Positions 1 through 64,000 of a DNA stretch of 64,000 nt are shown here, one piece after another. Numbering within the stretch: the first letter of the stretch is position 1; every line of letters begins with the position of its first letter. The stretch is from positions 124,001-188,000 of the forward strand of contig NZ_JANTHZ010000006.1 in assembly GCF_024752355.1 (NCBI RefSeq), written 5' to 3'. This stretch comes from Ancylobacter mangrovi. Lineage in GTDB: Bacteria > Pseudomonadota > Alphaproteobacteria > Rhizobiales > Xanthobacteraceae. Position numbers and translations under genes: made by a program. Under the pieces are notes generated by a model. The model did no database searches. It saw only the letters and a program-made list of their open reading frames with translations, and was not told the origin of the DNA.

Positions 1-787
1 GGTCCTCGTCACCGGCGGCTCCAGCGGCATCGGCCTCGCCATCGCCCGGGTGCTCCTCGGCAAGGGTGCGAAGGTGGTCGTCACCGGCCGGCGGCCGGAC
101 ACGCTCGCCGCCGCCGTGGACGAGTTGAGGAAGACCGGCGGCGAGGTCCATGGCGTCGCCGCCGATGTCGGCACCGCCGAGGGACGGGGGGCGACGCTGA
201 AGCAGGCGCTCGACACGCTGGGCGGGCTCGACATCCTCGTCAACAATGCCGGTGGGGTGCGCGCGGGCCGGCTCGAGAACACCTCGGAGGCCGAGATCGA
301 GGCGATGGTGACGGTCGACCTGCTGGCACCGATCCTTCTCACCCGCGCCGCCCTTCCCGCGCTGCGGGCCGGCGGCGACGCCATGGTGGTCAACGTCGCC
401 TCGGGCATCGCGCTGATCGGCGCGCCCTTCTATGCGAGCTATGCCGCGGTGAAGGCCGGCCTCGCCCGCTTCGGCGAGGCGCTGCGGCGCGAGCTGAAGG
501 GCGAGGGAATCCACGTCATGACCGCCTATCCCGGCGCGACCGAGACGCCGATGATGGCCTCGAACCGCGCCGGACCGGAGCTCGGCTTCTCCCGCGAGCC
601 GGCCTCGGCGGTCGCCGACGCCATCGTCGAGGGCATGGAGGCGGGCGCCTTCGAGGTGATCCGCGGCGGCGAGGCGCGCGCCAGGATGATCGCCATGAAC
701 CGCGACGATCCCGCCGCCGTCGACGAGCGCTTCCTCGGCCTGAAGCCGGCGCTCGAGGAGGCGGTACGCGACCATTCCGCGCTCTGA
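1..787 (+). CDS. SDR-family NAD(P)-dependent oxidoreductase (5' end missing)
   Basis: A short-chain dehydrogenase of the Rossmann fold whose start lies upstream of the window; the reading frame is open from base 2. The cofactor motif TGGSSGIG is encoded at about bases 14-37, NNAG appears about 75 residues later, and the YxxxK catalytic pair is seen as YAAVK. The family oxidises or reduces alcohols and ketones with NAD(P). It is followed after 34 nt by a glutathione-transferase gene on the same strand, so the two are probably co-transcribed. The substrate is not readable. The protein lacks only a few N-terminal residues compared with a usual 250-residue SDR. Confidence 0.9.
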   Translation, partial: VLVTGGSSGIGLAIARVLLGKGAKVVVTGRRPDTLAAAVDELRKTGGEVHGVAADVGTAEGRGATLKQALDTLGGLDILVNNAGGVRAGRLENTSEAEIEAMVTVDLLAPILLTRAALPALRAGGDAMVVNVASGIALIGAPFYASYAAVKAGLARFGEALRRELKGEGIHVMTAYPGATETPMMASNRAGPELGFSREPASAVADAIVEGMEAGAFEVIRGGEARARMIAMNRDDPAAVDERFLGLKPALEEAVRDHSAL

Positions 788-821
788 CGACCCCGCCGCA
801 AGCGCCCATCACGACAAGCGA

Positions 822-1535
822 GTGAGCGAGATGATCGAACTCTATTACTGGCCGACGCCGAACGGCCACAAGATCACGATGTTCCTGGAGGAAGCGGGGC
901 TGGACTACACCATCCACCCCGTCAACATCAGCGCCGGCGACCAGTTCAAGCCGGAATTCCTGGCCTTCTCGCCGAACAACCGCATGCCCGCCATCATCGA
1001 CCTGCACCCGGCCGATGGCGGCGAGCCGATCACGGTGTTCGAATCCGGGGCGATCCTGGTCTATCTCGCCGAGAAGACCGGCCGCTTCCTTCCCGCCGAC
1101 ACGCGCGGGCGCAAGACCGTGCTCGAATGGCTGTTCTGGCAGATGGCCGGCCTCGGCCCGATGGCCGGGCAGAACCACCATTTCGGCGTCTACGCGCCCG
1201 AGAAGCTGCCCTACGCCATCAACCGCTACGTGAACGAGACCAACCGGCTCTACGGCGTACTCGACCGCCGGCTGGAGGGGCGCGCCTTCATCGCCGGCGA
1301 CGACTACTCCATCGCCGACATGGCCTGCTATCCGTGGATCGTGCCGTGGAAGCGCCAGCAGCAGAACCTCGACGACTTCACCAATCTGCGCCGCTGGTTC
1401 GACGCCATCCGCGAGCGTCCCGCCACCCAGCGCGCCTATGCGCGGGCGGACGCCTACTCCGCCCAGCCGGCGGTGACGGAGGAAGGCAAGAAGCTGCTGT
1501 TCGGCCAGACCGCCAGCAGCGTGCGCCAGAACTGA
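822..1535 (+). CDS. Glutathione S-transferase family protein (YfcG/YghU-like)
   Basis: A 237-residue cytosolic GST fold. The N-terminal thioredoxin-like half begins with LYYWPTPNGHK, where the TPNGxK stretch is typical of the Nu-class/YfcG-type disulfide-bond oxidoreductases, and carries the cis-Pro segment NNRMPAI and the glutathione-binding ESGAIL. The C-terminal half is all-helical. The start is taken as GTG 822, although ATG 831 in the same frame is equally possible. Members conjugate, reduce or isomerise substrates with glutathione. Next to SDR genes such proteins can act in lignin-aryl-ether or ring-cleavage pathways, but that is inference. Confidence 0.88.
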   Translation: MSEMIELYYWPTPNGHKITMFLEEAGLDYTIHPVNISAGDQFKPEFLAFSPNNRMPAIIDLHPADGGEPITVFESGAILVYLAEKTGRFLPADTRGRKTVLEWLFWQMAGLGPMAGQNHHFGVYAPEKLPYAINRYVNETNRLYGVLDRRLEGRAFIAGDDYSIADMACYPWIVPWKRQQQNLDDFTNLRRWFDAIRERPATQRAYARADAYSAQPAVTEEGKKLLFGQTASSVRQN

Positions 1536-1746
1536 CCGGAGGGTCGCCCGGCGGCTCTCCGTCGTCGCCGGGCGGCCTTCATCCACGCGACATGGCGCGG
1601 GCCGATGCTTCCCCGGCGGCCCTGCGGAACCGCCGGGCCTCGCCCCGAAAGTGCCGCGGGCGGTGCCGGCAGCGCTGGACCGGGCGCGATCCTGCGTTAG
1701 CTAAGGCTATCGGCCGAAACCGATCCTGCGACCGGGAATCCGTGAA

Positions 1747-2448
1747 ATGTCCGACTACGAACTCTATTACTGGTCCGTCCCCTTCCGGGGCCAGTTCGTG
1801 CGTGCCGTGCTCGCCCATGCCGGGAAGAGCTGGACCGAGGGCGGCGATGCCGCGATCGGCGAATTGATGGACAAGCCGGCGCGCGAGATGCCGGTGCCCT
1901 TCATGGGCCCGCCCCTGCTGGTCGACAGGAAGGCCGACCTCGCCATCGCCCAGATGCCCGCCATCGTCCTCTATCTCGGCGAGACGCTGGACCTGATGCC
2001 CGACAGCCCGGCCCTGCGCGCCATGACGATGAAGATCGTCAACGACGCCAACGACGTGATCGACGAGATCACGCTGGATGGCGGCCGGCTGATGTGGACC
2101 GAGAGCCGCTGGGAGGAGTTCGTCCCGCGCCTGAAGAAATGGATGTCGTTCTGGGAGGAGACCGGACGCCGCCACGGGCTGAAGAAGACGTCCGGCTTCC
2201 TGCTCGGCGGCAAGGCGCCCGGCATCGCCGACGTCGTGACCGCCATCCTCTGGTCCACCATGACCGAGCGCTTCGGCGCGATCGGCACCCTGCTCGACGA
2301 GGCCGCGCCGATGACCGCCGCCCTGACGCGGCGCGTCGCCGAGCTGCCCGCGCTCGCCGAACTCGCCGCCAGGGCCCGGAAGGACTATGGCGACGCCTAT
2401 TGCGGCGGGCAGATCGAAGCCTCGCTGCGCAAGGTGCTCCGTGCCTGA
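1747..2448 (+). CDS. Glutathione S-transferase family protein
   Basis: A second GST-fold protein of 233 residues, starting SDYELYYWSVPFRGQFVRAV. The N-terminal domain resembles GST_N with Y/W residues in the active-site loop, a cis-Pro region (GPPLLV) and a substrate-side helical C-terminal domain. It is separated from the first GST by 211 nt with no clear terminator, so readthrough is possible. It is clearly diverged from the first GST (no TPNG motif), suggesting a different role rather than a recent duplicate. It converges with the minus-strand operon 20 nt downstream. The catalytic function is unknown. Confidence 0.85.
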   Translation: MSDYELYYWSVPFRGQFVRAVLAHAGKSWTEGGDAAIGELMDKPAREMPVPFMGPPLLVDRKADLAIAQMPAIVLYLGETLDLMPDSPALRAMTMKIVNDANDVIDEITLDGGRLMWTESRWEEFVPRLKKWMSFWEETGRRHGLKKTSGFLLGGKAPGIADVVTAILWSTMTERFGAIGTLLDEAAPMTAALTRRVAELPALAELAARARKDYGDAYCGGQIEASLRKVLRA

Positions 2449-2468
2449 GGCCCGGCGCGGGAGATCAT

Positions 2469-3209
2469 CTACCGCGCCGTCCAGCCGCCATCGACCCGCA
2501 GGCTGTCGCCGGTCACGAAGCGCGCGGCGGGCGACACAAGGTAGAGGATCGACTCGGCGATGTCCTCGGGCGTCGGCAAATCGTTCATCGGCACCATGTC
2601 GTAGACGAACCGCTTGAACTCGGGGTCCTCGAACATGCCCTTCGTCATCGGTGTCATGACGAAGGTCGGCGCGATCGACACCACGCGGATGCCGCGCGGA
2701 GCGAGTTCCACCGCCATCGCCTTAGTCAGGCCCTCCACCGCGTGCTTGCTCATGCAGTACACGGTGCGCTTGGGCGAGCCGACATGGCCCATCTGCGAGG
2801 ACATGTTGACGATGACCCCGCCCGATCCCATCACCCGCGTCGCGGCGCGGGCGACGCGATAGACCGAGCGGATGTTGAGGTCGATCATCCAGTCGAGCGT
2901 CTCGTCGTCGACGTCGACCATCATCCGGGGCCGGTTGCCGCCGGCATTGTTGACGAGGATGTCGAGCCCGCTCATCGCCTCGATCCGGGCAAGGAAGGCG
3001 TCGTCGCGCACATCGGCGGCGAGGGGCTCGATGCGCCCGTCGCCCTCTCCGGCCAGCGTCTCGAGGTCGCCGGCCGTGCGCGCGACGGCGACGACATGCG
3101 CGCCCTCCCGCGCCAGCGCCAGTGCGGTCGCCCGGCCGATGCCCTTGCCCGCGCCCGTCACCAGCGCCGTGCGTCCCGCGAGCATGCGCCCGCCCGTCAT
3201 GCCGCCCAC
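2469..3209 (-). CDS. SDR-family oxidoreductase
   Basis: A 246-residue classical SDR and the last gene of a four-gene minus-strand operon running 5395 to 2469. It shows the cofactor motif TGAGKGIG near residue 17, NNAGG near residue 88, the catalytic serine segment MSSQMG, and YCMSKHA as the YxxxK site. The C-terminal GDSLRVDGGW is typical of 3-oxoacyl-ACP-reductase-like SDRs that form tetramers. It starts 3 nt after the GlcG/HbpS gene, indicating translational coupling. It likely oxidises a hydroxylated catabolic intermediate; the substrate is unknown. Confidence 0.9.
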   Translation of the reverse strand: MGGMTGGRMLAGRTALVTGAGKGIGRATALALAREGAHVVAVARTAGDLETLAGEGDGRIEPLAADVRDDAFLARIEAMSGLDILVNNAGGNRPRMMVDVDDETLDWMIDLNIRSVYRVARAATRVMGSGGVIVNMSSQMGHVGSPKRTVYCMSKHAVEGLTKAMAVELAPRGIRVVSIAPTFVMTPMTKGMFEDPEFKRFVYDMVPMNDLPTPEDIAESILYLVSPAARFVTGDSLRVDGGWTAR

Positions 3210-3212
3210 CGC

Positions 3213-3650
3213 TCAGCGCTCCTCGGTATCGGCGACGAGCCCGGCCGCCGCGATGCCGGCGAGCGCGCAGGTCTCGTCGACGTCCGACGTGTCGCCGCTC
3301 ACGCCCACCGCGCCGATGATCCGGTTGTCCGCGTCGCGCACCAGCACGCCGCCCGGCACCGGCACCATGCGCCCGTCCGAGGCCGCGGCCAGCGCGTTGA
3401 AGAAGGTGCCCATCTTCGCCGCCCGCGCGGCGAGGCCCCGGCTCGAAATGCCCATGCCGAGCGCGCCCCACGCCTTGCCGTAAGCGATCTCGAAGCGGAC
3501 GATCCCGCTGCCGTCCTCCCTCTTGGCGAGCTTCACGTGCCCGCCCGCGTCCAGCACCACCACGGTTAGCGGCTGGGCGTCGAGCCCGCGCGCCTTCTCC
3601 AGCGTCACCCGGGCGATGATGTCGGCCTGTTCCAGCGAAAGATCAGCCAT
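3213..3650 (-). CDS. GlcG/HbpS family (DUF336) heme-binding-like protein
   Basis: A 145-residue protein of the GlcG/HbpS (DUF336) family, recognised from the pattern VVVLDAGGHVKLAKREDG, the GRMVPVPGG(V)L segment and the glycine-rich IGAVGVSGD near the C terminus. Members are small octameric proteins. One characterised member, HbpS, binds heme, and GlcG lies in glycolate operons, but most have no known biochemistry. No signal peptide is visible, so it is probably cytoplasmic. It sits between a dehydrogenase and an SDR gene with gaps of 3 nt on both sides, which points to a role in the same catabolic step series. Confidence 0.88.
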   Translation of the reverse strand: MADLSLEQADIIARVTLEKARGLDAQPLTVVVLDAGGHVKLAKREDGSGIVRFEIAYGKAWGALGMGISSRGLAARAAKMGTFFNALAAASDGRMVPVPGGVLVRDADNRIIGAVGVSGDTSDVDETCALAGIAAAGLVADTEER

Positions 3651-3653
3651 CGC

Positions 3654-4556
3654 TCAGTCCTCCGTGCCGCGCGGCTCGGTCATGCCCTTGAGCACGGCGA
3701 AGAGCGAGGCCGTGTCCTCCTTGCCCCGCCCTTCGGCGAGCGCGGCGAAGTAGAAGGGCAGGCACGCCGCCATCAGCGGGGTCGGCGCGCGCATCTCGCG
3801 GGCGAAGTCCATGATGAGCTGCAAATCCTTGATGTAGATATCGTGCTTCATCGTCGCCGGCTCGTAGCGGTTCTCGATCATCAGCGGCGCGCGCACCTCG
3901 AACATGCGCGAATTGCCGGCACCCGAGCGGATCGCGTCGAAGACGAGGTTGAGGTCGAGCCCCGAGCGCTCGGCCAGCAGCAGCGCCTCGGCGGTCGACA
4001 GGTTGTGGATCGTCACCAGAAGGTTGGCGATGTATTTGAGCTTGATGCCGGTGCCGAAGCCGCCGCAGTAGCGCACGTCGCGGGCAAAGGCGCCGAAGGC
4101 CGCCTCGACCTTGCGGAAGCCCGCCTCTTCGCCGCTCGCATAGATGGCGAGGTCGCGCACCGCCGCCTGCGCGCCGGTGCCGCTGACGGGGCAGTCCAGC
4201 ACGATGGCGCCCTTCGGCTCCAGAGCGGCGCGGCAGGCTTCCTTGGCCTCGATCGGCAGCGTGCCCATCTCGCACACCACCGCACCCGGGCGCAGCGCGC
4301 CGGCGAGATCGGCGGTCACGATCTCCAGCGCCTTCACCGAAGGTAGCGCCAGCAGAAGGATATCGGCCCCCTCGGCCACCTCGCGGGCCGAGCCGACGGC
4401 GCGCCCGCCCTGCGCCGTGAGCGTCGCCATGGCGGGCTCGGTGACGTCGGTGCCGACGACCTCGTAGCCGCGCTCCAGCAGGTTCTTCGCATAGGCGGAG
4501 CCCATGATGCCGAGGCCGACGATGCCGACGGCCTCCTTCTTCGTCTCAACTGTCAC
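3654..4556 (-). CDS. 3-Hydroxyisobutyrate-dehydrogenase-family NAD(P)-dependent oxidoreductase
   Basis: A 300-residue beta-hydroxyacid dehydrogenase. The N-terminal Rossmann motif is GLGIMG (residues 14-19). The family substrate signature CPVSGTG is present, and the catalytic lysine is K174 in the GxxxKxxxN motif, inside GTGIKLKYIANLL. Relatives include 3-hydroxyisobutyrate, tartronate semialdehyde and 6-hydroxynicotinate-pathway dehydrogenases, so the exact substrate is open. Its start overlaps the stop of the upstream hydrolase by 4 nt (ATGA-type), so the two are coupled. It probably oxidises or reduces a hydroxy-acid released by the hydrolase. Confidence 0.9.
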   Translation of the reverse strand: MTVETKKEAVGIVGLGIMGSAYAKNLLERGYEVVGTDVTEPAMATLTAQGGRAVGSAREVAEGADILLLALPSVKALEIVTADLAGALRPGAVVCEMGTLPIEAKEACRAALEPKGAIVLDCPVSGTGAQAAVRDLAIYASGEEAGFRKVEAAFGAFARDVRYCGGFGTGIKLKYIANLLVTIHNLSTAEALLLAERSGLDLNLVFDAIRSGAGNSRMFEVRAPLMIENRYEPATMKHDIYIKDLQLIMDFAREMRAPTPLMAACLPFYFAALAEGRGKEDTASLFAVLKGMTEPRGTED

Positions 4557-5395
4557 GCAACCGACTCCGCAGCTTGTCTGGAAAGGTCGAGGAAATCCGC
4601 CAGCCGGGCATTGAAGCCGGCAACGTCCTCCATATTAGCGATGTGCGCCGCGCCCGGGATCGCCTCGAAGCGCGCATCGGGCGTCGCATCGGCCATGGCG
4701 CGCATGGCGTCAGCCGGCGCGGCCCCGTCCTCGGCGCCGCCGATGAACAGCACCGGCGGCTTCATGCCGGGCAGCCGGCGCAGATAGTCGAGCCCCTTCA
4801 GCGCCTCGGCGCAGCCGATATAGCCGACCGGCGAGGTCGACAGCACCATGCGGGCGGCGCGGTCGATCACCCCGGGGCGCTCCTGCCGCGTCGCCTCGGT
4901 GAACCAGCGCTCCATCGTGCCCGCCAGCACCGCGCCCATGCCGTGCCCCGACACGGCGGCGATGCGCTGGTCCCAGCCCGCCACGAAGGGCGGCGGGGCA
5001 TCGGCGCGCGCATCGGCGCAGACCAGCCGCCCCACCCGGCCGGGATGGGCGAGGCCGAGGCCGAGCGCCGTCATGCCGCCGAGCGAGAGGCCGAGGACAT
5101 CGGCCCGGCCGACGCCGAAATGGTCCATCACCGCCACCAGGTCCGCCACCAGCATGTCGAAATCATAGCGTCCCGACGGCGCACTGGAGCGGCCATGGCC
5201 GCGCGTATCGTAGCGCAGCACGCGGTAGGCCTTTGTGAGGAACGGGATCTGGTCGTCCCACATGGTGAGGTCGGTCGCGAGCGAATTGGAAAGCACGATC
5301 CAGGGCAGGCCCTCCGGGCCGTCCACCCGCGCGGCGAGCTGCGCGTCGCCGGACGCGACGATATCCGTGATCTCCGGCCCGTTTGAACCCGTCAT
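4553..5395 (-). CDS. Alpha/beta hydrolase, 3-oxoadipate enol-lactonase-like
   Basis: A 280-residue alpha/beta hydrolase and the first gene of the 5395-2469 operon. The nucleophile elbow GLSLGG puts the catalytic serine at residue 104. RYDTRGHGRS near residue 65 is the oxyanion-side signature of the PcaD group, and the C-terminal AAHIANMED supplies the histidine. PcaD enzymes hydrolyse 3-oxoadipate enol-lactone in protocatechuate/catechol breakdown, but no other pca genes are present, so a related lactone or ester hydrolase acting on another ring-cleavage product is as likely. It diverges from the cyclase operon across a 368-bp intergenic region. Confidence 0.87.
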   Translation of the reverse strand: MTGSNGPEITDIVASGDAQLAARVDGPEGLPWIVLSNSLATDLTMWDDQIPFLTKAYRVLRYDTRGHGRSSAPSGRYDFDMLVADLVAVMDHFGVGRADVLGLSLGGMTALGLGLAHPGRVGRLVCADARADAPPPFVAGWDQRIAAVSGHGMGAVLAGTMERWFTEATRQERPGVIDRAARMVLSTSPVGYIGCAEALKGLDYLRRLPGMKPPVLFIGGAEDGAAPADAMRAMADATPDARFEAIPGAAHIANMEDVAGFNARLADFLDLSRQAAESVA

Positions 5396-5585
5396 GGCAC
5401 GTCTCCTCTCCCGATTGTCTGCCGGGGCGTTTTCCGCCTCCGGTCCTTAGGTGACGCTAGCGAGGGCGCGGGCGCGCGGCGAAACCATGAGTTCTGATCG
5501 CGCCGATCAGGATCGCTGATGCCCCGCCTGCCCGCCGGCGCCCGCCGCGCCATCCCCCTCCCTGCGATTCGAGCTCATCTGACGA

Positions 5586-5614
5586 TTGACAAAGCCGGTC
5601 ATTCGTTCTGATAT
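5586..5614 (+). promoter_or_regulatory. Sigma70-like promoter of the cyclase operon
   Basis: A perfect TTGACA -35 hexamer (5586-5591) is followed by a 17-nt spacer and a weak -10, TGATAT (5609-5614). The AT-rich stretch stands out in very GC-rich surroundings. The dyad at 5614-5629 starts on the last base of the -10 and covers the expected transcription start, the usual place for a repressor. Confidence 0.55.
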
Positions 5615-5629
5615 TTATCAGACGATAAA
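5614..5629. promoter_or_regulatory. Operator-like dyad TTTATC-N4-GATAAA (site 1)
   Basis: A perfect inverted repeat of two 6-nt arms with a 4-nt centre (AGAC). The same TTATC-N4-GATAA core recurs at 9581-9594 and 21494-21507, with one mismatch at 19836-19849 and at 21423-21436, always at a promoter. The size fits a GntR-family dimer site. The GntR/FCD gene at 19152-19796, which carries a copy in its own promoter, is the likely binder (inference). Confidence 0.6.
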
Positions 5630-5763
5630 CAAATTCGACGGCGTTGAAAAGCCCGTCGCGCCATCTGGGCGCCGCCCGCCGGCATCGGCATGCGGCGCTG
5701 CCTTTCCCGGCCGTGCCGGGCCTGTCGCCGGCTCAAAAGAATCCGAAAAAAGTGAGGAAACCC

Positions 5764-6717
5764 ATGGATATCACCGTCGGACGCGACGCAATCGCGGAAG
5801 CTTCCCGCAAGCTCTCGAACTGGGGGCGCTGGGGCAAGGACGATCACAGCGGCACGCTCAACCACGTCACCCCGCAGGACATCGTCGACGCCGCCAAGCT
5901 CATCAAGAGCGGGCGCGTCTTCTCGCTCGGCATCCCGCTGGACCGCGAGGGCCCGCAGAACGGGCTGTTCGGCGGGCGCTTCAACCCGATCCACCAGATG
6001 CTCGCCACCGGCACCGACGCGGTGAGCGGGCAGCAGGACTGGAACAAGATCCGCTACGCCGACGACACGCTGCACCTGTGCGTGCAGGGCGCGACGCACT
6101 GGGACGCGCTGGGCCACGTCTTCTACGAGGACAAGGCCTATAACGGCCACGACGCCAAGCTGATCGACTCGCGCGGCCTGTCCGTGCTCGGCATCGAGCA
6201 TTCGCGGGCAAAGATGAACGGGCGCGGCGTGCTGCTCGACATCGCCCGCTTCCGCGGCGTCGATTGGCTTCAGGACGGCGAATCGATCTCGAACGACGAG
6301 CTCGACGCCTGCGCGAAGAAGCAGGGAGTCGAGATCCGCAAGGCCGACTTCGTCATCATCCGCACCGGCCAGATGGAGCGCTGTCTCGCCGAGGGCGAAT
6401 GGGGCGGCTATGCCGGCGGCGACGCGCCGGGCGTGAAGTTCGAGAACTGCTACTGGTGCCACGAGAAGGAGATCGCCGCGATCTGCTCCGACACCTGGGG
6501 CGTCGAGGTACGGCCGAACGAGACCACGGACGCCAACCAGCCCTGGCACTGGGTGGTGATCCCGGCCATGGGCCTGTGCATGGGCGAGATCTTCTACCTG
6601 AAGGAGCTCGCCGAGGACTGCGCGAAGGACGGCGTCTACGAGTTCTTCTTCTGCGGCCCGCCGCTCATCATCACCGGGGGAACCGGCTCGCCGATCAACC
6701 CGCAGGCGATCAAGTAG
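5764..6717 (+). CDS. Cyclase-family metal-dependent hydrolase (kynurenine-formamidase-like fold)
   Basis: A 317-residue protein of the cyclase family (PF04199), which includes kynurenine formamidase and isatin hydrolase. The metal-binding pattern is visible as THWDALGHV, with H112, D114 and H118. Members hydrolyse cyclic or acyclic amides or act as lyases using Mn/Zn. ATG 5764 is chosen because a GAGGA ribosome-binding sequence precedes it and the upstream in-frame extension is poor. It is longer than the roughly 210-residue formamidases and resembles the 300-plus-residue cyclase proteins of catabolic clusters. It is the first gene of an operon with BKACE, Gfo/Idh/MocA and SDR genes. Confidence 0.88.
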   Translation: MDITVGRDAIAEASRKLSNWGRWGKDDHSGTLNHVTPQDIVDAAKLIKSGRVFSLGIPLDREGPQNGLFGGRFNPIHQMLATGTDAVSGQQDWNKIRYADDTLHLCVQGATHWDALGHVFYEDKAYNGHDAKLIDSRGLSVLGIEHSRAKMNGRGVLLDIARFRGVDWLQDGESISNDELDACAKKQGVEIRKADFVIIRTGQMERCLAEGEWGGYAGGDAPGVKFENCYWCHEKEIAAICSDTWGVEVRPNETTDANQPWHWVVIPAMGLCMGEIFYLKELAEDCAKDGVYEFFFCGPPLIITGGTGSPINPQAIK

Positions 6718-6793
6718 CCCGCGTTCCGGACCGCACCGCAGGACGGCGGCACGGCGCCGCCGTCCCCTTTCCGCTCATTCCCGGAGCCGATCC

Positions 6794-7726
6794 ATGGCCA
6801 CTGCCCGCAAGGTCATCGTCACCTGCGCCTGCACGGGCGCGATCCACACCCCTTCCATGTCGCCGCACCTGCCGGTCACGCCGGACGAGATCATCGCCGA
6901 CGCGATCGGCGCTGCCGAGGCCGGCGCGGCGATCCTTCACCTGCACGCCCGCAATCCCGAAACCGGCAAGCCGGACCAGACGCCCGAGGCGTTCGGCCGC
7001 TTCCTGCCGCAGATCAAGCAGCAGACCTCCGCCGCCATCAACATCACCACCGGCGGCAGCCCCTATATGAAGGTCGAGGAGCGGGTCCTGCCGGCCGCGA
7101 CCTACAAGCCGGAGGTCGCCTCGCTCAACATGGGCTCGATCAATTTCGGCCTCTACCACCTGCTCGACCGCTACAAGGACTTCAAGCACGACTGGGAGCG
7201 GCAGCATCTCGAGGCGACGCGCGATCTGGTTTTCCGCAACTCGTTCAAGGACATCGAGTACATTCTCGAGACCTGCTACGACAACGGCACCCGGTTCGAG
7301 TTCGAGTGCTACGACATCGCCCACCTGTACAACCTCAAGCACTTCCTCGACCGCGGCCTCGTCAAGCCGCCGCTGTTCGTGCAGTCGGTGTTCGGCATCC
7401 TCGGCGGCATCGGCACCCACCCCGAGGACATCATGCACATGAAGCGCACCGCCGACCGGCTGTTCGGCGACCAGTACCGCTGGTCGGTGCTGGGGGCCGG
7501 CGCCTCGCAGCTCCGGGTCGCCGCCATGGCCGCCTCGATGGGCGCGAATGTGCGCGTCGGCCTCGAGGATTCGCTGTGGATCGGGCCGGGCGAGCTCGCC
7601 CCCTCCAGCGGCGCGCAGGTGCGCAAGGCGCGACAGATCCTCGAAGGCATGGGCCTCGAGCTCGCCTCCCCGGACGAGGCGCGCGAGATCCTTCAGCTCA
7701 AGGGCGCGGACCAGGTCGCGTTCTGA
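6794..7726 (+). CDS. BKACE-family protein (3-keto-5-aminohexanoate cleavage enzyme family)
   Basis: A 310-residue TIM-barrel protein of the beta-keto acid cleavage enzyme family (PF05853). It starts with the typical KVIVTCACTGA strand, and has the zinc-ligand HLHAR near residue 48, the loop ITTGG, FECYD near residue 173, SVFGILGGIG and the C-terminal VRVGLEDSLWIGPGELA. The family condenses a beta-keto acid with acetyl-CoA to give an acyl-CoA and acetoacetate. Specificity varies widely and cannot be read here. It lies 76 nt after the cyclase gene and 11 nt before a Gfo/Idh/MocA gene, so ring opening, oxidation and C-C cleavage may be linked in one operon. Confidence 0.93.
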   Translation: MATARKVIVTCACTGAIHTPSMSPHLPVTPDEIIADAIGAAEAGAAILHLHARNPETGKPDQTPEAFGRFLPQIKQQTSAAINITTGGSPYMKVEERVLPAATYKPEVASLNMGSINFGLYHLLDRYKDFKHDWERQHLEATRDLVFRNSFKDIEYILETCYDNGTRFEFECYDIAHLYNLKHFLDRGLVKPPLFVQSVFGILGGIGTHPEDIMHMKRTADRLFGDQYRWSVLGAGASQLRVAAMAASMGANVRVGLEDSLWIGPGELAPSSGAQVRKARQILEGMGLELASPDEAREILQLKGADQVAF

Positions 7727-7737
7727 GGGATGCCCTC

Positions 7738-8739
7738 ATGCTCAATGCCGCGATCATCGGGCTCGGCAATTGGGGCCGGACCCTCGTCGACGCCGTGCAG
7801 GGCAAGAGCGGGCTGATCCGCTTCACCCGCGCGGCGACCGGCAACCGCGCCAGGGCGGCGGAGTACGCCGCCCTCGCCGGCATCGCCCTCGAGGACAGCT
7901 ACGAGGCGGTGCTGGCGGCGCCGGGCGTCGACGCCGTGGTGCTGGCGACGCCCCATATCCAGCACGCCGGGCAGATCGCGCAGGCCGCCGCCGCCGGCAA
8001 GCACGTCTTCGTCGAGAAGCCCTTCACGATGACGCGGGCCAGCGCGGAGACCGCGGTGGCGGCCGCCGCGAAGGCGGGCATCGCGCTCGGCCTCGGCCAC
8101 AACCGGCGCTTCCATCCCCATGTCGCCCGGCTGCGGGAGATGCTGCGCGCCGGCGAGGTCGGCACCGTGCTGCACTGCCACGCGGAGATGACCTCCTCCA
8201 GCGCCCTGTTCCTGCCGGGCGGGGTATGGCGCACCGACCCGGAGCAGTCGCCGGCCGGGGGCATGACCGGGCTCGGCATCCATCTCGTCGATTTGATGAT
8301 CGGCCTTCTCGGCGAGATCGACGCGGTAGCCTGCCAGAGCCTCAACCGCGCCGCGCCCTCGGGTGCGCAGGACACGACGAGCGTAGCCCTGCGGCTGCGC
8401 AGCGGGGCCACCGCCACGCTGCTCGCCTTCTCGGCCACCGCCCCCGTGTTCCGCTTCACCGTCTACGGCTCGCAGGCCGTCGTCTCCATCGAGGGCCCGA
8501 CGCTCGACCAGATGACCATCCGGCCCGCCGCGCCCGGGCCGGGCAAGCCCGCCCCGCCGCCGGTGGTCGAGACCCTTCCCGGCTTCGACACGGTGCGCGC
8601 GGAGCTCGAAGCCTTCGCGCGTGCGGCCGGCGGCGGCGCGCCCTACCCCATAAGCGCCGCGCAGATGGCGCACGGCGTCGCCGTGCTCGAGGCGATCATC
8701 GCCGCGGCCGGCCAGGACCGTTTCGTAACCGTCACATAG
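7738..8739 (+). CDS. Gfo/Idh/MocA-family oxidoreductase
   Basis: A 333-residue NAD(P)-dependent dehydrogenase. The Rossmann motif GLGNWG lies near residue 8, VLATPHIQHA marks the second half of the nucleotide-binding fold, and EKPFTMT carries the catalytic lysine of the conserved EKP motif. The active-site GLGHNRRFHP and the GGMTGLGIHLVDL segment (catalytic D/H) follow. The start is ATG 7738, 11 nt after the BKACE stop. It is one of four family members in the window (34682, 40498 and 46831 are the others). The substrate may be a cyclic polyol or a cyclic/aromatic hydroxy acid, but is unknown. Confidence 0.9.
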   Translation: MLNAAIIGLGNWGRTLVDAVQGKSGLIRFTRAATGNRARAAEYAALAGIALEDSYEAVLAAPGVDAVVLATPHIQHAGQIAQAAAAGKHVFVEKPFTMTRASAETAVAAAAKAGIALGLGHNRRFHPHVARLREMLRAGEVGTVLHCHAEMTSSSALFLPGGVWRTDPEQSPAGGMTGLGIHLVDLMIGLLGEIDAVACQSLNRAAPSGAQDTTSVALRLRSGATATLLAFSATAPVFRFTVYGSQAVVSIEGPTLDQMTIRPAAPGPGKPAPPPVVETLPGFDTVRAELEAFARAAGGGAPYPISAAQMAHGVAVLEAIIAAAGQDRFVTVT

Positions 8740-8749
8740 GAGGGCAGCC

Positions 8750-9505
8750 ATGCCGACGACTGATCGAACGATGATCGTGACAGGCGGCTCCAAGGGAATC
8801 GGCGCCGCCATCGCGCGGGCCGCCGGCGCGGCCGGCTACCGCGTCGCGCTGACCTACCGTTCCGACGCCGCCGGCGCGGAAAGCGTCGCCCGCGACGTCG
8901 AGAAGGCCGGCGGCGAGGCGCTCGTCATCTCCGCCGACGTCGCGCGCGAGGAGGACGTGCTCGCGCTGTTCAGCGCGGTCGACGCGACGTTCGGCCCGCC
9001 CGACGTGCTGGTCAACAATGCCGGCGGCGTTGGCCCGCTCGGCCGGCTCGAGGCGATCAGCGCCGCCGCCCTCCACGACGTGCTGGCGATCAACGTCGTC
9101 GGCAGCTTCCTGTGCTGCCGCGAGGCGGTGCGGCGCATGTCGACCGGCAAGGGCGGGCGCGGCGGCACCATCGTCAACATGTCCTCGCGGGCAGCCGAGC
9201 TCGGCGGCGCGGGCGAATGGATCCACTACGCCGCCAGCAAGGGGGCGATCGACAGCCTGACCGCCGGCCTCGCCCGCGAGGTGGCGGTCGAGGGCATCCG
9301 CGTCAACGCGGTCGCCCCCGGCCTCATCGCCACCGACCTGCACGCAGCCGCCGGCGCGCCGGACCGGCTCGCCCGGCTCGGGCCGGCCGTTCCGATGCAG
9401 CGCCCCGGCACGGCGGAGGAAGTCGCCGCCGCCGTGCTGTGGCTGGCCTCGCCCGCGTCTTCCTATGTAACCGGCGCGATCCTTCCGGTGTCGGGCGGGC
9501 GCTGA
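8750..9505 (+). CDS. SDR-family oxidoreductase (FabG-like)
   Basis: A 251-residue classical SDR: TGGSKGIG near residue 8, NNAGG near residue 88, MSSRAAE with the catalytic serine, YAASKGA as YxxxK, and a C-terminal GAILPVSGGR. It follows the Gfo/Idh/MocA gene after 10 nt and ends the operon that begins at 5764. The sequence is of the 3-oxoacyl-ACP-reductase/glucose-1-dehydrogenase type, often recruited to oxidise hydroxy intermediates in catabolic operons. The 248-nt gap downstream carries a fresh promoter for the ABC operon. Confidence 0.9.
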   Translation: MPTTDRTMIVTGGSKGIGAAIARAAGAAGYRVALTYRSDAAGAESVARDVEKAGGEALVISADVAREEDVLALFSAVDATFGPPDVLVNNAGGVGPLGRLEAISAAALHDVLAINVVGSFLCCREAVRRMSTGKGGRGGTIVNMSSRAAELGGAGEWIHYAASKGAIDSLTAGLAREVAVEGIRVNAVAPGLIATDLHAAAGAPDRLARLGPAVPMQRPGTAEEVAAAVLWLASPASSYVTGAILPVSGGR

Positions 9506-9555
9506 GCGACGCGTCGAATCTCCCGCTTGAACAGCCGGGGAATTCTCATGCATCG

Positions 9556-9584
9556 TTGACATGATCGAACATTTGCCTGATTAT
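9556..9584 (+). promoter_or_regulatory. Sigma70-like promoter of the first ABC importer operon
   Basis: TTGACA (9556-9561), a 17-nt spacer and GATTAT (9579-9584, four of six consensus bases). It precedes the substrate-binding-protein gene by about 170 nt. The dyad at 9581-9594 overlaps the -10, and an imperfect ATGTTCGAACAT-like palindrome (ATGATCGAACAT, 9561-9572) lies in the spacer, so two regulators may act here. Confidence 0.6.
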
Positions 9585-9594
9585 CTAACGATAA
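9581..9594. promoter_or_regulatory. Operator-like dyad TTATC-N4-GATAA (site 2)
   Basis: A perfect inverted repeat with 5-nt arms and centre TAAC, placed on the -10 of the ABC operon promoter. It is the same core as site 1 upstream of the cyclase operon and as the site before the VOC gene, implying that uptake and catabolism are controlled together. Confidence 0.6.
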
Positions 9595-9753
9595 ATAAGC
9601 AGGCGATGCCGGATACCTTACCGATGGCACGCGACGCCAAATCGACCGGACGGCCAACCCCGCAAAAAGGGGGTCCGATGTTTCATCCGGTCCTACCTGC
9701 CCAGAAAAACACGTCACCCGGCAACGATCCGGGAGCAACGGGAGAATACGTCC

Positions 9754-10782
9754 ATGGCTACTCGACGCGACGCACTTGCGCTCGCGGCCGCTCTGGCGGC
9801 CATCACCCTGACCCCTGGCGCCATTTCGACGGCAAGTGCCGACCCCGTGAAGATCCGCATCGGCTGGTCTACCATGCCCGGCCATCTCATTCCGGTGCTG
9901 TACAGCAAGCCGGACATCCTGAAGCACTACGGCAAGAGCTACACGGTGGAGCCGATCCGCTTCCGCGGCTCCTCGCCCCAGATCACCGCCATGGCGGCGG
10001 GCGAGATCGACATGGCCGCCTTCGGCCCGCTGGTGCTCGCGCTGGCCGTGACCAACGCCCATCTCGACGTGAAGGTCGTCGCCGACATCATCCAGGACGG
10101 CGTCAACGGCTCGCATAGCGAGACCTTCCTGGTCCGCGCCGACTCGGGGATCGAGAAGGTGACGGACATGAAGGGCAAGCGCGTCGGCACCAACGCCATC
10201 GGCTCGGCCTCCGACACTGCGATGCGGGCGATGTTCCGCAAGAACAAGATGCAGGACAAGCGCGACTTCACCATGGTCGAGGTCGCCTTCCCGAACATCC
10301 CGGCCATGCTCGACGAGGGCAAGATCGACCTCGGCACGGTGCTGCAGCCGATGTCGAAGCAGCTTCTCGACACCGGCAAGTACAAGGTGCTCTTCACCTC
10401 GTCCGACGCGATGGGCCCGTCCCAGCTCGTCTTCCTCGCAGCGAACGGCAAGTTCCTCGACGCCAACCGCGCCGCGCTGATGGACTTCTTCGAGGATCAC
10501 GTGCGCGCGGTGCGCTGGTTCACCGACCCGAAGAACCGGAAGGAGGCGATCAAGATCATCGCCGACTTCATGCAGCAGCCGCCGGATTCGCTGAGCTACC
10601 TCTTCACCAAGGAGGATTACTACCGCGATCCGTTCATGGCGCCGAACGTCAAGTCGATCCAGGACAGTATCGACATCGCGGTCGATCTCGGCCTCGCCCC
10701 ACGCGGCATCCAGGTCTCGCCGGAGCATGTCGACCTGAGCTTCGTGAAGGAAGCCCAGAAGCGGATCGAGGCGGGCCAATGA
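9754..10782 (+). CDS. ABC transporter substrate-binding protein (NMT1/SsuA/TauA-like)
   Basis: A 342-residue periplasmic binding protein. The N terminus TRRDALALAAALAAI is a Tat-like signal sequence (twin Arg followed by a hydrophobic run), with likely cleavage near ASADP at about residue 30. The mature part has the NMT1/THI5/SsuA pattern: an IGWSTMPGHLIP opening strand, GEIDMAAFGPLVLAL as the cleft and GKRVGTNAIGSASD in domain 2. Relatives bind sulfonates, taurine, nitrate-like anions or aromatic carboxylates. It is the first gene of the operon 9754-13946, overlapping the ATPase gene by 4 nt. Confidence 0.9.
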   Translation: MATRRDALALAAALAAITLTPGAISTASADPVKIRIGWSTMPGHLIPVLYSKPDILKHYGKSYTVEPIRFRGSSPQITAMAAGEIDMAAFGPLVLALAVTNAHLDVKVVADIIQDGVNGSHSETFLVRADSGIEKVTDMKGKRVGTNAIGSASDTAMRAMFRKNKMQDKRDFTMVEVAFPNIPAMLDEGKIDLGTVLQPMSKQLLDTGKYKVLFTSSDAMGPSQLVFLAANGKFLDANRAALMDFFEDHVRAVRWFTDPKNRKEAIKIIADFMQQPPDSLSYLFTKEDYYRDPFMAPNVKSIQDSIDIAVDLGLAPRGIQVSPEHVDLSFVKEAQKRIEAGQ

Positions 10783-11612
10783 GCGCAACCCAGCTCGCCG
10801 CCACGGCGCGCCGGCAGGCCGCCCATGCCCCCAGCGGCATCTCGGTGCAGGACGTGTCCCATACCTATGGGGCACGCGGCGCGGGAACGCTGGCGCTCGA
10901 CGGCATCAACATCGACATCGAGGACGGCGAGTTCCATTGCCTCCTCGGTCCCTCTGGCTGCGGCAAGAGCACCCTGCTCTACCTGATCGGCGGCTTCATC
11001 CCCGTCCAGTCGGGGCAGATCTCGACCGCGACCGGCCGCGTCACCGCGCCGGGCCCCGACCGCAGCATCGTGTTCCAGAACTTCGCCCTGTTTCCCTGGA
11101 AGACGGTGCGCGACAACGTGCTCTACGGGCTCAAGAAGGCGGGCTTCGGCCCGGCCGAGCGCGCCGAGCGGGCGCAGCGCTACATCGACATGGTGCACCT
11201 CACCGGCTTCGAGAACGCCTACCCCTCCCAGCTCTCCGGCGGCATGCAGCAGCGTGCCGCCATCGCCCGCACGCTCGCGGTGGACCCCGGCATCCTCCTG
11301 ATGGACGAGCCTTTCGGCGCGCTCGACGCGCAGACGCGGCGCGTCATGCAGGAGGAGCTGCGCGCCATCTGGCGCAACAGCCGAAAGACCGTGGTCTTCG
11401 TCACCCATGACGTGCAGGAGGCGGTCTTCCTCGCCGACCGCATCTCGATCATGAGCGCCCGCCCCGGCCGGGTGCAGCACGTGATCGACGTGAACATGCC
11501 CAAGGACCGCGACGAGACGATCCTGGAAAACCCGGAATTCATCCAGCTCAGCGAGCATATCTGGCGGCTGGTGCGCGAACAGGCGGTGGCGGCGACGCGG
11601 GGGGCGCACTGA
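10779..11612 (+). CDS. ABC transporter ATP-binding protein (SsuB/TauB-like)
   Basis: A 277-residue nucleotide-binding subunit of the nitrate/sulfonate/taurine importer class. It has Walker A GPSGCGKST near residue 58, a Q-loop FQNFALFPWKT, the signature LSGGMQQRAAIAR, Walker B ILLMDEPFGALD and the H-loop VTHDVQEA. It would energise import through the two permeases encoded next. It overlaps the binding-protein gene by 4 nt and shares its last base with the start of the following permease gene, so the operon is tightly coupled. Confidence 0.95.
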   Translation: MSATQLAATARRQAAHAPSGISVQDVSHTYGARGAGTLALDGINIDIEDGEFHCLLGPSGCGKSTLLYLIGGFIPVQSGQISTATGRVTAPGPDRSIVFQNFALFPWKTVRDNVLYGLKKAGFGPAERAERAQRYIDMVHLTGFENAYPSQLSGGMQQRAAIARTLAVDPGILLMDEPFGALDAQTRRVMQEELRAIWRNSRKTVVFVTHDVQEAVFLADRISIMSARPGRVQHVIDVNMPKDRDETILENPEFIQLSEHIWRLVREQAVAATRGAH

Positions 11613-12412
11613 TGAGCAGCACCCTCGACGCCCCACGAAGCCGCGGGCCCGGCTTTTCCTACACGCTGATCAGCGTGCTGGTGCGCTTCTCTCCGGTCCT
11701 GCTCCTTGCCCTGCTCTGGGAGGCGCTGGGCCTCAGCGGCCTGATCTCGCAGCAGATGCTGCCCGGCTTCGGCGAGATCGGCAGCGCCTTCATGAGCATG
11801 CTGCTGAACGGCGACCTGCTCTACAACACCGCCCGCTCGGTGGGGCGCGCGGCGACCGGGCTCGCGGGAGCAATCGTGGTCGGCGTGATGCTGGGGCTGC
11901 TGATGGCCTCGTTCCGCTCCGCCCGGCTGCTGTTCAACCCGATCGTCCAGATCTTCTACCCGATGCCGAAATCGGCGCTGATCCCGGTGGTGATGATCTG
12001 GCTCGGGCTCGGCGACAGCTCCAAGATCCTGCTGATCTTCCTCGGTTGCATGCTGCCTGTGGTGGTCGGCACCTATAATGGCGCGCGCGGGGTCAACCCC
12101 TTCCTCCTGTGGTCGGCGGCGAGCCTTGGCGCCTCGCGCTTCGACGTGCTGCGCGAGGTGGTGCTGCCGGCGGCGATGCCCGACATTCTGAGCGGATGCC
12201 GGACCGCGCTCGCCTTCTCCTTCATCCTGATGGTGAGTTCGGAGTTCGTCATCGCCACCGACGGCGTCGGCTTCCTCATCAGCTCGCTCGGCGACGGCGG
12301 CCAGTACCCGGCCATGTTCGCCGCCATCTTCTTCGTCGCCGGAATCGGCTTCGCGGCCGACCGCACCTATGCGGCGTTCGCCCGGCGGCTCCTTCGCTGG
12401 AGGGAGGCATGA
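11612..12412 (+). CDS. ABC transporter permease (SsuC/TauC-like)
   Basis: A 266-residue inner-membrane permease of the binding-protein-dependent transport family. Roughly six hydrophobic segments are seen. The cytoplasmic EAA-type loop is recognisable in the stretch SAASLGASRFDVLREVVLPAAMPDI, which contacts the ATPase. It is paired with a second, different permease gene (12409-13257), so the channel is probably a heterodimer, unlike the usual TauC/SsuC homodimer. The two genes overlap by 4 nt. Confidence 0.93.
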   Translation: MSSTLDAPRSRGPGFSYTLISVLVRFSPVLLLALLWEALGLSGLISQQMLPGFGEIGSAFMSMLLNGDLLYNTARSVGRAATGLAGAIVVGVMLGLLMASFRSARLLFNPIVQIFYPMPKSALIPVVMIWLGLGDSSKILLIFLGCMLPVVVGTYNGARGVNPFLLWSAASLGASRFDVLREVVLPAAMPDILSGCRTALAFSFILMVSSEFVIATDGVGFLISSLGDGGQYPAMFAAIFFVAGIGFAADRTYAAFARRLLRWREA

Positions 12413-13257
12413 TCGACATGGCCGAGGCAAGGCCGCTGGCGCGCGCCCCCAACTCACCCGTGCGCAAGGCCCCGCGCCCCTCGCGCAGCATCGCCCCGCA
12501 GGTGATCGACATCGGCGTGCAGGTGACGGTGGTCGCCGTCATCGCCGGCATCTGGGAGTTCGGCGCCCGTTTCGGCGCGCTCAACCCCTTCCTGCTGCCG
12601 CCGCTCAGCGTGGTGCTGGAGCGGCTCTGGGAGGATGTCCTCGCCGGCACGGCGCTGGTCGATGTGGGGCTGACGCTCTACCGCGCGCTGGTGGGCTTCG
12701 TGATCGCGGCGATCATCGGCATTCCTGCCGGCATCCTCATGGCTCGTTCCGCCGTGGTGCGCTGGTTCCTCGACCCGCTGGTGTCGATCGGCTTCCCGAT
12801 GCCGAAGATCGCCTTCCTGCCGATCTTCGTGCTCTGGTTCGACATCTACGACACCTCGAAGATCATCATGGTGGCGTTCTCCTGCTTCTTCCCCATCGTC
12901 TCGGCGACCTATGCCGGCACGGCGAGCCTCGACAAATGGCCGATCTGGTCGGCCCGTTCGTTCGGGGCCAAGGAGCGCGAATTGCTGTGGGAGGTCTACC
13001 TGCCCATGGCCATGCCGCAGATCATCACCGGCCTTCAGGTGGCCCTGCCGGTCGGCATGATCACCACCATCGTCACCGAGATGCTGATGGGCGGGCGCGG
13101 CGTGGGCGGGGCGATGATCATGGCCGGGCGCTTCGCGGACTCGGTCGGCGTGTTCTCCGGCATCGTCCAGATCATCATCCTCGGCTTCCTGGTGGTGAAG
13201 GCGGTGGAGCTGCTGCGCCGGCGGATCCTTGCCTGGCATCCCGAGACCCGCCGTTGA
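12409..13257 (+). CDS. ABC transporter permease (SsuC/TauC-like), second subunit
   Basis: A 282-residue permease with a 30-residue cytoplasmic N terminus and about six membrane segments. The EAA loop is visible as ARSFGAKERELLWEVYLPMAMPQI. ATG 12409 overlaps the previous stop (ATGA); the frame stays open far upstream but that stretch is the neighbour's sequence read out of frame. Together with 11612-12412 it would form the translocation pore of the importer. Confidence 0.92.
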   Translation: MIDMAEARPLARAPNSPVRKAPRPSRSIAPQVIDIGVQVTVVAVIAGIWEFGARFGALNPFLLPPLSVVLERLWEDVLAGTALVDVGLTLYRALVGFVIAAIIGIPAGILMARSAVVRWFLDPLVSIGFPMPKIAFLPIFVLWFDIYDTSKIIMVAFSCFFPIVSATYAGTASLDKWPIWSARSFGAKERELLWEVYLPMAMPQIITGLQVALPVGMITTIVTEMLMGGRGVGGAMIMAGRFADSVGVFSGIVQIIILGFLVVKAVELLRRRILAWHPETRR

Positions 13258-13946
13258 CGCGGGAGGGTTCGGGCGTTCCATCTGCCGCTCCGGTCGACGT
13301 CGCCTATGGCGCCGACCGGCCGGCGGCGGGCGCGGCGCCCGCCGAAAGCGTTCCGCGCATAAGCCTCGTGCCGGGCGAGGCGCTGCGGCTGAACAGCGAG
13401 CGCTTCGTGCTGCCCCCGCCGCCCATCGGCCAGGGGCACGTGCCGCTCGACCAGCGCCTCGCCGACCATCTCAAGCGCCTGTCGGGCACGTGGAACCGTC
13501 TCGCCGCGTCCTTCGTCGACGCCTATTTCGCCTATTTGCAGAGCCAGATCGAGACCCATCGCGGCGCCATCCTCGACCGGCTCGCCCCCCTCGCCGGCCT
13601 GTTCGCACCCGAGGACACGCTCTATTCCGCGCCGCTGCCGCTGCCGCGCGCGCTGGTCCGCGTGCCATCCGCGAAGGGGAGCGAATGGGTGCCGGCCGAC
13701 ATGCTGTTCTGGGATGGGCAGCGGGCGAAGGCGGTGCTGTTCTCGCCCTCGCCACTTCTGCCGGGCGCGGAGCGGCGCCGGCGCGAGCACCTGCTGGCCG
13801 CCAGCATCGAGATCGCGGCCCTCGCCGCCGGGGACCTGGCGAAGCCGGAGACCTTTCCCACCCTGCTCGGCCCGCTCGGCGCGGACTTCTGGCGCGACGA
13901 GGCGCTTCCCGTCGCGCCGGGCGCCCCGCCCTTGCCCGAGTTCTGA
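13254..13946 (+). CDS. Unknown protein, last gene of the first ABC importer operon
   Basis: About 230 residues, not recognised. A TTG codon at 13254 overlaps the permease stop as TTGA and would be the coupled start; no ATG is available nearby, and GTG codons further in are alternatives. The first 40 residues are Ala/Pro-rich. After that the protein looks soluble and mostly helical, with LDQRLADHLKRLSGTW, a central SFVDAYFAYLQSQIETHRGAILDRLAPL segment and a Pro-rich tail. There is no signal peptide or membrane helix. Its place suggests an accessory to uptake or first processing of the substrate. It converges with the deacetylase gene 25 nt on. Confidence 0.6.
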   Translation: MTREGSGVPSAAPVDVAYGADRPAAGAAPAESVPRISLVPGEALRLNSERFVLPPPPIGQGHVPLDQRLADHLKRLSGTWNRLAASFVDAYFAYLQSQIETHRGAILDRLAPLAGLFAPEDTLYSAPLPLPRALVRVPSAKGSEWVPADMLFWDGQRAKAVLFSPSPLLPGAERRRREHLLAASIEIAALAAGDLAKPETFPTLLGPLGADFWRDEALPVAPGAPPLPEF

Positions 13947-13971
13947 CGGCACGGGCGGGAGACCGCCGGAC

Positions 13972-14874
13972 CTAGCGGGCCGGCTCCCCGTCGATCCGCG
14001 CCTTCTCGGCGCGGTACCAGTCGGCGATCTCCTCGCCCGTCATCATCGCCACGCCGCCGCGCCCGAGCACTTCGTCCAGCAGCGACTCGAAATGGGCGAT
14101 GCGGTGAGGCACGCCGGTCAGATAGGGATGGGTGCTGATCGCCATGACGTGGGCGTTCTCCGCCCCCTCCTCCCACAGCCGGTCGAACTGGTCGAGGCAG
14201 CGGCGGCGAAAGGCGTCGGACGGCTGGTGCTGCACCGCGTGCACGACGATGTCGTTGGTCTCGACCGAATAGGGCACCGAGAGCATCGGCCCGTGCGCGG
14301 TAGCGAGTTCGAACGGCAGGTCGTCGATCACCCAGTCGGCGACATAGCCGATCCCGGCTTCCTTCAGCAGGTCGAGCGTCTGCTCGTTCTCGGTCAGACC
14401 CGGGCTTTCCCAGCCCGGCGGCGGACGCCCGGTGAAGGCGCGGATGGTCTCGACCGTGTCGACGATCGCCGCCCGCTGGTCTTCGAGCTGGTGCATGGGG
14501 CGCTGCACATAGCCGTGCCCCATGAACTCCCAGCCCACATCGTGCGCGGCGCGGGCGACCCGCTCATAGCTGCGGCACACATGGCCGTTGACGGCGAAGG
14601 TGGCCCGCAGGCCACGCGTCTCCAGTGCCTTCAGGATCCGCCAGAAGCCGACCCGCATCCCGTATTCGTGCCACGCCCAGTTGGGCAGGTCCGGCATCAG
14701 CGGCTGGCCCATGGGCGGGGGCAGCACGGTGCGCGGCATGGTCCGCGCGATCGACCACTCCTCGACATTGACGATGATCCACACCGCCACCCGGGCATCG
14801 CCCGGCAGGTGCATGCGCGGCCGGTCCGGAAACGCCTGGAACGGCGCGCGCTCGCTCAGCAATCCCATCGTCAC
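13972..14874 (-). CDS. Polysaccharide-deacetylase-fold protein, PuuE/cyclic-imidase-like
   Basis: A 300-residue NodB-like TIM-barrel-type hydrolase. The features NVEEW near residue 36, WAWHEYGMRVGFWRI near residue 70 and EFMGHGYVQRPMH near residue 120 are those of the PuuE allantoinase/cyclic imide hydrolase/peptidoglycan-deacetylase subgroup rather than chitin deacetylases. AISTHPYLTG supplies a late histidine. No signal peptide is seen, so it is probably cytoplasmic. It overlaps the upstream ACMSD-type amidohydrolase gene by 4 nt and is the last gene of the second ABC operon. Hydrolysis of a cyclic amide or imide would fit, as inference. Confidence 0.85.
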   Translation of the reverse strand: MTMGLLSERAPFQAFPDRPRMHLPGDARVAVWIIVNVEEWSIARTMPRTVLPPPMGQPLMPDLPNWAWHEYGMRVGFWRILKALETRGLRATFAVNGHVCRSYERVARAAHDVGWEFMGHGYVQRPMHQLEDQRAAIVDTVETIRAFTGRPPPGWESPGLTENEQTLDLLKEAGIGYVADWVIDDLPFELATAHGPMLSVPYSVETNDIVVHAVQHQPSDAFRRRCLDQFDRLWEEGAENAHVMAISTHPYLTGVPHRIAHFESLLDEVLGRGGVAMMTGEEIADWYRAEKARIDGEPAR

Positions 14875-15962
14875 AGCCCGAGCAGCCCGACCGCATTGCC
14901 GCCGACCACCCGGGCCCGCGTCTCGTCGTCGAAGCTGTCGACGCTGAGCACGTGCTGCACCGGGTCGTAGTCGGCCATGTCGTAGGGATAGTCCGTGCCC
15001 ATCACCACATGGTCGGCACCATAGGTGTTCACGAGATATTCGAGCTGGTGCGGGGTGAACACCACGCTGTCGAAGTAGACGCGGCGCAGATAGTCGCTCG
15101 GCGGGCGCGGAAGACCGGCATTGGAATCCCGGCGCGCGCCCCAGGCGTGGTCGATGCGGCCCGAATAGGCCGGCAGGTAGCCCCCGCCATGCACCGCCAG
15201 CAGCTTGAGCTTGGGGTGACGCTCCAGCACGCCGTCGAAGATCAGGTAGTGCAGCGCGACCGTGGTCTCCAGCGGATTGCCGATGATGTTGCTGAAGTAG
15301 AAGCGCGTGAACCGCTCGCCACCGGTGAAGCCGTTCGGGTGGATCATCACGAGCGCGCCGAGTTCCTCCGCCTTGGCGAAGATCGGCTCGTATTCCGGCG
15401 CGGAGAGCTCGCGGCCGTTGACGTTGGTCAGCAGCTCGACGCCCTTGAGCCCGAGCTCGCGCACGCAGCGCTCGAGCTCGGCGGGCGCGCTTTCCGGGTC
15501 CTGCATGGCGAGGGTGCCAAGGCCCGCGAAGCGGTCCGGGCGCTTCGCCACGAAGGCGGCGATGCCGTCATTGACCATGCGGTTGGCGACGACGCCATGG
15601 GCGGCGTCGACCGCGTAGTAGCACTGGAACGGCGGCGGGGCGACGACCTGGATCGAAATGCCGAGCTTGTCCAGCACCTTGATGCGGTCGTCGATGTCCA
15701 CCATCGTCCCCGCGCGGTCCTGGTCCTGGCGCTGGTTCACCGCCCGCGTCTCGTCATTGGTGTATTTCACCATGGCGATCCCGCTCACATCGAGATGCGG
15801 GGCGACATAGGCCTGCGCCTCCGGCACGCCGATATGGGCGTGGATGTCGACCGTGACGGTGTCGAGCCGCGCCGGGTCGGCGGAGGGCTTGCGGGCGGAT
15901 GTGGGGCCGTATCGGTTCACGTTGCCGCCCAGCGTGGCGGTGTCGATGATGCTGTGATCCAT
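14871..15962 (-). CDS. Amidohydrolase 2 family protein (ACMSD-like decarboxylase/hydrolase)
   Basis: A 363-residue metal-dependent TIM barrel of the amidohydrolase_2 family. The metal site shows DIHAHIG near residue 42, histidines in MIHPN and AVHGGG, and the aspartate in MGTDYPYDM. ACMSD relatives decarboxylate aromatic or semialdehyde carboxylates (ACMS, gamma-resorcylate, 5-carboxyvanillate) and others hydrolyse lactones, so the reaction is open. It is clearly paralogous to the gene at 30879, sharing segments such as NPLETT and GVLERHP. It is translationally coupled to the deacetylase gene and lies 121 nt downstream of the binding-protein gene. Confidence 0.88.
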   Translation of the reverse strand: MDHSIIDTATLGGNVNRYGPTSARKPSADPARLDTVTVDIHAHIGVPEAQAYVAPHLDVSGIAMVKYTNDETRAVNQRQDQDRAGTMVDIDDRIKVLDKLGISIQVVAPPPFQCYYAVDAAHGVVANRMVNDGIAAFVAKRPDRFAGLGTLAMQDPESAPAELERCVRELGLKGVELLTNVNGRELSAPEYEPIFAKAEELGALVMIHPNGFTGGERFTRFYFSNIIGNPLETTVALHYLIFDGVLERHPKLKLLAVHGGGYLPAYSGRIDHAWGARRDSNAGLPRPPSDYLRRVYFDSVVFTPHQLEYLVNTYGADHVVMGTDYPYDMADYDPVQHVLSVDSFDDETRARVVGGNAVGLLGL

Positions 15963-16083
15963 GAGTCAGTCCTCGGGTCAGTCCTCTGCAGGTCGGTGCT
16001 TGCGCGGGCTCTGCTCGCGCGCCGCCGTCCCGTGATGCGCGGCGAGGCGGCGGCGGACGGAAGATCCGCCCGCCGGCCGTCGC

Positions 16084-17199
16084 TCACATGTTCTTCTGCT
16101 TCCAGGCCGCGACGTCGGCGACGATCTCGTCGCGCGAATAGTCGTTGGCGGGGCCGATGATGGAGGCGTCGAGGAAGGTGGCCGGGTCGATCTCGGCCTT
16201 CAGCTCGCCCACCTTCACCAGCGGCGGCTGCACGGCCTTCCAGACCTCGGCCTGCACGTCGCCCTTCTTGTCGGTGATGGAATAGGCGAGGTCGACCGAG
16301 GCATCGACGAACTTCTGGCCGAACTCCTCGTTGGGCCATTCCTCCGGCACCGCCTTCTTCAGCATGGCGGAGAGGACCTGCGGGTCGATCTTCGCGACCT
16401 CCATGCCCTTCGAATAGGCGCGGAAGAAGCCCTCCAGCGTCTTGCGCAGCTCATCCATCCGGTCGGCCGAGACCACGAAGGAGTTGGCCGGCTGGTCCTC
16501 CATCTCCGTCGGGGTGATGAGGCGGATATCCATGCCCGCCGCCTCCAGCGACAGCCAGTCCGGCGTCGCCCCGGCGATGGCGACCACCCGCCCGCTCTTC
16601 AGCGCGGAGGCCATGGTCGGGCCGGCCTCGCCGACCACCACCGTGTGCACGTCGGAGATCGGCACGCCCTTGTGGTTGAGCGCGATGGTCAGCGTCACCA
16701 GATCGCGGTCGCTGACGAGGCCGACCGTCTTGCCCTTGAGGTCGACGACCGACTTGTAGGGGCTGTCGGCGAGCACGGCGACGCCTTCGGGCGCCTTCTG
16801 GTGCGCCTCGTAGATCACCTTGATCTTGATGCCGGCCTGGACCGCCTGGAAGGTCTGCGGCGCGTCGAGCATGGCGAGCTCGGCTTGGCCGTTCTGCACG
16901 AAGGCAACATAGGGAACCGTGGTCGAGGACGGCAGCAGGTTCACCTCGATGCCTTCGTCGGCGAAGTAGCCGAGCGCCTCGCCGGCGACGATCGGGTAGA
17001 AATTGGCCGAACGCGGCAGCGGCATGATGACGTTTACCGTCTTCAGCTCGTCCGCCTTCGCCGGCGTCGGGGCCGGCAGCAGCGCGGCGGCGAGCGCCAG
17101 CGCAGCCAATCCGGCGCATATGCCACCGGTACATATCCCGCCGGCACTCTTCGTTTCGGTCGCTCGCCTGCCGGCGACCAACGCATCGCTCTTGAACAT
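16084..17199 (-). CDS. ABC transporter substrate-binding protein (NMT1/THI5-like)
   Basis: A 371-residue secreted binding protein. A long N-terminal region with a hydrophobic core (GLAALALAAALLP) and a probable cleavage site after APTPAKA near residue 49 precedes the mature part, which has VIMPLPRSANFYPIVAGEALGYFADEGIEV, the classic opening of NMT1/THI5 proteins. The start at 17199 has a good GGAGG ribosome-binding sequence. It belongs to the minus-strand operon ATPase-permease-binding protein-amidohydrolase-deacetylase and differs from the first binding protein, so another ligand is likely. Confidence 0.9.
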   Translation of the reverse strand: MFKSDALVAGRRATETKSAGGICTGGICAGLAALALAAALLPAPTPAKADELKTVNVIMPLPRSANFYPIVAGEALGYFADEGIEVNLLPSSTTVPYVAFVQNGQAELAMLDAPQTFQAVQAGIKIKVIYEAHQKAPEGVAVLADSPYKSVVDLKGKTVGLVSDRDLVTLTIALNHKGVPISDVHTVVVGEAGPTMASALKSGRVVAIAGATPDWLSLEAAGMDIRLITPTEMEDQPANSFVVSADRMDELRKTLEGFFRAYSKGMEVAKIDPQVLSAMLKKAVPEEWPNEEFGQKFVDASVDLAYSITDKKGDVQAEVWKAVQPPLVKVGELKAEIDPATFLDASIIGPANDYSRDEIVADVAAWKQKNM

Positions 17200-17283
17200 G
17201 GCAAAATCCTCCCGTCGACCCTTTGCGGGTCGTCTCGTTGAAGCGGTTCTTCCGGTATTTTCAGGTGACGGCGCGGCGGGACC

Positions 17284-18150
17284 TCAGTCGGCCCGCCAGG
17301 CCTTGGCGCACCGGCGGCTCATCGCCGCCATGCGCGCGTCGCTGCGCCAGTAGACGAGGTACTCATCAACCTCCTCCATGGCGACGAAGAGCAGGTAGCC
17401 GACCGCAGTCAGCATCACGAGCACCGCAAAGGACGCCGCCATGTTGAGCGCGAAGCTGTAGCGCTGCATCAGCACGCCCATCCCCTCGCCCGCCGAGATG
17501 AACTCGCCGACGATGGCACCGATCAGCGCGAGCGAGATCGCCGCCTTGAGCCCGGCCATGATGATCGGCATGGCGTTGGGCAGCATCAGGCTGAAGAAGA
17601 TCTGCCGCTTGCTGGCGCCGAGCGAGCGGAACATCTCGCTCGCGTCCTCGTCGGTGTTGACGAGGCCGGTCAGCGTGTTGATGAAGGGCGGGAAGAAGCA
17701 GATCAGCGCGCCGATGGCGATCTTCGGGCTGGTGCCGAAGCCGAGCCAGGCGATGATCATCGGCGCCAGCGCGATGCGCGGGATGACCTGCAGCACGATC
17801 ACATAGGGCGAGATGTAGCGCCGGAAGGTCTCGCTGAGCCCGGCCGCTACCGCCAGCGCGATGCCGACCACCGAGCCGATGACGAAGCCGGCCAGCGCCT
17901 CCCACAGCGTGATGCCCATGTGGTACCAGGCGTTGCCCTGCACGAAGAGCATGCCATAGAGCGCGACGATGATGGCGCTGGGCCGCGGCAGGATCAGCGG
18001 ATCGACGAACTGCGTCGCGCTGGCCAGCTCCCAGACGGCGATGATCGACAGGAACAGCGCGAGATGGCGGGCGATGCGCCCGATGACCAGCGCGCGGGCG
18101 GAACCGGCCTGCGGGCTGCCGGCGAAGTGCTCGTTGGCGGCGAGGCTCAT
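17284..18150 (-). CDS. ABC transporter permease (SsuC/TauC-like)
   Basis: A 288-residue permease with about six hydrophobic helices and the EAA loop FRSLGASKRQIFFSLMLPNAMPI. The C terminus ends in a hydrophilic tail after the last helix. It begins 1 nt after the ATPase stop. Only one permease gene is present in this operon, so this one probably homodimerises, in contrast to the two-permease system at 11612-13257. Confidence 0.93.
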   Translation of the reverse strand: MSLAANEHFAGSPQAGSARALVIGRIARHLALFLSIIAVWELASATQFVDPLILPRPSAIIVALYGMLFVQGNAWYHMGITLWEALAGFVIGSVVGIALAVAAGLSETFRRYISPYVIVLQVIPRIALAPMIIAWLGFGTSPKIAIGALICFFPPFINTLTGLVNTDEDASEMFRSLGASKRQIFFSLMLPNAMPIIMAGLKAAISLALIGAIVGEFISAGEGMGVLMQRYSFALNMAASFAVLVMLTAVGYLLFVAMEEVDEYLVYWRSDARMAAMSRRCAKAWRAD

Positions 18151-18151
18151 C

Positions 18152-18967
18152 TCAATGCCCTCCCAGGATGGAGCGGACCTCGCCGACGAGGCCGTTGAAT
18201 TCCGGCGTCTGCATCAGCTCGACGCCGCGCGGCCGCTCGAACGGCACGTCGACGATCCGGGCGAGCCGGCCCGGTCGCGGCGTCATCACCATCACCTGGT
18301 CGGCGAGGAAGATCGCCTCGGCGATGTTGTGGGTGACGAACAGCACCGTGGCGTCCACATCCTCGACGATGCGCATCAGCTCGAGGTTCAGCCGCTCGCG
18401 GGTGAACTCGTCCAGCGCGCCGAAGGGCTCGTCGAGCAGCAGGATGTTGGCCCCGGTCTGCAGCAGCCGGGCCAGCGCCACGCGCTGCTGCATGCCGCCC
18501 GAGAGCTGGCGCGGAAAGCTGAAGGCGAAATCCTTCAGGCCGACGAGGTTCAGCAGGTCGATCGCGCGCCGGCGGTCGGCATTGGTGGCGGAGCGCTTCA
18601 CCTCGGTCGGCAGCAGCACGTTCTCAACCGCCGTGCGCCAGTCGAGCAGCGTCGGGCGCTGGAACATCATCGCCACGTCGCTGGAAGGGCCGCTCACGCC
18701 GTGGCCGAGGACGCTGAGCTCGCCGCCGGTCTTGGCGATCAGCCCGGCAACGAGGCGCAGCAAAGTGGACTTGCCGCAGCCGCTCGGCCCGACCAGCGAG
18801 ACGAACGAGCCGCGCCTTATGTCGAAGGTCGCGCGGTCGAGGGCGATGACCTCGCCGTTGAAGGTCTTCACCAGCCCGTCGGCGGAAATGACGATGTCCG
18901 GGTCGCCCCCGGCCATCGCGGGCCTTGCCCGGTCGGCGGCGACGATGGTGTTGGAAAAGGCGTTCAT
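18152..18967 (-). CDS. ABC transporter ATP-binding protein (SsuB/TauB-like)
   Basis: A 271-residue ATPase with Walker A GPSGCGKST near residue 60, signature LSGGMQQRVALAR, Walker B ILLLDEPFGALD and H-loop VTHNIAEA. It is the first gene of the second importer operon. A strong ribosome-binding sequence (GGAGGAG) precedes the start at 18967. The 184-nt gap to the upstream GntR gene has no obvious AT-rich promoter, so transcription may continue from gntR or start from a weak promoter there. Confidence 0.95.
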   Translation of the reverse strand: MNAFSNTIVAADRARPAMAGGDPDIVISADGLVKTFNGEVIALDRATFDIRRGSFVSLVGPSGCGKSTLLRLVAGLIAKTGGELSVLGHGVSGPSSDVAMMFQRPTLLDWRTAVENVLLPTEVKRSATNADRRRAIDLLNLVGLKDFAFSFPRQLSGGMQQRVALARLLQTGANILLLDEPFGALDEFTRERLNLELMRIVEDVDATVLFVTHNIAEAIFLADQVMVMTPRPGRLARIVDVPFERPRGVELMQTPEFNGLVGEVRSILGGH

Positions 18968-19151
18968 GGAGCTCCTCCGTGTCGCGCGCAGCCGCCGGCA
19001 TTCGCCGGCGAGGCGTCGGGACGACCTGTGGCGTTTCCTCGCCGCAGCCCGCCTTCTGCAGGGCGGGACGGGTCTGCGGCTTCCCCATGAGGGGTTCTTC
19101 CGGAGTAAGGCGCAGCCGACATCCGCCGGATGCGCGGCGAAGGCCGTCCCG

Positions 19152-19796
19152 TCAGGCGACGATCGGACGGCTTTCGAGGGCGCGCAGGATCTGTTCCTGC
19201 GACTGGCCGATATGGCGCCTCAGCATGCGCGCGGCGGCGTTGCCGTTGCGGGCCTGCAGGGCGTCGATAATGTCGTTGTGCTCGTGCAGCGGCCCGACAT
19301 GCTGGTTGTGCGTCCTCACCACGGTGAGGCCGAGCATGCACAGGCGCTCGTAGAGATCCATCATCCGGCCGATCTCCTCGCACAACCTCTTGTTGCGCGA
19401 GAGCGAGGCCAGATGGCAGTGGAAGCGGCGGTTATACTCGGTGAAGAGCGGGATCGAGGCCGTGTCGGCGTTGCGGAAGGCGTCGAGGTCCTTCAGCTCG
19501 GCGTCGCTGGCCACGGAAGCGGCCTTGCGCACGCCGGCCGCCTCGAGGATCAGGCGAAGCTCCAGCAGGTCGGCCGCGTCGCTCACCGAGACCGGGCGCA
19601 CGCGATGGCCGCGCCGCGGCTCGATCTCGACCAGCCCCTCATGCTCCAGCTTCTGCATGGCGTCACGGACGGGCGACTTGCTGACGCCGAAGCGCTCGGC
19701 GAGGTCCGCCTCCCGCAGCTCGGAACCGGGCACGATGGCACAGGACAGGATGTCCCGCCGGACCATCTCATACACCCTGTTGCGAACCAGGTTCAT
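19152..19796 (-). CDS. GntR/FCD-family transcriptional regulator
   Basis: A 214-residue repressor-type regulator with an N-terminal winged helix-turn-helix (ADLAERFGVSKSPVRDAMQKLEHEGLV, about residues 30-56) and a C-terminal FCD ligand domain. The FCD domain has metal/ligand residues in RRFHCHLA and in EHNDIIDAL followed by RRHIGQS. FCD regulators sense small organic acids. Its promoter carries a TTATC-N4-GATAA-like dyad (19836-19849) shared with the cyclase, ABC, hisD-like and VOC promoters, so it is the best candidate controller of that set, with autoregulation. It may be co-transcribed with the second ABC operon downstream. Confidence 0.92.
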   Translation of the reverse strand: MNLVRNRVYEMVRRDILSCAIVPGSELREADLAERFGVSKSPVRDAMQKLEHEGLVEIEPRRGHRVRPVSVSDAADLLELRLILEAAGVRKAASVASDAELKDLDAFRNADTASIPLFTEYNRRFHCHLASLSRNKRLCEEIGRMMDLYERLCMLGLTVVRTHNQHVGPLHEHNDIIDALQARNGNAAARMLRRHIGQSQEQILRALESRPIVA

Positions 19797-19813
19797 GCGA
19801 ACGACCTCATCCC

Positions 19814-19824
19814 TGAGATATCAC
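19814..19824. promoter_or_regulatory. GATATC-centred palindrome, copy 1 (gntR leader)
   Basis: TGAGATATCAC, an almost symmetric site between the gntR start codon and its -10 region. Related sites TGATATCTCAC (19932-19942) and GAGATATCTCA (19955-19965) lie upstream, all sharing GATATC flanked by GAG/CTC. Three copies in about 150 bp suggest a second regulator, or cooperative binding, between gntR and the hisD-like gene. Confidence 0.4.
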
Positions 19825-19828
19825 GAAC

Positions 19829-19855
19829 GTTATATTGATCGCCCGATAACGTCAA
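19829..19855 (-). promoter_or_regulatory. gntR promoter with operator-like dyad (site 3)
   Basis: Read on the minus strand, TTGACG (19855-19850) and TATAAC (19834-19829) are separated by a short 15-nt spacer. The spacer contains TGATC-GCCC-GATAA (19836-19849 on the plus strand), one mismatch from the TTATC-N4-GATAA dyad seen at three other promoters. This would make the GntR/FCD gene autoregulated. Confidence 0.5.
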
Positions 19856-19931
19856 TATGGGGTCGCTGAAAGCGTTGAATTCATGGAATACCATTGCGCA
19901 ACATGGACATGGCCGCTTTCGCTGCCATTCC

Positions 19932-19965
19932 TGATATCTCACAGTTTGAAATTCGAGATATCTCA
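19932..19965. promoter_or_regulatory. GATATC-centred palindromes, copies 2 and 3
   Basis: TGATATCTCAC (19932-19942) and GAGATATCTCA (19955-19965), the latter a near-perfect palindrome, lie between the terminator of the hisD-like gene and the gntR promoter. Their binder is unknown. They match copy 1 near the gntR start. Confidence 0.4.
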
Positions 19966-19969
19966 GGAC

Positions 19970-20000
19970 AAAAAAATCGGCCGGAGCGAGCTCCGGCCGA
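19970..20000 (-). terminator. Rho-independent terminator of the hisD-like gene
   Basis: On the minus strand an 11-bp GC-rich stem (TCGGCCGGAGC against GCTCCGGCCGA, tight loop) is followed directly by seven T residues. It sits 34 nt after the hisD-like stop and should separate that gene from gntR. Confidence 0.85.
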
Positions 20001-20033
20001 GTCTTGGAGGACGCCGATCAGGAAGGATAGCGG

Positions 20034-21350
20034 TCAGCGCCCCGCCCGCGCCGCGCTTGCATAGGCAACGTTGTCGCCGCCATAGCGCCGCACGCGGACA
20101 TTGGCCTGCTCGGCATGGCCGAGGAACCCTTCGAGCACGCACAGCCGCGAGCAATAGGCGCCGATCTCGGCGCTCGCGGCATCGCTCGTCACCTTCTGGT
20201 AGGTGCAGGTCTTGATGAACTTGCCGACCCACAGGCCGCCGGTATAGCGCGCGGCGCGGCGCGTGGGCAGCGTGTGGTTGGTGCCGATCACCTTGTCGCC
20301 ATAGGCGACGTTGGTGCGCGGGCCGAGGAACAGCGCGCCATAGTTGCGCATGTTGTTCAGGAAGTAGTCGGGATCGGCGGTCATCACCTGCACATGCTCG
20401 GAGGCGATGCGGTCGGCCTCGGCCACCATCTCCTCATAGCTGTCGCACACGATCACCTCGCCGAAGTCGCGCCAGGAGACGGAGGCGATCTCCGCCGTCG
20501 GCAGGATCGACAGCAGTCGGTCGATCTCCGCCAGCGTCTCGCGCGCAAGCTTCTCCGAATTGGTCAGCAGGATCGCCGGCGAGGTCGGGCCGTGCTCGGC
20601 CTGGCCCAGCAGGTCGGTGGCGCAGATCTCCGCGTCCACCGTCTCGTCGGCGATCACCAGCGTCTCGGTCGGGCCGGCGAACAGGTCGATGCCGACGCGG
20701 CCGAAGAGCTGGCGCTTGGCCTCCGCCACATAGGCGTTGCCGGGGCCGACCAGCATGTCGACCGGCGCGATGGTCTCGGTGCCGAGCGCCATCGCCGCCA
20801 CCGCCTGCACGCCGCCGAGTACCAGGATCTCGTCCGCGCCGGCGAGATGCATGGCCGCCACGATCGCCGGGTGCGGCCCGTTCTGGAACGGCGGCGCGGC
20901 CGCCACCACGCTCGGCACGCCTGCCACCTTGGCCGTCACCACGCTCATATGGGCGGAGGCGACCATCGGGTACTTGCCGCCGGGCACGTAGCAGCCAACG
21001 CGCTCCACCGGCACGTTGCGGTGCCCGAGGATGACGCCCGGCAGGGTCTCGACCTCGAGGTCGGTCAGGCAGGCGCGCTGCTTTTCGGCGAAGTTGCGCA
21101 CCTGCGCCTGGGCGAAGCGGATGTCGTCGAGATCGGACTTCGAGACCTTCGACAGCGCCGCCTCGATGTCCTGCTCCGACAGCCGGAAGCTCGCCGGCGA
21201 CCATTTGTCGAACCGCTCCGAATAGGAGCGGACCGCGGCGTCGCCGCCCGCCTCGATCTCCTTGAGGATGGTCTCGACGGTGGCGCGCACCTGCGCGTCG
21301 GCATCGGCACGCTCCGCGATGGAACGCGCCGTCTTGAGATGGCGGGCCAT
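20034..21350 (-). CDS. Histidinol-dehydrogenase-family alcohol dehydrogenase (catabolic paralogue)
   Basis: A 438-residue HisD homologue. The zinc ligands known for HisD all have counterparts: Q250 and H253 (QAEHG), D352 (GDKVIGTNH) and H412 (GHAEQ). The catalytic Glu-His pair is E318-H319. HisD oxidises an alcohol twice with NAD. Here the gene is monocistronic and surrounded by catabolic genes with no his genes, and its C terminus ([18 protein letters not shown]) resembles catabolic paralogues such as HpsN of dihydroxypropanesulfonate breakdown. Oxidation of another primary alcohol to an acid is likely. ATG 21350 is preferred over an upstream TTG because GGAGGAAG precedes it. Confidence 0.85.
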
Positions 21351-21421
21351 GAATCTTCCTCCCGGCGCCGTCGCTGTGGCGCCCTCAGTCAAGCCTTGCG
21401 GAACAAAGCCGAACGTTGTTA

Positions 21422-21458
21422 TTTATCGAGTGAAAACTAATTTCTTCCGAGGTGTCAA
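21422..21458 (-). promoter_or_regulatory. hisD-like gene promoter with degenerate dyad (site 4)
   Basis: On the minus strand TTGACA (21458-21453) is followed 17 nt later by a weak -10 (TTTCAC). TTTATC-GAGT-GAAAA (21422-21436, plus strand) overlaps it, matching the shared dyad with one core mismatch. The divergent VOC gene has its own perfect copy 60 bp away. Confidence 0.45.
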
Positions 21459-21493
21459 GCCGGCCTTGCGCCGCCACCGCCCGCCATGTTAAT

Positions 21494-21507
21494 TTATCAA
21501 CTGATAA
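21494..21507. promoter_or_regulatory. Operator-like dyad TTATC-N4-GATAA (site 5)
   Basis: A perfect inverted repeat with centre AACT in an AT-rich patch just before the VOC gene (ribosome-binding GGAGGA follows). A -10-like GTTAAT (21488-21493) abuts it. It shares the core of sites 1 and 2. Confidence 0.6.
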
Positions 21508-21525
21508 TTAATATGGAGGAACGCC

Positions 21526-22005
21526 ATGCGAGCCACAGGCCTGAATCATCTGTCCATCGGCGCCAGGGACGTCGATGCCTCCGTGCGTTTCTATGTCGAG
21601 GTTTTCGGCATGGAGACCATTCCCACCTACAATTTCGGTTTCCGCACCCAGTATCTGCGCTGCGGCGACCAGCAGCTCCACATTTTCGGCCTGCCGGACA
21701 CCACGCCGGTCTACCAGCACTTCGCCATCAATGTGGACGACTTCATGGGCGTGTACGAGCGCGCCCGCGAGGCCGGGCTGATCGACCACGCCACTTTCGG
21801 CAACGGTGTCAACGAAATGCCGGACGGCACCGTGCAGCTCTATCTGCGCGATCCCGGCGGCAATCTGGTGGAGGTGGACTGGCCGGACGTGGCGAGCCTC
21901 GACACCTCGCGCATTCCCGAACTGAAGCGCCTCGCCGACCGCTTCGAGCAGGTGGGCGAAAATCTGGAGGCGACGCTGTTCCTCGATCGCCGCCGGCGGG
22001 CCTGA
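21526..22005 (+). CDS. VOC-superfamily protein (glyoxalase/ring-cleavage dioxygenase fold)
   Basis: A 159-residue vicinal-oxygen-chelate protein. It opens with TGLNHLSIGARDVDASVRFYVEVFGME, a typical VOC first module with a metal-ligand histidine, and ends with LRDPGGNLVEVDWP, where the glutamate is the usual ligand. A middle histidine lies in YQHFAINVDDF. The family includes glyoxalase I, fosfomycin resistance proteins and small extradiol dioxygenases. The gene overlaps no neighbour but is 11 nt from a flavin monooxygenase gene, which suggests that it acts on the hydroxylated product or isomerises it. Function is inferred only from the fold. Confidence 0.85.
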   Translation: MRATGLNHLSIGARDVDASVRFYVEVFGMETIPTYNFGFRTQYLRCGDQQLHIFGLPDTTPVYQHFAINVDDFMGVYERAREAGLIDHATFGNGVNEMPDGTVQLYLRDPGGNLVEVDWPDVASLDTSRIPELKRLADRFEQVGENLEATLFLDRRRRA

Positions 22006-22016
22006 GGGAGGCGACG

Positions 22017-23240
22017 ATGACCCGGACCACCTCCCCGACCGCCGCTCCCCCGGCGGTGCGCTCGCCTGCCGACAGCCGGCATGACGAACTGCTCCAGCGC
22101 GCCACCGACCTCGCCTCCATCCTCGCCGGCCGCGCGCCGCAGGCCGAGGCGCTGCGCCGCCTGCCGCCCGAGAACGAGCGCGACCTGCATGACAGCGGGC
22201 TCTACCGCATGCTCCAGCCGCAGGCGGTCGGCGGCGCCGAGCTCGGCTATGAATGCCTCATCACCATCGGCGCGGCGCTCGCCGCCGGCTGCGCCTCGAG
22301 CGCGTGGAACCTCACCAATCTCGCCAGCCACCACTGGATGCTGGCAATGTTCCCGCCCGCCGCGCAGGACCGTATCTGGAAGGAAAATCCCGACGCGCTC
22401 ATCGCCTCGTCCTTCATCTTCCCGGCGGGCAAGGTGAAGAAGGTGGCGGGCGGCTACGAGCTGTCGGGCCGCTGGCCCTTCTCCTCCGGCGTCGACGTGT
22501 GCGGCTGGAACATGCTCGCCGGCATCGTGCGGACCGAGGGCGAGGCGCCCGACCACCGGATCTTCCTCGTCCCGCGCGCCGACTACGAGATCCTCGACAC
22601 CTGGCATGTCACCGGCCTGAAGGGCACCGGCTCCAACGACGTCGTGTGTACCGACGTGTTCGTGCCCGAAGAGATGACGGTCTCGGCCGAGCATCTGAAA
22701 GGCGGGCCGACGCCCGGCAGCGAGCGCCATTCCGCCCCGCTCTACCGGCTGCCGGTGTTCGCGCTGTTCCCCGCCATCCTGTCCGGCGTCGGCCTCGGCA
22801 ATGGCGAGGGCGCGCTGACCGACCATGTCGCCTCGACCCGCAAGCGCGCGGGCAACTACACGGGCGCGCGGCTCGCGGAGCTGCAGAGCGTCCAGATCCA
22901 CATCGGCAGCGCCGCCACCCGGCTCGCCCATTCGCGCCGGATGATGCTCGCCATCTGCGAGGAGGCGATGCGTGACGCCGGGCGCGGCCATGTCCCGGAC
23001 ATGACGACGAAGTTCGCCTACCGGCGCGACCTCGCCTTCGCTACCCAGCTCGCGACGCAGGCCGTGGACGAGGTCAACGCCGCCAGCGGCGCGCAGGCGC
23101 TCTACCTTGCCGGGAGCCAGCAGCGCCGCTTCCGCGACGCGCATGCTATAAGTGCGCATATTGCCTTCAGTACCGACGTCGCCAATGCCGCCTTCGGCCG
23201 TCTGGCACTCGGCATGGAGGCGGACAATCCGGTCGTCTGA
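22017..23240 (+). CDS. Acyl-CoA-dehydrogenase-fold flavin-dependent monooxygenase (HsaA/HpaH-like)
   Basis: A 407-residue protein of the acyl-CoA dehydrogenase fold, resembling group D flavin monooxygenases. ALRRLPPENERDLHDSGLYRMLQPQAVGGAEL is the standard N-terminal helix-loop of HsaA/HpaH/indole-acetate monooxygenase relatives. GRWPFSSGVDVCGWNML and the LKGTGSNDVVCTDVFVPEE beta-domain follow, then a four-helix C-terminal domain. Such enzymes use reduced flavin from a separate reductase to hydroxylate aromatics. No reductase is adjacent; the flavin reductase at 32974 could serve. It sits between the VOC and TetR genes in one operon behind operator site 5. Confidence 0.85.
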   Translation: MTRTTSPTAAPPAVRSPADSRHDELLQRATDLASILAGRAPQAEALRRLPPENERDLHDSGLYRMLQPQAVGGAELGYECLITIGAALAAGCASSAWNLTNLASHHWMLAMFPPAAQDRIWKENPDALIASSFIFPAGKVKKVAGGYELSGRWPFSSGVDVCGWNMLAGIVRTEGEAPDHRIFLVPRADYEILDTWHVTGLKGTGSNDVVCTDVFVPEEMTVSAEHLKGGPTPGSERHSAPLYRLPVFALFPAILSGVGLGNGEGALTDHVASTRKRAGNYTGARLAELQSVQIHIGSAATRLAHSRRMMLAICEEAMRDAGRGHVPDMTTKFAYRRDLAFATQLATQAVDEVNAASGAQALYLAGSQQRRFRDAHAISAHIAFSTDVANAAFGRLALGMEADNPVV

Positions 23241-23280
23241 CACGCACGGGCCGGACAAGAGGGGATGTGACGAACCGCAG

Positions 23281-23970
23281 ATGGCCGAACGCCTATCCAA
23301 AGCCGTCGCGGCGGCCGAGCGCCAGCCGGCGCCGCGACGCACCCGCAACAAGCCGGAGGAACGGCACCGGGAATTCGTCCGCAAGGCGATCGAGCTCTTC
23401 GCCGAGGTCGGCTTCGAGGCCGGCACGCGCGAGCTCGCCCAGCGGCTCGGCGTCACCCAGCCCCTGCTCTACCGCTACTTCCCCAGCAAGGACGACCTGA
23501 TCACGGCGGTCTATCGCGAGATCTACGTCAATCGCTGGAAAACCCAGTGGCGCGACGGGCTGCTGGACGAGACCCAGCCGATCCGCGACCGCATCATCGC
23601 CTTCTACGAGGATTACACGCGCACCATCTTCACCCCGGAATGGCTGCGCATCTACCTGTTCGCCGGCCTGCGCGGGGTGGACATCAACCACCGCTATGCC
23701 GCCACCGTGGAAGCCGAGGTGCTGCGTCCGATCACGCTCGCCACCCGCAAGAGCTTCGGCCTCGGCGACGGCCCGCCCGCGGCCGAGGAGATCGAGCTGT
23801 TCTGGACCCTTCAGGGCGGCATCTTCTACTATGGCGTGCGCGAGATCGTGTACCGGTTCCCGATGGCGGTGGACCGCTCGACCATGATCCGCAACGCGGT
23901 CGACGCCTTCCTCGAGGGCGTCGGCTCGGTGCTGCGGCGGTTGGCCGAAAGCCCGGAAACGGCGGATTAG
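23281..23970 (+). CDS. TetR/AcrR-family transcriptional regulator
   Basis: A 229-residue regulator. After a basic N-terminal tail the helix-turn-helix is ELAQRLGVTQPLLYRYFPSKDDLITAVY (about residues 47-75), and the rest is the helical ligand and dimer domain. ATG 23281 is the first good start; longer in-frame starts lie inside the monooxygenase gene. It follows that gene after 40 nt, so it is probably a local repressor responding to the aromatic substrate or product. No separate promoter is obvious. Confidence 0.92.
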   Translation: MAERLSKAVAAAERQPAPRRTRNKPEERHREFVRKAIELFAEVGFEAGTRELAQRLGVTQPLLYRYFPSKDDLITAVYREIYVNRWKTQWRDGLLDETQPIRDRIIAFYEDYTRTIFTPEWLRIYLFAGLRGVDINHRYAATVEAEVLRPITLATRKSFGLGDGPPAAEEIELFWTLQGGIFYYGVREIVYRFPMAVDRSTMIRNAVDAFLEGVGSVLRRLAESPETAD

Positions 23971-24062
23971 ACCATTCTCCAGCACGCGCTCGAACATCGG
24001 CATTTTGATCGAAACTGTCCTGCGCTTATGATTGTGGCGATTTTTCATCGCCCTTTCGGAGT

Positions 24063-24809
24063 ATGCGTCCCGTGTCCCTGCAACCCGTCGCGACCAATGA
24101 CGACGACACCACAACCCTGGGCATCGAGATCTATTCGAGGCTCCGGCGCGACCTGATCGCCGGCCACCTCAAGCCCGGCGAGCGTCTGCGCTTCCGTCAG
24201 ATGAGCGCCGCCTATGGCGTGGGCATCGCCCCGCTGCGCGAGGCGCTCTCGCGCCTGGTCTCGGACCAGCTCGTCCGCTTCGAGGGCCATCGCGGCTACA
24301 CCGTCGCGCCGCTGTCGCTGTCGGACCTGCACGACCTGTGCGCGCTGCGCACCGAGCTGAGCTGCAACGCGCTGCGCCGCTCCATCGCCAGCGGCGACGA
24401 GAACTGGGAAGCGGAAATCCTCGCCGCCCTGCACCGGCTGGAACGCGCACCGATTCCCCATTCGGTGGGGGAGCGCAAGACGATCGACGAATGGGAGCAG
24501 CGCCACGACCGCTTCCACCGCAGCCTGATCGCCGCCTGCGGCTCGCCCTGGCTGCTGCACTTCTGCGGCGCGCTCTCCGACCATTTCCAGCGCTACCGGC
24601 GCGCGGTGATCGTCGTCACCTCGGCGTCCGAGCCGCTGCTGCGGCGCGTGCGCGAGCAGCACCGCACGGTGGCCGAGGCGGCCATCGCGCGCGATGCCAA
24701 CCGCGCCACCGCCATCCTCGCCGAGCACTTCCAGGGCAGCGTCGACGTGCTCATGCGCAACTACGAGGAAATCTCGCGCAGCCTCTCGGCCGGCAATGAC
24801 GGGCGGTAG
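24063..24809 (+). CDS. GntR/FCD-family transcriptional regulator
   Basis: A 248-residue GntR/FCD regulator. The winged helix is at about residues 20-75 (LRFRQMSAAYGVGIAPLREALSRLVSDQLV), and the FCD domain carries HDRFHRSLIAACG and REQHRTVAEA with the ligand-binding histidines. The start is ATG 24063 (GTG 24072 is possible). Its own upstream region has only a half-site of the ATGTTCGAACAT palindrome (near 23989), while the first full copy of that palindrome lies in the next promoter at 24872-24883. It is therefore a candidate regulator of the LVIVD/CobW and cupin/TctCBA operons (inference). Confidence 0.9.
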   Translation: MRPVSLQPVATNDDDTTTLGIEIYSRLRRDLIAGHLKPGERLRFRQMSAAYGVGIAPLREALSRLVSDQLVRFEGHRGYTVAPLSLSDLHDLCALRTELSCNALRRSIASGDENWEAEILAALHRLERAPIPHSVGERKTIDEWEQRHDRFHRSLIAACGSPWLLHFCGALSDHFQRYRRAVIVVTSASEPLLRRVREQHRTVAEAAIARDANRATAILAEHFQGSVDVLMRNYEEISRSLSAGNDGR

Positions 24810-24831
24810 GCTGGCCAACCTCGTCGGGTCC

Positions 24832-24841
24832 TGTCCGGACA
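24832..24841. promoter_or_regulatory. TGTCCGGACA palindrome (site A)
   Basis: A perfect 10-bp palindrome 17 nt upstream of the -35 of the LVIVD/CobW promoter. Similar sites occur at 41881, 42037, 42081, 47960 and 48025. The pattern resembles HutC/UTRA-type GntR sites, and the HutC-type gene at 45917 is the candidate binder. Confidence 0.45.
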
Positions 24842-24857
24842 ATTTGGGGTTCATTTA

Positions 24858-24886
24858 TTGACATAGGGCATATGTTCGAACATCCT
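24858..24886 (+). promoter_or_regulatory. Promoter of the LVIVD/CobW operon with ATGTTCGAACAT operator
   Basis: TTGACA (24858-24863), 17-nt spacer, CATCCT (24881-24886) as weak -10. The perfect palindrome ATGTTCGAACAT occupies 24872-24883, starting 8 nt after the -35. The cupin/TctCBA promoter at 41993-42021 has the same palindrome at exactly the same distance, so the two operons should share a regulator. Confidence 0.6.
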
Positions 24887-24954
24887 CCGAATTAACAATC
24901 ACAGGGATCGTTCGACGGGCCTTGCCTCGCGCCGATCCGCCGGGAGGACGACGC

Positions 24955-26193
24955 ATGCTCGATCACATCAAGGCCGACGACGTTAAGATCGACCTCATCT
25001 CCGGCATGCGCCTCATCGCCCACGACCCGCTCTCCGGCTTCGGGGGGGTCGGCGAGGGCATGTCGCTGCAGCGCGCGCCCGACGGCCGGCGCATCCTGTG
25101 GCTCGCGCATGAGGGGCCGCCGAAGAACTTCACCGGCGTCGACGTCACCGACCCCAGCCGGCCGCGCGTGATCGTCCAGACCGACCTGCCGCACAACATG
25201 GTGCGCTCCAACTCGCTGGAGACCAGCGGCGACCTGATGGCGGTGGCCTACCAGACCGCGACGCCCGGCCTGCAGCCGGCCGGCATCGAGCTGTTCGACA
25301 TCTCGGTGCCGGAGAACCCGCGCTCCGTCAGCTTCTTCGACTGTTCGGGCCCCTATTCGCGCGGCGTGCATCAGGTGTGGTTCGTCGACGGCGAGTTCAT
25401 CCACTGCGCCGCCGGCGCCGCCGACTTCACGCCGCGCAACCAGCTCGACGACCAGGCATACCGCATCATCGACGTGCGCAACCCCTCGCGTCCGGTCGAG
25501 GCCGGGCGCTGGTGGATGCCCGGCACCGCCGAGGGCGACGACGCGCCCGCGCCCGAGCGGCTCGCCATCGACAGCGGCTTCCGCTGCCACAACACCAACG
25601 TCTACCCCGCCCGGCCGGACCGCGCCTATGTCGGCTACATCGACGGCGGCTTCTACGTGTTCGACATCTCCGACAAGTCGCGCCCGACGGTGATCTCGAG
25701 CTTCAACCCCAACCCGCCCTTCCCCGGCTTCGCCCACACGCTGCTGCCGCTGTTCGGGCGCGACCTGCTCGTCGCCACCCATGAATGCGTGCACGATGAC
25801 GGCTTCGACTGGCCGAAGCTGACCTGGCTGATCGACGCCCGGCGCGAGGACAATCTGGTGCCGCTCGGCACGCTGCCCATGCCCTCCTTCGAGGAGTACC
25901 GGCACAAGGGCGGCCGCTTCGGCTGCCACAACGTGCATGAGAACCCGCCCCGCGACACGGCGCTGCAGTCCGAGACGCTACTGTTCTCGACCCTGTTCAA
26001 TGGCGGCCTGCGGGTTCACGACATCTCCGACCCGCTGGTCCCGCGCGAGGTGGCCGCCTTCGTGCCGGGCGCCCCGGCCAATGCCCGCGTGCCGGCGACG
26101 CAGATCAACGAGGTCTATGTCGATGAGAACGGCATCGTCTATTGCGCCGATCGCCACGCCGGCGGCCTCTACATCCTGGAGCTCGACTTCTGA
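24955..26193 (+). CDS. LVIVD-repeat beta-propeller-like protein
   Basis: A 412-residue protein built of repeats recognisable from VDVTDPSRPRVI, FDISVPENPRSV, IDVRNPSRPVEA, FDISDKSRPTVI and HDISDPLVPREV, the LVIVD pattern expected to form a beta-propeller. There is no signal peptide, so it is probably cytoplasmic. Many histidines occur (HEGPPK, HQVWF, HNTNV, HECVHDD, HNVHENPP), which could bind metal. ATG 24955 follows a GGGAGGA ribosome-binding sequence. The partner gene 22 nt downstream encodes a CobW-type metallochaperone GTPase, so a metal-dependent enzyme role is plausible; no activity is established for the family. Confidence 0.85.
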   Translation: MLDHIKADDVKIDLISGMRLIAHDPLSGFGGVGEGMSLQRAPDGRRILWLAHEGPPKNFTGVDVTDPSRPRVIVQTDLPHNMVRSNSLETSGDLMAVAYQTATPGLQPAGIELFDISVPENPRSVSFFDCSGPYSRGVHQVWFVDGEFIHCAAGAADFTPRNQLDDQAYRIIDVRNPSRPVEAGRWWMPGTAEGDDAPAPERLAIDSGFRCHNTNVYPARPDRAYVGYIDGGFYVFDISDKSRPTVISSFNPNPPFPGFAHTLLPLFGRDLLVATHECVHDDGFDWPKLTWLIDARREDNLVPLGTLPMPSFEEYRHKGGRFGCHNVHENPPRDTALQSETLLFSTLFNGGLRVHDISDPLVPREVAAFVPGAPANARVPATQINEVYVDENGIVYCADRHAGGLYILELDF

Positions 26194-26215
26194 CGCCCGG
26201 AAGAAAGGCCCGACG

Positions 26216-27238
<1,023 letters not shown>

Positions 27239-27764
27239 CGTGCGCCGCGGATCGGGCCCCGCCCGGTCGGCGGGCATATCGTTGATATTATGTATACAAT
27301 GAGTCGTTCCCGCCTCTATGAGGCATATACGCAGATACCGGAACATACGCGTCAGTATTACTGACATTTTATTCCTCCCATACGCTCGTTGTTTTTTATA
27401 AAGGTAGCATAGCCTCACGACGAATCCAGAGCTGTGGGAACCTATCGTTCGCTGGCTTCGCGCGACAATTTCACGATTACAACAATCTCAAAGTAGTCGA
27501 TTGCGGATAATTCCGCGGATCGAGGCTGCGCGCCTCGCGCCGGAGCGTGCCCGGCCATGGCGTGTGGCAAGCCGCTCGACAAATGGATACAAGTTCAGTT
27601 CTTCATCCATGCCCATTTGTACTATACGTATGCCGATTTGCTATACGTCATACTGGCAGGTTTATTCCGTTTACACTTGACAGTTTGTTGTCAGCATCCT
27701 TTCCTCGCCGCACAAGACGTCTGAAAGACGCTGCGTCAAATGCCAGCATGGGAAGGAACGCCAG
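27239..27764. promoter_or_regulatory. AT-rich intergenic control region before the first TctCBA operon
   Basis: This 526-bp stretch is visibly poorer in GC than everything around it and holds no convincing gene. It contains TGTATACA (27291-27298), a perfect 15-bp palindrome GTCAGTATTACTGAC (27351-27365) and a repeated CTATACGTAT/CTATACGTCA pair (27622-27631, 27641-27650). A TTGACA (27677-27682) is also part of a TGACA-N6-TGTCA dyad (27678-27693). Together these suggest a multi-regulator promoter for the transporter gene at 27765, or a remnant of inserted DNA. Confidence 0.55.
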
Positions 27765-28787
27765 ATGAGCCCGCTTCGTGCAGCCCGGCCTTTTCACCCG
27801 CTTCTGAAACCGTCCGCCCTCGCCTTCGCGCTGGGGCTCGCCTGTGCCAGCGCGACCGGCGCGGCGATGGCGCAGTCCGCCCCGACGGGGCCGATCGAGA
27901 TCACCACCGGCACCAGCCCCGGCGGCACGCCGGACGTGCTGATGCGCCGGGCCGCCAAGATCCTCAACGAGCAGAAGATCATCACCAACCCGCTGGTGGT
28001 GCAGAACCGCACCGGCGGCTCGTGGATGGTTGCGGGCAATTTCGTGATGGGGAAGAAGGGCGACCGCAACGTCGTGCTGTGCATCGCCCAGCCGATCCTC
28101 ACCACGCCGATCACCCAGGGCCTGCCGACGCTCTATGACAAGCTGACCCCCATCGCCATGTTCATCCAGGGCGATCTGGTGCTCGTGGTGCAGCCCGACT
28201 CGCCGGTGAAGAACCTCAAGCAGCTCATGGAGCTCGCCGCCCAGCGCGAGCGCTCGCTCAAGGTCGCCGGCGCGCAGGCAGGTTCCACCGACCACATGGT
28301 GGCCGGGCTGGTCGAGAAGGCCGGCAAGGTGAAGCTCAACTATATTCCGTTCGACGGCGGCGGGAGCGCGCAGGCCGCGTTCCTCGGCGGCAATGTCGAC
28401 CTGATGACGTTGACGCCGAGCGAGGCGATGCCGCTGGTCACCTCCGGCAAGGCGCGCATCCTCGCCATCCTCTCCGACGAGCGCCGGCCCGAGCCGGAGC
28501 TGAAGGACGTCCCGACGGCGAAGGAACAGGGCTACGACATCGTCTGGGGCCAGGCCTGGGGCCTCGCCGGCCCGCCCGAACTCGACGCCGACACCGTGAA
28601 GTTCTGGGACGACGCCATCGCCAAGCTCGTCGCCAACCCGGAATGGCAGGCCAGCCTCAAGGAGAACTTCCTGCGCTCCAAGCTGATCCCGGCGGCCGAG
28701 GTGAAGCCCTATATGCAGAAATTGCACGAAGAGCACCTCGCCTTGCTGCGCGACCTCGGCCTCGCCAAGCAGCCGCCGGTTCAGTGA
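27765..28787 (+). CDS. Tripartite tricarboxylate transporter substrate-binding protein (TctC/Bug)
   Basis: A 340-residue periplasmic Bug-family protein. The signal peptide has hydrophobic core LAFALGLACASATGAA and cleavage near AMAQS (about residue 37). The mature protein has TGTSPGGTPDVLMRRAAKIL and VQNRTGGSWMVAG, the ligand-loop and second strand of TctC proteins. It is the first gene of the set TctC-TctB-TctA-amidohydrolase (27765-31904). Bug proteins bind carboxylates such as citrate, tartrate, terephthalate and nicotinate; the ligand is unknown. It is quite diverged from the other two TctC proteins in the window. Confidence 0.92.
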   Translation: MSPLRAARPFHPLLKPSALAFALGLACASATGAAMAQSAPTGPIEITTGTSPGGTPDVLMRRAAKILNEQKIITNPLVVQNRTGGSWMVAGNFVMGKKGDRNVVLCIAQPILTTPITQGLPTLYDKLTPIAMFIQGDLVLVVQPDSPVKNLKQLMELAAQRERSLKVAGAQAGSTDHMVAGLVEKAGKVKLNYIPFDGGGSAQAAFLGGNVDLMTLTPSEAMPLVTSGKARILAILSDERRPEPELKDVPTAKEQGYDIVWGQAWGLAGPPELDADTVKFWDDAIAKLVANPEWQASLKENFLRSKLIPAAEVKPYMQKLHEEHLALLRDLGLAKQPPVQ

Positions 28788-28867
28788 ACGAGGGACAGGG
28801 CGGGGCTGGCCCGGCCGGCCCCGCCCGTTCTCTGCCCGCCCTGCCGAAGGAAGCCGTGGAGACCGGC

Positions 28868-29320
28868 ATGCGCGCGACCAATCTCATCGCCGCCCTCGTC
28901 CTGCTCGCCCTGTCGCTCGGCGTGCTGTTCGGCACGCGGGAGCTGCCCTACTGGTCCGACTTCGCGCCCGGCTCGGCCTTCGCCGCCTTCTGGGTCGGCG
29001 CGGTCGGCGTCGTGCTGGCCCTCGCCCTTTTCGTCGCCACGGCGATGGATTCGAGCCATCGGCCACACGAGTTCCCGGACCGGCACGGGCTGATACGGGT
29101 CGTCGCGCTCCTTGCCGGGCTGTGGCTGATGATCCTGCTCATCCCGCATCTCGGCTTCCTGCCGGCCGCCATCCTGTTCTGCCTCTTCCTCCTTCTCGGC
29201 ATCGAGCGGCGCCCTCTGGTGCCGAGCCTCGTCACCACCGCGGCGGTGGCGGGGCTCGTCTACGGCGTCTTCATCGCGTGGCTCGGCATCGCCCTGCCCA
29301 CCGGCATGTTCGGCATCTGA
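28868..29320 (+). CDS. Tripartite tricarboxylate transporter small permease (TctB)
   Basis: About 150 residues with four hydrophobic helices, the usual size and topology of TctB. ATG 28868 is preferred: it lies just before the first helix (NLIAALVLLALSLGVLFG) and has GGAG 9 nt upstream. A GTG at 28784 overlapping the TctC stop would add a 28-residue Gly/Ala/Pro-rich leader and cannot be ruled out. The neighbour 19 nt downstream is TctA. Confidence 0.85.
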   Translation: MRATNLIAALVLLALSLGVLFGTRELPYWSDFAPGSAFAAFWVGAVGVVLALALFVATAMDSSHRPHEFPDRHGLIRVVALLAGLWLMILLIPHLGFLPAAILFCLFLLLGIERRPLVPSLVTTAAVAGLVYGVFIAWLGIALPTGMFGI

Positions 29321-29339
29321 CGGCGCAGGGAGATCATCC

Positions 29340-30869
29340 ATGGACGCCCTCGCCTCCCTCGCCCAGGGCTTCGCGGTCGCTGGAACGCCGACCAACCTGC
29401 TGTTCGTGCTGATCGGCGTCACGCTCGGCCAGGTCATCGGCGCGCTGCCGGGCATCGGCCCCTCGGCCGGCATGGCGCTGCTGCTGCCGGTCACCTTCGG
29501 CCTCGAGCCGGTCACCGCGCTCGTGATGCTCTCGGGCATCATGTATGGCGGCATGTATGGCGGCACGCTCACTTCGGTGCTGGTGAACGTGCCGGGCGAG
29601 GCGGCGAGCGTGATGACCGCCGTCGACGGCAACCAGCTCGCCCGTCAGGGCCGCGCCGGGCAGGCGCTGGCGGCGGCGGCGATCGGCTCCTTCATCGCCG
29701 GCATCGGCGCGGTCGCGGCGCTGGTCTTCCTCACCCCGGCGCTCGCCGCCTTCGCGCTCAGCTTCTCGGCGCCGGAATATTTCCTGCTCGCCCTGCTCGG
29801 CATCACCGCCACCGCGAGCCTCGGCACCGGCTCGGCGATGAAGGCGATGATCGGCGCCACGCTCGGGCTGATGATCGCGCTGGTCGGCACCGACCCGATC
29901 CTTGGCACGCCGCGCCTCACCTTCGGCTCGCTCGAGCTGATGGAGGGGATCGACTTCCTGCCGGTCGCCATCGGCATCTTCGGCATCGCCGAGATCCTCG
30001 TCTCGATGGAGCAGCGCCAGGCCGCGCAGGCGGTGCGCACCCAGCTCAAGGACATGTGGCTGTCGGCGAAGGACTGGGCGGAATGCCGCATGGCGATCCT
30101 GCGCGGCGGGATCGTCGGCTTCCTCATCGGGCTGATGCCCGGCGCGGGGCCGACCGTGGCCGCGCTGCTCGCCTATGTGGTCGAGAAGAAGGCGAGCCCG
30201 CACCCGGAGAGGTTCGGCCACGGCGCGCTGGACGGCGTCGCCGCCGCCGAGTCGGCCAACAATTCCGCCGCCCACGGCGCCATGGTGCCGATGCTGGCGC
30301 TCGGCATTCCCGGCTCGGCGTCGACCGCCGTGCTGCTGGCGGCACTGGTGCTGCTCGGCATCCGGCCCGGGCCGATGCTGCTGACCGAGCAGGCCGACCT
30401 CGTCTGGGGGCTCATCGCCTCCATGTTCATCGGCAACGTCATCCTGCTGGTCATAAACCTGCCGCTCGCCCCGCTCTTCGCCAGCGTGCTGCGCATTCCC
30501 TATTCCTATCTGGTGCCGGGGATCCTCGTCGTGTCGCTGGTCGGCGCCTATGCGATCAGCCTCAGCCTGTTCAATGTCGGGCTCACTTTGTTCTTCGGCA
30601 TGGTCGGCTATCTGCTGATCCGCGCCGACATTCCCCGCGCGCCGCTGGTGCTGGCGGTGGTGCTGGCGCCGCTGATGGAAAGCTCGCTGCGCCAGAGCCT
30701 GATGCTGTCGGAAGGCAGCCTGGTGATCTTCGTCCAGCGCCCGCTCGCCGCGCTCCTCGCTCTGCTCGTCATCGGCTCGCTCGCCCTGCCGCTCTCCAGC
30801 TTCCTCCTCGCCCGCCGCGCGGCCCGCCGGGCCGGCGTGAGCGAGGCGCTCTCCCATTCCTCGGACTAG
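29340..30869 (+). CDS. Tripartite tricarboxylate transporter large permease (TctA)
   Basis: A 509-residue integral membrane protein with about 11-12 hydrophobic segments. GALPGIGPSAGMALLLPVTF and MYGGMYGGTLTSVLVNVPGE are the first TctA signature, and the repeat half shows GLMPGAGPTVAALLAY and ALGIPGSASTAVLLAAL. It forms the sodium- or proton-coupled channel for the substrate delivered by TctC. An amidohydrolase gene follows after 9 nt, suggesting that the imported compound is its substrate. Confidence 0.95.
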   Translation: MDALASLAQGFAVAGTPTNLLFVLIGVTLGQVIGALPGIGPSAGMALLLPVTFGLEPVTALVMLSGIMYGGMYGGTLTSVLVNVPGEAASVMTAVDGNQLARQGRAGQALAAAAIGSFIAGIGAVAALVFLTPALAAFALSFSAPEYFLLALLGITATASLGTGSAMKAMIGATLGLMIALVGTDPILGTPRLTFGSLELMEGIDFLPVAIGIFGIAEILVSMEQRQAAQAVRTQLKDMWLSAKDWAECRMAILRGGIVGFLIGLMPGAGPTVAALLAYVVEKKASPHPERFGHGALDGVAAAESANNSAAHGAMVPMLALGIPGSASTAVLLAALVLLGIRPGPMLLTEQADLVWGLIASMFIGNVILLVINLPLAPLFASVLRIPYSYLVPGILVVSLVGAYAISLSLFNVGLTLFFGMVGYLLIRADIPRAPLVLAVVLAPLMESSLRQSLMLSEGSLVIFVQRPLAALLALLVIGSLALPLSSFLLARRAARRAGVSEALSHSSD

Positions 30870-30878
30870 GACACCCGC

Positions 30879-31904
30879 ATGAGCTCCCTCTCGATCGACG
30901 TTCACGCCCACATCCTCACCGAGGACATGATGGCCCGGATGCGCCGCGAGGCGCCGGATATCGGCCCGACGCTCAGCGAGGTCGACGCCGAGGGCGGGGT
31001 GCTGAAGGTGGGCGACATCGTGCAGCGCCCGTTCCCGCGCGGCGGCTGGGACCTCGACCGGCGCTTCGCCGACCTCGACATCGCCGGCTTCGACGTCCAG
31101 GTACTCTCGAACTGCCCGCAGACCTTTCTCTACGACCGCGAGGCGGCGCTGACCGCGGCGCTGTGCGAGATCCAGAACAAGGCGATCGCCGAGCTGGTGC
31201 GCAGGCATCCCGCGCGCTTTCGCGGCATCGCCACCCTGCCGATGCAGGACCCGGCGCGCGCCGCCGACGAGCTGCGCCGCGCCGTCACCCGGCTCGGCCT
31301 GAACGGCGCGCAGATCGGCTCGCATATCGAGGGCCGCAATCTCGACGATCCGGCGCTGGAGCCGGTCTGGGCGACGGCCGACGAGCTCGGCGCCTTCATC
31401 CTGATCCACCCGCAGAAGCCGGCGGCGGGCGAGCGCTCCAGGGAATTCTATCTCAAGAACCTCATCGGCAACCCGCTGGAGACCACCATCGCCGGCGCCT
31501 CGCTGGTGTTCTCCGGCGTGCTGGAGCGCCATCCGGGGCTGCGCATCTGCCTCGTGCATGGCGGCGGCTTCCTGCCGTTCCAGCTCGGCCGCATGGTGCA
31601 TGGCTGGAAGGAGCGCCCCGAATGCCGGCGTTTCCTGAAGGACAGCCCGGAGGCCTCCATCCGCCGGCTGCATTTCGACACGCTGACCCATTTCGGCCCG
31701 GCGCTGCGCTACCTCACCGACACGTTCGGCGCCGACCATGTGCTGCTCGGCAGCGACTACCCGTTCGACATGGGCACGCTGGAGGGCGTGCGGCAGGTGC
31801 GCGCCGCCGGGCTGACGCCGAATGACGAGGCGACGATCCTCGGCGGCACAGCCGGCCGGTGGCTGGGCGTCGCCGGCGAGGAGCGCAAGGCCGTCGGCGC
31901 CTGA
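30879..31904 (+). CDS. Amidohydrolase 2 family protein (ACMSD-like)
   Basis: A 341-residue metal-dependent TIM barrel. It opens with IDVHAHI (HxH metal pair at about residues 8-10); later ligands lie in LIHPQ, LVHGGG and LGSDYPFDM. It parallels the gene at 14871 across its length (shared IGNPLETT, VLERHP and VHGGG segments), so two ACMSD-type enzymes serve two different uptake operons. Family members decarboxylate carboxylated aromatics or hydrolyse lactones. Being last in a TctCBA operon, it probably performs the first catabolic step on the imported acid. Confidence 0.9.
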   Translation: MSSLSIDVHAHILTEDMMARMRREAPDIGPTLSEVDAEGGVLKVGDIVQRPFPRGGWDLDRRFADLDIAGFDVQVLSNCPQTFLYDREAALTAALCEIQNKAIAELVRRHPARFRGIATLPMQDPARAADELRRAVTRLGLNGAQIGSHIEGRNLDDPALEPVWATADELGAFILIHPQKPAAGERSREFYLKNLIGNPLETTIAGASLVFSGVLERHPGLRICLVHGGGFLPFQLGRMVHGWKERPECRRFLKDSPEASIRRLHFDTLTHFGPALRYLTDTFGADHVLLGSDYPFDMGTLEGVRQVRAAGLTPNDEATILGGTAGRWLGVAGEERKAVGA

Positions 31905-31927
31905 GCCCGCCCCGGTGCCGGCCAGAT

Positions 31928-32902
31928 CTACGCCGCGCCGACCTCCGCATAGAGGCCGGCCCGCTCGCCCCAGACCCGCCCGATCCGCGCCGTCTCCTGC
32001 GCCAGCACATCGAGGAAGGCCGCCGCCACCGGACCGAGCGGGCGTCGGGCGGGCTCGATCAGCACCAGATCCATGACCAGCGCCGGATCGGCGATCGGGT
32101 TCACGGTGAAGCGGCCGGTCAGGTCGGAGCTGCGCGCCCGCTCCGCCTCCTCGGCCATCATCAGTCCCGGCAGGATCGCCACCCAGTCGGTGGAGGCGAC
32201 GAAGTCCAGCGTTCCCATCATCGCGTCGAGCTCCAGACGCCGTTCCACCGCCACCCCGTTGGAGGCGAGATAGGTCTCGATATTGGCGCGCCGGGCGTTC
32301 TGCCCGCTCGGAACCACCACCTTCAGCGGGCCAAGATCGGCGAGCCGCACCGGCTTCATGTGCTCGCGCCCCGCCCGCGCGCCCGAGACCAGCACCTCCG
32401 GCGTGAAGGCGAAGCGCGTCGTGCGCACGCCTACCGTCCCGGTCGAGGCCGGAACGATGGCGAAGGCGAGCTCGCCCGCCCTCACCTGCTGGGTGAGGTT
32501 GGCGGAATAAGCCTCCCAGATGCGCACCCCGACATTGGGATGGAGATCGACGAAACGCGCCAGCGCCGGCGCCAGCACGGAGCGGGTCATGGTCGGCATC
32601 AGGCCGACCACCATCTCGCCGTCGAGCCCGGCACCGAAGCGGCCGACCGAGCGGTTGGCCATCTCGTTGAGGCGCAGCAGCTCGATGCAGTGGCGGTAGT
32701 AGCTCTCCCCGGCCGGGGTCGGCTGCACGCTCCCGCCCCCGCGCGCGAACAGCTTCACGCCGAACCGGTCCTCGATCTTGCGGATATGCTGCGAGACGCC
32801 GGACTGTGTCGCGTTCTCGCGCTCGGCGGCAGCGGTGAAGGACAGCTCCTCATAGACCGCCACGAACAGCCGGACATCGCGCAGGGTCTCGCTCATCGAC
32901 AT
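31928..32902 (-). CDS. LysR-family transcriptional regulator
   Basis: About 324 residues. The N-terminal helix-turn-helix spans residues 5-62 (FVAVYEELSFTAAAERENATQSGVSQHIRKIEDRFGVKLFAR), followed by the periplasmic-binding-protein-like effector domain. The start is put at 32902 (MSMSETL), with AGGA 7 nt upstream; the frame extends a further 10 residues, which is unlikely. It is divergent from the flavin reductase/luciferase-type monooxygenase operon, the classic LysR arrangement, so it probably activates that operon when an inducer is present. Confidence 0.92.
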   Translation of the reverse strand: MSMSETLRDVRLFVAVYEELSFTAAAERENATQSGVSQHIRKIEDRFGVKLFARGGGSVQPTPAGESYYRHCIELLRLNEMANRSVGRFGAGLDGEMVVGLMPTMTRSVLAPALARFVDLHPNVGVRIWEAYSANLTQQVRAGELAFAIVPASTGTVGVRTTRFAFTPEVLVSGARAGREHMKPVRLADLGPLKVVVPSGQNARRANIETYLASNGVAVERRLELDAMMGTLDFVASTDWVAILPGLMMAEEAERARSSDLTGRFTVNPIADPALVMDLVLIEPARRPLGPVAAAFLDVLAQETARIGRVWGERAGLYAEVGAA

Positions 32903-32973
32903 TACGTTTCCTGATGGAGATGAGCAGATCATATCATTTCTGAAGCGATCGGTCGCGACCTAAGCTCCTTCCC
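32903..32973. promoter_or_regulatory. Short divergent promoter region (LysR / flavin reductase operon)
   Basis: This 71-bp gap separates the lysR start from the flavin reductase start. It has a short AT-richer stretch (ATCATATCATTTCTGAAG, about 32928-32945) where LysR-type binding and both promoters must lie. No convincing T-N11-A box pair could be fixed by eye. Confidence 0.4.
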
Positions 32974-33531
32974 ATGAGCGAACACGTCATCGACTTCAGA
33001 TCCGCTGACGATCACGGCCATTTCCGGCGCGCGCTCGGCCGCTTCGCGACCGGGATCACGGTCGTCACCACGCGGACCGCCCACGGAAAGCTCGAAGGCC
33101 TGACCGCCAACAGCTTCTCCTCGGTCTCCCTCGACCCGCCCATGGTGCTGTGGAGCCTGCGGCGGCAGGCGCCATCGCTGGAGAGCTTCGCCACCTCCGG
33201 GTGCTTCGCCGTCAACGTGCTCGGTACGCACCAGCAGCATCTGTGCCGGCACTTCGCCACGCCCCACGACGACAAGTTCGCGGCCGTGCCGCACAGCATC
33301 GGCGATCACGGCTCGCCGCTGATCGAGGGCGCCATCGCCCGCTTCGAGTGCCGCACCGAGCAGGTCATCGAGGCCGGCGACCACCTCATCTTTCTCGGCC
33401 GGGTGCTGCGCGCCGCGCACCGGGACGGCGAGCCGCTGATCTTCGCCACCGGCTCGCTGTGCGGGCTCGCGCTGCTGCCGCCGGCCCCGCCGGCCACCGA
33501 CACAATCGCGAACCAGGAAAGCGCGTCATGA
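32974..33531 (+). CDS. Flavin reductase family protein (HpaC-like)
   Basis: A 185-residue FMN-binding split-barrel protein. RRALGRFATGITVVTTR and GLTANSFSSVSLDPPMVLWSL are the standard flavin-reductase-like motifs; a histidine-containing segment GDHLIFLGRV follows. It would make reduced FMN/FAD with NAD(P)H for a partner monooxygenase. The partner is almost certainly the luciferase-type monooxygenase whose ATG overlaps this stop by 4 nt. It could also serve the HsaA-like monooxygenase at 22017. Confidence 0.93.
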   Translation: MSEHVIDFRSADDHGHFRRALGRFATGITVVTTRTAHGKLEGLTANSFSSVSLDPPMVLWSLRRQAPSLESFATSGCFAVNVLGTHQQHLCRHFATPHDDKFAAVPHSIGDHGSPLIEGAIARFECRTEQVIEAGDHLIFLGRVLRAAHRDGEPLIFATGSLCGLALLPPAPPATDTIANQESAS

Positions 33532-34628
33532 AACTCGGCTTCTTCACCATGCCGATCCACCCGCTCCACCGCCCGCTCCACGAGACGCTGCGCGAGGACC
33601 GGGAGTTCTGCCTCATCGCGGAGAAGCTCGGCTTCTGTGAGGGCTATTTCGGCGAGCACATCACCGACGCCGCCGAGACCATCACCTCCTCGCTGATCTT
33701 CATCGCCTGGCTGCTGGAGGAAACGAAGACCATCCGGCTCGGCTCGGGCACCATCAACCTGCCGAACCAGCACCCCGCCCGCGTCGCCGCCGAGGTCGCC
33801 ATGCTCGACCACATGGCGAAGGGCCGCTACATCATGGGCATCAGCCCCGGCGGGCTGCTCTCCGACGCCGAGGTGTTCGGCAATCTCGACAAGAACCGCA
33901 CCGAGATGTTCGTCGAGGCGATCGACCACGTACTCGGCATCTGGTCGGGCGAGCCTCCCTACAACCGGGTCGGCCAGCACTGGAGCATCTCGACCGAACG
34001 CACCTACATTCCAGCTCTCGGCCAGGGCGCCATCCACAAGCCCTACCAGCGCCCCCATCCCCCCATCGCCATCACGGCGGTGGCGCCCTTCTCCAAGGGC
34101 GTGACGGAAGCGGCGCAGCGCGGCTGGGAGCCGATCTCGGCCAACTTCCTGCTGCCGTGCTGGGTGAAGACCCACTGGCCGAAATATGTCGAGGGCTGCG
34201 AGAAAGGCGGGCGCCCGGCGGACCCGGCGAACTGGCGCGTCGCCAAGAGCATCTTCGTCGCCGACGACCTCGCCACCGCCCGCCGCTACGCCACCGAGCC
34301 GGGCAGCCCCTACCACGCCTATTACAACTCGCTCGCCACCAAGCTGGTCGGCAACGGCCGCGCCAACCTGTTCAAGCGCGACCAGAGCGCGCCCGATTCC
34401 TCGGTCACGGTGGACAGCGTGCTGGCCGATCTCGTCATCTGGGGCACGCCCGAGAAGGTCGCCGACGAGCTCGCCGCCTTCCAGGACGAAGTCGGCGAGT
34501 TCGGCACCCTGCTCTATGCCGGCCATGACTGGGCCGACCGGACGCTGGCGATCCGCTCGCTCGAGCTGATGGCCGAGAAGGTGATGCCCGCGGTGAACGC
34601 CGGCCGGCGCTCCGCCGCCGCCGAGTGA
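33528..34628 (+). CDS. LLM-class (luciferase-like) flavin-dependent monooxygenase
   Basis: A 366-residue TIM barrel of the bacterial luciferase superfamily: LGFFTMPIHP at the N terminus, EHITDAAETITSS, IRLGSGTINLPNQHPARVAAEVAMLDHMAKGRYIMGISPGG, and a C-terminal VADELAAF helix. Such two-component enzymes use reduced flavin and O2 for Baeyer-Villiger oxidation, desulfonation or C-N bond cleavage. ATG 33528 overlaps the flavin reductase stop. With ABC systems of the sulfonate type nearby, a desulfonation or ring-cleaving role is possible but unproven. Confidence 0.92.
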   Translation: MKLGFFTMPIHPLHRPLHETLREDREFCLIAEKLGFCEGYFGEHITDAAETITSSLIFIAWLLEETKTIRLGSGTINLPNQHPARVAAEVAMLDHMAKGRYIMGISPGGLLSDAEVFGNLDKNRTEMFVEAIDHVLGIWSGEPPYNRVGQHWSISTERTYIPALGQGAIHKPYQRPHPPIAITAVAPFSKGVTEAAQRGWEPISANFLLPCWVKTHWPKYVEGCEKGGRPADPANWRVAKSIFVADDLATARRYATEPGSPYHAYYNSLATKLVGNGRANLFKRDQSAPDSSVTVDSVLADLVIWGTPEKVADELAAFQDEVGEFGTLLYAGHDWADRTLAIRSLELMAEKVMPAVNAGRRSAAAE

Positions 34629-34681
34629 ACCCGAACGAGCGAAACGAGGCCGCCGGACAAGGCGGCAGACAAGGAGGAAAC

Positions 34682-35704
34682 ATGATCCGCGCCGCAATCG
34701 TCGGCCTCGGCTGGTGGGGCAAGCACATGATCCGCCGCATGGCGGATTCGGACGGGCTGCGCATCGTGGTCGCGCTCGACACCTCGCCGGCCCAGGAGGC
34801 CTTCGCGGCCGAGCACGGCGTGCGCTTCACCACCGACTGGGACGAGGTGCTCGGCGATCCGGCGATCGACGCGGTCATCCTGTGCACGCCGCACTCGCTG
34901 CACACGGCGCAGGTCGAGCGGGTGGCGAAGGCCGGCAAGCACGTGTTCTGCGAGAAGCCGCTGGCGCTCTCGCGCGCCGACGCGGAGCATTCGGTCGCCG
35001 TCTGCCGTGCCGCGGGCGTGAAGCTCGGCATCGGCCACGAGCGGCGCTACGAGCCGGCGATGATGGAGATCAAGCGCCTGGTGCAGTCCGGCGCGCTCGG
35101 CACCATCTCCCATGTCGAGGCCAATTTCAGCCACGACAAGCTCGCCGCCGTCCCCAAGACCGACTGGCGCGCCTCGCCGGTGGACGCGCCCGCGGCCGGC
35201 ATGACGGCGATGGGCATCCACCTCACCGACGCCTTCCTCGACATCTTCGGCCCGATCCGCGAGGTCTATGCCATCACCGCCAGCCGAGCCTCCGAGCGCG
35301 CGAACGGCGATGTCGTCTCGGTGCACACCCGCTTCGCCTCGGGCGCGACCGGCTATCTCAACGCGATCCTGGTGACGCCGCTCTATATCGGCATCACCGT
35401 GTTCGGCACCGAGGCCTGGGTGGAGGCGCGCAACCACACGCACCCCGACACGCCCGGCCCGACCACGCTCACCATCCAGCACAAGGACGGGCGGCGCGAG
35501 GTCACGGAGTATGAGTGGACCGACACCGTACGGGCCAATCTCGAAGCCTTCGCGCGCGGCATCGAGACCGGTGCGCCCTACGTCTTCACCGACGAGCAGA
35601 AGGTGGACAATATCGCGGTGCTCGAAGCCATCTGCCGCTCCGTCGCGACCAACGCGCCCGTTCCCGTGACGGCGGCGCACCCGCCGCTGGCTGCGACCGC
35701 CTGA
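34682..35704 (+). CDS. Gfo/Idh/MocA-family oxidoreductase
   Basis: A 340-residue NAD(P)-dependent dehydrogenase: GLGWWGKHM Rossmann motif near residue 8, ILCTPHSLH, EKPLALS with the catalytic lysine, GHERRYEPAM and GMTAMGIHLTDAF active-site segments. ATG 34682 follows an AGGAGG ribosome-binding sequence; the longer frame begins with a hydrophilic unconserved stretch. It follows the monooxygenase gene by 53 nt and precedes a CMD-fold gene by 10 nt, so it probably acts on an oxidised intermediate of the same pathway. Confidence 0.9.
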   Translation: MIRAAIVGLGWWGKHMIRRMADSDGLRIVVALDTSPAQEAFAAEHGVRFTTDWDEVLGDPAIDAVILCTPHSLHTAQVERVAKAGKHVFCEKPLALSRADAEHSVAVCRAAGVKLGIGHERRYEPAMMEIKRLVQSGALGTISHVEANFSHDKLAAVPKTDWRASPVDAPAAGMTAMGIHLTDAFLDIFGPIREVYAITASRASERANGDVVSVHTRFASGATGYLNAILVTPLYIGITVFGTEAWVEARNHTHPDTPGPTTLTIQHKDGRREVTEYEWTDTVRANLEAFARGIETGAPYVFTDEQKVDNIAVLEAICRSVATNAPVPVTAAHPPLAATA

Positions 35705-35714
35705 GGACAACGCC

Positions 35715-36263
35715 ATGGACAGCACCACCGCCAGCCCGCCGCGCTATTTCGAGCTCGATCCCGCCACGCTCGATGCCGAGCAGCGCCGGATCTTCGAGGA
35801 CATCGGCCGCCCGCGCGCGGGCCAGGTGCCGGCCCCGTTCCACATCTATGTCGAAAGCCCGGAGCTCGCCGCCACCGCCCAGGCGGTCGGCGCGTTCTGC
35901 CGCTATCGGACCGGCCTGTCGCCGCGCCTCTCGGAGACCGCGATACTCACCACCGCCGCTTATTGGGGCGCGGCCTACGAGTTCGGCGTGCATGCGGGAG
36001 AGGCCCGCAAGGCCGGCGTGCCGGAGGCCGAGATCAAGGCGCTGGAGGCAGGACGGCGCCCGGATTTCGACGACCCGGACGCCGCGCTGGTGCACGACTT
36101 CGCCGCCGCCGTCTACCGCCACCGCGAGGTGCCGGACGAGCTGTTCGAGGCGGCAGTCGCCCGCTTCGGCCGGCGCACCGTCGTCGAGCTCACGGGACTG
36201 CTCGGCTACTATTCGATGCTCGCCATCGCCCTGCGGGTGTTTCGCGTGCCACCGCCGGCCTGA
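35715..36263 (+). CDS. Carboxymuconolactone-decarboxylase-family (AhpD-fold) protein
   Basis: A 182-residue CMD-domain protein. The helical core is at LSPRLSETAILTTAAYWGAAYEFGVHAGEARKAGV, with the Glu and His of the family active site (YEFGVH) but without the CxxC of AhpD-type peroxidase reductases. Members without cysteines are PcaC-like decarboxylases or of unknown function. It lies 10 nt after the Gfo/Idh/MocA gene and 58 nt before a LysR gene. A decarboxylase or isomerase step on a ring-cleavage product is plausible. Confidence 0.85.
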   Translation: MDSTTASPPRYFELDPATLDAEQRRIFEDIGRPRAGQVPAPFHIYVESPELAATAQAVGAFCRYRTGLSPRLSETAILTTAAYWGAAYEFGVHAGEARKAGVPEAEIKALEAGRRPDFDDPDAALVHDFAAAVYRHREVPDELFEAAVARFGRRTVVELTGLLGYYSMLAIALRVFRVPPPA

Positions 36264-36321
36264 CGAGCAGCCTTGCAACGGGGCGCAGAACCAGAACAGG
36301 CCCCTTACGGAGGAAGACGCC

Positions 36322-37266
36322 ATGGAACTGCGCAGCATCGAAGCCTTCGTGAGGGTCGCCGAGCTCGGCAGCATCACCCGGGCTTCCCGCGATCTCGGCA
36401 TCGTCCAGCCCGCGCTCAGCCGCCACATCCAGCGCATCGAGACCGAGCTCGGCACCTCGCTGCTGGTGCGGTTGCCGCGCGGCGTCCAGCTCACCATGGC
36501 CGGGCGCCGTTTCCTTCAGCACAGCCGGCACATCCTGCAGGAGGTCGCCCGCGCCACGCAGGACATGAACATCGCCGGCGACTGCCTCTCCGGCCGCGTG
36601 GTGGTCGGCATCTCGCCGACCCTCTCCTCCCTGCTCGCGCCCGGCCTCATCGAGCGCTGCACCACCGCCCATCCGGCGATCAGCCTCACCATCGTCGAGG
36701 AGTTCACCCGGCGGCTGCAGACCGACCTCGTCAACGGGCAGGTCGACATCGCCCTGCTCACCAACCCGCCACCGAACCGCGCCCTGCGCTTCACCGCCGT
36801 GGTCACCGAGCCGATCGTCGTGGTCATGCCGCGCCAGTCGCGCGGCGTGTCTCCTGTCGTCACCTTCGACGAGCTCGCCGCGACGCCGATGCTCGTCACC
36901 CGCGGCATACGCGGCCTCGTCGACGAGCAGCTCGCCTCGCACGGCGTGTGCCTCGAGATCGACTGCGAGGTCGACGCGGTGGAAGCGATCCGCCGCATGC
37001 TGCTGCGCGGGCGCGGCGTGACCATCATGCCCATCTCGGCCTTCCGCAAGGAGATCGACGAGGGCCAGCTCACCGGCGTCGCCATCGGCGGCGTCAATCT
37101 CAGCCGCACCATCATGCTCTCCCATGTGGGGGACAAGGTGAGCGCCGCGGTGCAGGCGGTGATGGGGCTGCTGCGCGCGGAAATCGACGCGCACGCCCAG
37201 CGCGGGCTGTTCAGCGCGCTGCCGGACATCTCCCCCCAGCCGCGCACGCTTGCCGGAGCGGCCTGA
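36322..37266 (+). CDS. LysR-family transcriptional regulator (Nac/CynR-like)
   Basis: A 314-residue LysR regulator whose first residues ELRSIEAFVRVAELGSITRASRDLGIVQPALSRHIQRIETELG form the helix-turn-helix, with the substrate-sensing domain after about residue 90. ATG 36322 has GGAGG 11 nt upstream. It is encoded in line with, not divergent from, the monooxygenase genes, so it may control that operon or the converging TctCBA operon. It is followed by a strong terminator. Confidence 0.92.
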   Translation: MELRSIEAFVRVAELGSITRASRDLGIVQPALSRHIQRIETELGTSLLVRLPRGVQLTMAGRRFLQHSRHILQEVARATQDMNIAGDCLSGRVVVGISPTLSSLLAPGLIERCTTAHPAISLTIVEEFTRRLQTDLVNGQVDIALLTNPPPNRALRFTAVVTEPIVVVMPRQSRGVSPVVTFDELAATPMLVTRGIRGLVDEQLASHGVCLEIDCEVDAVEAIRRMLLRGRGVTIMPISAFRKEIDEGQLTGVAIGGVNLSRTIMLSHVGDKVSAAVQAVMGLLRAEIDAHAQRGLFSALPDISPQPRTLAGAA

Positions 37267-37290
37267 GACCGCGCGCCGCTCAACGGCAGA

Positions 37291-37320
37291 ACGGCCGCGC
37301 TTCCGGGCGCGGCCGTTTTT
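37291..37320 (+). terminator. Rho-independent terminator after the lysR gene
   Basis: A perfect 10-bp stem (ACGGCCGCGC with GCGCGGCCGT, 6-nt loop) ends in a run of T residues, 25 nt after the lysR stop. An A-rich left flank is short, so it mainly serves the plus strand; it separates this operon from the convergent TctA gene. Confidence 0.88.
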
Positions 37321-37342
37321 CTTTGCGGCGGTGGACGGAGCG

Positions 37343-38851
37343 TCAGTCCGCGCCTTCCTCGAAGGCCCGCTCGCGCGTGACCCGGATCATCGGCGCGACG
37401 AGGACGAGCAGCAGCAGCACCGTCATGACGAGGAAGGACAGGCTGATCGGCCGCTGGAGGAACACCATCGGGTCGCCATGCGAGATCAGCAGCGCCCGGC
37501 GCAGCGTCTCCTCGATCATCGGGCCGAGGATGAAGCCGAGCAGCAGCGGCGCCGGCTCGCAATGCAGGCGCTTCATGATGTAGCCGAACGCCCCGAACAC
37601 CGCCGCCATCACCACGTCCAGCGCGTTGTTGTTGATGCTGTAGACGCCGATGCAGCAGAACAGCATGATCGCGGGATAGAGCATGCGGTAGGGCACCGAG
37701 AGCAGCTTCACCCAGATGCCGACCAGCGGCAGGTTGAGCACCACCAGCATCAGATTGCCGAGCCACATCGAGGCGATCAGGCCCCAGAACAGGTCGGGCC
37801 GCTGGTTCATGAGCTGCGGCCCGGGCGAGAGGCCCTGCATCATCAGCGCGCCGATCATCAGCGCCATCACCGCGCTCGAGGGCAGGCCGAGCGTGAGCAT
37901 GGGGATGAAGGCGGTCTGGGCGGCGGCGTTGTTGGCGGCCTCCGGCCCCGCCACCCCTTCGATGGCGCCGCGCCCGAACTCGGCCGGCCGCTTCGACAGC
38001 TTCTTCTCCAGCGCGTAGGTCGAGAACGAGGCGAGCACCGGCCCGCCTCCCGGCAGCAGGCCGAGGCAGCCGCCGAGCGCCGTGCCGCGCAGCGCCGGCT
38101 TGATGAAGCGGCGCATGTCGGCCCAGCGCGGCCACAGCCCGGTCACCTCCTTCACGAAGGTGCGGGCCGAATCCTTCTGCTCCAGGTTGGAGATGGTCTC
38201 GCCGATGCCGAACATGCCCATGGCGACGACGGCGAAATCGATGCCGTCGCCGAACGAGGGAATGCCGAAGGTGAAGCGCTCCAGGCTGGTATTGGCGTCG
38301 ATGCCGATGGTGCCGAGCAGCACGCCGACCAGGATCATCCCGACCGCCTTCACCACCGAGCCATGGGCGAGGATCACCGCCGCCACCAGGCCGAACAGCA
38401 TCAGCGAGAAATAGTCCGCCGGCCCGAAGTCCAGCGCCACCTCCGCCAGCGCCGGCGCCGCCACGGCGATCACCACCGTCGCCAGCGTGCCGGCGATGAA
38501 GGAGCACAGCGCGGCGGTGGCGAGCGCCAGTCCCGCCTGGCCCTTGCGAGCCATCTGGTAGCCGTCGATAGCGGTGACGACCGAGGAGCTCTCGCCCGGC
38601 AGGTTGACGAGGATCGCCGTGGTCGAGCCGCCATACTGGGCGCCGTAATAGATGCCGGCCAGCATGATCAGCGCCGCCGGCGCCGGTAGCGTAAAGGTCA
38701 CCGGCAGCAGGATGGAGATGGTCGCCACCGGACCGAGCCCCGGCAGCACGCCGATGATGGTCCCGAGCAGCACGCCGAGAAAGCCGTAGACGAGGTTCCA
38801 GGGCGTCAGCGCGACGCTGAAGCCCAGTCCGATGTCGTGGAACAGTTCCAT
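37343..38851 (-). CDS. Tripartite tricarboxylate transporter large permease (TctA)
   Basis: A 502-residue membrane protein with about 11-12 helices. It shows GVLPGLGPVATISILLPVTF, IYYGAQYGGSTTAILVNLPGESSS and the second-half GLLPGGGPVLASFSTYALEK and TLGLPSSAVMALMIGAL signatures. It is the last gene of the minus-strand operon Gfo/Idh/MocA-TctC-TctB-TctA (41634-37343). It keeps GESSS after NLP where the 29340 copy has GEAAS, one of many differences that suggest a different ligand. Confidence 0.95.
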   Translation of the reverse strand: MELFHDIGLGFSVALTPWNLVYGFLGVLLGTIIGVLPGLGPVATISILLPVTFTLPAPAALIMLAGIYYGAQYGGSTTAILVNLPGESSSVVTAIDGYQMARKGQAGLALATAALCSFIAGTLATVVIAVAAPALAEVALDFGPADYFSLMLFGLVAAVILAHGSVVKAVGMILVGVLLGTIGIDANTSLERFTFGIPSFGDGIDFAVVAMGMFGIGETISNLEQKDSARTFVKEVTGLWPRWADMRRFIKPALRGTALGGCLGLLPGGGPVLASFSTYALEKKLSKRPAEFGRGAIEGVAGPEAANNAAAQTAFIPMLTLGLPSSAVMALMIGALMMQGLSPGPQLMNQRPDLFWGLIASMWLGNLMLVVLNLPLVGIWVKLLSVPYRMLYPAIMLFCCIGVYSINNNALDVVMAAVFGAFGYIMKRLHCEPAPLLLGFILGPMIEETLRRALLISHGDPMVFLQRPISLSFLVMTVLLLLVLVAPMIRVTRERAFEEGAD

Positions 38852-38860
38852 GCCGAACCC

Positions 38861-39307
38861 TCACCACAGATGCGTGGCGGGCAGGTGCAGGCCCAGCCCG
38901 TAGACGAACAGAAGCAGGCAGAAGACCGTCAGCCCGACCGCGAGCAGCGCGGTCTCCAGCGGCGCGTAGTGGCGTCCGGCGACGCGCGCCCCGACCACGA
39001 CGAGCACGCCCGCCACCAGGAAGCCCCAGCTTTCGATCAGCAGCCCGAATAGCAGGATGCTCACCACCAGCATGAGCAGCGGGCGGAAGTCGACATGCCC
39101 GACCTCCGCCGTCTCGACGAGGAAGGAGCGGATGATGAGGATGCCCCCAAGCAGCACGAGGCCCGAGCTGATCATCAGCGGGAAATAGCCCGCACCCATG
39201 CGCGAGGCCGTGCCGATCGGGTAGCTGGAGCCGATGATGATGGCGACCGCGCCGAGGCCGCAGAACAGCAGCCCGGTGAGGAAATCCGATGAAACCTTGA
39301 TGTCCAT
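38861..39307 (-). CDS. Tripartite tricarboxylate transporter small permease (TctB)
   Basis: A 148-residue membrane protein with four hydrophobic helices and the TctB opening DFLTGLLFCGLGAVAIIIG followed by GTASRMGAGYFPLMIS, a segment typical of the family. It ends 9 nt before the TctA start and begins 107 nt after the TctC stop. Confidence 0.92.
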   Translation of the reverse strand: MDIKVSSDFLTGLLFCGLGAVAIIIGSSYPIGTASRMGAGYFPLMISSGLVLLGGILIIRSFLVETAEVGHVDFRPLLMLVVSILLFGLLIESWGFLVAGVLVVVGARVAGRHYAPLETALLAVGLTVFCLLLFVYGLGLHLPATHLW

Positions 39308-39414
39308 ATGCGCCCCCTCGGGTCTGGACCTCTTCCCGCCGGCCGGCGCCGGTTAGCGCTGCCGGGCGGGCGATGGACGGGCTGGCGGCGGGCCGGCCCG
39401 TTGTCTAGGGAGCG

Positions 39415-40419
39415 TCAGTCGGCCTTGGCGCCGATCTCCTGGATGACCCCGCTCCACTTGGCGGCGTCGGCCTGGATGTAGGCCTTGAAGTCGGCCGGGC
39501 TCGGGCTCGACACGGCGATGACGCCGGATTCGGCCATCCGCTTCTTGATGGTCTCGTCCTTCATCGCCTCGACCACCGCCGCGTGCAGCTTGTCGATGAT
39601 CGGCTGCGGCGTACCGGCCGGCGCCAGCAGGCCCTGCCAGGAGGAGGAGACGCTCTTGGGGTAGCCCTGCTCGGCCATGGTGGCCACGTCGGGAAGCTGC
39701 TCCACGCGCTCGCGGGTGGTGACGCCGAGCGCCTTCAGCCGCCCGCCCTTCACATGGTTGATGCCCGAGGAGATGGTGACGAACATCAGGCTGACATGGC
39801 CGCCCATGACGTCGGCCGTCGCCGGGCCGGCGCCGCCCTTGTAGGGCACGTGCACCATGTCGAGCCCGGCCTCGCGGCGGAACGCCTCCATCTCCAGCCG
39901 GTTCACCGAGCCGGTGCCCGGCGAGGCGAAGTTCACCTCGCCCGGCCGCGCCTTCACATACTCGACCAGTTCCTTGACGTTGTTGGGCGGAAAGGCCGGA
40001 TTGGCGATCAGCAGGCCGGGCGTGTCGGCGACGATCGATATCGGGATGAAGTCCTCCAGCGGCTTCACCCGCAGGCTGGAGAACAGGTACGGATTGATCG
40101 ACACCGTGCCGACATTGCCGAGGAACAGCGTATAGCCGTCCGGCTTGGCGCGGGCGGCGATGTCCATGCCGACATTGCCGGCGGCGCCGTCGCGGTTCTC
40201 GACCACGATCTGCTGGCCGAGGATCTCCGACAGGCGCGGCTGCAGCAGCCGGGCCGCGAAGTCGGACGCCCCGCCCGGCGCGAACGGCACGATGACCGTG
40301 ATCGGCTGGTTCGGGTAGTCGGACTGCGCGCTCGCGGGCGAGGCCATGGCGAGGCCGGCGGCGGCGCCCAGAAGAACGGCGAGGCCGGCACGACGGGTGA
40401 CAGGCGTAGACGCTTTCAT
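39415..40419 (-). CDS. Tripartite tricarboxylate transporter substrate-binding protein (TctC/Bug)
   Basis: A 334-residue binding protein. The signal peptide contains TRRAGLAVLLGAAAGLAM (Tat-like twin Arg) with cleavage near ASAQS, about residue 32. The mature part has the canonical YPNQPITVIVPFAPGGASDFAARLL and VVENRDGAAGNVGMDIAARAKPDGYTL Bug motifs. It is the most typical of the three TctC proteins here. The upstream neighbour is a Gfo/Idh/MocA gene 78 nt away in the same operon. Confidence 0.95.
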   Translation of the reverse strand: MKASTPVTRRAGLAVLLGAAAGLAMASPASAQSDYPNQPITVIVPFAPGGASDFAARLLQPRLSEILGQQIVVENRDGAAGNVGMDIAARAKPDGYTLFLGNVGTVSINPYLFSSLRVKPLEDFIPISIVADTPGLLIANPAFPPNNVKELVEYVKARPGEVNFASPGTGSVNRLEMEAFRREAGLDMVHVPYKGGAGPATADVMGGHVSLMFVTISSGINHVKGGRLKALGVTTRERVEQLPDVATMAEQGYPKSVSSSWQGLLAPAGTPQPIIDKLHAAVVEAMKDETIKKRMAESGVIAVSSPSPADFKAYIQADAAKWSGVIQEIGAKAD

Positions 40420-40497
40420 CGTTCCCTCCCAGGGTTGCGGCGCCGGTTTTTGTTGTGAATGGCCCCGCTTCGACTTGCTGTGACGATTGCGGATGCG

Positions 40498-41634
40498 TCA
40501 GGCCATGGCGGCCTCGCGCATGAGTTCGCGTTCCCCCTCGACTTCCAGCGGCAGCTTCACCGCCCGCCGAAGCTTGGCGGAGAGGTCGAGCGCCTTGGTG
40601 AGCATCAGCCGGTTGTGCGCCTCCGCCGCCGTGGCGTGCTGGGTGGGCAGGTCGAGCGCGATGCGGTTGAGCCAGGATTCGGTCTCGGTGCGCATGGGCC
40701 CGCGCAGTTCGCCGAGGGCCATGTCGCCGGGCGGATAGCTGCCCATGAAGTCGACGAGGCGACTGCGGTCCGGCAGGTAGCCCTCCTCCTGCGGCGCCGA
40801 CACGGCGAGCACGATGTCGCGATGCGTGTCGTCGATGGTCAGCACCCCGCTGGTGCCGACGATGCCGACCTCGAGGCTGTAGACCGCGCCGGGCCAGGTC
40901 ACCGGCAGCGCCCAGGAGATGTTGAGGTGATAGAGGGAGCCGTCCTCCATCATGATCATGCCGGCGGTGCCGTCGATGCCGCGCCAGTCCGGGCCCAGCA
41001 CCTTGTCGACCGAGCGCGCATAGACCTCCACCGGCCGCTTGGCCTCGAGGTACCACATGACGATGTCGAGCGCGTGCGTGCCCGAGATCACCATCGGCGA
41101 GATCGTCTCGGGCGCGTTGGAGCGCCGGTAATTGTCGATCGCGACCAGCCGGTTCATGAAGGCGCGCGAGGTGACCATGGTGACGTCGCCCAGCGCCCCG
41201 GTGCGCACCTTCTCCTTCGCCGCCAGCCAGCGGCGGCGGAAGCGCTGGGTATAGCCGACCACCGCGTCGACACCCGCGGCCTCGATCTCGCGCAGCACGC
41301 GGGCGGAGTCGTCGAGATGGGTGGCAAGCGGCTTCTCGATCAGCATCGGCAGCCCGCGTTCGAGCGCCGCCATCACCGGGTCGACATGCAGGTGCTCGTC
41401 GGTGGCGACGATGACCGCCGTCACTTCCGGGCGCTTCAGCAGTTCGGCATGGCTCGTGGTGACGAAATCGGCGCCGATCTCCGCCCCGACGCGCCGGCCC
41501 TTCTCGGGATCGATCTCGGCGAGCCCGATCCATTCGACTGCGGGATGGCGGGCAGCGACGGCGCCGCGAAAGAGGCCCACGCGGCCGGCGCCAACAATGG
41601 CAAGACCAATACCCTTGGGCGACAGGCGCGGCAT
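40498..41634 (-). CDS. Gfo/Idh/MocA-family oxidoreductase
   Basis: A 378-residue dehydrogenase. GLAIVGAGRVGLFRG gives the Rossmann motif near residue 11, VIVATDEHLHVDPV the second half, EKPLATH the catalytic lysine, and GYTQRFRRRW and SGTHALDIVMW the active-site residues. It is the first gene of the operon that includes the second TctCBA set, with the 517-bp control region upstream. It probably starts the metabolism of, or is induced by, the acid imported by that transporter. Confidence 0.9.
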   Translation of the reverse strand: MPRLSPKGIGLAIVGAGRVGLFRGAVAARHPAVEWIGLAEIDPEKGRRVGAEIGADFVTTSHAELLKRPEVTAVIVATDEHLHVDPVMAALERGLPMLIEKPLATHLDDSARVLREIEAAGVDAVVGYTQRFRRRWLAAKEKVRTGALGDVTMVTSRAFMNRLVAIDNYRRSNAPETISPMVISGTHALDIVMWYLEAKRPVEVYARSVDKVLGPDWRGIDGTAGMIMMEDGSLYHLNISWALPVTWPGAVYSLEVGIVGTSGVLTIDDTHRDIVLAVSAPQEEGYLPDRSRLVDFMGSYPPGDMALGELRGPMRTETESWLNRIALDLPTQHATAAEAHNRLMLTKALDLSAKLRRAVKLPLEVEGERELMREAAMA

Positions 41635-41880
41635 CTACGGAACTCCCTGGTCGTCCCGCGCGAACCGGCCGCCTCGACATGGCGGCTTCTTGGATCCGGC
41701 GGCGCGGATTGCGGCGTTATTTGCCGGCAAGCGGACCATGGGGAGCCATGACGTTCAAATACTCTTTCGCCATTGGCTCATACTGACCGGGCATGGCTCG
41801 CCGATCCGCGCAAAGCCGCCCGGGAGCGCCATCGGAGGCCGGATTCGGACTCCCCGGCCCTGCTGCGATGCACACCTAAT

Positions 41881-41890
41881 TGTCTGGACA
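41881..41890. promoter_or_regulatory. TGTCCGGACA-like palindrome (site B)
   Basis: TGTCTGGACA, one base off the symmetric TGTCCGGACA, in an AT-rich context (preceded by AAT and followed by TTTAA). It lies about 250 bp upstream of the Gfo/Idh/MocA start and about 100 bp upstream of the cupin promoter. Confidence 0.4.
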
Positions 41891-41992
41891 TTTAAGGCGA
41901 AACGCGCCGGCGACGACGACGGGCGTGGGCCGTGCCTCTCGCCTCTGTGTCGGCATGCGGTGTCGCGCGCGCGCGATTTCCCAGCGAATTAA

Positions 41993-42021
41993 TTGACTCG
42001 AATGAAATGTTCGAACATTCT
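41993..42021 (+). promoter_or_regulatory. Promoter of the cupin-TctCBA operon with ATGTTCGAACAT operator
   Basis: TTGACT (41993-41998), 17-nt spacer, CATTCT (42016-42021). The perfect 14-bp palindrome AATGTTCGAACATT lies at 42006-42019. Spacing from -35 to operator is 8 nt to ATGTTCGAACAT, identical to the promoter at 24858, and the two -10 elements differ by one base. Confidence 0.6.
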
Positions 42022-42036
42022 CCATCTGTCGTTATC

Positions 42037-42090
42037 ATCCGGACTTGATCTGCCGCCCCCGCAGGAGCGCTGCCCACCCAAGTCCGGACA
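42037..42090. promoter_or_regulatory. Inverted pair of TCCGGA sites (sites C and D)
   Basis: ATCCGGACTT (42037-42046) and AGTCCGGACA (42081-42090) face each other as inverted copies in the leader of the cupin operon, 35-44 bp apart. Such pairing downstream of the start fits repression by looping or a roadblock; the proposed binder is the HutC-type regulator at 45917. Confidence 0.4.
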
Positions 42091-42151
42091 TTTATTCCGA
42101 AGCGGCCCGGACGAGGCCGTCGGACCAGCAGTCAAAGAGAGGATCACGCCC

Positions 42152-42616
42152 ATGCTCGCAGACGCCACCACCGAGCGGAAGACGAAGAACGAAGGGGCGA
42201 TCAAGGCGGGAGACGGCGCCTATGTCTTCGACCTGCCGAACCTCGCCAAGATGGCCGCCGGCGCGCATTACAGCTCCGCCTTCGGGTCGGTCGTCGAGGG
42301 CGAGCGCACGCAGGTCGGCCTGATGCGCAAGGCCAAGGGCACCGGCGCCCGTCCGCACTCGCATCCCAACGAGCAGTGGAACTACGTCGTGCAGGGCCGG
42401 CTGCGCGTGCACATCGAGGGTGAGGAGGAAAAGATCGCCGGCCCCGGCACGCTGATCTTCTTCCCCGCCAACAAGGTCCACGCCACCGTCGCCCTGCCCG
42501 AGGAGGACGTCTACTTCTTCGTGGTCAAGGACCTGTCCTTCGGCATCGCCGGCATCGCCGCCGACGGCCAGGAGACGGGCGCGTTCTACGAGAAGGGCTT
42601 CGAGCCGAAGAGCTGA
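42152..42616 (+). CDS. Cupin-domain protein
   Basis: A 154-residue small beta-barrel. The first cupin motif is seen as GARPHSHPNEQWNYVVQGRLRV (two His, one Glu) and the second as PGTLIFFPANKVHATVAL (His), giving a metal site. A 30-residue lead precedes the barrel. ATG 42152 is chosen because the upstream frame runs through the promoter and operator sites. It heads the operon cupin-TctC-TctB-TctA, so it may be an isomerase, dioxygenase or sensor for the imported acid. The reaction cannot be read. Confidence 0.88.
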   Translation: MLADATTERKTKNEGAIKAGDGAYVFDLPNLAKMAAGAHYSSAFGSVVEGERTQVGLMRKAKGTGARPHSHPNEQWNYVVQGRLRVHIEGEEEKIAGPGTLIFFPANKVHATVALPEEDVYFFVVKDLSFGIAGIAADGQETGAFYEKGFEPKS

Positions 42617-42745
42617 GCGACCATGCGTGCGCGGGGCTGCGCCAATAGCCCCGCTCACGCCGACTGCCCGCGCCATGAGGGCGCATGTCGAGCCGGCGGA
42701 CCCACCAGAACAACCAGGCCGCCGGAGAACGCTGGAGGAAACGCG

Positions 42746-43714
42746 ATGATGAAGTTCGCCGCCGGCCTCGCGGCCATTGTTCTGTCCGCCGTGAGCGCAC
42801 CCGCCGTTCAGGCACAGTCCTTTCCCGACAAGCCGATCGAGCTGGTCTGCTCGACCTCGCCCGGCTCCACCGCGGCCATGTGGTGCCAGCTGATGGCGCA
42901 GGTGCTCGCCAAGCCGGACGTGCTCGGCACCCCGGTCAACGTCGTCTACAAGGGCGCGGGCTCCGGAAACGAGGCCGCCGTCTACGTGATGAGCCGGCCC
43001 GCCGACGGCTATACGCTGCTGCATGCGAGCGCCAGCTTCTCGGGCTACATGAACCTGCCGACCTTCTCGGTGAAGCCGGACGACCTCGAATTCCTGGTGA
43101 AGGTCGAGAAGTTCATCTACGGCCTCGCGGTACGCTCGGACAGCAAGTACAAGACCTTCGGCGACCTCGTCTCCGCCGCCAAGCTGGCCCCCGGCACGAT
43201 CGGCATCGCCGGCAACAAGATCGGCTCGATCCACCACAAGCACATCATCTCCGCCTTCTCCGCGGCCGGCGCCACCGTCATCCACATCCCCTATCAGGGG
43301 TCGGGCGACGCCATGCGCGACCTGCTCGGCGGCCACGTGCCGGCGGCGCTCGGCACGATCGGCCAGATCATGCCGCACGAGAAGGCCGGCAAGATCCGCA
43401 CCCTCGTGGTGCTGAACGAGACCCGCTCGCCCGCCCTGCCCGACGTCCCGACCATCCAGGAGCTCGGCTACGTCTACCCGATCTCCCATCAGTGGCAGGG
43501 CATCTTCCTGAAGAAGGGCACGCCGGACGAGGTGAAGGCGAAGCTGCGCGCGGCTTTCCGCAAGGTCGTCGACAGCCCCGAGTACGCCGAATACCTGAAG
43601 AACAGCCCGCATGTCGAAAAGGCGTTCGAGGACGATCCCGAGAAGCTGCGCGAGTCGTTCCAGCAGGAGCTGCAGAGCTACCGCACCTTCATGCAGGAAA
43701 ACGGCATTCTCTGA
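42746..43714 (+). CDS. Tripartite tricarboxylate transporter substrate-binding protein (TctC/Bug)
   Basis: A 322-residue secreted protein. The signal peptide runs KFAAGLAAIVLSAVSAPAVQAQ with cleavage at about residue 23. The mature protein starts FPDKPIELVCSTSPGSTAAMWCQLMAQVL, a Bug-type opening in which the usual PFxPGG is replaced by CSTSPGS. That resembles the TctC at 27765 (TGTSPGG) more than the one at 39415, so it may bind a less typical ligand. GGAGG precedes the start. The 129-nt gap after the cupin shows no terminator. Confidence 0.92.
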   Translation: MMKFAAGLAAIVLSAVSAPAVQAQSFPDKPIELVCSTSPGSTAAMWCQLMAQVLAKPDVLGTPVNVVYKGAGSGNEAAVYVMSRPADGYTLLHASASFSGYMNLPTFSVKPDDLEFLVKVEKFIYGLAVRSDSKYKTFGDLVSAAKLAPGTIGIAGNKIGSIHHKHIISAFSAAGATVIHIPYQGSGDAMRDLLGGHVPAALGTIGQIMPHEKAGKIRTLVVLNETRSPALPDVPTIQELGYVYPISHQWQGIFLKKGTPDEVKAKLRAAFRKVVDSPEYAEYLKNSPHVEKAFEDDPEKLRESFQQELQSYRTFMQENGIL

Positions 43715-43795
43715 TCGCCGAACCCGTGCCGTCCGCGTCGATCAGACATCGGCGCGGACGGAAGGCATCTGGTTTCGGGAACAGGAATCCCCGAG

Positions 43796-44320
43796 ATGGA
43801 AAATCAAGGCATTGTCCGGCTCAGCCGGAGCGCAGCCGAGCTCTTCACCGCCGCGGTCGTGCTGGCGGCGGTGGTTGCGCTGTTCGTCTACAGCTTCGAG
43901 CTGCCTCCCTCGCCCATGCGCGGCTATCCGGGAGCGGGCTTCATGCCCCGGCTCGTCCTCATCTACACCGCCGTCTTCACCGTGATCTGGCTGGGCCGAC
44001 TGGTGCTGGCCCGGGCGCGCAGCGCCCGCGAGACGAGGGCGCTCGCCCCGGCGGCGGGCGACGACAGCATCGAGTTCGAGTACCGGGGCTATCTCGTCAC
44101 CATCGCGACCGTGCTCGCCTTCGTCGTGGGCCTGCAATATCTCGGCTTCGAGATCACCTGTTTCGGCATCCTGTCGCTGCTGCTGGCGGTGCGGCTGAGC
44201 AGCGTGGCGCTGGCCGTCGCAGTGGCGGCACTGACGACGCTCATTCTCTATGCGGTCTTCGTTCTGCTGCTGAACGTCTCGGTTCCGCTCGCCATCCTGC
44301 CGGACTTCATCACGTTCTGA
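43796..44320 (+). CDS. Tripartite tricarboxylate transporter small permease (TctB)
   Basis: A 174-residue membrane protein, slightly longer than the other TctB proteins here because of a charged cytoplasmic loop (ARARSARETRALAPAAGDDSIEFE, about residues 75-100). Four helices are visible, and RGYPGAGFMPRLVLIYT is the TctB segment. It lies between TctC (81 nt) and TctA (10 nt). Confidence 0.92.
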   Translation: MENQGIVRLSRSAAELFTAAVVLAAVVALFVYSFELPPSPMRGYPGAGFMPRLVLIYTAVFTVIWLGRLVLARARSARETRALAPAAGDDSIEFEYRGYLVTIATVLAFVVGLQYLGFEITCFGILSLLLAVRLSSVALAVAVAALTTLILYAVFVLLLNVSVPLAILPDFITF

Positions 44321-44330
44321 GGAAGCGACG

Positions 44331-45854
44331 ATGGACGCTCTGTTCGACAATTTCTTTCCCGCCGCCCTCATGGTGATGTCGCCGACCAGCCTCTTCGTCA
44401 TGCTGGCGGGCGTGATCGTCGGCACCATCATGGGTGCCCTGCCCGGCTTCGGCGCGGCGCAGGCGCTGGCGCTGATGTTCCCCTTCACCTTCACCATGAG
44501 CCCGGAAACGGGCACGCTGTTCTTCATCTCGATCTATGCGGCGGCCGAATATGGCGGCTCGATCCCCGCCATCCTGATCCGCACCCCGGGCACCACCGCC
44601 GCGGCGATCACCCTGCTCGACGGCTTCCCGATGGCCCGCCAGGGCAAGGCGCTGCGGGCGCTGCGGATCTCGCTCTATACCGGCATCGCCGGCAGCATCG
44701 CCTCGAGCATCATCTTCGTGTTCGCCGCTTCGCTGCTCGCCTGGATCGGCCTGCAGTTCGGCCCGAGCGAGATGTTCGCGGTCGGCGTGTTCGGCCTGTC
44801 GATGATCGGCAGCTTCTTCGGCAGCAGCCCGGTCAAGGGCTTCGTCGCCACCGGCATCGGCCTGTTCCTGGCGATGATCGGCAGCTCCGGCTTTGCCGGC
44901 CTGCGCTTCACCTTCGGGCTGGAATCGCTGATGGAGGGCCTGCCGCTGATCGTCGTCATCACCGGCCTGCTCGCCATGCCGGAGGTGTTCCGGCTCCTGA
45001 TGGCGCGCAAGAGCGACCCGATGCCGGACGTCGACGCGCTCGGCCAGAGCGACCGCGAGCGCAACCATGTCGGCTGGAAGGACATGCGGAAGCTCACGCC
45101 CACCATGCTGCGCGCGACCGTGATCGGCACCGCGATCGGCGCCATCCCCGGCCCCGGCGCCACCGTGTCCTCGCTCGTCGCCTACAACGAGGAGCGGCGC
45201 ATCTCGAAGCATCCCGAGAAGTTCGGCACCGGCCTCGACGAAGGCGTCGCCGCGCCGGAGACGGCCAACAACGCCATCGTCGCCGGCGCGCTCATCCCCT
45301 CGCTGGCGCTGGGCGTGCCCGGCTCGGGGGCGATCGCGGTGCTGCTCGGCCTGCTCATCTCCAAGGGCGTCGTTCCCGGCCCGCTGCTGTTCGAGCAGAA
45401 CGGCCTGCTGGTGATGGCGGTGTTCATCGGCCTCATCGTCTCGGCGCTGATCATGCTGGCCGTCGGCATGGCCGGCATGCGGGTGTTCGCGATGATCGCG
45501 CGAGTGCCGCGCTACATCCTCGGGCCGTTCGTGCTGCTGCTGCTCATCATGGGCGTCTATGCCGAGGCCGGCTACGCGCCGCATGTCGTGATGGCGATCA
45601 TGCTCGGCGCGGGGGCGTTCTGGATGGAGAAGATCGACATGCCGGTGATCCCGATCGTCCTCGCCTTCGTGATGGGGCCGGTGATCGAGTCGAACTTCAA
45701 CCGGGCCATGGTCATCCATGGCGGCGATCTCGGCTTCTTCCTGACCCGGCCGATCACTGTCGGCCTGCTGCTGCTGTCGCTGACGACGGTGCTCCTCGCC
45801 TTCCGCCGTGCCCTCCGGGCGCGCCGCGAGACGGCCCGTACCGCCGCCGCCTGA
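44331..45854 (+). CDS. Tripartite tricarboxylate transporter large permease (TctA)
   Basis: A 507-residue membrane protein with about 11-12 helices. It has GALPGFGAAQALALMFPFTF, YAAAEYGGSIPAILIRTPGT, GAIPGPGATVSSLVAYNEERR and ALGVPGSGAIAVLLGLL. The first signature has IRTPGT instead of the VNLPGE-type sequence of the other two TctA copies, again pointing to distinct specificity. It ends the plus-strand operon and converges with the HutC-type gene. Confidence 0.95.
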   Translation: MDALFDNFFPAALMVMSPTSLFVMLAGVIVGTIMGALPGFGAAQALALMFPFTFTMSPETGTLFFISIYAAAEYGGSIPAILIRTPGTTAAAITLLDGFPMARQGKALRALRISLYTGIAGSIASSIIFVFAASLLAWIGLQFGPSEMFAVGVFGLSMIGSFFGSSPVKGFVATGIGLFLAMIGSSGFAGLRFTFGLESLMEGLPLIVVITGLLAMPEVFRLLMARKSDPMPDVDALGQSDRERNHVGWKDMRKLTPTMLRATVIGTAIGAIPGPGATVSSLVAYNEERRISKHPEKFGTGLDEGVAAPETANNAIVAGALIPSLALGVPGSGAIAVLLGLLISKGVVPGPLLFEQNGLLVMAVFIGLIVSALIMLAVGMAGMRVFAMIARVPRYILGPFVLLLLIMGVYAEAGYAPHVVMAIMLGAGAFWMEKIDMPVIPIVLAFVMGPVIESNFNRAMVIHGGDLGFFLTRPITVGLLLLSLTTVLLAFRRALRARRETARTAAA

Positions 45855-45866
45855 CGCAGGGCCTCA

Positions 45867-45891
45867 GCCGGCCGGCATGTGACCGGCCGGC
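45867..45891. terminator. Possible bidirectional hairpin between convergent genes
   Basis: A perfect 9-bp stem GCCGGCCGG/CCGGCCGGC with a 7-nt loop between the TctA stop and the stop of the convergent HutC-type gene. No T-run follows on either strand, so it is only a weak terminator candidate. Confidence 0.4.
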
Positions 45892-45916
45892 CGCTCTTCG
45901 TTCGGGGCGGCGCGCC

Positions 45917-46675
45917 TCAGCGCCGCTCGAACTCGATGTTGAGAGAGAACCGGTTTTCCGGGTGGACGGAATAGGTGACGAGGAACACCGCCCCGTCCGT
46001 TCCGCGGTAGCGGCGGATGATGATGAGGGCGGGATCGTCCTGCCGCGCCATCAATGGCTCGGCGAGTTCGGGCGTGATGTGGCCGACGAAGATCTCGATC
46101 TGCGCATGCGCCGCGCGCACGCCCAGCGCCTCCTCGATCTGCCGGACCACTGGCGCGCCCTCGGGATTGGGCCGGTCGAGCACCCCCGCATAGGCGGGCA
46201 GCACATAGATGTCGAAATAGGCGATCGGCGTCTGGGACGAGCGGGTGCGCCGCAGCGCCTTCAGGTGCACCCAGGGCTGGCCGACCTTGCACTTCAAGAG
46301 CATCGCCAGCTCCGGCGAAGCGACGATCCGGTCGACGCGCAGCGGCTGGCGATAGGTCTCGGACGGGTATTGCAGCAGTTCCTCGATCGAGCTGAGCTTG
46401 TGCACGAAGGCGTCGCGCTTGCGGCTGGCGACGACGATCGTGCCGACGCCGGCGCGCGCCTCGATCAGCCCGTCCTCGCGCAGTCCCGCCAGCGCCTGGC
46501 GCACGGTGAAGCGGCTGGCGGTGAAGCGCTCGCACAGCTCGTGCTCGGTCGGGAGCCGGGCGCCGACGGCATAGGTGCCGGCGCTGATCTCGCGGCGCAG
46601 CGTCGCCTCGATTTCCAGATAACGCGCGCCCCGCCCCGGCTGGCGCCCCGCCTGAGCCGATTCCGCGTCCGTCAT
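45917..46675 (-). CDS. GntR/HutC-family (UTRA-domain) transcriptional regulator
   Basis: A 252-residue regulator. The N-terminal winged helix-turn-helix includes LPTEHELCERFTASRFTVRQALAGLREDGLI (about residues 43-73). It is followed by a UTRA ligand domain with TPIAYFDIYVLPAYAGVL and LIIIRRYRGTDGAVFLVTYSVHPENRF. The start at 46675 has GAGG 7 nt upstream; the frame extends 53 more residues of low-complexity sequence, which is rejected. UTRA regulators respond to small acids or sugars. It is downstream of the fourth Gfo/Idh/MocA gene, whose promoter carries two TGTCCGGACA-like sites, so it is the best candidate for binding that palindrome. Confidence 0.92.
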   Translation of the reverse strand: MTDAESAQAGRQPGRGARYLEIEATLRREISAGTYAVGARLPTEHELCERFTASRFTVRQALAGLREDGLIEARAGVGTIVVASRKRDAFVHKLSSIEELLQYPSETYRQPLRVDRIVASPELAMLLKCKVGQPWVHLKALRRTRSSQTPIAYFDIYVLPAYAGVLDRPNPEGAPVVRQIEEALGVRAAHAQIEIFVGHITPELAEPLMARQDDPALIIIRRYRGTDGAVFLVTYSVHPENRFSLNIEFERR

Positions 46676-46830
46676 GGCATCCTCGCTGGCATTCTTCGAC
46701 CGCACACACGCCGGCCGCCGGATCCTCGCTTGCCGTTCGCGCGCCGATCCGGCGGTAATCCTACCGGGCCGGCCGGGCGGGCGTCGAGGTCGCAAGCCGG
46801 CGAAAGGGCTCGCCGCCGAACCCTTTACCC

Positions 46831-47916
46831 TCACGAAGCGGCGATGGCCGCCCCTTTCAGATCGTTGATCTGCGCGATGGACTGGTTCGACAGCGGCAGG
46901 TCGACCGGCTCGTTGATGGCGGCGGAAAGGTCGGCCGCCATGTAGGTCTCCATCACCATGCGGGCGTGCTCGGGCTCGACCATCACCGGCCGCTGGCGCA
47001 GGATCGATTCGAGGAAGTGGATCGTCTCCGGCCCCATCTGGCCGGCGAACACATGGTCAACCTGCTCGCCCGGCATGGTCGACATGGGAAAGCGCGTCCC
47101 CTCGCTCACCGTGCTGAGCCAGTTGTCGCGCTGCGTGTCGTCGAGGATGAGCGCGCCCTCGGTGCCGGTGATCTCGATCCAGGTGCCGCAATAATTGGGA
47201 TAGGCGGGCGGCAGGTTCCACCCGCCGCCGATGACCACCAGCATGCCGTTGTCCATGGTGACGGTCGACCACATGCAGTCATAGGAACCGTTCACGGCCT
47301 GCATGAAGCCATAGGCGCCCTGCGAATAGACCCGCACCGGCTTTGCCGGCTCCAGCAGCCAGAACACGAAGTCGAGGTCGTGGGTCGATTCCATCGCAGC
47401 GGGCGACAGCTTCACGCGCGAGGCGATCTTCTTGCCGAGATTGCGCGACAGGTGGCGGCTGACCATGACGTTGACGACCCGCCCCAGCGTGCCCTCGGCG
47501 ATCTTCTTCTTGGCGTAGGCGATCTTCGGGTTGAAGCGCTGCGAATAGCCGATGGTGAACTTCACGCGGTTGCGGCGGGCGAGCTCGATCAGCTCGTTCG
47601 CCTCCCACAGCTCCATGGCGATGGGCTTCTCCAGCAGCACGTGCTTGCCGGCCCGCAGGCAGTCGCGGGCGATGGGGAAATGCGTGCTCTCGGGCGTGGT
47701 CGAGATGTAGACCACCTCGATCGCCGGATTTCCGACGATGTCCTGATAGTCGAGCGTTGCGCTCGCCGCGCCGGTGAGCTGGCGCACCTCCTCCAGCCGG
47801 TCGGGCCGGATCTCGCAGATGTGCAGCCGGTCGACAAGGGCGGAGCGCGAGAGAGTCTCGGCACGGATCCCTCCGCACCAGCCCGTGCCGATGACCGCGA
47901 CCTCGACCTGCCTCAT
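46831..47916 (-). CDS. Gfo/Idh/MocA-family oxidoreductase
   Basis: A 361-residue dehydrogenase: VAVIGTGWCGGIRAETL Rossmann motif near residue 8, VYISTTPESTHFPIA, EKPIAMELW with the catalytic lysine, GYSQRFNPKIAY and ESTHDLDFVFWLL active-site segments. It is closest in layout to the member at 40498 (both have GYxQRF and HxLD), so these two TctCBA-associated copies may act on similar compounds. The start at 47916 has a strong GGAGG sequence; a longer frame to 47970 would run into the operator-like site. It is probably co-transcribed with the HutC-type gene 155 nt downstream. Confidence 0.9.
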   Translation of the reverse strand: MRQVEVAVIGTGWCGGIRAETLSRSALVDRLHICEIRPDRLEEVRQLTGAASATLDYQDIVGNPAIEVVYISTTPESTHFPIARDCLRAGKHVLLEKPIAMELWEANELIELARRNRVKFTIGYSQRFNPKIAYAKKKIAEGTLGRVVNVMVSRHLSRNLGKKIASRVKLSPAAMESTHDLDFVFWLLEPAKPVRVYSQGAYGFMQAVNGSYDCMWSTVTMDNGMLVVIGGGWNLPPAYPNYCGTWIEITGTEGALILDDTQRDNWLSTVSEGTRFPMSTMPGEQVDHVFAGQMGPETIHFLESILRQRPVMVEPEHARMVMETYMAADLSAAINEPVDLPLSNQSIAQINDLKGAAIAAS

Positions 47917-47959
47917 AGCGCGCACCTCCCCCCAACGGCGATTGATGTTTCGGTCATAA

Positions 47960-48034
47960 TGTCCGTACAAATCGCGGAAATCAATCCGCGTGCGGCTCGT
48001 TGCGACGGATATACCTCGAAATCATGTCCGGACT
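47960..48034. promoter_or_regulatory. TGTCCGGACA-like palindromes (sites E and F)
   Basis: TGTCCGTACA (47960-47969) and TGTCCGGACT (48025-48034) lie 44 and 109 bp upstream of the Gfo/Idh/MocA start at 47916, in an AT-richer stretch. If bound by the downstream HutC-type regulator they would give feedback control of that gene pair. Confidence 0.45.
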
Positions 48035-48124
48035 TATTTCGTCTCCAGATGCGCCATGCAGGCCCCGACAGAGAGTCACCCGCCAGCCCTGCCCTCGTCC
48101 CGCAACCTCCCTTGGCTCGCGACG

Positions 48125-48153
48125 TTGACAGACTACCTACTAGTTGGTAGATA
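48125..48153 (+). promoter_or_regulatory. Promoter of the tetR gene with overlapping operator
   Basis: TTGACA (48125-48130), 17-nt spacer, TAGATA (48148-48153). The dyad CTACCTACTAGTTGGTAG (48133-48150) fills the spacer. The ATG at 48159 lies where transcription should start, and there is no ribosome-binding sequence, so the mRNA may be leaderless. Confidence 0.55.
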
Positions 48154-48158
48154 GAACC

Positions 48159-48740
48159 ATGACCAACGCCTCCACCACCGCCGACGACATCCTCCGCTGC
48201 GCGCGATCGCTCATCGTCGCGGGCGGCTATAACAGCTTCAGCTATGCCGACATCTCGAAGGTGGTCGGCATTCGCAATGCGAGCGTCCACCACCACTTTC
48301 CGGGCAAGGCGGATCTCGTGCGCGTGCTCGTCGCCCGCTACCGGCAGGAGGCCGAAGCGGGCATCGCCGAGCTGGAGCGCAACGTCGCCGCTCCGCTCGA
48401 CCAGCTGCGCGCCTATGTCGGCTATTGGGAAGCGTGCATCACCGACATGAGCGCCCCGTTCTGCGTCTGCGCGCTGCTGGCGAGCGAGATTCCGGTGCTT
48501 CCCGAGGCCGTCGCGCTGGAAGTGCGGGCGCATTTCCGCATGCTCTCGGCCTGGCTTTCCTCCGTGCTGGAGCGCGGTGCGAAGGACGGCAGCCTCCGGC
48601 TGACGACCGGCAGCGCCGATGGCGATGCCGAGATGTTCATGGCCACCGTCCATGGCGCGATGCTGTCCGCCCGCGCCTATGGCGACCCCGTCACCTTCGG
48701 CACTGTCACCCGCCCCCTGTTGGCCCGCCTCACCGCCTGA
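48159..48740 (+). CDS. TetR/AcrR-family transcriptional regulator
   Basis: A 193-residue regulator with the helix-turn-helix YADISKVVGIRNASVHHHFPGKADLVRVLV (about residues 29-58), of the YxAI/AcrR-like kind. The C-terminal domain carries a pair of cysteines (PFCVCALLASE). Dyads of the same sequence precede it (48133-48150) and the next gene (48783-48800), so it probably represses itself and the small membrane protein downstream. Confidence 0.92.
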   Translation: MTNASTTADDILRCARSLIVAGGYNSFSYADISKVVGIRNASVHHHFPGKADLVRVLVARYRQEAEAGIAELERNVAAPLDQLRAYVGYWEACITDMSAPFCVCALLASEIPVLPEAVALEVRAHFRMLSAWLSSVLERGAKDGSLRLTTGSADGDAEMFMATVHGAMLSARAYGDPVTFGTVTRPLLARLTA

Positions 48741-48782
48741 AACCGGAGCCCGGCAAAGAACCGCGCGCTACGCTCCGTTGGC

Positions 48783-48800
48783 CTACCAACCAGTAGATAG
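48783..48800. promoter_or_regulatory. Second TetR-type operator
   Basis: CTACCAACCAGTAGATAG matches the reverse complement of the dyad at 48133-48150 at 16 of 18 positions. A possible promoter overlaps it (TTGGCC 48778-48783, GACAAT 48800-48805). It lies 76 bp before the membrane-protein gene. Confidence 0.55.
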
Positions 48801-48875
48801 ACAATCCAAACGTCCGCGATGCCCTCCGCATCGTCGCGGCGTCCCCAACCTCCCTTCGATGAAAGCGAATATCCC

Positions 48876-49364
48876 ATGTTCGGAATCTCTCCGCTCGGCT
48901 GGGTCCACACGCTCGGCAGCCTGCCCGCCATTCCCGTCGCCGCCTACATGTTTGCCACCCACGGCCGGATCGTGCCCCGGTCGACGGCCGGCACCGTCTA
49001 CCTCGTGTCGATGCTGATCGGCGCCGTGACGGTCTTCCTGGTGGCGCATGAGCCGGTGAGCTACGTCATCGGCGTCGCGACGCTGGCGATCCTCCTCGCC
49101 GGCTATGGCGCGCGGCCGGTCCTCGGCACGCGGCCGGTCGCCAGATATGTGGAAACGATCTGCCTCAGCCTTTCCGCCTTCCTGCTGATGCTGCCGACCG
49201 TCACCGAGGTGCTGCGCCGCGTGCCGGACGGCCACCCGCTGGTCACCGACCTCCACTCGCCGCTGCTGCTCGGCGCCCAGGGGAGCCTTCTGGTGATCCT
49301 CGTCCTCGGCCTGACCGCCCAGATCATCTATCTCGCGAGACACCGCCGCACCGCCGCCGGCTAG
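48876..49364 (+). CDS. Small integral membrane protein, DUF2306-like
   Basis: A 162-residue protein with about four to five hydrophobic helices and a basic C-terminal tail. The opening WVHTLGSLPAIPVAAYMFATHGRIVPRSTAGTVYLVSML recalls DUF2306-type membrane proteins (helix-H-x-G, short basic loop with R/K and Gly, second helix). That assignment is tentative. ATG 48876 starts right at the first helix; the open frame upstream to 48819 overlaps no ribosome-binding sequence. The upstream TetR gene and shared operator imply induction by some compound. Confidence 0.75.
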   Translation: MFGISPLGWVHTLGSLPAIPVAAYMFATHGRIVPRSTAGTVYLVSMLIGAVTVFLVAHEPVSYVIGVATLAILLAGYGARPVLGTRPVARYVETICLSLSAFLLMLPTVTEVLRRVPDGHPLVTDLHSPLLLGAQGSLLVILVLGLTAQIIYLARHRRTAAG

Positions 49365-49660
49365 CACGCCGATCCGCCGCCGGGCGACGTCGGGTCCGCC
49401 CTAGCTGCGGGCGCCCCGCCCGGCGGCGCTTCGCCATCACGGCTGCCGTCCCTCTGGAAGCCGAAGCCACCCGTGCAGGCCCCCTCGCTTCCGGCCCGCG
49501 ATTGTGCGGGCATCGGCATAGCCTGTCGCGATGCTCCTGCCGGTCGCCACGGCGAGGCCGCCTCCCGAAGCGCCGTTTCCCGAAAACCGCCCTCCCCGGG
49601 TTAGTGCGACCGTCAAAATCGTCTACAACGACACTGCGTCGGACGGACGAGTTTTCTCCC

Positions 49661-50647
49661 ATGACCACGATCTGGCTATCGCGCATCCTCTTCACCGCCC
49701 TCGCCGTACTGGCGTGGCACGGCCCCGTCGCGGCGGCGCCGTCATCGAGCCCGCCCGCCTGGCTGAAAGCCCATATCGGCGAGGACGACGGCGAGATCGC
49801 GCCGGTGGTGCTGCAGAGGGCGCGGGCGCTCTATCTGCGGAAGGTGAGCGAGGGCAAGGTCCGCAATCCCTGCTACTTCGCCATGGATGCGACGCGCCCC
49901 GCCTATACCGGCAAGGGCGATCTCGGCCGCCGGTTCTACATCATCTGCGAAGCGCAAAAGTCCTTCCGCGCCGTCTCCTCCGGCCATGGCGGCGGCCGCA
50001 ACTTGAAGGGCCTCGCGAATTTCGCGAACGGGCGGCAATGCGCGAAGAATTTCGGCAACGCGCAGGATTCGCTGCTGACCGCCGGCGGCCCCTATGTCAC
50101 CGCGGAGATCAAGACCTCGTTCAAGGGCTATTACCGCACGGCGTCGGGCAAGGACGCGGTGCTGATGCGCTCCTTCGTGCAGTTCGACGGCGAGGGCGAG
50201 ACGGCGAACGCCCGCGAGAGGGAACTCGGCGGGCACGCGGCGCATGTGCTGCGGGCCTATTGCCGCCGCAAAAGCCCGAACAGCCCCTATGCTGGCAATG
50301 ACGGCTACGTGCCGGTCGGCAAGCTGGTCAATTACGCGGCGGGCCGCAGCAATGGCTGCACGAGCTGGTCGGTGCCGGCCGCCGCCGACATCGTCCCGAT
50401 GACGAAGGACCGGCCGACCACGCTCTACATCTACCCGGAATCCGAGGACATCGACGCCGTCGCGCAGGCCGTAAAGGCGCACCGTTCGCTGTCGGGCGCC
50501 GGTCTCTACTGGAACGCGACCTGCCTGAAGCAGATCGACGCGCCGAAATTCTGGTCGGCGGCCAGCCTCGAGCCGATCATCGCGGGCTACAAGAAGGCCC
50601 ATCCGTCGCCACCGCCCCAGCCGCTGCCGATCTGCAAGGGTCCGTGA
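49661..50647 (+). CDS. Secreted murein L,D-transpeptidase-like protein (YkuD_2-type)
   Basis: A 328-residue protein with a signal peptide (hydrophobic ILFTALAVLAWHGPVAAA, cleavage near residue 27). The mature part resembles the YkuD_2 family: SSGHGGG near residue 108, a central SFKGYYRT, and GRSNGCTSW, where C233 would be the catalytic cysteine of the S/R-x-GC motif. Family enzymes are proposed to act on peptidoglycan cross-links, but biochemistry is scarce. The C terminus is Pro-rich (PSPPPQPLPI). It stands alone, convergent with guaA. Confidence 0.75.
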   Translation: MTTIWLSRILFTALAVLAWHGPVAAAPSSSPPAWLKAHIGEDDGEIAPVVLQRARALYLRKVSEGKVRNPCYFAMDATRPAYTGKGDLGRRFYIICEAQKSFRAVSSGHGGGRNLKGLANFANGRQCAKNFGNAQDSLLTAGGPYVTAEIKTSFKGYYRTASGKDAVLMRSFVQFDGEGETANARERELGGHAAHVLRAYCRRKSPNSPYAGNDGYVPVGKLVNYAAGRSNGCTSWSVPAAADIVPMTKDRPTTLYIYPESEDIDAVAQAVKAHRSLSGAGLYWNATCLKQIDAPKFWSAASLEPIIAGYKKAHPSPPPQPLPICKGP

Positions 50648-50758
50648 GCGGCTGGGCGTCCGCGCGATTTTGCGACGACAGGCGGGGAAATCACCCGCGC
50701 GGGAGGCTCTTGCAGCCCCCCGCCGGGCGCAGCAAGGCCGCGCGCGGAGTGCGCTGAA

Positions 50759-52342
50759 TCACTCCCACTCGATCGTCCCCGGCGGCTTGCTGGTTACGTC
50801 GTAGACCACCCGGTTGACGCCCTTCACCTCGTTGACGATACGTGTCGCGACGCGGCCGAGGAAGGCCATGTCGAACGGGTAGAAATCCGCCGTCATGCCG
50901 TCGACCGAGGTCACCGCGCGCAGGCCCACCACATAGTCGTAGGTGCGGTAGTCGCCCATCACGCCGACCGTCTTCACCGGCAGGATCACGGCGAAGGCTT
51001 GCCAGATGTCGTCATAGAGCCCGCCGCGGCGAATCTCCTCGAGATAGATCTCGTCCGCGAGGCGCAATATGTCGAGCTTCTCGCGGGTGATCTCGCCCGG
51101 GCAGCGTATGGCGAGGCCCGGCCCGGGGAACGGGTGGCGCCCCACGAACACCTCCGGCAGGCCGAGCTCGCGGCCGAGCTCGCGCACCTCGTCCTTGAAC
51201 AGCTCGCGCAGCGGCTCCACCAGCTTCATGTTCATCCGCTCGGGCAGGCCGCCGACATTGTGGTGGCTCTTGATCGTCACCGAGGGCCCGCCGGTAAAGC
51301 TGACGCTCTCGATCACGTCCGGGTAGAGCGTGCCCTGGGCGAGGAAGGCGGCACCGCCGATCTTCTTCGCCTCGTCCTCGAACACGTCGATGAACAGCTT
51401 GCCGATGGTCTTGCGCTTCACTTCCGGGTCGGTCACGCCTTCCAGCGCGCCGAGGAACAGCTCGGAGGCGTCCACATGCACCAGCGGGATGTTGTAGGCG
51501 TCGCGGAACAGCGTCACCACCTTCTCCGCCTCGCCGAGCCGCAGCAGGCCGTGGTCGACGAACACGCAGGTGAGCTGGTCGCCGATCGCCTCGTGGATCA
51601 GCACCGCCGCGACCGAGGAATCCACCCCGCCGGACAGGCCGCAGATCACCTTTTCCGAGCCCACCTGCTCGCGGATACGGCGGATCGATTCCTCGCGATA
51701 GGCCTTCATGCCCCAGTCGCCGGTGGCGCCGGAAATCCTGCGCACGAAATTGCGGATCAGCGCCGCGCCGTGCGGCGTGTGCACCACCTCGGGGTGGAAC
51801 TGCATGGCGTAATAGTGCCGCGTCTCGTCGGCGATCATGGCGAAGGGCGCGCCGGGCGAGGTGGCGATCACCTCGAAGCCGGGCGGAATGGCCGTGACGC
51901 GGTCGCCATGGCTCATCCACACCGGATACTCTCCGCCGACCTCCCAGGTACCATCATAGAGCGCGGAAGGGCGCGCCACCGTCACCGCCGCCCGGCCGAA
52001 CTCGCGATCGTGGCCCGCCTCCACCTTGCCGCCAAGCATGTGCGACATCGCCTGCTCGCCATAGCAGATACCGAGCACCGGCACGCCGGAATCGAACACC
52101 GAGGGCGGCGGCAGCGGCGCATTCTCGTCCAGCACCGAAGCCGGGCTGCCGGAGAGGATGACGCCGACCGGCTTCATCCGCTCGAACGCCTCGGCGGCGT
52201 GCTGGAACGGCACGATCTCCGAATAGACCCCCTCCTCGCGCACGCGGCGGGCGATGAGCTGCGTCACCTGCGAGCCGAAATCGATGATCAGGATCGTGTC
52301 GTGCTGGGCGGGAGCGTCTGCGGTGGCGTCGATCTTGGTCAT
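50759..52342 (-). CDS. guaA: GMP synthase (glutamine-hydrolysing)
   Basis: A 527-residue protein catalysing XMP + ATP + glutamine to GMP. The N-terminal class I glutamine amidotransferase domain has C93 in GICYGEQ (most homologues have GICYGMQ) and the His-Glu of QFHPEVVHT. The ATP pyrophosphatase domain has the P-loop [10 protein letters not shown] and the C-terminal dimerisation domain ends KPPGTIEWE. It is in a purine/RNA-modification block with guaB (54273) in the same direction, a usual arrangement that links IMP dehydrogenase and GMP synthase. Confidence 0.98.
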
Positions 52343-52454
52343 GGGCGGCTCGTCTGGCGGTTCGGAAAGGGGAGCGGGGAAGCGGGCGGCACGGCGATGA
52401 AGGGCGAGATCATGCAGCGCGAGCTACGGGGCGGCATCGATGGCTCGCGCGCGC

Positions 52455-53780
52455 TCATGCGTCCCGCACCATCAGGCTGACGAAGAACCCGTCGGTCCCG
52501 GTCCGGCGCGGCGTCAGCAGCAGCCCTTCCGGCCGCTCCAGTGCCGCCGCGCGCAGTGCGATGCCGCGCTCGCCGAGCGCGAGCACCGCCTCGGCCGGCG
52601 GCAGGGCGCGGAAGCCCGCATGGCGGGCGAGGAAGGCGCGCACCTGGTCGACATTCTCCTCGTCGAGCAGCGAGCAGGTGATGTAGGCGAGCCGCCCGCC
52701 CGGCTTCACGAAGCGTGCGGCGGCGTCGAGGATCTCGGCCTGCTCCTTCACCCGCTCGGCCAGCGCGCCGGGGCGCATGCGCCATTTGGCGTCCGGGTTG
52801 CGGCGCCAGGTCCCCGTGCCGGTGCAGGGCGCGTCGACCAGCACCAGGTCCATGCGCCCTTCGAGGTCGGCCAGCACATCCGGCCCGGTGCCGGCCCGGC
52901 CCTTGGGCGAGCGGATCTGGACGTTATGGGCACCGGCGCGCTGCACCCGCTCATGGATCGGGGCGAGCCGGCGCAAATCGTCGTCATAGGCGTAGAGCTG
53001 GCCGGCATTGTCCATCAGCGCGGCCAGCGCCAGCGTCTTGCCGCCGCCGCCCGCGCACAGATCCAGCACCTGGGCGCCGCGCGCCGGCGCGGCGAGGATG
53101 GCGGCGAGCTGCGAGCCCTCGTCCTGGATCTCGACCGAACCCTTGAGATAGGCCGGCTCGGCGGTCAGAGGCGGCGCCTTGCCGTCGGCGTTCGGGGCGA
53201 TCCTCAGCGCCAGCGGCGACCACGCGCCGGCGACGGGATCGAGATGGGCGAGCTGCTGCGCGGCCTTGCCCACATCGGATTTCAGCGTGTTCACCCGAAG
53301 ATCGAGCGGCGCGCGCCCGGCGAGCCCGGCGCCCTCCTCCGCCCGGTCGTCGCCGAATACGCGGGCGAGCGGGGCGTCGAGCCATTCGGGATAGTCGCCG
53401 CGCACATGGGCCGGCGCCTCACCGAGCGTATCGCCCGCAAGCCGCGCCGCCTCTTCGTCGGTCAGCGGCTCCGGGGCGAAGCGCGAGCCATCGCACAGCC
53501 GGCCGATGGCCTCCGCGTCCAGCCCGCGCGCGAGATGAAGCATGCCGAGCACCAGCGCGCGCGGCGTTTCCTCGCCGGCCGGCTGGCCCATGATCCAGCC
53601 GGCGGAAGCGCGCCGGCGCAGCGTGTCGTAGACGAGCGAGGACAGAGCGGCACGGTCGCCCGATCCGGCGAAGCGGTGGCGGCGGCCCCATTCGGTCAGC
53701 ACGTCGGCCGCCGGCCGGCGTTCGGCGAGGATACCGGCGATCACCTCGATGGCGGCGGAGATGCGGGCGGCGGGGGTCAT
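52455..53780 (-). CDS. RsmB-type (NOL1/NOP2/Sun) rRNA cytosine-C5 methyltransferase
   Basis: A 441-residue RNA methyltransferase. The N-terminal part resembles the NusB-like/RsmB region. The SAM-binding motif is LDLCAGGGGKTLALA near residue 243, and the two catalytic cysteines are in DAPCTGTGTWRRNPDAKW and YITCSLLDEEN, as required for m5C formation. It probably modifies 16S rRNA like RsmB, though the exact base is not readable. It lies between guaA (112 nt) and a MAPEG gene (10 nt). Confidence 0.93.
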   Translation of the reverse strand: MTPAARISAAIEVIAGILAERRPAADVLTEWGRRHRFAGSGDRAALSSLVYDTLRRRASAGWIMGQPAGEETPRALVLGMLHLARGLDAEAIGRLCDGSRFAPEPLTDEEAARLAGDTLGEAPAHVRGDYPEWLDAPLARVFGDDRAEEGAGLAGRAPLDLRVNTLKSDVGKAAQQLAHLDPVAGAWSPLALRIAPNADGKAPPLTAEPAYLKGSVEIQDEGSQLAAILAAPARGAQVLDLCAGGGGKTLALAALMDNAGQLYAYDDDLRRLAPIHERVQRAGAHNVQIRSPKGRAGTGPDVLADLEGRMDLVLVDAPCTGTGTWRRNPDAKWRMRPGALAERVKEQAEILDAAARFVKPGGRLAYITCSLLDEENVDQVRAFLARHAGFRALPPAEAVLALGERGIALRAAALERPEGLLLTPRRTGTDGFFVSLMVRDA

Positions 53781-53790
53781 GGCACGCCCC

Positions 53791-54222
53791 TCACGGCATC
53801 ACCGGCGAGAACAGGATGCCGAAGGCGAACAGCACCCACATGACCAGCAGCACGACGACGCCCGCCGCGAAGGCGGGAAAGCGCAGCCGTATATTGTTGC
53901 TGGTGACGTGCACCCAGGCATGGACAATGCGGCTCAGCACGAACAGCCAGGCCAGCACGACGAAGGGCAGGTCCGCCTGCCGCGTGAAAAGCGCGAGCGC
54001 CACCAGCACGTAGAACAGCACCGGGAACTCGAACTGGTTGCGCAGGCAGTTGTTCGCCTGCCGCACCCGCACAGGCCAGGCCGTGTCGTCGATCACGGCC
54101 CGCGCCTCCTCCACCTGCCCGGCCCGGATCGCCGCCCCGCGCACGCTGCCGAGCCGGACGAGCACCAGGAAGGTGAGCGCGACCTGCACAAAGACGGGAA
54201 GCAGGATGGCGGGAACGGACAC
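53791..54222 (-). CDS. MAPEG-family membrane protein
   Basis: A 143-residue protein with four hydrophobic helices. The segment VRQANNCLRNQFEFPVLFYVLVALALF (about residues 51-77) contains the N-x-x-E-x-P pattern of MAPEG glutathione/eicosanoid-metabolism relatives. Bacterial members are of unknown substrate. It lies between rsmB-like and guaB genes, an arrangement I believe recurs in related alphaproteobacteria. Confidence 0.88.
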   Translation of the reverse strand: MSVPAILLPVFVQVALTFLVLVRLGSVRGAAIRAGQVEEARAVIDDTAWPVRVRQANNCLRNQFEFPVLFYVLVALALFTRQADLPFVVLAWLFVLSRIVHAWVHVTSNNIRLRFPAFAAGVVVLLVMWVLFAFGILFSPVMP

Positions 54223-54272
54223 GGCGGCGGTCTTTCTCGGAGGACGGGGATGCGGCGTCGGGGCGGGGGGCC

Positions 54273-55802
<1,530 letters not shown>

Positions 55803-56055
55803 TCATGCCCGATGGATGGATGGACGAAGCGGCGCCAGCTTTTGGGACAGCGGCGCCGCTACGAGTTGGCGAGGGCTCATACCATGGTGCGAGGCGCTTT
55901 CCTAGGCATCTTCCTCTGTGTTCCACGCAATGCCGACCCGCGTCGCCGGGATTGATCATCAGCGTGATTTGATGACGGATTTGTGTGCGATCCTGACATC
56001 GTCTGCCGGTCCAAGCGGCGTTAAGACGCCGAAAGCTCGGTCGCGTCCGACCGAA

Positions 56056-57501
56056 ATGAGTCCCGCCGTGCGCACCGAACGCCTCGTCCCCCTCATCGTC
56101 GCCTGCGCGCTGTTCATGGAGCAGCTCGATTCGACCATCATCTCCACCTCGCTGCCGGCCATCGCCCGGGACCTGCACGAGGACCCGATCGCGCTCAAGC
56201 TGGCGCTGACCTCCTATCTGCTCAGCCTCGCAGTGTTCATTCCCGCCAGCGGCTGGTTCGCCGACCGATTCGGCTCGCGCACCGTGTTCCGCGCCGCCAT
56301 CGTCGTGTTCACCGCCGGCTCGCTGCTGTGCGGACTCGCGCATTCACTGCCGGAATTCGTGCTGTTCCGCATCCTGCAGGGCATGGGCGGGGCGATGATG
56401 GTGCCGGTGGGGCGGCTGGTGATCCTGCGCACCGTGCCCAAGGAGGGCATCGTCTCCGCCCTCGCCTGGCTCACCGTGCCGGCGCTGCTCGGCCCCGTGG
56501 TCGGGCCGCCGCTGGGCGGCTTCATCACCACCTATTTCGACTGGCGGCTGATCTTCTTCCTCAACATCCCGATCGGCTTCGTCGGCGTCATGCTGGCGAC
56601 GCGGTTCATCCCCGACATCCGGGAGGAGGACGTCGGCGCCTTCGACCTCAACGGCATGGTGCTCTCCGGCGTCGGCCTCGCCGGGCTCGTCTTCGGCTTC
56701 GCGCTGCTCGGCCAGCATGCGGTCGCGCCGTGGATCGCGCTGCTGGTCATCGCCATCGGCGCGGTGACGATGTTCCTCTATGTGCGCCATGCGCGGCACA
56801 CGCCCCGCCCGATCCTCGACCTGTCGCTGCTGAGGATTCCGACCTTCTTCGCCGGCGTGGTGGGCGCCTCGCTGTTCCGCATCGGCATCGGGGCGATCCC
56901 GTTCCTGCTGCCGCTGATGCTGCAGCTCGGTTTCGGCCTCACCCCCTTCGCCTCGGGCATGATCACCTTCTCCTCCGCGGTCGGCGCGATGACGATGAAG
57001 TTCTCCGCCGCGCCGATCATCCGCACCTTCGGCTTCCGCCGCGTGCTGGTGGTAAACTGCTTCATCGCCGCCGCCTTCCTCGCGGCCACCGCGCTGTTCC
57101 GGCCGGACATGCCCTACCCGCTGCTGGTCGGCATGCTGCTGATGGGCGGCTTCTTCCGCTCGCTGCAGTTCACCAGCACCAACGCGCTCTCCTATGCCGA
57201 CATCTCCAACGAGGCGATGAGCCGCGCCACCAGCTTCGCCAGCGTGGCCCAGCAGGTGGCGATCTCCACCGGCGTCGCGGTCGGCGCGCTGGTGCTCGAC
57301 ACCATGCGGAGCTGGCGCGGTGACGGCACCATCCAGCTCGGCGACTTCAGCGTCGCCTTCGCGGTGGTCGGGCTCATCGCCGTGTGCTCGGTGTTCTTCT
57401 TCGTCCGCCTGCCGGCCGACGCCGGCGCCGCCCTCGCCCGCCGCCGCGTCAAGCCGGCCGTGCCCGCCGAGCCGCCCGGGGAGATGGGCAGCGCGGCCTG
57501 A
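56056..57501 (+). CDS. MFS transporter, DHA2 (EmrB/QacA-like) drug:proton antiporter
   Basis: A 481-residue transporter with about 14 hydrophobic segments. Helix 1 carries FMEQLDSTIISTSLPAIARDL (motif D1-like). The loop GWFADRFGSRTVFRAAI is motif A, and WLTVPALLGPVVGPPLGGFI is the antiporter motif C. ATG 56056 is taken as the start; the frame is open 46 codons further but that part is hydrophilic and unconserved-looking. Role: proton-driven efflux of toxic compounds. Its stop directly abuts the stop of the convergent gene. Confidence 0.92.
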   Translation: MSPAVRTERLVPLIVACALFMEQLDSTIISTSLPAIARDLHEDPIALKLALTSYLLSLAVFIPASGWFADRFGSRTVFRAAIVVFTAGSLLCGLAHSLPEFVLFRILQGMGGAMMVPVGRLVILRTVPKEGIVSALAWLTVPALLGPVVGPPLGGFITTYFDWRLIFFLNIPIGFVGVMLATRFIPDIREEDVGAFDLNGMVLSGVGLAGLVFGFALLGQHAVAPWIALLVIAIGAVTMFLYVRHARHTPRPILDLSLLRIPTFFAGVVGASLFRIGIGAIPFLLPLMLQLGFGLTPFASGMITFSSAVGAMTMKFSAAPIIRTFGFRRVLVVNCFIAAAFLAATALFRPDMPYPLLVGMLLMGGFFRSLQFTSTNALSYADISNEAMSRATSFASVAQQVAISTGVAVGALVLDTMRSWRGDGTIQLGDFSVAFAVVGLIAVCSVFFFVRLPADAGAALARRRVKPAVPAEPPGEMGSAA

Positions 57502-57984
57502 TCAGGCGTCCGGCGCGGCCGTCTCCAGCGCGCGCTTCAGCGCCCGCCCCGCGGCCTCGGCATGGTCCACCCTGGCGATGAAGGCCCGCGCGCGGGGGAT
57601 CGGGTCGTGCAGATATTGGTCCGGCCCCAGCATCCGGCGCGCGTTCAGCGCCGGCGTGTCGAGCAGCGGAAAGTCGGCCGGCTCCACCGTGCCCTCCCAG
57701 CCCTCGAACCGCGCCGCCCAGCCGCGCCTGTGATGCGCGAGCAGGCGCGTGCGCAGGCTGTAGCCGTGATAATCGAAGGCGAGCCGCCCGTCGGTCACAT
57801 AGACATGCGCGCCCGGCAGGCCTTCCGCGGGAATGATCCGTTCGGCATGGAACCTCGCCAGCGGCGGCGCGGCGAGATAGACGCCGGCGAGGATGTAGCA
57901 GGCGCCGTGGCCGAAGAAGATGCGGTCCGGCAGCGCCCAGCGCCGCACCGGATCGCGCTTGATGCCGGGTTTCAGCACATACAT
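57502..57984 (-). CDS. Unknown soluble protein, 160 residues
   Basis: Not recognised. A compact protein with FFGHGACYILAGVYL near residue 24, VYVTDGRLAFDYHGYSLRTRLLAHHRRGWAARFEGW near residue 61 and PLLDTPALNARRMLGPDQYLHDPIPRARAFIARVDHA near residue 105. It has no signal peptide and no membrane helix. The abundance of histidine and aromatic residues suggests a folded enzyme or binding domain. It lies 26 nt downstream of rlmE on the same strand, so it may belong to the ppx-rlmE operon. Confidence 0.7.
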   Translation of the reverse strand: MYVLKPGIKRDPVRRWALPDRIFFGHGACYILAGVYLAAPPLARFHAERIIPAEGLPGAHVYVTDGRLAFDYHGYSLRTRLLAHHRRGWAARFEGWEGTVEPADFPLLDTPALNARRMLGPDQYLHDPIPRARAFIARVDHAEAAGRALKRALETAAPDA

Positions 57985-58010
57985 GAGCCGTCCCCCCGCG
58001 CGGGCGCTGG

Positions 58011-58727
58011 TCAGTCCGGCTGGTCCTCGCCCCGCCCGCGGAACCCCGACGCGACCACATAGAGCTCGGCCGAATCCGCGCGGCTCGCCTGCGGCTTCAC
58101 GTGCTTCACGACCGTGAAGTCGCGTTTAAGCTCAGCGAGCAGCGAGCTTTCCGTGCCGCCTTGGAACACCTTAGCGACGAAGGACCCGCCCGGGGCCAGC
58201 ACCTGGCGGGCGAAATCGATGGCGAGTTCGACCAGGCCGACGATGCGCAGATGGTCGGTCGCCCTGTGGCCGGTGGTGTTGGCCGCCATGTCGGACAGCA
58301 CGACATCCGCCTCGCCGCCGAGCATCGCCTTCAGCCGGTCGGGCGCGTCGTCCTTCAGGAAGTCCATCTGCGCGAAGTCGACGCCCGGCACCGGGTCGAT
58401 CTCCAGCAGGTCGATGGCGACCACGTGGCCCCCGCCCTCCTCCGCCCGGATGCGCTTGGCGGCGACCTGGCTCCAGCCGCCGGGCGCGGCGCCGAGGTCG
58501 ACCACGCGCGCGCCGGGCTTCAAGAGCTTCATCTTGTCGTCGATCTCGATCAGCTTGAAGGCCGCGCGCGAGCGCCAGCCTTCACGCTTGGCGCGGGCGA
58601 CATAGGGGTCGTTGAGCTGGCGCTGCAGCCATTTCTGCGACGAGGAACTGAGCGAGCGCGCCTTCTTCAGCCGAACCTTCAGCGGGCGCGCCTCTCCGCC
58701 CTTGCGGGCTTCGGGCTTGTCGATCAC
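58011..58727 (-). CDS. rlmE: 23S rRNA (uridine2552-2'-O)-methyltransferase RlmE
   Basis: A 238-residue FtsJ/RrmJ methyltransferase that 2'-O-methylates U2552 of 23S rRNA. SAM-binding [16 protein letters not shown] is near residue 73 (numbering from GTG 58727), [14 protein letters not shown] holds the catalytic Asp and [12 protein letters not shown] the catalytic Lys. The basic N-terminal extension ([16 protein letters not shown]) is common in alphaproteobacterial RlmE. GTG 58727 overlaps the ppx-like stop (GTGA); the open frame further upstream lies within ppx and is rejected. Confidence 0.95.
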
Positions 58728-59977
58728 GTGGTCACTGCTCCGGCCTGCCGGCGCCAGACGCCGTCCGCGCGCATCAGCTCCACCAATATGCCCTCGCGCA
58801 GGCCGCGGTCGGCGACCCGCAGCCGGTCGCAGGGGAAGGCCCGCCGCACCGCCTCGAGGATGGCGCAGCCCGCGAGCACGAGGTCCGCCCGCTCCACACC
58901 GATGCACGGGTTGGCGGCGCGCTCGGAGAACGGCATGTCGAGCAGCCGGTCCACCACCACCCGCACCTGCTCCGCGCCGAGCCAGGTGCCATCGACCTGC
59001 GAGCGATCGTAGCGCGGCAGGTCGAGATGGACGCCGGCGATGGTCGTCACCGTGCCGGAGGTGCCGAGCAGATGCAGCCGGCCGCAATCATGCGGGCCCA
59101 CCGCCTGCACGAAGCCGTCGAGATGCGGGCGGAACTCGTTGACCATGGCCTCGAAATCGTCGCGCGTGACCCGCACCCCGCCATGGCGCTCGGCCACGGT
59201 GACGACGCCGAGCGGCACCGACACCCAGGCCCGGATCACGGCGGCCGGCGGCCCGCCGTCGCGGGTCTCCACCCGGTCGAGCCACACCACCTCGGTCGAG
59301 CCGCCGCCGATGTCGAACAGCACGGCGCCGTCCGAATGCGGGTCGACCAGCGGCGTGCAGCCGGCCGCGGCGAGGCGCGCCTCGGTCTCGCGCTCGACGA
59401 TCTCCAGCTTCAGGCCGGTCTCGTCCTCGACCCGGCGGATGAAAGCGTCGCCATTGCTGGCGGAGCGGCAGGCCTCGGTGGCGATGAGGCGGCTGTCGGC
59501 GATGTTGCGCGCGCCGATCTTGCTGGCGCACACGCCGAGCGCCTCGACCGCGCGGGTCATCGCCGCCTCGCCCAGCCGGCCCGAGCAGATCAGCCCCTCA
59601 CCGAGCCGCACGATGCGCGAGAAGGCATCGACGACGCGGAAGCCGTTGGCGGTCGGGCGGGCAATCAGCAGGCGGCAATTATTGGTGCCGAGGTCGAGCG
59701 CGGCGTAGCAGGGGTCGTAGCGCGGGCCGCCGCCATTCTCGCCACGCCCGCCGTCGCGCCGCCGGCCGTGCCAGTGGCGCGGACGTCCGCGATCGGACGG
59801 CTTGTCGTCGCGCGGCACCTCCGGGCGCGGCATGTCCGGACGCGGCATGTCCGGACGCGGCATCTCTTTGCGCAGCACGTCCTGGCGTGGCGGCCGCGCA
59901 TCGCGCACCGCCCCGTCCTCGCGCGCCGGCCTTTCCGCCGCCCGTCGACCCGCCCACGTATCGGTCTCGTCGACCAT
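58724..59977 (-). CDS. ppx: Ppx/GppA exopolyphosphatase/guanosine-pentaphosphate phosphatase
   Basis: About 417 residues. The catalytic Ppx/GppA core begins [17 protein letters not shown] (phosphate-1 loop) and has [13 protein letters not shown] (phosphate-2 loop). The enzymes hydrolyse polyphosphate or pppGpp. The core is preceded by a roughly 85-residue low-complexity, charged N-terminal extension rich in Arg, Pro and Asp with tandem MPRPD repeats, coded by a 15-bp repeat at 59831-59860. The start is set at ATG 59977, though in-frame starts further upstream exist. It is coupled to rlmE by a 4-nt overlap. Confidence 0.93.
59831..59865. repeat. 15-bp tandem repeat inside the ppx N-terminal extension
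   Basis: CATGTCCGGACGCGG is present twice in tandem (59831-59845, 59846-59860) with a partial third copy after it and a degenerate one before. On the minus strand it encodes MPRPD repeats. It is in frame and can change copy number by slippage without breaking the gene. Confidence 0.8.
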
Positions 59978-60161
59978 TATGGATTCCCCGGCCGAAGCCG
60001 CCTGGCCGGACGCCGCGCGGGGCGGAGTCTCGGCCGGATAATTCAACATCTCGCGGGAAATGTAACATTCGGGCGCTAAGGCGCAATTAACTTCATGCCT
60101 GCCCCGCTCTGCACGCGGCCCACCGTGGGCGGGGACGCCGGCAAAATCTGCGGACAATCGC

Positions 60162-60458
60162 ATGCGCAGCAGATTGCCGGCCAAATTGCCCATGCGCCCA
60201 AGCACGCGTTGCCATGCCGGGACACCGCGCCAGTCGGCCGCAATGGCGAACTGGCATTGCCGGATGTGCGGCGGCAAGGCGCCAGACGCGGCCAAGGGCA
60301 ATAGCAACGCATTGAAGTATGGCGGCTACACCGCCGTGGCCATCGCCGAGCGAGGGGAGTTGATGGCGCTGTTGAGCGGCATGAAGGGCGCTCTCGAACA
60401 GGCGAACGGGAAGGAATTGGCTGTGGGCATCTTTTCTCGATGCGGGCGAGCCGGTTAG
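60162..60458 (+). CDS. Small HGG-motif-like protein, possibly a remnant
   Basis: A 98-residue frame. The stretch TRCHAGTPRQSAAMANWHCRMCGGKAPDAAKGNSNALKYGGYTA resembles a small family, often near phages and mobile DNA, with the order CGA-GTPC-MxNGRCRMHGG-PKGN-NA-KHG-YT. Here the key MHGG has become MCGG and GTPC has become GTPR, so it looks decayed. The start may be 60162 or 60192; no ribosome-binding sequence is clear. It marks the edge between housekeeping genes and the restriction island. Confidence 0.4.
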   Translation: MRSRLPAKLPMRPSTRCHAGTPRQSAAMANWHCRMCGGKAPDAAKGNSNALKYGGYTAVAIAERGELMALLSGMKGALEQANGKELAVGIFSRCGRAG

Positions 60459-60613
60459 GTTCTTCCCGGCGCCCCTCCCGTGCGGGCGGCAAAGGCGCGA
60501 TCCTCCGCCAGCGGTATGGATACGAACTTGGGGTGCGTACCCGGATGTAAACGGTGCGCATCTGTGCCAATGCTCGATTTTGACTTGAACGAATTGAGGA
60601 TTCGCCTGCGGCA
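60459..60613 (+). promoter_or_regulatory. Upstream region of hsdR
   Basis: This 155-bp stretch is less GC-rich than the flanking housekeeping genes. It includes a TTGACT (about 60579-60584) and an AT-richer tract (CTCGATTTTGACTTGAACGAATTGAGGATT) immediately before the hsdR start. A promoter is likely here but no complete -35/-10 pair with good spacing to the start could be fixed. Confidence 0.35.
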
Positions 60614-63046
60614 ATGAATAAACGGAGCCTCACCGAACGCGACATCTGCACCAAGTTCATCTTGCCGGCCATCAAGCGTGCCGGCTGGGACGAGATGGTG
60701 CAGGTTCGGGAAGAGGTCTATTTCACCAAGGGCCGGATCATCGTGCGCGGCAAGCTGGTCACGCGCGGCAAAGCGAAGAAGGCGGACGTCGTTCTCTATT
60801 ACAAGCCGAATATCCCGATCGCGCTGATCGAGGCCAAGGACAACAATCATTCGGTCGGCCACGGCATCCAGCAGGGGCTCGATTATGCCGCGACGCTGGA
60901 TATCCCCTTCGTGTTTTCCTCGAATGGCGACGGCTTCGTGTTCCACGACCGCACCGGCCTAAGCGTTCCGGTCGAAACCAATCTCGGCCTTGATGCCTTC
61001 CCCTCGCCGGCCGAGCTGTGGGTGCGCTATCGCGCGTGGAAGGGCTTGGACCCTGAAGCCGAGCAGATCGTGCTTCAGGATTATTTCGACGACGGCAGCG
61101 GCAAGGCCCCGCGCTATTACCAGGTGAACGCCGTCAACGCCGCGATCGAGGCAATCGCCAAGGGCCGCGACCGTGTGCTGCTGGTCATGGCAACCGGCAC
61201 CGGCAAGACCTACACGGCGTTTCAGATCATCTGGCGCTTGTGGAAGGCGGGTCGCAAGAAGCGCATCCTGTTCCTCGCCGACCGCAACGTGCTGATCGAC
61301 CAGACGATGGTCAACGATTTCCGCCCGTTCGGCGCGGCGATGGCGAAACTCTCGACCAACGCAAAGACCATCGAGCGGCAGGACGGCACCAAAGTCGATC
61401 TGCCGCTGGCGCTCGATGGCAAGCGCCGCATCGACACCGCCTTCGAAATCTATCTCGGGCTCTATCAGGCGATCACCGGGCCGGAGGAGCGGCAGAAGCT
61501 CTATCGCGAGTTCTCGCCCGGCTTTTTCGACCTGATCGTGATCGACGAATGCCATCGCGGCAGCGCCGCCGAGGACTCGGCCTGGCGTGAAATCCTTACC
61601 CACTTTGCCGACGCCACGCAGATTGGCCTCACCGCGACGCCGAAGGAGACCGAATACGTTTCCAACACCGACTATTTCGGCGAACCGGTTTTCACCTATT
61701 CGCTTAAGCAGGGGATCAGCGACGGCTTCCTCGCGCCCTACAAGGTCATCAAGGTTCACATCGACCGCGACGTGGAAGGCTACCGGCCCGAACTCGGCCA
61801 GCTCGACCGCGACGGCAATGAGGTCGAGGACCGCATCTACAACACCAAGGATTTCGACCGGCATATCGTGCTCGACGACCGCACGGTGCTCACCGCGAAG
61901 AAGATCACCGAGTTCCTGAAGGAAAGCGGCGATCGCTTCCAGAAAACCATCGTATTCTGCGTCGATGAGGAGCACGCCGCGCGGATGCGGCAGGCGCTCG
62001 TTAACGAGAACGCCGATCTGGTCGCCGAAAATCAGCGCTACGTCATGCGCATCACCGGCAGCGACAAGGAAGGGCAGGACCAGCTCGGCAACTTCATCGA
62101 TCCGGAATCGCGCTATCCCGTGCTGGTGACGACCTCGCGGCTGCTCTCGACCGGCGTCGATGCGCAGACCTGCCGGCTGATCGTGCTCGACCGGGCGGTA
62201 GGCTCGATGACCGAGTTCAAGCAGATCGTCGGGCGCGGCACCCGCGTTCACGAGGACAGCAAGAAATTCTTCTTCACGCTGATCGACTTTCGCGGCGCGA
62301 CCAGCCATTTCGCCGACCCGGATTTCGACGGCGACCCGGTTCAGATTTATGAGCCCGGTCAAGACGACCCAATCACGCCGCCCGATGGCTTCGAGGAGGG
62401 TGAGCAGGCGACTTTCGAGCCGTCGGCTGAGGAGACCATCGTCGGTGAGCCAGGCCTGCCTGTGCCGCTGGGCGACCCGATCCGAAAGATATATGTCGAT
62501 GGCGTCGGCGCCCGCATCCTGGCCGAGCGCGTGGAATATCTCGACGAGAATGGCAAGCTCGTCACGGAATCCCTTCGCGACTTCACCAAGACGGCGCTGA
62601 AAAAGCGTTTCGCAAGCCTTGGTGATTTCCTCAAGCGCTGGAAATCGGCCGAGCGCAAGCAGGCGATCATCGAGGAACTGGAAGCCGAGGGCCTGGCGCT
62701 CGACGCGGTGGCGGACGAAATCGGCAGGAACCTCGATCCCTTTGATCTGATCTGCCACGTCGCTTTCGACAAGAAGCCTCTAACCCGCCGCGAGCGGGCC
62801 GAAAACGTGAAGAAGCGCGATGCGTTCACCAAGTATGGGCCGCAGGCCCGCGCGGTACTCGATGCGCTCTTGGAAAAGTATCGCGACGAGGGCGTGCTCA
62901 ATCTCGACGACGCCAACGTGCTGAAGGTGACGCCCTTCACCGCGATGGGCAGCGTCGTTCAACTTATCAAGGCGTTCGGGGGCAAGGAGGGTTTCGAGAG
63001 GGCCGTCCATGAGATGCAGGACGCGCTCTACCAGGAGACCGCCTAG
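60614..63046 (+). CDS. hsdR: Type I restriction endonuclease subunit R (HsdR, EcoEI-type)
   Basis: An 810-residue motor and nuclease subunit of a type I restriction-modification system. The nuclease motif is D58 with EAK at 73-75. Walker A is ATGTGKT (193-199), the DEAD-box is DECH, motif III is LTATP, and motif VI is QIVGRGTRVHED. The C-terminal part (LTRRERAENVKKRDAF, FGGKEGFERAVHEMQDALYQ) fits the EcoEI_R_C domain. It cuts unmodified DNA after ATP-driven translocation, together with HsdM and HsdS, which are not within the window. Lower GC than the preceding genes suggests transfer. Confidence 0.93.
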   Translation: MNKRSLTERDICTKFILPAIKRAGWDEMVQVREEVYFTKGRIIVRGKLVTRGKAKKADVVLYYKPNIPIALIEAKDNNHSVGHGIQQGLDYAATLDIPFVFSSNGDGFVFHDRTGLSVPVETNLGLDAFPSPAELWVRYRAWKGLDPEAEQIVLQDYFDDGSGKAPRYYQVNAVNAAIEAIAKGRDRVLLVMATGTGKTYTAFQIIWRLWKAGRKKRILFLADRNVLIDQTMVNDFRPFGAAMAKLSTNAKTIERQDGTKVDLPLALDGKRRIDTAFEIYLGLYQAITGPEERQKLYREFSPGFFDLIVIDECHRGSAAEDSAWREILTHFADATQIGLTATPKETEYVSNTDYFGEPVFTYSLKQGISDGFLAPYKVIKVHIDRDVEGYRPELGQLDRDGNEVEDRIYNTKDFDRHIVLDDRTVLTAKKITEFLKESGDRFQKTIVFCVDEEHAARMRQALVNENADLVAENQRYVMRITGSDKEGQDQLGNFIDPESRYPVLVTTSRLLSTGVDAQTCRLIVLDRAVGSMTEFKQIVGRGTRVHEDSKKFFFTLIDFRGATSHFADPDFDGDPVQIYEPGQDDPITPPDGFEEGEQATFEPSAEETIVGEPGLPVPLGDPIRKIYVDGVGARILAERVEYLDENGKLVTESLRDFTKTALKKRFASLGDFLKRWKSAERKQAIIEELEAEGLALDAVADEIGRNLDPFDLICHVAFDKKPLTRRERAENVKKRDAFTKYGPQARAVLDALLEKYRDEGVLNLDDANVLKVTPFTAMGSVVQLIKAFGGKEGFERAVHEMQDALYQETA

Positions 63047-63049
63047 CCG

Positions 63050-64000
63050 ATGCAAGCGCAATCAGAAGGCTTTGGACGCACGATTCAGCTTTTTCTGGTC
63101 GATGGTATCCCCAACGGGCTCATCATCGCGTCTATTCACGGCTGGACGGGATCGGTGGTGGTGGCTAGCCAAGCCACTTTCGACAAGCTGCGCGCTCGCC
63201 CTGAGGCAGATCGCTCGGGTGTCTATATCCTGTTCGGGCCGGATCCCGACGATCCGTTGTCCATGCGCGCCTACATCGGCGAAGCAGACTATGTGAAGGA
63301 TCGCATCAACCAAAGTGCCGAGGAACGCGCGTTCTGGGAAACTGCCGTCATAATCTCGACGAGCGACGAGACACTGACGAAAGGCGATATTCGCTACCTT
63401 GAGGCACGCCTAATCGAACTGGCGAGCGAAGCCGGGCGTGTGAAACTGGACAATGGGCAATCTCCAAAGCCCGACCGTAGACCCCTCCCCGAGGCCGGCC
63501 GCGCCAATATGGAAGCTTTCCTCGCGAATTTGCGGGTGATCCTCCCGGTGGTTGGGCTCGATCTGCTCAAGCCAAGACCACGCGCAATATCCACGACAGA
63601 ACGGCCAGCCAAAACGGACACCGGCCAGAAATTCGAAATCCGACATAAGAGTAATGTCCAAGCAACAGCGATCGAAGAAGACGGCGAATTCGTCGTTCTC
63701 GCCGGGAGCCAGGCGCTAAAGAATGCTGGATACGTCGGAGCAAACAGCTATGGCGAGCTCAAAAACGAGTTGATCGCTCAAGGAGTACTCACGACGATCG
63801 ATGGCGCCGGCGTCTACACGTTTGCCCGCCCGTACGTGTTCCGCAGTCCCTCCGCCGCCTCGGCGGTAATCCTAGATCGAAATTCGAATGGCCGGCGAGA
63901 ATGGAAGGTTGTTAACTCTGATCTCACTTACCATGAGTGGCAAGAACAGAAGACCACCCAAGAAGATGCAGCCGAACGCTTGATGCTGTCTCCCGAAAAT
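63050..64000 (+). CDS. GIY-YIG nuclease-family protein with DUF4357 domain (3' end missing)
   Basis: The frame is open from ATG 63050 to the window end (317 residues visible) with no stop. It begins 3 nt after the hsdR stop. The GIY-YIG core is visible as GVYILFG (residues 57-63) and YIGEAD (75-80). The C-terminal part with SPSAASAVILDRNSNGRREWKV resembles DUF4357, which is often found beside GIY-YIG domains in restriction loci. It is probably an accessory nuclease or regulator of the type I system. Base composition is the lowest in the window. Confidence 0.85.
   Translation, partial: MQAQSEGFGRTIQLFLVDGIPNGLIIASIHGWTGSVVVASQATFDKLRARPEADRSGVYILFGPDPDDPLSMRAYIGEADYVKDRINQSAEERAFWETAVIISTSDETLTKGDIRYLEARLIELASEAGRVKLDNGQSPKPDRRPLPEAGRANMEAFLANLRVILPVVGLDLLKPRPRAISTTERPAKTDTGQKFEIRHKSNVQATAIEEDGEFVVLAGSQALKNAGYVGANSYGELKNELIAQGVLTTIDGAGVYTFARPYVFRSPSAASAVILDRNSNGRREWKVVNSDLTYHEWQEQKTTQEDAAERLMLSPEN

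Follow-up and report, generated by a model that had tools for sequence, protein, structure and literature searches.

In the window, by which we mean the whole 64,000-nt stretch of DNA that was analysed, a type I restriction-modification operon carries between hsdR and hsdM a gene for a protein with a GIY-YIG core and a DUF4357 tail, and comparison with related operons shows that this gene is a seamless, optional, swappable and movable accessory cargo. The reading that we favour, at a probability of about one half, is that the GIY-YIG/DUF4357 protein is an independent accessory restriction-type effector, inserted in an acquired operon of the EcoAI family and covering modified phage DNA. That this protein cleaves DNA, that it takes part in defence against phages and which DNA it recognises are all inferred.

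Gene content of the operon

The locus has the following features:

60614..63046, + strand: hsdR, type I restriction subunit, 810 aa, EcoAI/FtnUII family
63047..63049, + strand: 3-nt spacer CCG from the hsdR stop to the GIY-YIG start, matching the 3-nt pre-hsdM spacer of relatives with an empty junction
63050..64000, + strand: GIY-YIG/DUF4357 gene (PADLOC PDC-S14), 317 of 321 codons in the window, stop at 64015 on the contig
63077..63466, + strand: GIY-YIG-like region, about residues 10-139, with Y59, Y75, G77, R85, E118 and N135
63761..63910, + strand: DUF4357 domain, residues 238-287, inside the C-terminal region 187-321
64017-65471: hsdM, just past the window's end on the same contig
65468-67195: hsdS, just past the window's end on the same contig

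As the initial annotation had it, the second gene starts 3 nt after hsdR, with its ATG at 63050 and the end of hsdR at 63046; its stop (64015) lies one nt ahead of the hsdM ATG (64017) and its product is 321 aa long. Both hsdM and hsdS, for which that annotation had suggested looking beyond the window, are present downstream, and the gene order on the contig is R-GIY-M-S. HsdM matched N6_Mtase (PF02384, 248 bits) and HsdM_N (PF12161, 53.7 bits), HsdS matched Methylase_S (PF01420, 58 bits), and HsdR scored 1157.5 bits against the EcoAI/FtnUII family model NF046051 (cut-off 550). From these genes the locus is predicted to be a type I restriction-modification operon of the EcoAI family, with a gene set that looks complete. 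Inspection of the HsdR translation by eye found a PD-(D/E)XK-like N-terminus (ADVVLYY...IEAK...QQGLDYA) together with Walker A (GTGKT) and DECH motifs; with its nuclease-like and helicase motifs kept and a full family score, HsdR does not appear defective, and the idea that the GIY-YIG protein replaces it was rejected. The 119-aa ORF that follows hsdS had no match in Pfam or in the plasmid search. As for RNA elements between the operon genes, Rfam on L002 (1-9000) returned tRNA only, and a promoter pattern scan found 0 where 1.9 were expected by chance; the idea of an intergenic promoter or known RNA element was therefore rejected.

An exchangeable insert at the hsdR/hsdM junction

The junction between hsdR and hsdM is empty in the three closest relatives (L102, L123 and L124; HsdR identity 87-88%), and directly past the insert the hsdM of the window resumes at ATGATCGTCCGCAC, the same point as in L124 and nearly the same as in L123. 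At the same junction more distant relatives hold other cargo, i.e. an Mrr_cat protein (L125), an AbiEii-like protein (L132), a FRG-domain protein (L189) or a SHOCT protein (L134), and in L103 and L104 two unassigned ORFs that had neither a PADLOC nor a Pfam match and that, judged by eye, are putatively cysteine-peptidase-like and cyclase-like. Among 38 comparable operons fetched by HsdR, none had the GIY-YIG/DUF4357 gene. These were what was left of 48 HsdR loci (L102-L117, L123-L154) once seven with M upstream of R and three with no M in the fetched stretch had been dropped; the fetch passed over G595, where HsdR is a short fragment, and G278 and G066, which had been fetched already. L140 shows an M-S gap, and the one in L105 probably stems from the match that was chosen. 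The R-GIY-M-S order was found beyond the window in 0 of the 38 HsdR-fetched operons and 0 of 80 GIY loci. The empty junctions of the closest relatives argue against a fixed subunit of the restriction-modification system, and this reading was rejected; thus, of the initial proposal of a nuclease-like partner between HsdR and HsdM/HsdS, the position stands, but the fixed component that its wording suggests is not supported, given junctions that are empty or otherwise filled and a gene that also turns up where no hsd gene was found.

The clear fall in GC that the initial annotation had reported, and had linked to acquisition next to ppx, is borne out: GC is 0.615 in hsdR and 0.563 in the GIY gene, whereas 966-nt pieces cut from window positions 1-60000 average 0.686 (sd 0.024), and none of these 123 is as low as 0.563. 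At third codon positions the GIY gene (GC3 0.62) is the lowest among hsdR, GIY, hsdM and hsdS. Acquisition is made likely by a genome of the same genus, because there the ppx-labelled side and tRNA-Gln are conserved with other ORFs between, and an HsdR match at E<=1e-120 is absent; thus we consider that the operon was likely acquired horizontally. A phage origin was rejected for the GIY-YIG/DUF4357 gene, as it had matches in only 2 of 50,697 phage records.

Domain architecture and predicted active site

Along nearly its whole length the protein matches the PADLOC model PDC-S14 (residues 8-305, E 1.4e-108, profile positions 23-317 of 320). Its DUF4357-like tail, which had been noticed from the sequence at the outset, scores 50.4 bits against PF14267, above the cut-off of 38.4, and every one of the 85 sequences aligned has a PF14267 match at E<=10, the best at 1.5e-22, this alignment omitting loci L051 and L085, where the reading frames are overlong. 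The GIY-YIG core proposed alongside it lies below the reach of Pfam in the window protein itself, with no match to the GIY-YIG model at E up to 10, and is supported from three other sides. Among the aligned sequences, 59 of 85 match PF01541 at E<=1 (best 8e-6). Residues Y59, Y75, G77, R85, E118 and N135 are invariant in 85/85, the window protein included, and Y59, Y75, R85, E118 and N135, which we take to be the GIY-YIG active-site tyrosines, arginine, glutamate and asparagine, are also invariant in 13/13 sequences that include sister groups, so that the presumed active site is constant across sequences of several phyla. The AlphaFold model (pLDDT 89.8) gave modest fold matches in VIA-align, the three best rows having Z 7.5, 5.7 and 4.2 and including the GIY-YIG domains of UvrC and R.Eco29kI; the first row, 2lwf, is presumably a GIY-YIG domain as well. 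Of the two results named initially as refuting the proposal, an absence of hsdM/hsdS downstream and a loss of the catalytic residues in most homologues, we thus found neither, and the nuclease core is apparently intact.

The tail is harder to place. Foldseek returned nothing at E<=0.001 for either the full-length model or the tail alone, VIA-align of the tail alone gave Z 3.3 or less and no fold relative, with solved RAMA structures absent among the rows listed (which does not speak against RAMA), and a sequence search of solved structures gave nothing relevant and no solved RAMA. The RAMA model PF18755 was matched weakly, at E<=10, by 64 tails out of 85, the best at 5.7e-5, and not by the window protein, so the C-terminal region (residues 187-321) may be said to resemble RAMA weakly in most of the aligned relatives. 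Two sister proteins whose tails differ, L009 and L014, had no Pfam match at E<=0.01.

Distribution and co-variation

Of 80 loci sampled, 50 have the GIY-YIG/DUF4357 gene between codirectional hsd genes, with no fewer than four gene orders, the 80 being a non-random sample, namely the best 80 of 175 relatives found with one peptide pattern; the hsd HMMs were built from the same 80 loci, with a Pfam check on representatives. At 20 of the 80 there was no hsd gene in the fetched DNA, some of these contigs being short, which suggests that the gene seems able to exist without a type I enzyme. In another HsdR subfamily the gene was found in 4 of 20 fetched operons, a share that may be high because the query HsdR came from a GIY-bearing operon (L064) and L157 is probably the same record as L097. 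These 20 were drawn from 58 places as the top 22 less two (the second place in G545, and G429), and one of the four GIY-bearing operons (L176) is a distant relative at 27-32% identity. The HsdR neighbours of the gene belong to very different subfamilies, among them the EcoAI type and one of 1060 aa.

Across 25 loci, the only ones kept because M, S and R were all present and within set lengths, HsdS identity averaged 0.31 (minimum 0.13) and GIY identity 0.64 (minimum 0.42). Since HsdS is divergent while GIY stays similar, the work of the GIY protein is unlikely to be tied to one recognition sequence. At the same 25 loci GIY distances followed those of HsdR (r 0.68) and HsdM (r 0.66) beyond the maxima obtained by shuffling (0.51 and 0.52), which would be compatible with a functional tie to the type I complex, and the correlation of M with R (0.98) was higher than that of GIY with R (0.68).

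Discussion

The initial annotation had left it between an additional effector and a regulator, and the sequence evidence would favour the effector. In the pathway that we envision, an accessory gene was inserted seamlessly at the hsdR/hsdM junction of a horizontally acquired operon, its product joining a GIY-YIG core to a DUF4357/RAMA-like tail that would bind DNA or read its modification. The tail would bring the nuclease to incoming DNA, probably DNA that the type I enzyme handles badly because it is modified, and cleavage would then fall to the GIY-YIG core, the protein most likely acting on its own. The operon could in this way cover phage DNA both unmodified and modified, with the accessory protein as a second line of defence. 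Counting against this reading are the window protein's failure to match the GIY-YIG and RAMA models, the weakness of the RAMA matches in its relatives, the modest structural matches, the tracking of HsdR and HsdM distances, and an R-GIY-M-S order confined to the window among the operons compared.

Each of the other explanations accounts for part of the same evidence. The tracking of HsdR and HsdM by the GIY protein, together with the gene's position between hsd genes at 50 of 80 loci, would fit a guard of the kind of PrrC, which is described as embedded in a type IC operon (PMC12707154): the GIY-YIG protein would be silent on HsdRMS until freed by a phage anti-restriction protein, and would then cut DNA or RNA to stop the infection. 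We regard this as unlikely, as 20 of the 80 relatives lack an hsd gene in the fetched DNA (some contigs being short), a conserved docking surface is not obvious across HsdR subfamilies of the EcoAI and 1060-aa types, and the correlation with R is much below that of M. The partial co-diversification with R and M could also reflect a helper or regulator that trims or nicks DNA during translocation, clears HsdR products or limits self-damage, and the tight packing of the operon, 3 nt past hsdR and 1 nt ahead of the hsdM ATG, agrees with such a role; but a gene absent from the closest operons, present in only 4 of 20 of another HsdR subfamily and found also where no hsd gene was detected makes this quite improbable.

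GIY-YIG domains are known from homing enzymes, and with the lowest GC3 of the four operon genes it can be hypothesized that a mobile or selfish homing-type gene is merely riding in the operon. This we hold to be very unlikely, because the gene sits at several different hsd junctions, pointing the same way as the hsd genes at 50 of 80 loci, its presumed active-site residues are invariant in sequences of several phyla, and the same junction elsewhere holds proteins of the defence type (Mrr, AbiEii-like). As to what an independent accessory nuclease would recognise, a gene that often adjoins adenine methylases of type I systems with diverging specificities is unlikely to encode one that cuts any DNA with N6-methyladenine. 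A reader-nuclease independent of specificity would work with any type I methylase, tolerating the host's N6-methyladenine under any HsdS and attacking DNA whose modification is foreign or excessive, or it would come into action upon inhibition of the host complex. We give this idea little weight; if true, it would make the protein a portable second layer that fits any hsd junction.

Comparison with known systems

PDC-S14 is named as an uncharacterised PADLOC candidate in two genome papers (PMC10855318, PMC11719660), in one of which it overlaps the restriction-like system GAO_29 (PMC10855318). In a P. aeruginosa panel of the same study, 57% of 14 PDC-S14 strains were phage-susceptible and a link to resistance was absent (PMC10855318), which counts against our favoured reading of an independent effector. 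No tested function for PDC-S14 or for GIY-YIG/DUF4357 proteins was found in the portions of the literature searched. The match to PDC-S14 is near full-length, but the parts consulted of these two papers give it no function or mechanism and do not describe an EcoAI-family operon with the order R-GIY-M-S (PMC10855318, PMC11719660).

That extra defence genes are embedded in type I operons is already known, as is the GIY-YIG/DUF4357 family as a listed candidate. Three further cases of non-hsd genes among hsd genes are set apart by their descriptions: PrrC of the EcoprrI type IC operon is an anticodon nuclease (PMC12707154), DarTG2, which lies within a type I system of E. coli, is a toxin-antitoxin (PMC12255303), and rloA/rloB of Campylobacter jejuni, likewise compared by description, are described as unknown (PMC2928727). 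Our favoured reading has a precedent in TgvAB, a type IV system resembling GmrSD that sits inside a type I operon of V. cholerae; there too accessory restriction genes complement the type I enzyme, and TgvAB alone protects against phages with modified DNA (PMC11411939). Alone, it gives 10- to 100-fold less protection than within its cluster (PMC11411939), and thus even this precedent is not fully independent. TgvAB differs in being a two-protein GmrSD-like system whose function was tested (PMC11411939), whereas here function is inferred. The two-part architecture predicted here has its counterpart in GIY-YIG-RAMA fusions, which a discussion sentence of a study of winged-helix type IV enzymes presents as possible type IV enzymes and suggests examining as readers of N6-methyladenine (PMC11037411). 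An enzyme that cut methyladenine DNA indiscriminately would fit poorly with the type I operon setting of the present gene. What our analysis adds is one EcoAI-type junction compared at base resolution when empty, with the GIY gene and with other genes, and a constraint on the published GIY-YIG-RAMA suggestion, in that simple N6-methyladenine cutting is unlikely, so that a vague candidate becomes a short list of testable mechanisms.

Operon layout and origin

The initial annotation described a GIY-YIG/DUF4357 gene right after hsdR, with hsdM and hsdS missing. That arrangement is as described, DUF4357 tail included, and the missing genes lie beyond the window's end, which falls within the GIY-YIG gene. 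On the continuation L002 (window position minus 60000; the window is 124001-188000 of its contig, C19), the genes are tightly packed on one strand:

60614-63046, same strand as the GIY-YIG gene, hsdR
63050-64015, same strand as hsdR, GIY-YIG/DUF4357 gene
from ATG 64017, same strand as hsdR, hsdM
65468-67195, same strand as hsdR, hsdS
67192-67551, same strand as hsdR, 119-aa ORF
67789-68037, same strand as hsdR, 82-aa ORF
68145-68218 (L002:8145-8218), opposite strand to the hsd genes, tRNA-Gln

The ORF list starts hsdM at GTG 64005, overlapping the GIY-YIG stop; ATG 64017, 1 nt past that stop, agrees with the hsdM start of relatives. Since HsdR belongs to the EcoAI/FtnUII family, HsdM carries N6_Mtase and HsdM_N domains and HsdS a Methylase_S domain, the R-GIY-M-S operon looks complete, as judged from sequence. 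The 119-aa ORF overlaps the hsdS stop and resembles the GIY-YIG gene in composition (GC 0.561, GC3 0.617); Pfam and plasmid searches with it gave no match.

The reported fall in GC was borne out: cut into 966-nt pieces, window positions 1-60000 average 0.686, compared with 0.563 in the GIY-YIG gene, 0.615 in hsdR, 0.632 in hsdM and 0.635 in hsdS; GC3 is 0.62, 0.83, 0.87 and 0.75, respectively. A genome of the same genus, G460 (stretch L181), keeps the ppx side and the tRNA-Gln with ~7.1 kb of other ORFs in between; no hsd gene was seen by eye in that interval, and the whole genome gave no HsdR match at E<=1e-120. The comparison, which does not provide an empty site for the island itself, supports the proposed acquisition, in that the R-M operon was probably acquired at a variable spot. 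The ppx-tRNA-Gln interval differs between these two genomes of the genus: the R-M operon occupies it in the window's genome, and unrelated ORFs do so in G460 (L181:4290-11420), putatively labelled by eye as 1466-aa autotransporter-like, IalB-like and resolvase-like.

The hsdR-hsdM junction and the travels of the GIY-YIG gene

Searching 372 genomes of the class and 398 of the phylum with HsdR yielded 48 examined loci, and junction counts use the 38 in which R precedes M. At three loci with 87-88% HsdR identity (L102, L123, L124) the junction is empty (hsdR stop, 3 nt, hsdM ATG); the window departs from this sequence past the hsdR stop and rejoins it at the hsdM ATG with no scar visible. The gap exceeds 200 nt in 7/38 loci. 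Junction contents are unassigned ORFs (L103, L104), Mrr_cat (L125), an AbiEii-like match of 24.6 bits at a cut-off of 22.5 (L132), SHOCT (L134) and ORFs mostly on the opposite strand (L142, L143), and none of the 38 has a GIY-YIG match. In the best plasmid match, operon L189 (69% HsdR identity; outside the 38-locus sample), an FRG-domain gene fills this junction, and hsdM and hsdS are separated by a NucS-like gene. YhcG (DUF1016) nuclease genes occupy the hsdM-hsdS interval of EcoAI-family operons (L129:6284-7393, L131:6892-7932). Because L189, L129, L131 and the gapped loci hold differing cargo, junctions of the window's HsdR subfamily take varied accessory genes. The L103 cargo includes a 176-aa ORF with a C39/papain-like pattern by eye (LCGPYAIVNAF ... 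YHWIVAH), for which Pfam and PADLOC gave no match.

Among the best 80 of 175 GIY-YIG relatives in the genome collection, the order M-S-GIY-R prevails (36), followed by R-S-GIY-M (5), R-M-GIY-S, M-S-R-GIY and M-GIY-S (3 each), M-GIY-S-R, M-S-GIY, reversed neighbours and GIY-M (2 each, one GIY-M weak), and S-GIY-R and GIY-S-M (1 each, the latter at least 7 kb away); M-GIY-S and S-GIY-R may reflect cut contigs. Codirectional hsd genes flank the gene in 50 of these 80 loci, the R-GIY-M-S order of the window occurs in none, and 20 lack any hsd gene in the examined DNA. The class sample, counting the window's genome and sister groups, gave a match in 17/385 genomes. The 80 loci may overstate how often these genes lie within type I operons, because three of four class-sample relatives examined more widely have no hsd gene (L118, L120, L121; R-M-GIY-S in L119). 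The gene occurs in 4/20 examined operons of the 1060-aa HsdR type, a set retrieved with a query from an operon carrying the GIY-YIG gene, and in which some contigs end early. Plasmids account for 52 records; three of four annotated regions resemble type I operons, one with its S gene annotated as hypothetical, and the fourth has a methyltransferase on the opposite strand and no annotated R or S gene. The GIY-YIG gene is thus optional and travels widely, strongly linked to type I operons though not confined to them; the empty junctions and the 20 loci without hsd genes speak against reading the proposed partner as a fixed component.

The order hsdM, membrane-protein-type gene, GIY-YIG, hsdS recurs in L032, L033, L034 and L185 (sphingomonads, one Mesorhizobium), the second gene being 8xMP where checked (L032, L185); in L032, L033 and L185 the array is preceded by hsdR and followed by an AAA ATPase gene. 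GHKL (HATPase_c) ATPase genes lie near GIY-YIG genes without adjacent hsd on a Rhizobium plasmid (L188:3860-8915) and in a Hyphomicrobiales MAG (L022:7048-9906).

The GIY-YIG protein

PADLOC assigns the protein to PDC-S14. The presumed catalytic residues are kept in homologues: Y59, Y75, G77, R85, E118 and N135, which we take to be the GIY-YIG active site, are invariant across the alignment (85/85 sequences, that of the window among them). AlphaFold gives a confident model, for which the top three VIA-align matches are the N-terminal domain of a plant glutaredoxin (presumably a GIY-YIG fold), UvrC and R.Eco29kI. Because sister proteins join the common N-terminal core to other tails or none (L009, L013, L014, L017; L011, L012, L015), the core behaves as a module. 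The tail matches DUF4357 in 85/85 and, weakly, RAMA as well in 64/85.

Discussion

Type I HsdM methylates adenine, and HsdM and HsdS are both present in the examined DNA of 57 of the best 80 of 175 GIY-YIG loci. Mean identity in 25 of these 57 is 0.31 for HsdS vs 0.64 for the GIY-YIG protein. Hosts of this kind would be cut by a nuclease active on any methyladenine DNA; hence the tail would read something else or bind DNA generally, or the activity would be gated. GIY-YIG-RAMA fusions are named as possible 6mA readers in PMC11037411. As described in PMC9963953, the MPND RAMA domain binds DNA with no sequence preference and no significant preference for 6mA, earlier work cited there having reported 6mA-selective binding, and the RAMA domain of CcrM touches the DNA backbone. 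We favour, at a probability of about 0.5, an independent nuclease that would act against otherwise modified DNA.

A PrrC-like guard of the operon seems unlikely, and a helper of the Hsd proteins somewhat less likely still. Pairwise distances across the same 25 loci correlate at 0.98 (M-R), 0.82 (M-S) and 0.76 (S-R), and for the GIY-YIG protein at 0.68 (R), 0.66 (M) and 0.56 (S); the largest of 999 shuffles reached 0.59 (M-R), 0.51 (GIY-R), 0.52 (GIY-M) and 0.54 (GIY-S). Part of these correlations can be due to shared ancestry of the host bacteria. That the gene is a mere passenger is the least probable reading. Of 14 PDC-S14 strains, 57% in the P. aeruginosa panel described in PMC10855318 fell in the phage-susceptible group, which counts against a strong defence role.

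The locus is a further case of a known phenomenon, a candidate defence gene embedded in a type I operon. TgvAB of V. cholerae (PMC11411939) shows that genes embedded in this way can form a restriction system in their own right against modified phages, although it protected better in the cluster than alone.
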